Shown piece by piece: positions 1 through 10,886 of a stretch of DNA of 10,886 nucleotides (position 1 is the first letter of the stretch; each line of letters begins with the position of its first letter). The notes under the pieces were generated by a model. It saw only the letters and a program-made list of their open reading frames with translations, ran no database searches and was not told the DNA's origin. This stretch comes from Deltaproteobacteria bacterium RIFOXYA12_FULL_61_11 (lineage in GTDB: Bacteria; Bdellovibrionota_F; JAHFAK01; YA12-FULL-61-11), in assembly GCA_001799195.1 (NCBI GenBank), contig MGSU01000064.1:15472-26357 (forward strand), in the 5' to 3' direction. Made by a program: the position numbers and the translations under genes.

Positions 1-1
1 G

Positions 2-778
2 CCCGAGTTCGCGCCGGGAGCACCGGAGAACACCTATAGCCGGACCAAGGCCGAGGCGAAACGGTGCGTGCTCGACCACCAACGCCGCACCGGAGCCCAT
101 ACCATCGTCTTCGAACCGACCATCATCGGAGGGTCGAGCAAGGACGGCGCCACCCGCAAGTACAATTTGTTCTATGTTTTCTTGTTGTTGGGGTTCTGCA
201 ACAAGCTCCCTTTCCTTGCCGCTCCCGATAATCGGCTCGACATCGTACCCGTGGATTGGGTCGGTGAGGTGATTGCGGCCTTCATGACCCAGTCTCGTTT
301 CCTTTTCGGCGTGGTGCGCCTGGCCGCGGGCGAGAAGAGTATCACCAATCGCCAGTTCCACGATGCGGCCCGGCACTTCTATACCAGCCGTTGCCCGCGC
401 CGCAGGTTTCGCACGATACGCTTCCTCCCCGAAGTCGTGTTCCGAGCTCTCTTCTTCAGCCAGGTCGTCGCAGTGAAACTGGTGTTCATGCTCACCCGCC
501 GCCAGAGCCTCGGGAAGAGAGCCCGCGGCTTGGCCACGCTGGCCAACTACCTGCCCTTCATGACCGGGCGCAAACGGTTTGCCAATGCCCGCAGCGAGGC
601 GCTGATCGCCGAGTACACCGATTGTCCTCCCGCTCCTGTGCTGTTGGAACATTGTGAGAATCGTGTTCTTCGCGACGACAACGACAGCAAGGGGTACTTC
701 CTCACCCTGCTCGACGATACCCTGCGCACCCGTTTCGGCGGTTTACTCGATCGCTTCGACCCGCCCTCCCGTCCCTAG
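2..778 (+). CDS. NAD(P)-dependent extended short-chain dehydrogenase/epimerase-like protein, 5'-truncated by the window edge
   Basis: The reading frame is open from base 2, so the N-terminal Rossmann dinucleotide-binding half lies outside the window and only 258 C-terminal residues are visible. Near the start is a YxxxK catalytic pair (Tyr codon at 35, Lys codon at 47, context TYSRTKAEAK), the active-site signature of short-chain dehydrogenases. About 25 residues later comes FEPTIIGGSSKDG, the substrate-loop segment typical of extended SDRs, then LDIVPVDWV, which resembles the VPVDyV motif of thioester-reductase and fatty-acyl-reductase-like (NAD_binding_4) members. The C-terminal half is basic, with hydrophobic patches such as VVFRALFFSQVVAVKLVFML, so membrane association is possible. 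A GTG at 68 could be taken for a start, but the catalytic motif lies upstream of it, so it is internal. The substrate cannot be read from this fragment. A nucleotide-sugar epimerase is the alternative; membership of the SDR superfamily is secure. Confidence 0.85.
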   Translation, partial: PEFAPGAPENTYSRTKAEAKRCVLDHQRRTGAHTIVFEPTIIGGSSKDGATRKYNLFYVFLLLGFCNKLPFLAAPDNRLDIVPVDWVGEVIAAFMTQSRFLFGVVRLAAGEKSITNRQFHDAARHFYTSRCPRRRFRTIRFLPEVVFRALFFSQVVAVKLVFMLTRRQSLGKRARGLATLANYLPFMTGRKRFANARSEALIAEYTDCPPAPVLLEHCENRVLRDDNDSKGYFLTLLDDTLRTRFGGLLDRFDPPSRP

Positions 779-803
779 GCAGGTATCCGATCCAACCCGT
801 ATT

Positions 804-994
804 CCTTCAGTCTTGGGGTGAATTGCAGGTTGTTTCTCGCCACATGGGGGTGGCGCCGACGGGGGACCCCCGCCACGCGCAAGCATGAGCATGGTGGGGT
901 CGACCGCAAGGATGCGGACATCCAGCGCCGCGTAGGATGCAGCGGCGTCGGTGTGAGAGGCGACAGGACCCCTTACCCAAACCAAGACTGAAGG
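804..994. repeat. Segment bounded by a perfect 13-bp inverted repeat; possible MITE or IS remnant
   Basis: CCTTCAGTCTTGG at 804-816 is the exact reverse complement of CCAAGACTGAAGG at 982-994, giving a 191-bp unit. The similarity continues outward with a gap: CAACCC stands just left of the left arm (792-797), and its complement GGGTTG overlaps the right end (993-998). Inside are two further self-complementary pairs, GTGGCG/CGCCAC (850-855, 871-876) and CGCCGC/GCGGCG (926-931, 942-947). No target-site duplication is visible next to the arms. The form suits a small non-autonomous transposable element or the collapsed ends of an insertion sequence, but a single copy cannot prove it. A structured transcript end behind the upstream dehydrogenase gene is an alternative. 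Confidence 0.45.
850..876. terminator. Strong hairpin behind the dehydrogenase gene, possible terminator
   Basis: GTGGCG (850-855) pairs perfectly with CGCCAC (871-876), and the interior has a G-run facing a C-run (861-864 and 867-870) that could lengthen the stem. It begins 72 bases after the stop at 778. No T-run follows, so it would be an atypical terminator. It lies inside the inverted-repeat segment and may belong to that element instead. Confidence 0.3.
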
Positions 995-1032
995 GTTGTG
1001 CGACCCCCCCCCGATCCTCGGTTTACACTTCG

Positions 1033-1220
1033 TTCCGGCTCTGCTATGCACTTCCCCGGAGGAGCTGGAACGCTCCGACTCCTCCAACGATCGGTGCCGG
1101 GAAACGAGTGGAAGACTCGTGCTGCCCCGCAGCCGTGAGGGGAACGACCGTCCGATAGGCCACTGGCGCCCGAGGTGCCGGGAAGGCGGACCAGTAGGGG
1201 GCCCCGAGCCGGAAGACCGA
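1033..1220 (+). promoter_or_regulatory. Cobalamin (B12) riboswitch, aptamer
   Basis: The core elements occur in the right order: GGTGCC followed by GGGAA (1094-1104), a perfect hairpin ACGAGT/ACTCGT (1105-1110 with 1116-1121), the junction run GCTGCCCCGCAGCCGT (from 1122), the B12 box GCCACTG (1159-1165), GGGAAGGCG (1180-1188), and the 3' signature AGCCGGAAGACC (1207-1218). A perfect 9-bp stem (TTCCGGCTC 1033-1041 with GAGCCGGAA 1206-1214) encloses the aptamer. Within it GGAGGA (1058-1063) pairs with TCCTCC (1081-1086), or alternatively GGAGC (1061-1065) with GCTCC (1072-1076). The known class binds adenosylcobalamin or related cobalamins and lowers expression when ligand is present. Here it precedes a complete B12 importer operon, as expected. 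The end coordinates are approximate. Confidence 0.95.
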
Positions 1221-1236
1221 ACCGATCGCACACCGC

Positions 1237-1271
1237 GAGGGAGGTCCGTATGTCCGGCCGTTTTCCCCCTC
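1237..1271 (+). promoter_or_regulatory. Riboswitch expression platform: strong RBS of the leader ORF with possible sequestering stem
   Basis: GAGGGAGG (1237-1244) is a strong Shine-Dalgarno sequence ending 5 bases before ATG 1250, only about 20 bases after the aptamer. GAGGG (1237-1241) can pair with CCCTC (1267-1271), which would fold the ribosome site and the start codon into one hairpin. No terminator with a T-run is evident between the aptamer and btuF, so translational control seems likelier than attenuation. The 5-bp stem is short; the pairing is an inference. Confidence 0.4.
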
Positions 1272-1315
1272 TTTCACCACCGTGTTCCCCGTTGCTGCAC
1301 AGCGGAGGCCGCTGA
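1250..1315 (+). CDS. Short leader ORF (21 aa) between B12 riboswitch and btuF
   Basis: ATG at 1250 follows the Shine-Dalgarno sequence GAGGGAGG with ideal spacing. The ORF encodes 21 residues beginning MSGRFPPLSPPC and ending LLHSGGR, with five prolines, and stops at TGA 1313-1315. The last base of the stop is the first base of the btuF ATG (TGATG), a classic coupling arrangement. It is too short to hold a known domain and I recognise no family. Its placement suggests that the riboswitch controls its ribosome site and that ribosomes finishing it re-initiate on btuF. btuF also has a weaker site of its own (GGAGG, 1303-1307). Whether the peptide itself matters is unknown; a chance ORF remains possible. 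Confidence 0.5.
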   Translation: MSGRFPPLSPPCSPLLHSGGR

Positions 1316-2238
1316 TGCAGGTCCGTCATCGACTGTTCCTGCTCTTGTTCGGCGGTGCCATCCTCCTTACCGTGGTGTTACCGACCGTGTTGCTCCGGGT
1401 GGAATCGGCGAGATCATCCGACAGCGCGGCGTGCAGCCGATTGGTGTCGCTCTCTCCCAGCCTGACCCAGACGGTGCTCGCGTTGGGGTTGGCCTCGTCC
1501 CTCGTCGGGGTGACGAGGTTCTGCACCCTGCCCCTCGGTCAAGAGGTCGCCCGGGTCGGGGGTTTTCTCGACCCGGACCTGGAAGCCGTGGTGGCGGCGC
1601 GGCCGACCCTGGTGTTGCTCCTTCCCGCTCAGGACGAGGTACGGGCAAGCCTGGAAGATTTCGGTCTTCGGACCCTGACCGCCGGGAACGATACGGTCGA
1701 CCAGATCCTCCAGACCGTTGGAGAAATCGGCCGGCGCTGCCACGTGGTGGATCGGGCGGAAGTGGTCGTCAAAGCGTTGCAAGGGATGATACGGCGCGTC
1801 GCCGAGGCGGTGCCCGAGGGAAAGCGGCCGCGGGTGTTGCTCTCCGTGGGCCGTTCTTTGGCAGATCCGGTACTGCGCGAGGTACACCTCGCAGGACCGC
1901 GCACCTTCTTGGGAGAACTCCTGGTCTTGGCGGGTGGGACCAATGCCTACACACGCACCGAGGGCCCGGCCTACCCGGCACTCTCGGCCGAAGGGGTCTT
2001 GAGCTTGGATCCCGAGGTGGTCCTCGAGGTCCTGCCCGAGAGCGATCTCGGCTCCCTGGGACCCGTTCAGGCCTTGAGGGCCTGGTACCGGCTCTCCTCG
2101 CTCACCGCGGCCCGCGAGGGACGGATCCATCTCGTGACGAGGCCGGAGGGCGTCGTGCCCGGGCCGGAGTTCGTTTGGTGGCTCGAGCGTTTTGCCTCCT
2201 TGCTGCACCCGGTCGCCACGCCGGAGGCAGACCGATGA
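1315..2238 (+). CDS. btuF: Cobalamin-binding periplasmic protein of a B12 ABC importer (BtuF-like)
   Basis: This is the substrate-capture protein of the vitamin B12 importer, delivering cobalamin to the BtuCD complex at the inner membrane. The 307-residue product opens with basic MQVRHR and a long hydrophobic stretch (about residues 7-27), a signal peptide or uncleaved anchor. The helical-backbone binding-protein fold follows: RLVSLSPSLTQTVLALG (about 42-58), then VGVTRFC (64-70), GGFLDPDLEAVVAARPTLVL (about 82-101) and a C-terminal lobe with LAGGTNAY. These match the BtuF/FhuD family pattern and its usual length. I chose ATG 1315 because it has GGAGG eight bases upstream, overlaps the leader ORF stop and starts directly at the signal sequence; a GTG at 1282 would add 11 residues without a visible ribosome site. 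The gene overlaps btuD by four bases (ATGA). The riboswitch makes cobalamin far likelier than siderophore or haem. Confidence 0.9.
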   Translation: MQVRHRLFLLLFGGAILLTVVLPTVLLRVESARSSDSAACSRLVSLSPSLTQTVLALGLASSLVGVTRFCTLPLGQEVARVGGFLDPDLEAVVAARPTLVLLLPAQDEVRASLEDFGLRTLTAGNDTVDQILQTVGEIGRRCHVVDRAEVVVKALQGMIRRVAEAVPEGKRPRVLLSVGRSLADPVLREVHLAGPRTFLGELLVLAGGTNAYTRTEGPAYPALSAEGVLSLDPEVVLEVLPESDLGSLGPVQALRAWYRLSSLTAAREGRIHLVTRPEGVVPGPEFVWWLERFASLLHPVATPEADR

Positions 2239-3023
2239 ACGTCGTACCGGTGCTCAGAGTCCGTGAGCTTTCCTGCACCCTCGGCGGGCGCGAGGTTTTA
2301 CACGGGGTGTCCTTAGCCCTCGAGCCCGGCTGCTTCCTCGCCGTGCTCGGTCCCAACGGTGCGGGCAAGACCACCTTGCTCCGGGTACTCGCCGGACTGT
2401 TGACGCCCCAACGTGGGGAACTCGAGGTGTCGGGTTACCGGCTCTGCGACCTGCCCCGGAGAAAGATCGCCACGCTGCTCGGGTACGTCCCCCAATCGCT
2501 GGGGAGTGAGCTCCCGTTCAGCGTGCGGACCTTCCTGGCCCTGGCGCGGTATCCGTACCTCGGGGCCTTCTCCGAACTCCCGCGTCAGGATCGCGCCCTG
2601 GTCGACGAGATGCTGGAGCGCTGCGGGCTGCTGGCGCTTTCCGAACGGCGGGTGGATAGCTTGAGCGGAGGGGAACGCCAGCGCGTCTCGGTCGCCGCGG
2701 CCTTGGTGCAGCATACCCCGATCATCTTGCTCGACGAGCCGACCGCGTATCTCGACCCGAGGCACGAGGCCGAGGTCCTCACCTTGCTCCGCCGCGCCAA
2801 TCGCGAGCTCGGCAAGACCCTGGTCATGGTCACCCACGACCTCAACGCCGCGGTGCTCCATGCGCAGCGGGCCCTGATCCTTGCCGAGGGACGAGTGCGC
2901 TACGACGGTCCGGTCGCCGGCGTCATGGACGAGGCTCTCCTCCTCGAAGTCTATGGGCACAATGCCTTGTTCGTGGAGCATCCGCACAGTGGCCAGCGCC
3001 TGCTCGTCCCGGAGGGACCATGA
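2235..3023 (+). CDS. btuD: B12 ABC importer ATP-binding subunit (BtuD-like)
   Basis: The 262-residue cytoplasmic ATPase powers cobalamin import by the permease encoded next. All ABC motifs are intact: Walker A GPNGAGKTT (39-47), Q-loop glutamine 87 in GYVPQ, signature LSGGE (143-147), Walker B IILLDEPTAYLDP (from 163) and the switch histidine 201 in VTHD. Sequence style and length are those of the BtuD/FecE/FhuC iron-siderophore/B12 subfamily, so the substrate is assigned from operon context. The start ATG 2235 lies in the overlap with the btuF stop (ATGA), and the 3' end overlaps the btuC start in the same way, implying tightly coupled translation and fixed stoichiometry. The frame stays open far upstream across btuF and the riboswitch, but that extension is not protein-like. 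Confidence 0.93.
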   Translation: MNVVPVLRVRELSCTLGGREVLHGVSLALEPGCFLAVLGPNGAGKTTLLRVLAGLLTPQRGELEVSGYRLCDLPRRKIATLLGYVPQSLGSELPFSVRTFLALARYPYLGAFSELPRQDRALVDEMLERCGLLALSERRVDSLSGGERQRVSVAAALVQHTPIILLDEPTAYLDPRHEAEVLTLLRRANRELGKTLVMVTHDLNAAVLHAQRALILAEGRVRYDGPVAGVMDEALLLEVYGHNALFVEHPHSGQRLLVPEGP

Positions 3024-4015
3024 AACCCGGGCCGACCACGAGGCTGTTCGTCCTCGGCGTGCTCGCTCTGTCGGTGCTGGCCTCGGCCCCCTTCCTCGGG
3101 AGCGAGTTTCTCTCGCCCGCACTCCTGTGGACGACCGGGCCGGCGGGACCCGAGCGGGAGATCCTCCTGGTGTTGCGCTTTCCGCGCGTGCTGTTGGCCT
3201 TCCTGGCAGGGGGGAGTCTCGGCGTCGGCGGACTGGTGTTCCAGAGCGTGTTCCGCAACCCCCTGGCCTCGCCCTATACGCTCGGGGTGGCCAGCGGTGC
3301 CGCGTTCGGTGCGGCCCTCACCGTCATCCTCGGACTGGGCGCGACTGCGTTTGGTCCAGCGTGGCAGACGGTGGGAGCCTTTGCCGGGGGATTAGGCGTG
3401 ATGGCCCTGGTCCAGGCCTTGGGCCGCGTTGCCGGGAGGGGCAGTGCCACCCTGCTCTTGGCAGGAGTTGCGGTCAGCTTCTCCTGTTCCGGCGCCATGC
3501 TGTTCCTGCAATACCTCGCCGATTTCACCCAGACCTTCCGGTTGGTCCGTTGGCTCATGGGTGGTGTGGCCACCGTGGGTTACGGCGGCCTTGCCGTGGC
3601 CGCTCCCCTGGTCCTCTGCTGTCTCGCGGGGGTCTACCGCTTGGACCGGGAACAAGACCTCCTCCTGCTCGGCGAGGAACTTGCCGCTGCCCGCGGGGTT
3701 GCTGTCGAGAAGGTGGTCATGCTCCTCCTCTTCTTGGTCACCGTCGCGATCGGTGCGGTGGTTGCGCTCTGCGGTCCGATCGGCTTCGTCGGGTTGATGA
3801 TCCCTCACCTCTGCCGACCGCTGGTAGGCCCGGAGCACCGCTATCTCGTGCCTGCGACCATGCTCACGGGCGGAGGCTTCCTCGTGCTGGCAGACCTCCT
3901 GGGCCGCACCCTCATCGCGCCTGCCGAGCTCCCGGTCGGGGTCTTGACCGCGCTGCTCGGTGGGCCGTTCTTCCTGGTCGTATTGTGGCGGAGTCGGGGG
4001 AGTTCCGACCGGTGA
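3020..4015 (+). CDS. btuC: B12 ABC importer permease (BtuC-like, FecCD family)
   Basis: This 331-residue, mostly hydrophobic protein should form the dimeric inner-membrane channel with about ten transmembrane helices. FecCD-family hallmarks are clear: RFPRVLLAFLAGGSLGVGG (about 53-71), FRNPLASPYTLGVASGA (about 78-94), the cytoplasmic coupling segment LLGEELAAARGVAVEK (216-231) that contacts the ATPase, GPIGFVGLMIPHLCRPLVG (252-270) and the C-terminal GRTLIAPAELPVGVLTALLGGPFF. Length and motif order are normal for the family. It starts at ATG 3020, overlapping the btuD stop, and is the last gene of the operon. No TonB-dependent receptor (btuB) lies in the window, so the outer-membrane step must be encoded elsewhere. 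Confidence 0.93.
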   Translation: MKPGPTTRLFVLGVLALSVLASAPFLGSEFLSPALLWTTGPAGPEREILLVLRFPRVLLAFLAGGSLGVGGLVFQSVFRNPLASPYTLGVASGAAFGAALTVILGLGATAFGPAWQTVGAFAGGLGVMALVQALGRVAGRGSATLLLAGVAVSFSCSGAMLFLQYLADFTQTFRLVRWLMGGVATVGYGGLAVAAPLVLCCLAGVYRLDREQDLLLLGEELAAARGVAVEKVVMLLLFLVTVAIGAVVALCGPIGFVGLMIPHLCRPLVGPEHRYLVPATMLTGGGFLVLADLLGRTLIAPAELPVGVLTALLGGPFFLVVLWRSRGSSDR

Positions 4016-4037
4016 GGGGGGCTTTCGCGCCTCACCG
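4010..4037 (+). terminator. Hairpin at the end of the B12 operon, probable terminator
   Basis: CGGTGAGG (4010-4017) pairs perfectly over eight bases with CCTCACCG (4030-4037) around a 12-base loop. The left arm contains the btuC stop codon (4013-4015). The following bases (TCGTTCC) have no real T-run, so termination may be weak. The place, between the last operon gene and an independent promoter, supports the call. Confidence 0.5.
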
Positions 4038-4066
4038 TCGTTCCAAGTTGAACTCCGATCCCGAAT

Positions 4067-4096
4067 TTGACTATGGACATTGACCATGGTTATTAT
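4067..4096 (+). promoter_or_regulatory. Sigma70-like promoter of the toxin-antitoxin operon
   Basis: TTGACT (4067-4072) and TATTAT (4091-4096) each match five of six consensus bases and are separated by 18 bases. They lie in a conspicuously AT-rich patch for this GC-rich window. Transcription would begin near 4103, about 25 bases before the antitoxin ATG. The spacer contains ATGG (4073-4076) and CCAT (4084-4087) in inverted order, a possible half-site pair for autorepression by the antitoxin, as is usual for Phd/YefM systems. That operator call is weak. Confidence 0.6.
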
Positions 4097-4127
4097 CGTG
4101 ATGCACGGTGTGTCTCAGGGGGACCCC

Positions 4128-4376
4128 ATGGACAACCAAGATTCCATCTCGATCTCGGCCTTCAAGGCGACCTGTCTCAAGTTGCTGGTCCAGGTGAAGA
4201 ACACCGGACGCTGCCTTCTCGTGACCAAGAGGGGCGAGCCCATAGCCCTCATCACGCCACCGGTCAAGAAGGCGAGCGAGGCGAGCTGGCTGGGGTCGAT
4301 GAAGAACCGGGGTGAGCTCGAGGGAGAAATCCTCTCGCCAGCCGGTTCTCCCGAGGACTGGGAGGGTTTGAACTAG
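4128..4376 (+). CDS. Type II antitoxin, Phd/YefM family
   Basis: The 82-residue product carries the Phd/YefM N-terminal DNA-binding fold: SISAFKATCLKLLVQV (about 7-22), then TGRCLLVTKRGEPIALITP (about 26-44), the beta-hairpin block diagnostic of this family. The C-terminal half is charged and probably disordered until it wraps the toxin. It should neutralise the PIN nuclease encoded next and repress its own promoter. ATG 4128 is chosen because a G-rich ribosome site (AGGGGG) ends five bases upstream and the protein starts just before the domain. In-frame starts further upstream (TTG 4080, ATG 4101) would overlap the promoter region. The stop TAG is directly followed by the toxin start. Confidence 0.87.
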   Translation: MDNQDSISISAFKATCLKLLVQVKNTGRCLLVTKRGEPIALITPPVKKASEASWLGSMKNRGELEGEILSPAGSPEDWEGLN

Positions 4377-4769
4377 TTGAAACTGCTGCTGGATACCCAT
4401 ATTCTGCTGTGGAGCTTGTTGGACCCCGACAGGCTGACGCCGGAGGTCCGCGCGCTCCTGCAGGACGAGAAGGTGGAAGTCTGGTATTCCCCCATCACCC
4501 TCTGGGAGATCCTGCTGCTGGGGCAGAAAGCGCGGGTGATCCTGCGTCCCGATCCGGAAACCTTCGTCCGAGACATGTTGGTTACCGTTCCCCTGAGGGA
4601 AGCCCCCCTCTCCGGTGAAATCGCTATTCGCAGCAGGAACCTGGCCCTCCCTCATGAAGATCCGGCCGACAGATTCCTCATAGCCACGGCTCTCGTCTAC
4701 GAGCTGGACTTCGCGACCGCCGACGATCGGATACTGTCGGCAAGGCCGTGCCGGATCCTGGCCTGCTGA
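4377..4769 (+). CDS. Type II toxin, PIN-domain ribonuclease (VapC family)
   Basis: The 130-residue product is a single PIN domain, which in this family cleaves RNA in the cytoplasm, often tRNA or rRNA, with metal ions held by acidic residues. The expected acidic set is present: Asp6 in MKLLLDTHILLW, Glu44 in ITLWEI, Asp98 in DPADRFLIATA and Asp116 in TADDRIL, so it appears catalytically intact. The start is TTG 4377, immediately after the antitoxin TAG. MKLLLDTHILLW is the canonical family N-terminus, and the ribosome site GGGAGGG (4360-4366) sits ten bases upstream inside the antitoxin gene. The rare start and long spacing would keep toxin output below antitoxin output. The target cannot be predicted from sequence. 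Confidence 0.9.
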   Translation: MKLLLDTHILLWSLLDPDRLTPEVRALLQDEKVEVWYSPITLWEILLLGQKARVILRPDPETFVRDMLVTVPLREAPLSGEIAIRSRNLALPHEDPADRFLIATALVYELDFATADDRILSARPCRILAC

Positions 4770-4805
4770 CCGACCTCGAGGAACTCTTCACCCTAGGAGA
4801 CCGGC

Positions 4806-5585
4806 ATGGAGCTGTGTTCGTACCCCCTACATCCCGGGAAACCCGCGCTCGGGTCCCTGGTCACTGCTGAGGCGTATCGGGAGTATGCAACGGCTGGATC
4901 GGGCAAGGCGCCCCGGGTACCTCCCTCGGTCCTGCTCTGCTTCCACGCCGAGGTCGTCCACCGGGCCCAAGAAGCGGGCTGGACGAGATCGGAGAGAACG
5001 CTCGGGCACTCGATGCTCCTGCCCGAGACCGAGCCCGCCCTCATCGCGCTGCATCGGCTGCCGGGTATCGGCGCGCCTATGGCCGCGGCAACTTTGGAAG
5101 ACCTCATCGCCTGCGGTCTCCGGCGATGTTTGATCGTGGGTACGGCCGGGGGTCTTAGACCTGAGCTTGCTCCAGGGACCCTGATCCTGGCAGACCAGGC
5201 GCTGCGCGACGAGGGGACCTCGTGGCACTACCTGCCGCCGGCGCGTTCGGTCGAGGCTTCGCCAAGTCTTGTCGGGGAGCTGGAACGCGCGCTCGAGGCT
5301 TCGGAGCTCTCCTTCGCGAGGGGGACCACCTGGACCACCGACGCCCCCTATCGGGAAACGGTTGAGGAGGTGGTGGCCTATCGAGGTGCGGGCGTCCTGA
5401 GCGTCGAGATGGAGGCGGCGGCGGTCTTCGCCGTCGCCGCGTGCCGAGGGATAGAAGCCGCCGCGCTGTTGGTCCTCAGCGATGTGCTCGACGAGCGGGG
5501 GTGGGTGCCGCGCTTCTTCGCGCCCGAGGTCGAGACAGGCCTCTCCAACGCCGCGCGTATAGGTTTGGAGGTCCTTGGAGGCTGA
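4806..5585 (+). CDS. Nucleoside phosphorylase family protein (purine/uridine phosphorylase-like)
   Basis: The 259-residue enzyme belongs to the PNP/UDP phosphorylase family, which cleaves the glycosidic bond of a nucleoside with phosphate in salvage. Diagnostic blocks are IVGTAGGLRPELAPGTLILAD (about 110-130), RDEGTSWHY (134-142), TTDAPYRET (177-185), the ribose-binding SVEMEAAAVF (199-208) and SDVLDERGW (225-233). The SD pair occupies the place of the catalytic Asp of hexameric purine phosphorylases, which leans toward a purine or related substrate; uridine is the alternative. Start ATG 4806 has AGGAG (4795-4799) six bases upstream. The gene begins 36 bases after the toxin stop and may be co-transcribed with it, since no separate promoter or terminator is obvious. 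Family is secure; exact substrate is not. Confidence 0.85.
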   Translation: MELCSYPLHPGKPALGSLVTAEAYREYATAGSGKAPRVPPSVLLCFHAEVVHRAQEAGWTRSERTLGHSMLLPETEPALIALHRLPGIGAPMAAATLEDLIACGLRRCLIVGTAGGLRPELAPGTLILADQALRDEGTSWHYLPPARSVEASPSLVGELERALEASELSFARGTTWTTDAPYRETVEEVVAYRGAGVLSVEMEAAAVFAVAACRGIEAAALLVLSDVLDERGWVPRFFAPEVETGLSNAARIGLEVLGG

Positions 5586-5607
5586 GGTCGGAGCCTCGAA
5601 TCCGACC
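5586..5607. terminator. Hairpin between convergent operons, possible bidirectional terminator
   Basis: GGTCGGA (5586-5592) pairs perfectly with TCCGACC (5601-5607) around an 8-base loop. It starts on the base after the phosphorylase stop and ends 11 bases from the stop of the convergent minus-strand barrel gene. Neither side has a T-run, so its strength as an intrinsic terminator is uncertain. Confidence 0.45.
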
Positions 5608-5618
5608 CGGGAGGACGT

Positions 5619-6854
5619 TCAGAAGTACACGCGCGTCGCGGTATAGACCATGACCGGATAGGCCCCGAATTCCGACCGCCACGTCCCCTGATCGGTGAGA
5701 CCCCGACCGAGTTGCAAGAAGGCCCCGAGGTCCAGATACACCTCCTCGGCCACGTTGTAGTCCACTGCCGGAGCAATTGAGGCCGAAGGATCCTCGAGAT
5801 TGCACAAGACCTGGAGGCTTCCTCCCCACAAGGGAACCAGCTCGTGTCTTCCCACGGCGGCGAGATAGTGCCTGCCCAACAAGTAGGTGGATCCCTCGGT
5901 GTAGGCGGGGCTCGTGAGGCGGTGCTGCAATGCCTCGGAGGGGTCGGCGTCCCCTGCGCCGTTGTAATGGTACTCGAGGGCGAGATAGAGGCCCGAACGC
6001 AGCGCGACGTTGTAGTCCGCGCCGAGGCTCAGCCGCAGGTAGTCCTCTTCGTCCTGCCCTTCCTCCAGAGTTCCTGCCAGGGTGTAGGCGGTCTCGAACC
6101 AGAGGCCGGCCCCGGAGAGTTCCCCGGAGCAGTCCAACCCGAAGAGGAGATTGCCCTGGAAGGCGGTCCCCAGGGCGACGAGTTCGAGGCCTAAGAGCGA
6201 GGCCTTGACCCGGGCGAATGCCGCGCTATCAGCGAGCTGAGCATGATCTCCCGCTACCAGGCCCAGATCCACCTCGCTGAGCGAGCCCAACGGCAAGCGC
6301 AACCGCAGGGCGTCGATTCCGGCCCGCTCCTCGCGGTCGAGTTCTCGGTACGAGAACGGAGCCAGCACATCGGTGGGATTGAGCACCCGGGCCGATCCGA
6401 AGGCGAGGGGTTGCCGGCCGAGGAGCAGATCGGCGAACGGCAGATGCAACGAGGCGACCAGGCGGTCGAGGTCCTGGCTTACCCGGGCAGTGCCGCCGGC
6501 ACCGGGACCGAGCAGATCGTTGGGGAGATCGACCAACCGGTACGGCGAGGGGGATGGGCCCAGGCCGTCGGCCAGGGTCGCGAGCCCTCCCTGTTCGAGC
6601 GTTGGGGCGACCTGGTAGGCCACTTCGAGATCGAGCAAAGTCGAGGGCACGAGCAGGGCCCGCCCCCTCCACACCTGGTTGACCTGACCATGGCGAGACG
6701 CAGGCTCGAGTCCGAATACCTCGGCGTGTTCGGGCATTTGATAGCCGAGCACGAAGGTCTTGACCCGGCCCGAAATCTCGACCCGCCCATCTTCGCCTTC
6801 GGCGACCGTGAGGAGCAGCAGCCATAGCAGGATCCCGCCAAGGACCCTCCTCAC
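5619..6854 (-). CDS. Outer-membrane beta-barrel protein of the ABC exporter operon, uncharacterised
   Basis: The 411-residue product starts with a signal peptide (MRRVLGGILLWLLLLTVAEG, cleavage near residue 20). The rest is a run of alternating hydrophobic/polar segments with aromatic girdle residues, ending TATRVYF. A final Phe preceded by alternating hydrophobics is the recognition signal for the BAM assembly machinery, so a C-terminal strand of an outer-membrane barrel is likely. The block LLGRQPLAFGSARVLNPTDVLAPF resembles segments of porin-like families such as DUF1302, but I cannot assign a family firmly. The start is GTG 6854, overlapping the ATPase stop by four bases (GTGA), so it is translationally coupled to the transporter and probably supplies the outer-membrane end of that pathway. 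It is not a TolC-type protein: no long coiled-coil segments are visible. Confidence 0.8.
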   Translation of the reverse strand: MRRVLGGILLWLLLLTVAEGEDGRVEISGRVKTFVLGYQMPEHAEVFGLEPASRHGQVNQVWRGRALLVPSTLLDLEVAYQVAPTLEQGGLATLADGLGPSPSPYRLVDLPNDLLGPGAGGTARVSQDLDRLVASLHLPFADLLLGRQPLAFGSARVLNPTDVLAPFSYRELDREERAGIDALRLRLPLGSLSEVDLGLVAGDHAQLADSAAFARVKASLLGLELVALGTAFQGNLLFGLDCSGELSGAGLWFETAYTLAGTLEEGQDEEDYLRLSLGADYNVALRSGLYLALEYHYNGAGDADPSEALQHRLTSPAYTEGSTYLLGRHYLAAVGRHELVPLWGGSLQVLCNLEDPSASIAPAVDYNVAEEVYLDLGAFLQLGRGLTDQGTWRSEFGAYPVMVYTATRVYF

Positions 6855-7555
6855 GCCGCCCCCTCCCGCCGTTGGTCGGCTTCGATACGACCATCCTTTA
6901 AAGTTATCAGACGCTTGGCCATTGCAAACACGGCTTCATCATGCGTAGAGAATAGGAACGTCACCTTGTGGTCGCGGTTGAGTGCGGCCATGAGTTCGAG
7001 CAGGGCCGCGGCGTTCAGGGAATCGAGGTTCGCCGTCGGTTCGTCGGCGAGGATCAGGTCGGGCCGGGCGACGATGGCTCGGGCCACGGCCACGCGTTGC
7101 TGCTGCCCGCCGGAGAGCTGGGGCGGGAAGCGGCGTTCAAGGCCGGCCAGGCCGACCTCGGCGAGTATTGCCGCCACCCGCTCTCGGCGCTCTTCTCGAG
7201 GAACGCCCTGGAGCATCATCACGTACTCGATGTTCTCGGTCACGGTGAGGACCGGGATCAGGTTGTAGGCCTGGAAGACGAACCCGATATGGTCGCGCCG
7301 GAAGTCGGACAACTCCCGGCCCGACATTGACGTGACTGGGGTACCGCCAAGGGTGATCGTGCCCTTGCTCGGCAGATCGAGTCCCCCGAACAGGTGCAGG
7401 AGAGTCGATTTCCCGGAGCCGGAGGGACCTTTCAACGCGGCGAATTCCCCCTGGCTGAGGTCGAGGTCGATCCCCCGCAACGCCTGTACCTCGATCGCAC
7501 CGCTGCGAAAGGTCTTCTCGACCCCTTCCGCCCGGAGCAGCGTGTTGCCCATCAT
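6851..7555 (-). CDS. ABC transporter ATP-binding protein, LolD/MacB type
   Basis: The 234-residue ATPase has all motifs: Walker A GPSGSGKST (43-51), Q-loop Gln95 in GFVFQAYNLIP, signature LSGGQ (147-151), Walker B LILADEPTANLDS (from 167) and switch His205 in STHD. The GFVFQAYNLIPVLTVTENIE and ADEPTANLDS wording is typical of the MacB/LolD/FtsE group, which drive mechanotransmission or lipoprotein extraction rather than ordinary channel transport. It should pair with the two FtsX-type permeases encoded just upstream. ATG 7555 (or the adjacent ATG 7552) is chosen because GGAGGAGG lies directly upstream; a farther in-frame ATG at 7636 would add 27 arginine- and cysteine-rich residues and overlap the preceding gene. 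The stop overlaps the barrel gene start (GTGA). Confidence 0.92.
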   Translation of the reverse strand: MMGNTLLRAEGVEKTFRSGAIEVQALRGIDLDLSQGEFAALKGPSGSGKSTLLHLFGGLDLPSKGTITLGGTPVTSMSGRELSDFRRDHIGFVFQAYNLIPVLTVTENIEYVMMLQGVPREERRERVAAILAEVGLAGLERRFPPQLSGGQQQRVAVARAIVARPDLILADEPTANLDSLNAAALLELMAALNRDHKVTFLFSTHDEAVFAMAKRLITLKDGRIEADQRREGAA

Positions 7556-7571
7556 TTGTTCCTCCTCCGCT

Positions 7572-8819
7572 TCACAGACCACGCCGCATCGTCTCCGCCG
7601 GAGGACGTCGGGCAACGTGCAGCGCTGGATAGGCACTGGCCAAGAGGGTGATCGCCACCAGGGCCAGGGGATAGAGCACGAACTGCCGGGGGTGTAACTC
7701 GGGCCTGATCAGCTCGAGGATGGTCACGCCGGCGAATTCCGAACCGCTGTAATCGATCCCCACGTATCCGTACCACCACCCCAAACAGGCTCCGAGGAGC
7801 GCTCCGGGAAGAGCGCTGAGCAAGGCCAACCAGCCCCCCTCGGCCATGACCAGGAGACCGAGAGAGCGAGGGCTGGTCCCCAGCGCGGCCAGGACTCCGA
7901 ACTCGAACTGCCGCTCGTAGATCGACATGAACAGCGTGTTCATCACCCCGACCGAGACGATGCCGAAGAGCAGGAGGACGACGATCCAGAGCATGAAATC
8001 GCTGAGCTCGAGGATCGAGCGCACCTCGGGCAACAGCTCGGGCCAACCCACGGCCTCGTTGCCCGGCCCTGCCAGGGTCGGCCAATACCCTGCCATTACC
8101 TCGAGCGCGGTGGTCTCCTCGCGAAAGCGCAGGGCGACCTCGTGGAAGCCTTCACCAAGTCCGAACAAGCCCTGGGCATTCGGCAAGGTGGTGAAGGCCG
8201 CGCCCTCGTCGAGCTGGCGGATGCCGAAACGGACCACCCCTCCGATCCGGAACAGTTCCTGGACGAGCTCGCCGCTCCCTGCCCGAGCCGTCGTCACCAC
8301 GATCTTGTCGCCCACGGCGACCTCGAGGTCCTCGGCCAGTTTTGCCCCGAGCAGGATTTCAGACCTCCCCTCCTCCGTGAGATACCTCCCGGCAGCAAGG
8401 ACCCGGTGTAGGGCCGACACCCCGGGTTCGAGCGCAGGGTCCACCCCGACCAACAAGACCGGCCGGAGATCTCTCGGACTGGCGAGCATACCCGAGCCCA
8501 GGACTCGTGGCGCGAACGCCGCCACCCGCTCGTCGGCCCCGAGACGTTGCAGGAGCGCCGCCGGATCGGTGAGCACCGCTTCGAGTTCACGGCGTTTTCT
8601 CCACCCCTCCCGATGGACCTGAGCCTCGCCGACGAAGGTATGGGTCGCTCCGCGGATCATGCGGGTGAACATACCCAGCCAGAGGGCATCGCCGAAGATC
8701 ACCGTGGCGAGCCCCACTCCGATGGCCATCCCGGTGAGCACGGAACGGCGGCGGTGCCGGAACACGTTGCGCAGGGCCAAGAGGAAGATGAGGCGCAGCG
8801 CTCCGAATCGTGGCGGCAT
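7572..8819 (-). CDS. ABC transporter permease, FtsX/MacB (LolC/E-like) family, second of two
   Basis: The 415-residue inner-membrane protein has the layout of MacB and LolC/LolE permeases: an N-terminal helix after a basic patch (LRNVFRHRRRSVLTG, 17-30, helix about 26-46), a large periplasmic MacB_PCD-like domain (about 50-270), then three C-terminal helices of an FtsX domain (about 273-296, 318-348, 380-400). SIYERQFEFGVLAALGTSPRSL (about 299-320) is the conserved FtsX cytoplasmic coupling loop. ATG 8819 is chosen because it starts right before the basic patch and has TGAGGA at the upstream stop as ribosome site; the frame runs open back to 9404 but that stretch antiparallels the other permease and is not protein-like. 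It lies 11 bases after the paralogous permease and 16 bases before the ATPase, so the three are one operon. Confidence 0.92.
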   Translation of the reverse strand: MPPRFGALRLIFLLALRNVFRHRRRSVLTGMAIGVGLATVIFGDALWLGMFTRMIRGATHTFVGEAQVHREGWRKRRELEAVLTDPAALLQRLGADERVAAFAPRVLGSGMLASPRDLRPVLLVGVDPALEPGVSALHRVLAAGRYLTEEGRSEILLGAKLAEDLEVAVGDKIVVTTARAGSGELVQELFRIGGVVRFGIRQLDEGAAFTTLPNAQGLFGLGEGFHEVALRFREETTALEVMAGYWPTLAGPGNEAVGWPELLPEVRSILELSDFMLWIVVLLLFGIVSVGVMNTLFMSIYERQFEFGVLAALGTSPRSLGLLVMAEGGWLALLSALPGALLGACLGWWYGYVGIDYSGSEFAGVTILELIRPELHPRQFVLYPLALVAITLLASAYPALHVARRPPAETMRRGL

Positions 8820-8830
8820 GCCGGGGTTCC

Positions 8831-10057
8831 TCAGAAGGTTCGGAGGGCGTCGACCGGCCGGATCGTCGCCGCTCGCATCGCGGGATACAGGCTGACCAGC
8901 AGCGCGGTCAGGAAAATGGTCAGGGCCGGCAGCAGGAAGACGTGCAGCTCGAGCGCCCCCTCCATCCGGTCCATGAGCATGCCGGCCACGCTCATCGGTT
9001 CGGGGTACCTGATACCGTAGTGCTGGAAGTACAGATTCAGGCAACCGGCGAGCACCAGGGCCACGCCGAGAGCCCCCAGGGTCAGGAGTCCGGTCTCGAG
9101 CACGAGCAGGGTGAAGAGCAACCCGGGGGAGGTACCCAGGCTTCGCAGCACCCCGAACTCGCGCGTGCGTTCGAGCAGGCTCATCAGGACCGTGTTCAAC
9201 ACCCCCAGGGCCACGATGAGGACAAAGATGAATTGCATCACAGTGTTGCCCTTGCGATCGCCCTCCATGGTCTTGGTGAACTCCTTCTCGACCACTTGCC
9301 AGGGATCCACCTCCAGACCGGAGAAGCCTGTGCGGTCGAGCACTCCCTCGAGAGCTTGTGCGACCTCTTCCGCGAGTCCGTAATGGGTGAGCCGGAGGGC
9401 CCATTCATGCACCCTTCCTCCCAGGGCAAGGAACTCCTGAGCCGTTCGGAGGGGCAGATAGCCGTTGGAGCGCTCGGATTGGTCGGCGCTGCTGCCGAGC
9501 AGCCCTGCCACGGTGAAGAGGTCATTGGCCACAGAACCATCGGCGGCTTGACCGACGAGGACCACCTCATTGCCCGGTCCGACTCCCAGGACCTCGGCGG
9601 TGTCCGACCCGAGGAGGATCACGTTCCCCTCGGCGGGCAGGAAGCTCCCGGCGCTCACTTTCGCAGCCAGGCGCGTGGTGGAACGTTCCCGATCGGGATC
9701 GATGCCGATCAACCGGAGCCCGGTGGTTTTCGGGCCAGCGAAGGCGAGGACCGAGGAATAGATCCTCGGCGCGGCCCTTTGCACCCGTGGATCGCTCTCG
9801 AGGAGATTTCCAAAGGTTTCTCCGTCCTGCACGGTCTTGTGCAACCCGGGGCGGTCAAGGTAGCCGCGAGCATGTACCTGGACGTGGCCGGTATGATCGC
9901 CGGTGAACATCTCGATGATCGCGCCGTAGGTGCCGGCATCCAGGGAGAGCATGAAGGACATGAGGACATACCCGACCACGATGGTCAGGCCGGTGAGCAC
10001 GGTGCGTCGGCGATGGCGCGAGAGGTTCCTCAGGGCGAGGCGAAGGAGCATGGCCAT
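8831..10057 (-). CDS. ABC transporter permease, FtsX/MacB (LolC/E-like) family, first of two
   Basis: The 408-residue protein shares the architecture of its neighbour: basic start LALRNLSRHRRRTVLTG (7-23), first helix about 19-38, a periplasmic domain of about 220 residues including a LIGIDPDRE segment (equivalent to LVGVDPALE in the partner), and an FtsX domain with helices about 273-295, 312-342 and 373-392. The coupling loop is LLERTREFGVLRSLGTSPGLL (about 294-314). The two permeases are evident paralogues and probably form a heterodimer like LolC/LolE. Start ATG 10057 follows GAGGG; a second ATG at 10051 is nearly as good. It begins seven bases after the stop of the LolA-like gene. Substrate cannot be read from sequence. 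Confidence 0.92.
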   Translation of the reverse strand: MAMLLRLALRNLSRHRRRTVLTGLTIVVGYVLMSFMLSLDAGTYGAIIEMFTGDHTGHVQVHARGYLDRPGLHKTVQDGETFGNLLESDPRVQRAAPRIYSSVLAFAGPKTTGLRLIGIDPDRERSTTRLAAKVSAGSFLPAEGNVILLGSDTAEVLGVGPGNEVVLVGQAADGSVANDLFTVAGLLGSSADQSERSNGYLPLRTAQEFLALGGRVHEWALRLTHYGLAEEVAQALEGVLDRTGFSGLEVDPWQVVEKEFTKTMEGDRKGNTVMQFIFVLIVALGVLNTVLMSLLERTREFGVLRSLGTSPGLLFTLLVLETGLLTLGALGVALVLAGCLNLYFQHYGIRYPEPMSVAGMLMDRMEGALELHVFLLPALTIFLTALLVSLYPAMRAATIRPVDALRTF

Positions 10058-10064
10058 CCCGCCC

Positions 10065-10817
10065 TCAGTGCTTGGCCCGCAGATTGCGCAGGCTGAAGAC
10101 CCCGTCCGGGAGCGGTTGATCGAGGCTCAGCTTCTCGTAGCGGATTACCGTTTTGTGTCCGGGTTTGGTCAGCGGGTGGAGGGTCAAGACCGTGGGCACG
10201 GTCCTTCCCCCGAAGTCCCGGGGCTCGCTGAAGACCAACTCCCGGACGGCCTTGCCGTGTTCGTCATGGTAGACCTCGCGGAGCGGCAGCAAGGTTGCGG
10301 CGTCGAGGGTCGTGACGATCCTGCCCCACAGCGAAACCGTGCCCTGGCGAGGGGTGAGCTCCAGGACCAAGCGCCCGGGCACCTCGCTCTCGGCATACCG
10401 AGCCTGGTAATCGCGCAGCAGCGAGGCTTCTTTGACGAGGTCGTCATTGGTGAAGTCCGAACCCATCCAACTCCCCAACATCATGCTCGGAGGGATCTTC
10501 ATCTCCTTATCGATCCGGGGGAAGTAGTTCCACATCTCGGTTCCGAGACGCAAGGTGGCGATACCTTTGTCTTTCTTGGGCGCATCGAGGACCATGAAGG
10601 TCTTGTCGAGCCCCTCGCTCCAGCACCTAACCTCGAGCGTGCGCTCCCAGTTCGGCGTGACGATGGACATACGCAGCTCGGCGTAGGCGGTCGTACCGCG
10701 GAAGAGGTGATCGAGGCGAGCCAGTACCTCGTCCAGCGGGGGGCGGGGCTCCGGGGGCGAAGCTCCGAACGCGCTCATCGAGTTCAGCAACAGCACGGCG
10801 ACGAGCAGGTAGCTCAT
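10065..10817 (-). CDS. Periplasmic outer-membrane lipoprotein-sorting (LolA-like) family protein
   Basis: The 250-residue product has a signal peptide (hydrophobic MSYLLVAVLLLNSMSAFGA, cleavage near residue 19) and then an all-beta LolA-like fold. GSWMGSDFTNDDLV (115-128), preceded by MWNYFPRIDKEMKIPPSMM, is the signature of the family annotated as outer membrane lipoprotein-sorting protein (PF17131-like), whose members have a greasy half-barrel able to hold acyl chains. The family is commonly found next to FtsX permeases or RND-type transporters. As first gene of the operon it should work in the periplasm, receiving cargo from the permease pair or stimulating its release. ATG 10817 has GGAGA four bases upstream; the frame stays open to the window edge but the signal peptide starts at this Met. 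It is not LolA itself, which is shorter and lacks this motif. Confidence 0.87.
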   Translation of the reverse strand: MSYLLVAVLLLNSMSAFGASPPEPRPPLDEVLARLDHLFRGTTAYAELRMSIVTPNWERTLEVRCWSEGLDKTFMVLDAPKKDKGIATLRLGTEMWNYFPRIDKEMKIPPSMMLGSWMGSDFTNDDLVKEASLLRDYQARYAESEVPGRLVLELTPRQGTVSLWGRIVTTLDAATLLPLREVYHDEHGKAVRELVFSEPRDFGGRTVPTVLTLHPLTKPGHKTVIRYEKLSLDQPLPDGVFSLRNLRAKH

Positions 10818-10886
10818 GCAATCTCCGGGTGACCGATGCCCCTGTGGGTATTCACGTCCCCGGACGAGCCTGCCTAGGCTTCCACA
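10818..10886 (-). other. Upstream region of the minus-strand transporter operon (window edge)
   Basis: These 69 bases hold the ribosome site of the LolA-like gene (GGAGA on the minus strand) and an 8-bp perfect palindrome GCCTAGGC (10872-10879), which also forms a 5-bp stem AGCCT/AGGCT (10867-10871, 10876-10880). I see no recognisable promoter. The operon may be transcribed from farther upstream or continue beyond the window. Confidence 0.4.

Follow-up and report, generated by a model that had tools for sequence, protein, structure and literature searches.

It has long been asked how hydrophobic molecules, lipids among them, travel through the periplasm to the outer membrane, and a cassette of five genes from Deltaproteobacteria bacterium RIFOXYA12_FULL_61_11 offers a compact and testable route for this crossing. 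What does such a cassette carry, and does it differ from the housekeeping Lol system that it resembles? The window analyzed here is a stretch of 10,886 nucleotides of contig MGSU01000064.1. A preliminary description of this DNA had reported five genes on a single strand, and this layout was recovered exactly: all genes and coordinates agree, all lie on the minus strand, and they are separated by junctions of 7, 11 and 16 bases, with one 4-base overlap between the genes of the ATPase and the barrel. The end of the window is also the end of the contig, and 69 bases only are visible 5' of the first gene, so that the length of the operon is possibly underestimated and it may extend beyond the five genes. 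Neither a gene for a MacA adaptor nor TolC was found in the visible cassette, and the proposal of a dedicated envelope system that encodes neither of them is well supported by the results presented below.

The inner membrane part comprises two permeases, FtsX1 (8831..10057, minus strand, 408 aa) and FtsX2 (7572..8819, minus strand, 415 aa), and an ATP-binding subunit of the LolD/MacB class (6851..7555, minus strand, 234 aa), which is encoded by a separate gene and not fused to the permeases. The families proposed for these proteins and for the LolA-like carrier were confirmed by Pfam: the permeases match MacB_PCD and FtsX at 60.3 and 46.5 bits (FtsX1) and at 44.2 and 59.1 bits (FtsX2), and the ATPase matches ABC_tran (PF00005) at 119.8 bits. 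The best named relatives of both permeases are LolC/LolE. They score nevertheless 99.7 and 102.8 bits against the LolCE equivalog TIGR02212, below its cut-off of 362.45, and the ATPase reaches 214.5 bits on the LolD model TIGR02211 (cut-off 307.75), a threshold that the gene located beside the canonical LolCE also misses, with 269 bits. In the permease tree, the two proteins belong to two conserved lineages, referred to as first and second, which stand outside the MacB branch and outside a LolC/LolE clade supported at 100% that groups E. coli LolC and LolE with the LolCE encoded elsewhere in the same genome. Long branches were obtained for the divergent loci L058, L064, L176, L204 and L219, whose placement is unsure. 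The two permeases presumably form a heterodimer.

The genome was found to contain a separate canonical LolCE/LolD, the LolCE of which scores 362 on TIGR02212, and a PF03548 LolA located on another contig. The possibility envisaged in the preliminary description, that the cassette is the only LolCDE of this organism, is therefore rejected, and a role in housekeeping lipoprotein sorting is unlikely.

The carrier (10065..10817, minus strand, 250 aa) displays an apparent type I signal peptide, and no lipobox was seen. It matches PF17131 (LolA_like) at 144.5 bits, for a Pfam cut-off of 30, and this is its sole Pfam match at E <= 0.1; PF03548 (LolA) is not matched. Its AlphaFold2 model (pLDDT 92.4) aligns with the structures 9tp6, 4z48, 3buu and 3bk5 at Z values of 21-23 (22.9 for both 9tp6 and 4z48), and with the nearest LolA/LolB structures at Z 12-14. 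By its predicted fold, the protein is thus a member of the LolA superfamily, in a PF17131 subgroup that is separate from PF03548 LolA. Its profile and that of the LolA encoded elsewhere in the genome did not match significantly, the folds agreeing at the level of the superfamily. The best-conserved stretch in the alignments of the subgroup is the motif GSWMGSDFTNDDLV (10434..10475, minus strand, approximately residues 115-128), which served as the pattern for a genome scan.

The fifth gene (5619..6854, minus strand, GTG start) encodes a protein of 411 aa with a signal peptide and a C-terminus ending in RVYF. Its identification as an outer-membrane barrel is supported by an AlphaFold2 model with 18 strands (mean pLDDT 92.1), by porin fold matches and by the near-universal C-terminal F or Y of its relatives. 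The nearest folds are those of OprD/Occ/AlgE (Z 21-25, identity about 7-13%), for example OccK9 with Z 24.8 and an rmsd of 3.1 over 323 residues. At the sequence level, the window barrel matches no Pfam or NCBIfam family, including DUF1302 (PF06980), and single and profile searches of the PDB sequences returned no solved structure. Among 50 barrel relatives, none matches the OprD family, one matches Alginate_exp (E 0.011) and four match DUF1302 weakly (best E 3.5e-4). As for an Omp85-type barrel such as that of Borrelia, no Omp85 chain appears among the 50 fold matches listed, the best of which are porins. In the strand order of the model, the conserved P.D..APF region corresponds to loop 3 (6321..6407, minus strand, residues 150-178), a loop predicted to face the outside and possibly folded into the pore in the manner of porins. 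G153 and D162 are invariant in this loop, P160, P166 and E175 are nearly so, and the motif is present in 69/81 ABC-linked and 30/39 MMPL-linked barrels, versus 1.5% of shuffles.

The conservation of the cassette was then considered across genomes. Genome-wide, with the carrier alone as the key of the scan, 45 of the 46 full-context loci, which span many phyla, combine the carrier, permease(s), ATPase and barrel, and the gene order is nearly always retained. Cultured non-pathogens such as Litorilituus lipolyticus, Colwellia and Desulfocicer vacuolatum have homologous genes. This recurrence indicates that the gene set is more than a chance assembly, and the idea of a barrel merely present locally beside the transporter is rejected. 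In a broader sample of PF17131 proteins, 32 of the 36 loci with full context have the barrel next to the carrier, and the pair mostly adjoins pumps of the MMPL/RND type, whose barrels are homologous to that of the window. All 139 barrel matches above 40 bits in carrier-bearing loci are found on the strand of the carrier and within 7.5 kb. The exceptions are L129, without a barrel, L198, of the ABC type without a recognized barrel, and L181, L195 and L213, where the carrier occurs without a barrel; in L181, the PF17131 gene is part of a TetR-TolC-EmrA-EmrB-like cluster. Changes between ABC and MMPL partners number one in the carrier tree (shuffled mean 40, branch support 91) and two in the barrel tree (shuffled mean 33): carrier and barrel have co-diversified with the type of pump.

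Among the flanking genes, TetR alone stood out as a clue to the cargo. In 11 loci, a TetR-like gene immediately precedes the set on its strand, with TetR_N confirmed in six. These loci are a minority, and the region upstream of the window copy lies past the contig end. Other recurring families (phosphorylase-like, TPR, sensor-type) are inconsistent in position and strand. In Poribacterial copies, an FG-GAP protein, whose signal resembles a lipobox, is encoded between the carrier and the permeases. The plasmid search returned distant matches alone, hypothetical or unannotated, and no annotated, named copy.

The cassette can be compared with several known systems. It shares with LolCDE-LolA(-LolB) two FtsX/MacB_PCD permeases, a LolD-class ATPase and a periplasmic carrier of LolA fold, but it differs from it by the LolCE equivalog scores and the tree position of its permeases and by the carrier family described above, by the addition of a dedicated barrel, by the absence of LolB from the cassette and by its coexistence with a canonical Lol system. 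MacAB-TolC has permeases of the same class, with an adaptor, a TolC channel and a fused ATPase that the cassette lacks. In YbbAP-TesA, a type VII ABC transporter able to handle hydrophobic molecules other than lipoproteins (PMC12646458), the periplasmic partner is a hydrolase, and neither carrier nor barrel is present. The Borrelia cluster BBJ23-29 also combines a MacB-like type VII ABC transporter, a LolA-like carrier and a dedicated barrel, but this barrel is of the Omp85 type, the permease is single and proposed to be homodimeric, and there are additional TPR proteins (PMC13078400). The association of an inner-membrane pump, a LolA-superfamily periplasmic protein and a barrel is found again in MMPL-LolA-porin sets such as TOL_3187/3188 and in AmeABCD, the HAE3/RND monoterpene exporter of Castellaniella; their pumps are of the RND/MMPL type, whereas that of the window is an ABC transporter. 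AmeABCD comprises moreover DUF1329 and YCF48-like periplasmic proteins and a barrel annotated as DUF1302 (PMC6394551), in place of PF17131 alone, DUF1329 being a related but different carrier family. The genome studied here also has a separate DUF1329/YCF48-like set (C273). AupA/AupB was rejected as the same system, its barrel being FadL-like and the paper mentioning neither LolA nor RND (PMC5989066).

The cassette is probably a dedicated, adaptor-less type VII ABC trans-envelope exporter, with a lipid or a small molecule of hydrophobic or amphiphilic character as its cargo. In favor of this reading are the conservation of the set, the co-diversification of carrier and barrel with the pump, the two permease lineages, the separate canonical Lol genes and the TetR genes. 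Two functional parallels come from RND-driven analogues: the deletion of ameABCD lowers the tolerance to monoterpenes (PMC6394551), and an MMPL-LolA protein and its adjacent porin are induced on the alkane n-C28 (PMC6304351). YbbAP-TesA (PMC12646458) and the properties of P. gingivalis LolA3 given below (PMC13103446) also speak for it. The soluble LolA-fold carrier would take the cargo into its hydrophobic groove, cross the periplasm and deliver it to the 18-stranded barrel, which would release it into the outer membrane or across it; we infer the class of the cargo, the direction and this hand-over. The lipoprotein that the preliminary description listed beside lipid and pigment as a possible cargo has become less likely: the carrier subgroup stands apart from PF03548, the carrier-barrel pair serves MMPL pumps as well, and TetR precedes some copies. 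Several observations count against the exporter reading: the LolC/LolE kinship of the permeases, the minority of loci with TetR, and, for the parallel with AmeABCD, the RND pump and the different, though related, carrier family of that system. The fold class of the barrel comprises channels that take up hydrophilic solutes (OprD/Occ), and the export of a hydrophobic molecule through it would be unusual.

Lipoproteins would be the cargo if the cassette were a second, specialized Lol pathway, extracting a subset of them and passing them through the carrier to the barrel for insertion or flipping to the cell surface. The best scores of permeases and ATPase, obtained against the LolC/LolE/LolD models, the LolA fold of the carrier, the Poribacterial FG-GAP protein and the lipoprotein role proposed for the Borrelia set (PMC13078400) all point that way. 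This pathway seems improbable all the same, given the canonical LolCE/LolD and LolA elsewhere in the genome, the position of the permeases outside the LolC/LolE clade, a carrier without PF03548 match that is shared with MMPL pumps, a porin-like barrel and a visible cassette without any recognizable lipoprotein gene. The closest solved relative of the carrier, P. gingivalis LolA3, is moreover devoid of the arginine of LolA and shows very weak binding to LolB (PMC13103446), and the deletion of lolA3 in F. johnsoniae produced no phenotype (PMC11885536).

As a sub-case of the exporter reading, the cassette could be an efflux pump that removes exogenous toxic hydrophobes (solvents, terpenes, antibiotics), serving detoxification and not envelope building. 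The TetR-type genes upstream of some copies, the composition of L181 and the lower monoterpene tolerance of ameABCD deletion mutants (PMC6394551) are consistent with this role. It remains doubtful: TetR is found at a minority of the loci, and the window copy has no neighboring gene for resistance or for the degradation of xenobiotics. The opposite direction, in which the barrel would admit a hydrophobic nutrient and the carrier bring it to the inner-membrane ABC complex, is very hard to credit. It would suit a barrel with the fold of uptake channels, and a related MMPL-LolA protein and its adjacent porin are induced during growth on the long alkane n-C28 (PMC6304351). The characterized substrate-moving type VII ABC systems (LolCDE, MacB, YbbAP), however, extract outwards from the inner membrane (PMC12646458), and the window copy has no catabolic genes at its flanks.

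This five-gene set recurs among many unrelated phyla and is apparently new as a system; no description of it was found in the open-licence literature. Beyond the ABC exporter proposed here, there is perhaps an even chance that the PF17131 carrier and the unnamed 18-stranded barrel constitute a shared periplasm-to-outer-membrane half, coupled to two unrelated engines (type VII ABC and MMPL/RND), and hence a widespread architecture for hydrophobe export in which a shuttle carrier replaces the adaptor-TolC tube. Since most sampled PF17131 genes accompany an MMPL or ABC pump and a barrel, many of the proteins that bear the annotation 'outer membrane lipoprotein-sorting protein' are suggested to do something else.

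The window covers the terminal part of contig C64 (MGSU01000064.1), from a draft genome of 4.64 Mb in 342 contigs that is 87% complete, and contains five genes running in the same direction on the minus strand. These encode a LolA-like protein, hereafter the carrier (10817-10065; PF17131 LolA_like, Pfam score of 144.5 bits), two FtsX-type permeases (10057-8831 and 8819-7572, both with Pfam MacB_PCD and FtsX domains), an ABC ATPase (7555-6851; Pfam ABC_tran) and a predicted outer-membrane barrel (6854-5619), for which Pfam and NCBIfam searches returned no family. The layout and spacing given in the preliminary description proved exact: successive genes are separated by 7, 11 and 16 bases, and the ATPase and barrel genes overlap by 4. 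Only 69 bases are visible 5' of the carrier gene before the contig ends.

This gene set is not the housekeeping Lol system. The same genome encodes a LolCE permease at LolCE equivalog level, followed by a LolD-like ATPase, on contig C34, and a PF03548 LolA on contig C252; the five genes are thus not its sole LolCDE, an eventuality that had been raised together with the original proposal. Against the LolCE equivalog model, the permeases of the window reach 99.7 and 102.8 bits for a cut-off of 362. In the permease tree, they fall outside a clade with 100% support uniting E. coli LolC and LolE with the LolCE of this genome, and E. coli MacB is also placed apart from them. Most first-position permeases constitute one lineage of this tree and most second-position permeases another, each across several phyla, so that the pair seems to stem from an old duplication whose order has been retained; five divergent loci (L058, L064, L176, L204 and L219) sit on long branches and do not fit this pattern. 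The two permeases presumably form a heterodimer.

The barrel was searched for in 145 genomes, that of the window among them, and matched in 29. Most of the matched barrels adjoin a LolA-like gene and FtsX/ATPase genes, and five of the 29 loci have no recognised LolA-like neighbour. A single scan of 84,980 species genomes, with the carrier as sole key, retrieved 80 loci from Poribacteria, Zixibacteria, Aminicenantes, Nitrospirota, Gemmatimonadota, Elusimicrobiota, Bdellovibrionota, Deferribacterota, Gammaproteobacteria, Ralstonia, Roseateles, Desulfocicer and others. These loci hold the carriers closest to that of the window, a sample that favours the same architecture, and carrier, permease(s), ATPase and barrel occur together in 45 of the 46 with full context, the exception (L129) missing the barrel alone. 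The proposed association of a barrel with this transporter is therefore conserved. The plain order carrier-permease-permease-ATPase-barrel is found in 62 loci overall; in the Ralstonia and Roseateles copies, the permeases are fused and the ATPase lies ahead of them.

The AlphaFold2 model of the barrel, built with 50 aligned relatives (mean pLDDT 92.1, pTM 0.88), has 18 strands. Turns of 2-5 residues follow the even-numbered strands, and the odd-numbered ones mostly lead into longer loops; this predicted pattern is what an outer-membrane porin whose termini face the periplasm should show. Among solved structures, the nearest folds are those of OccK9, a BenF-like porin, OprD and AlgE (Z 21-25, 7-13% identity). 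The most conserved stretch takes in the third long loop (residues 150-178), which may fold into the pore like loop 3 of porins. The carrier model (pLDDT 92.4) matches P. gingivalis LolA3 (9tp6), a DUF1329 protein (4z48), NE2245 (3buu) and a Vibrio protein (3bk5) at Z 21-23, against 14 or less for LolA and LolB proteins; the carrier thus has the LolA fold but belongs to a subgroup of its own. P. gingivalis LolA3 is reported to have neither the LolA arginine nor the LolB leucine and to bind LolB only very weakly (PMC13103446); deletion of lolA3 in F. johnsoniae gave no phenotype (PMC11885536).

In order to lessen the closest-carrier bias of the 80-locus scan, 60 loci were picked in score order from among the PF17131 matches in those 145 genomes. 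A barrel of the window's family, recognised with a profile trained iteratively on these data and hence open to drift, adjoins the carrier in 32 of the 36 full-context loci, and every one of the 139 barrel matches above 40 bits at loci with a carrier shares the carrier's strand and is no more than 7.5 kb away from it. The pumps at these 32 loci are MMPL/RND in 28, ABC in two and not recognised in two; MMPL was confirmed by Pfam in three loci found earlier, one of which encodes a fused MMPL-LolA protein. Barrels encoded beside ABC or MMPL pumps end in F or Y in 114 of 120 cases, and the loop motif is present in 69 of the 81 barrels linked to ABC pumps and in 30 of the 39 linked to MMPL pumps, compared with 1.5% of shuffled sequences. 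In quick trees with long branches, a single change splits ABC- from MMPL-linked carriers (shuffled mean 40; support 91, just under the 95 mark) and two changes split the barrels (shuffled mean 33). This division of both trees by pump type indicates that carrier and barrel diversified jointly with the pump, the behaviour expected of components of a single machine. Gene context gives no support to the PF17131 name, "outer membrane lipoprotein-sorting protein", since most sampled members have a barrel and either an MMPL or an ABC pump as neighbours. The genome of the window also carries an MMPL-YCF48-DUF1329 set of AmeBCD type (L076, contig C273) and a further PF17131 gene adjoining an MMPL fragment (L075, contig C8); several related carriers therefore co-exist.

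The available clues favour a lipid or a small hydrophobic molecule as cargo. In 11 loci, the gene directly ahead of the carrier and on its strand is of TetR type, at a median distance of 3 bases; Pfam verified this type in six of them (L059, L084, L089, L094, L121 and L153). Bacteroidota operons with genes annotated as TetR, two ABC ATPases, MMPL and an outer membrane lipoprotein-sorting protein, together with hypothetical proteins, are induced from tens- to more than hundredfold under iron limitation (PMC10434189). AmeABCD, an RND-driven analogue, protects against monoterpenes, and its deletion increases Nile Red accumulation (PMC6394551); growth on the n-C28 alkane induces an MMPL-LolA protein and the adjoining porin (PMC6304351). 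Type VII ABC transporters can act on hydrophobic molecules other than lipoproteins, as YbbAP-TesA shows (PMC12646458). At locus L181 (7731-13201), a PF17131 carrier with neither barrel nor MMPL lies inside a TetR-TolC-EmrA-EmrB-like drug-efflux cluster, TetR being assigned by profile and the EmrAB/TolC names read from sequence. Some Poribacterial copies (L118, 4942-7177; L045, L104, L108, L114 and L115) have two extra envelope proteins between carrier and permeases. One of these is an FG-GAP protein with a lipobox-like signal; its presence in the operon counts against a small hydrophobe and speaks for a possible, though less likely, lipoprotein role of the five-gene system.

On balance, and with moderate confidence, the gene set is best read as a dedicated ABC-driven exporter, with presumed cargo, direction and contacts: the ABC transporter would drive a hydrophobic molecule out of the inner membrane, and the LolA-fold carrier would shuttle it onward to the porin-like barrel, which would receive it. 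The set first described from the sequence is real and unusual, and the checks that were run support that description. A literature search covering open-licence papers found no published account of it. The nearest published proposal, itself computational, concerns the Borrelia BBJ23-29 cluster, in which the barrel is of the Omp85 type and there is only one permease (PMC13078400).

Elsewhere in the window, an element of about 190 bp (804-994) bounded by perfect terminal inverted repeats of 13 bases (CCTTCAGTCTTGG/CCAAGACTGAAGG) is a MITE-like interspersed repeat. The genome contains dozens of copies: the 40 scored of 130 candidates gave 57 matching pieces at 73-100% identity. Just downstream, a cobalamin riboswitch (74.4 bits) precedes genes for a periplasmic binding protein, an ATPase and a BtuC-like permease, likely a B12 uptake operon (1098-4015). 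A Phd/YefM-like gene and a PIN-domain gene, identified with Pfam at 4080-4769, form a probable toxin-antitoxin pair.
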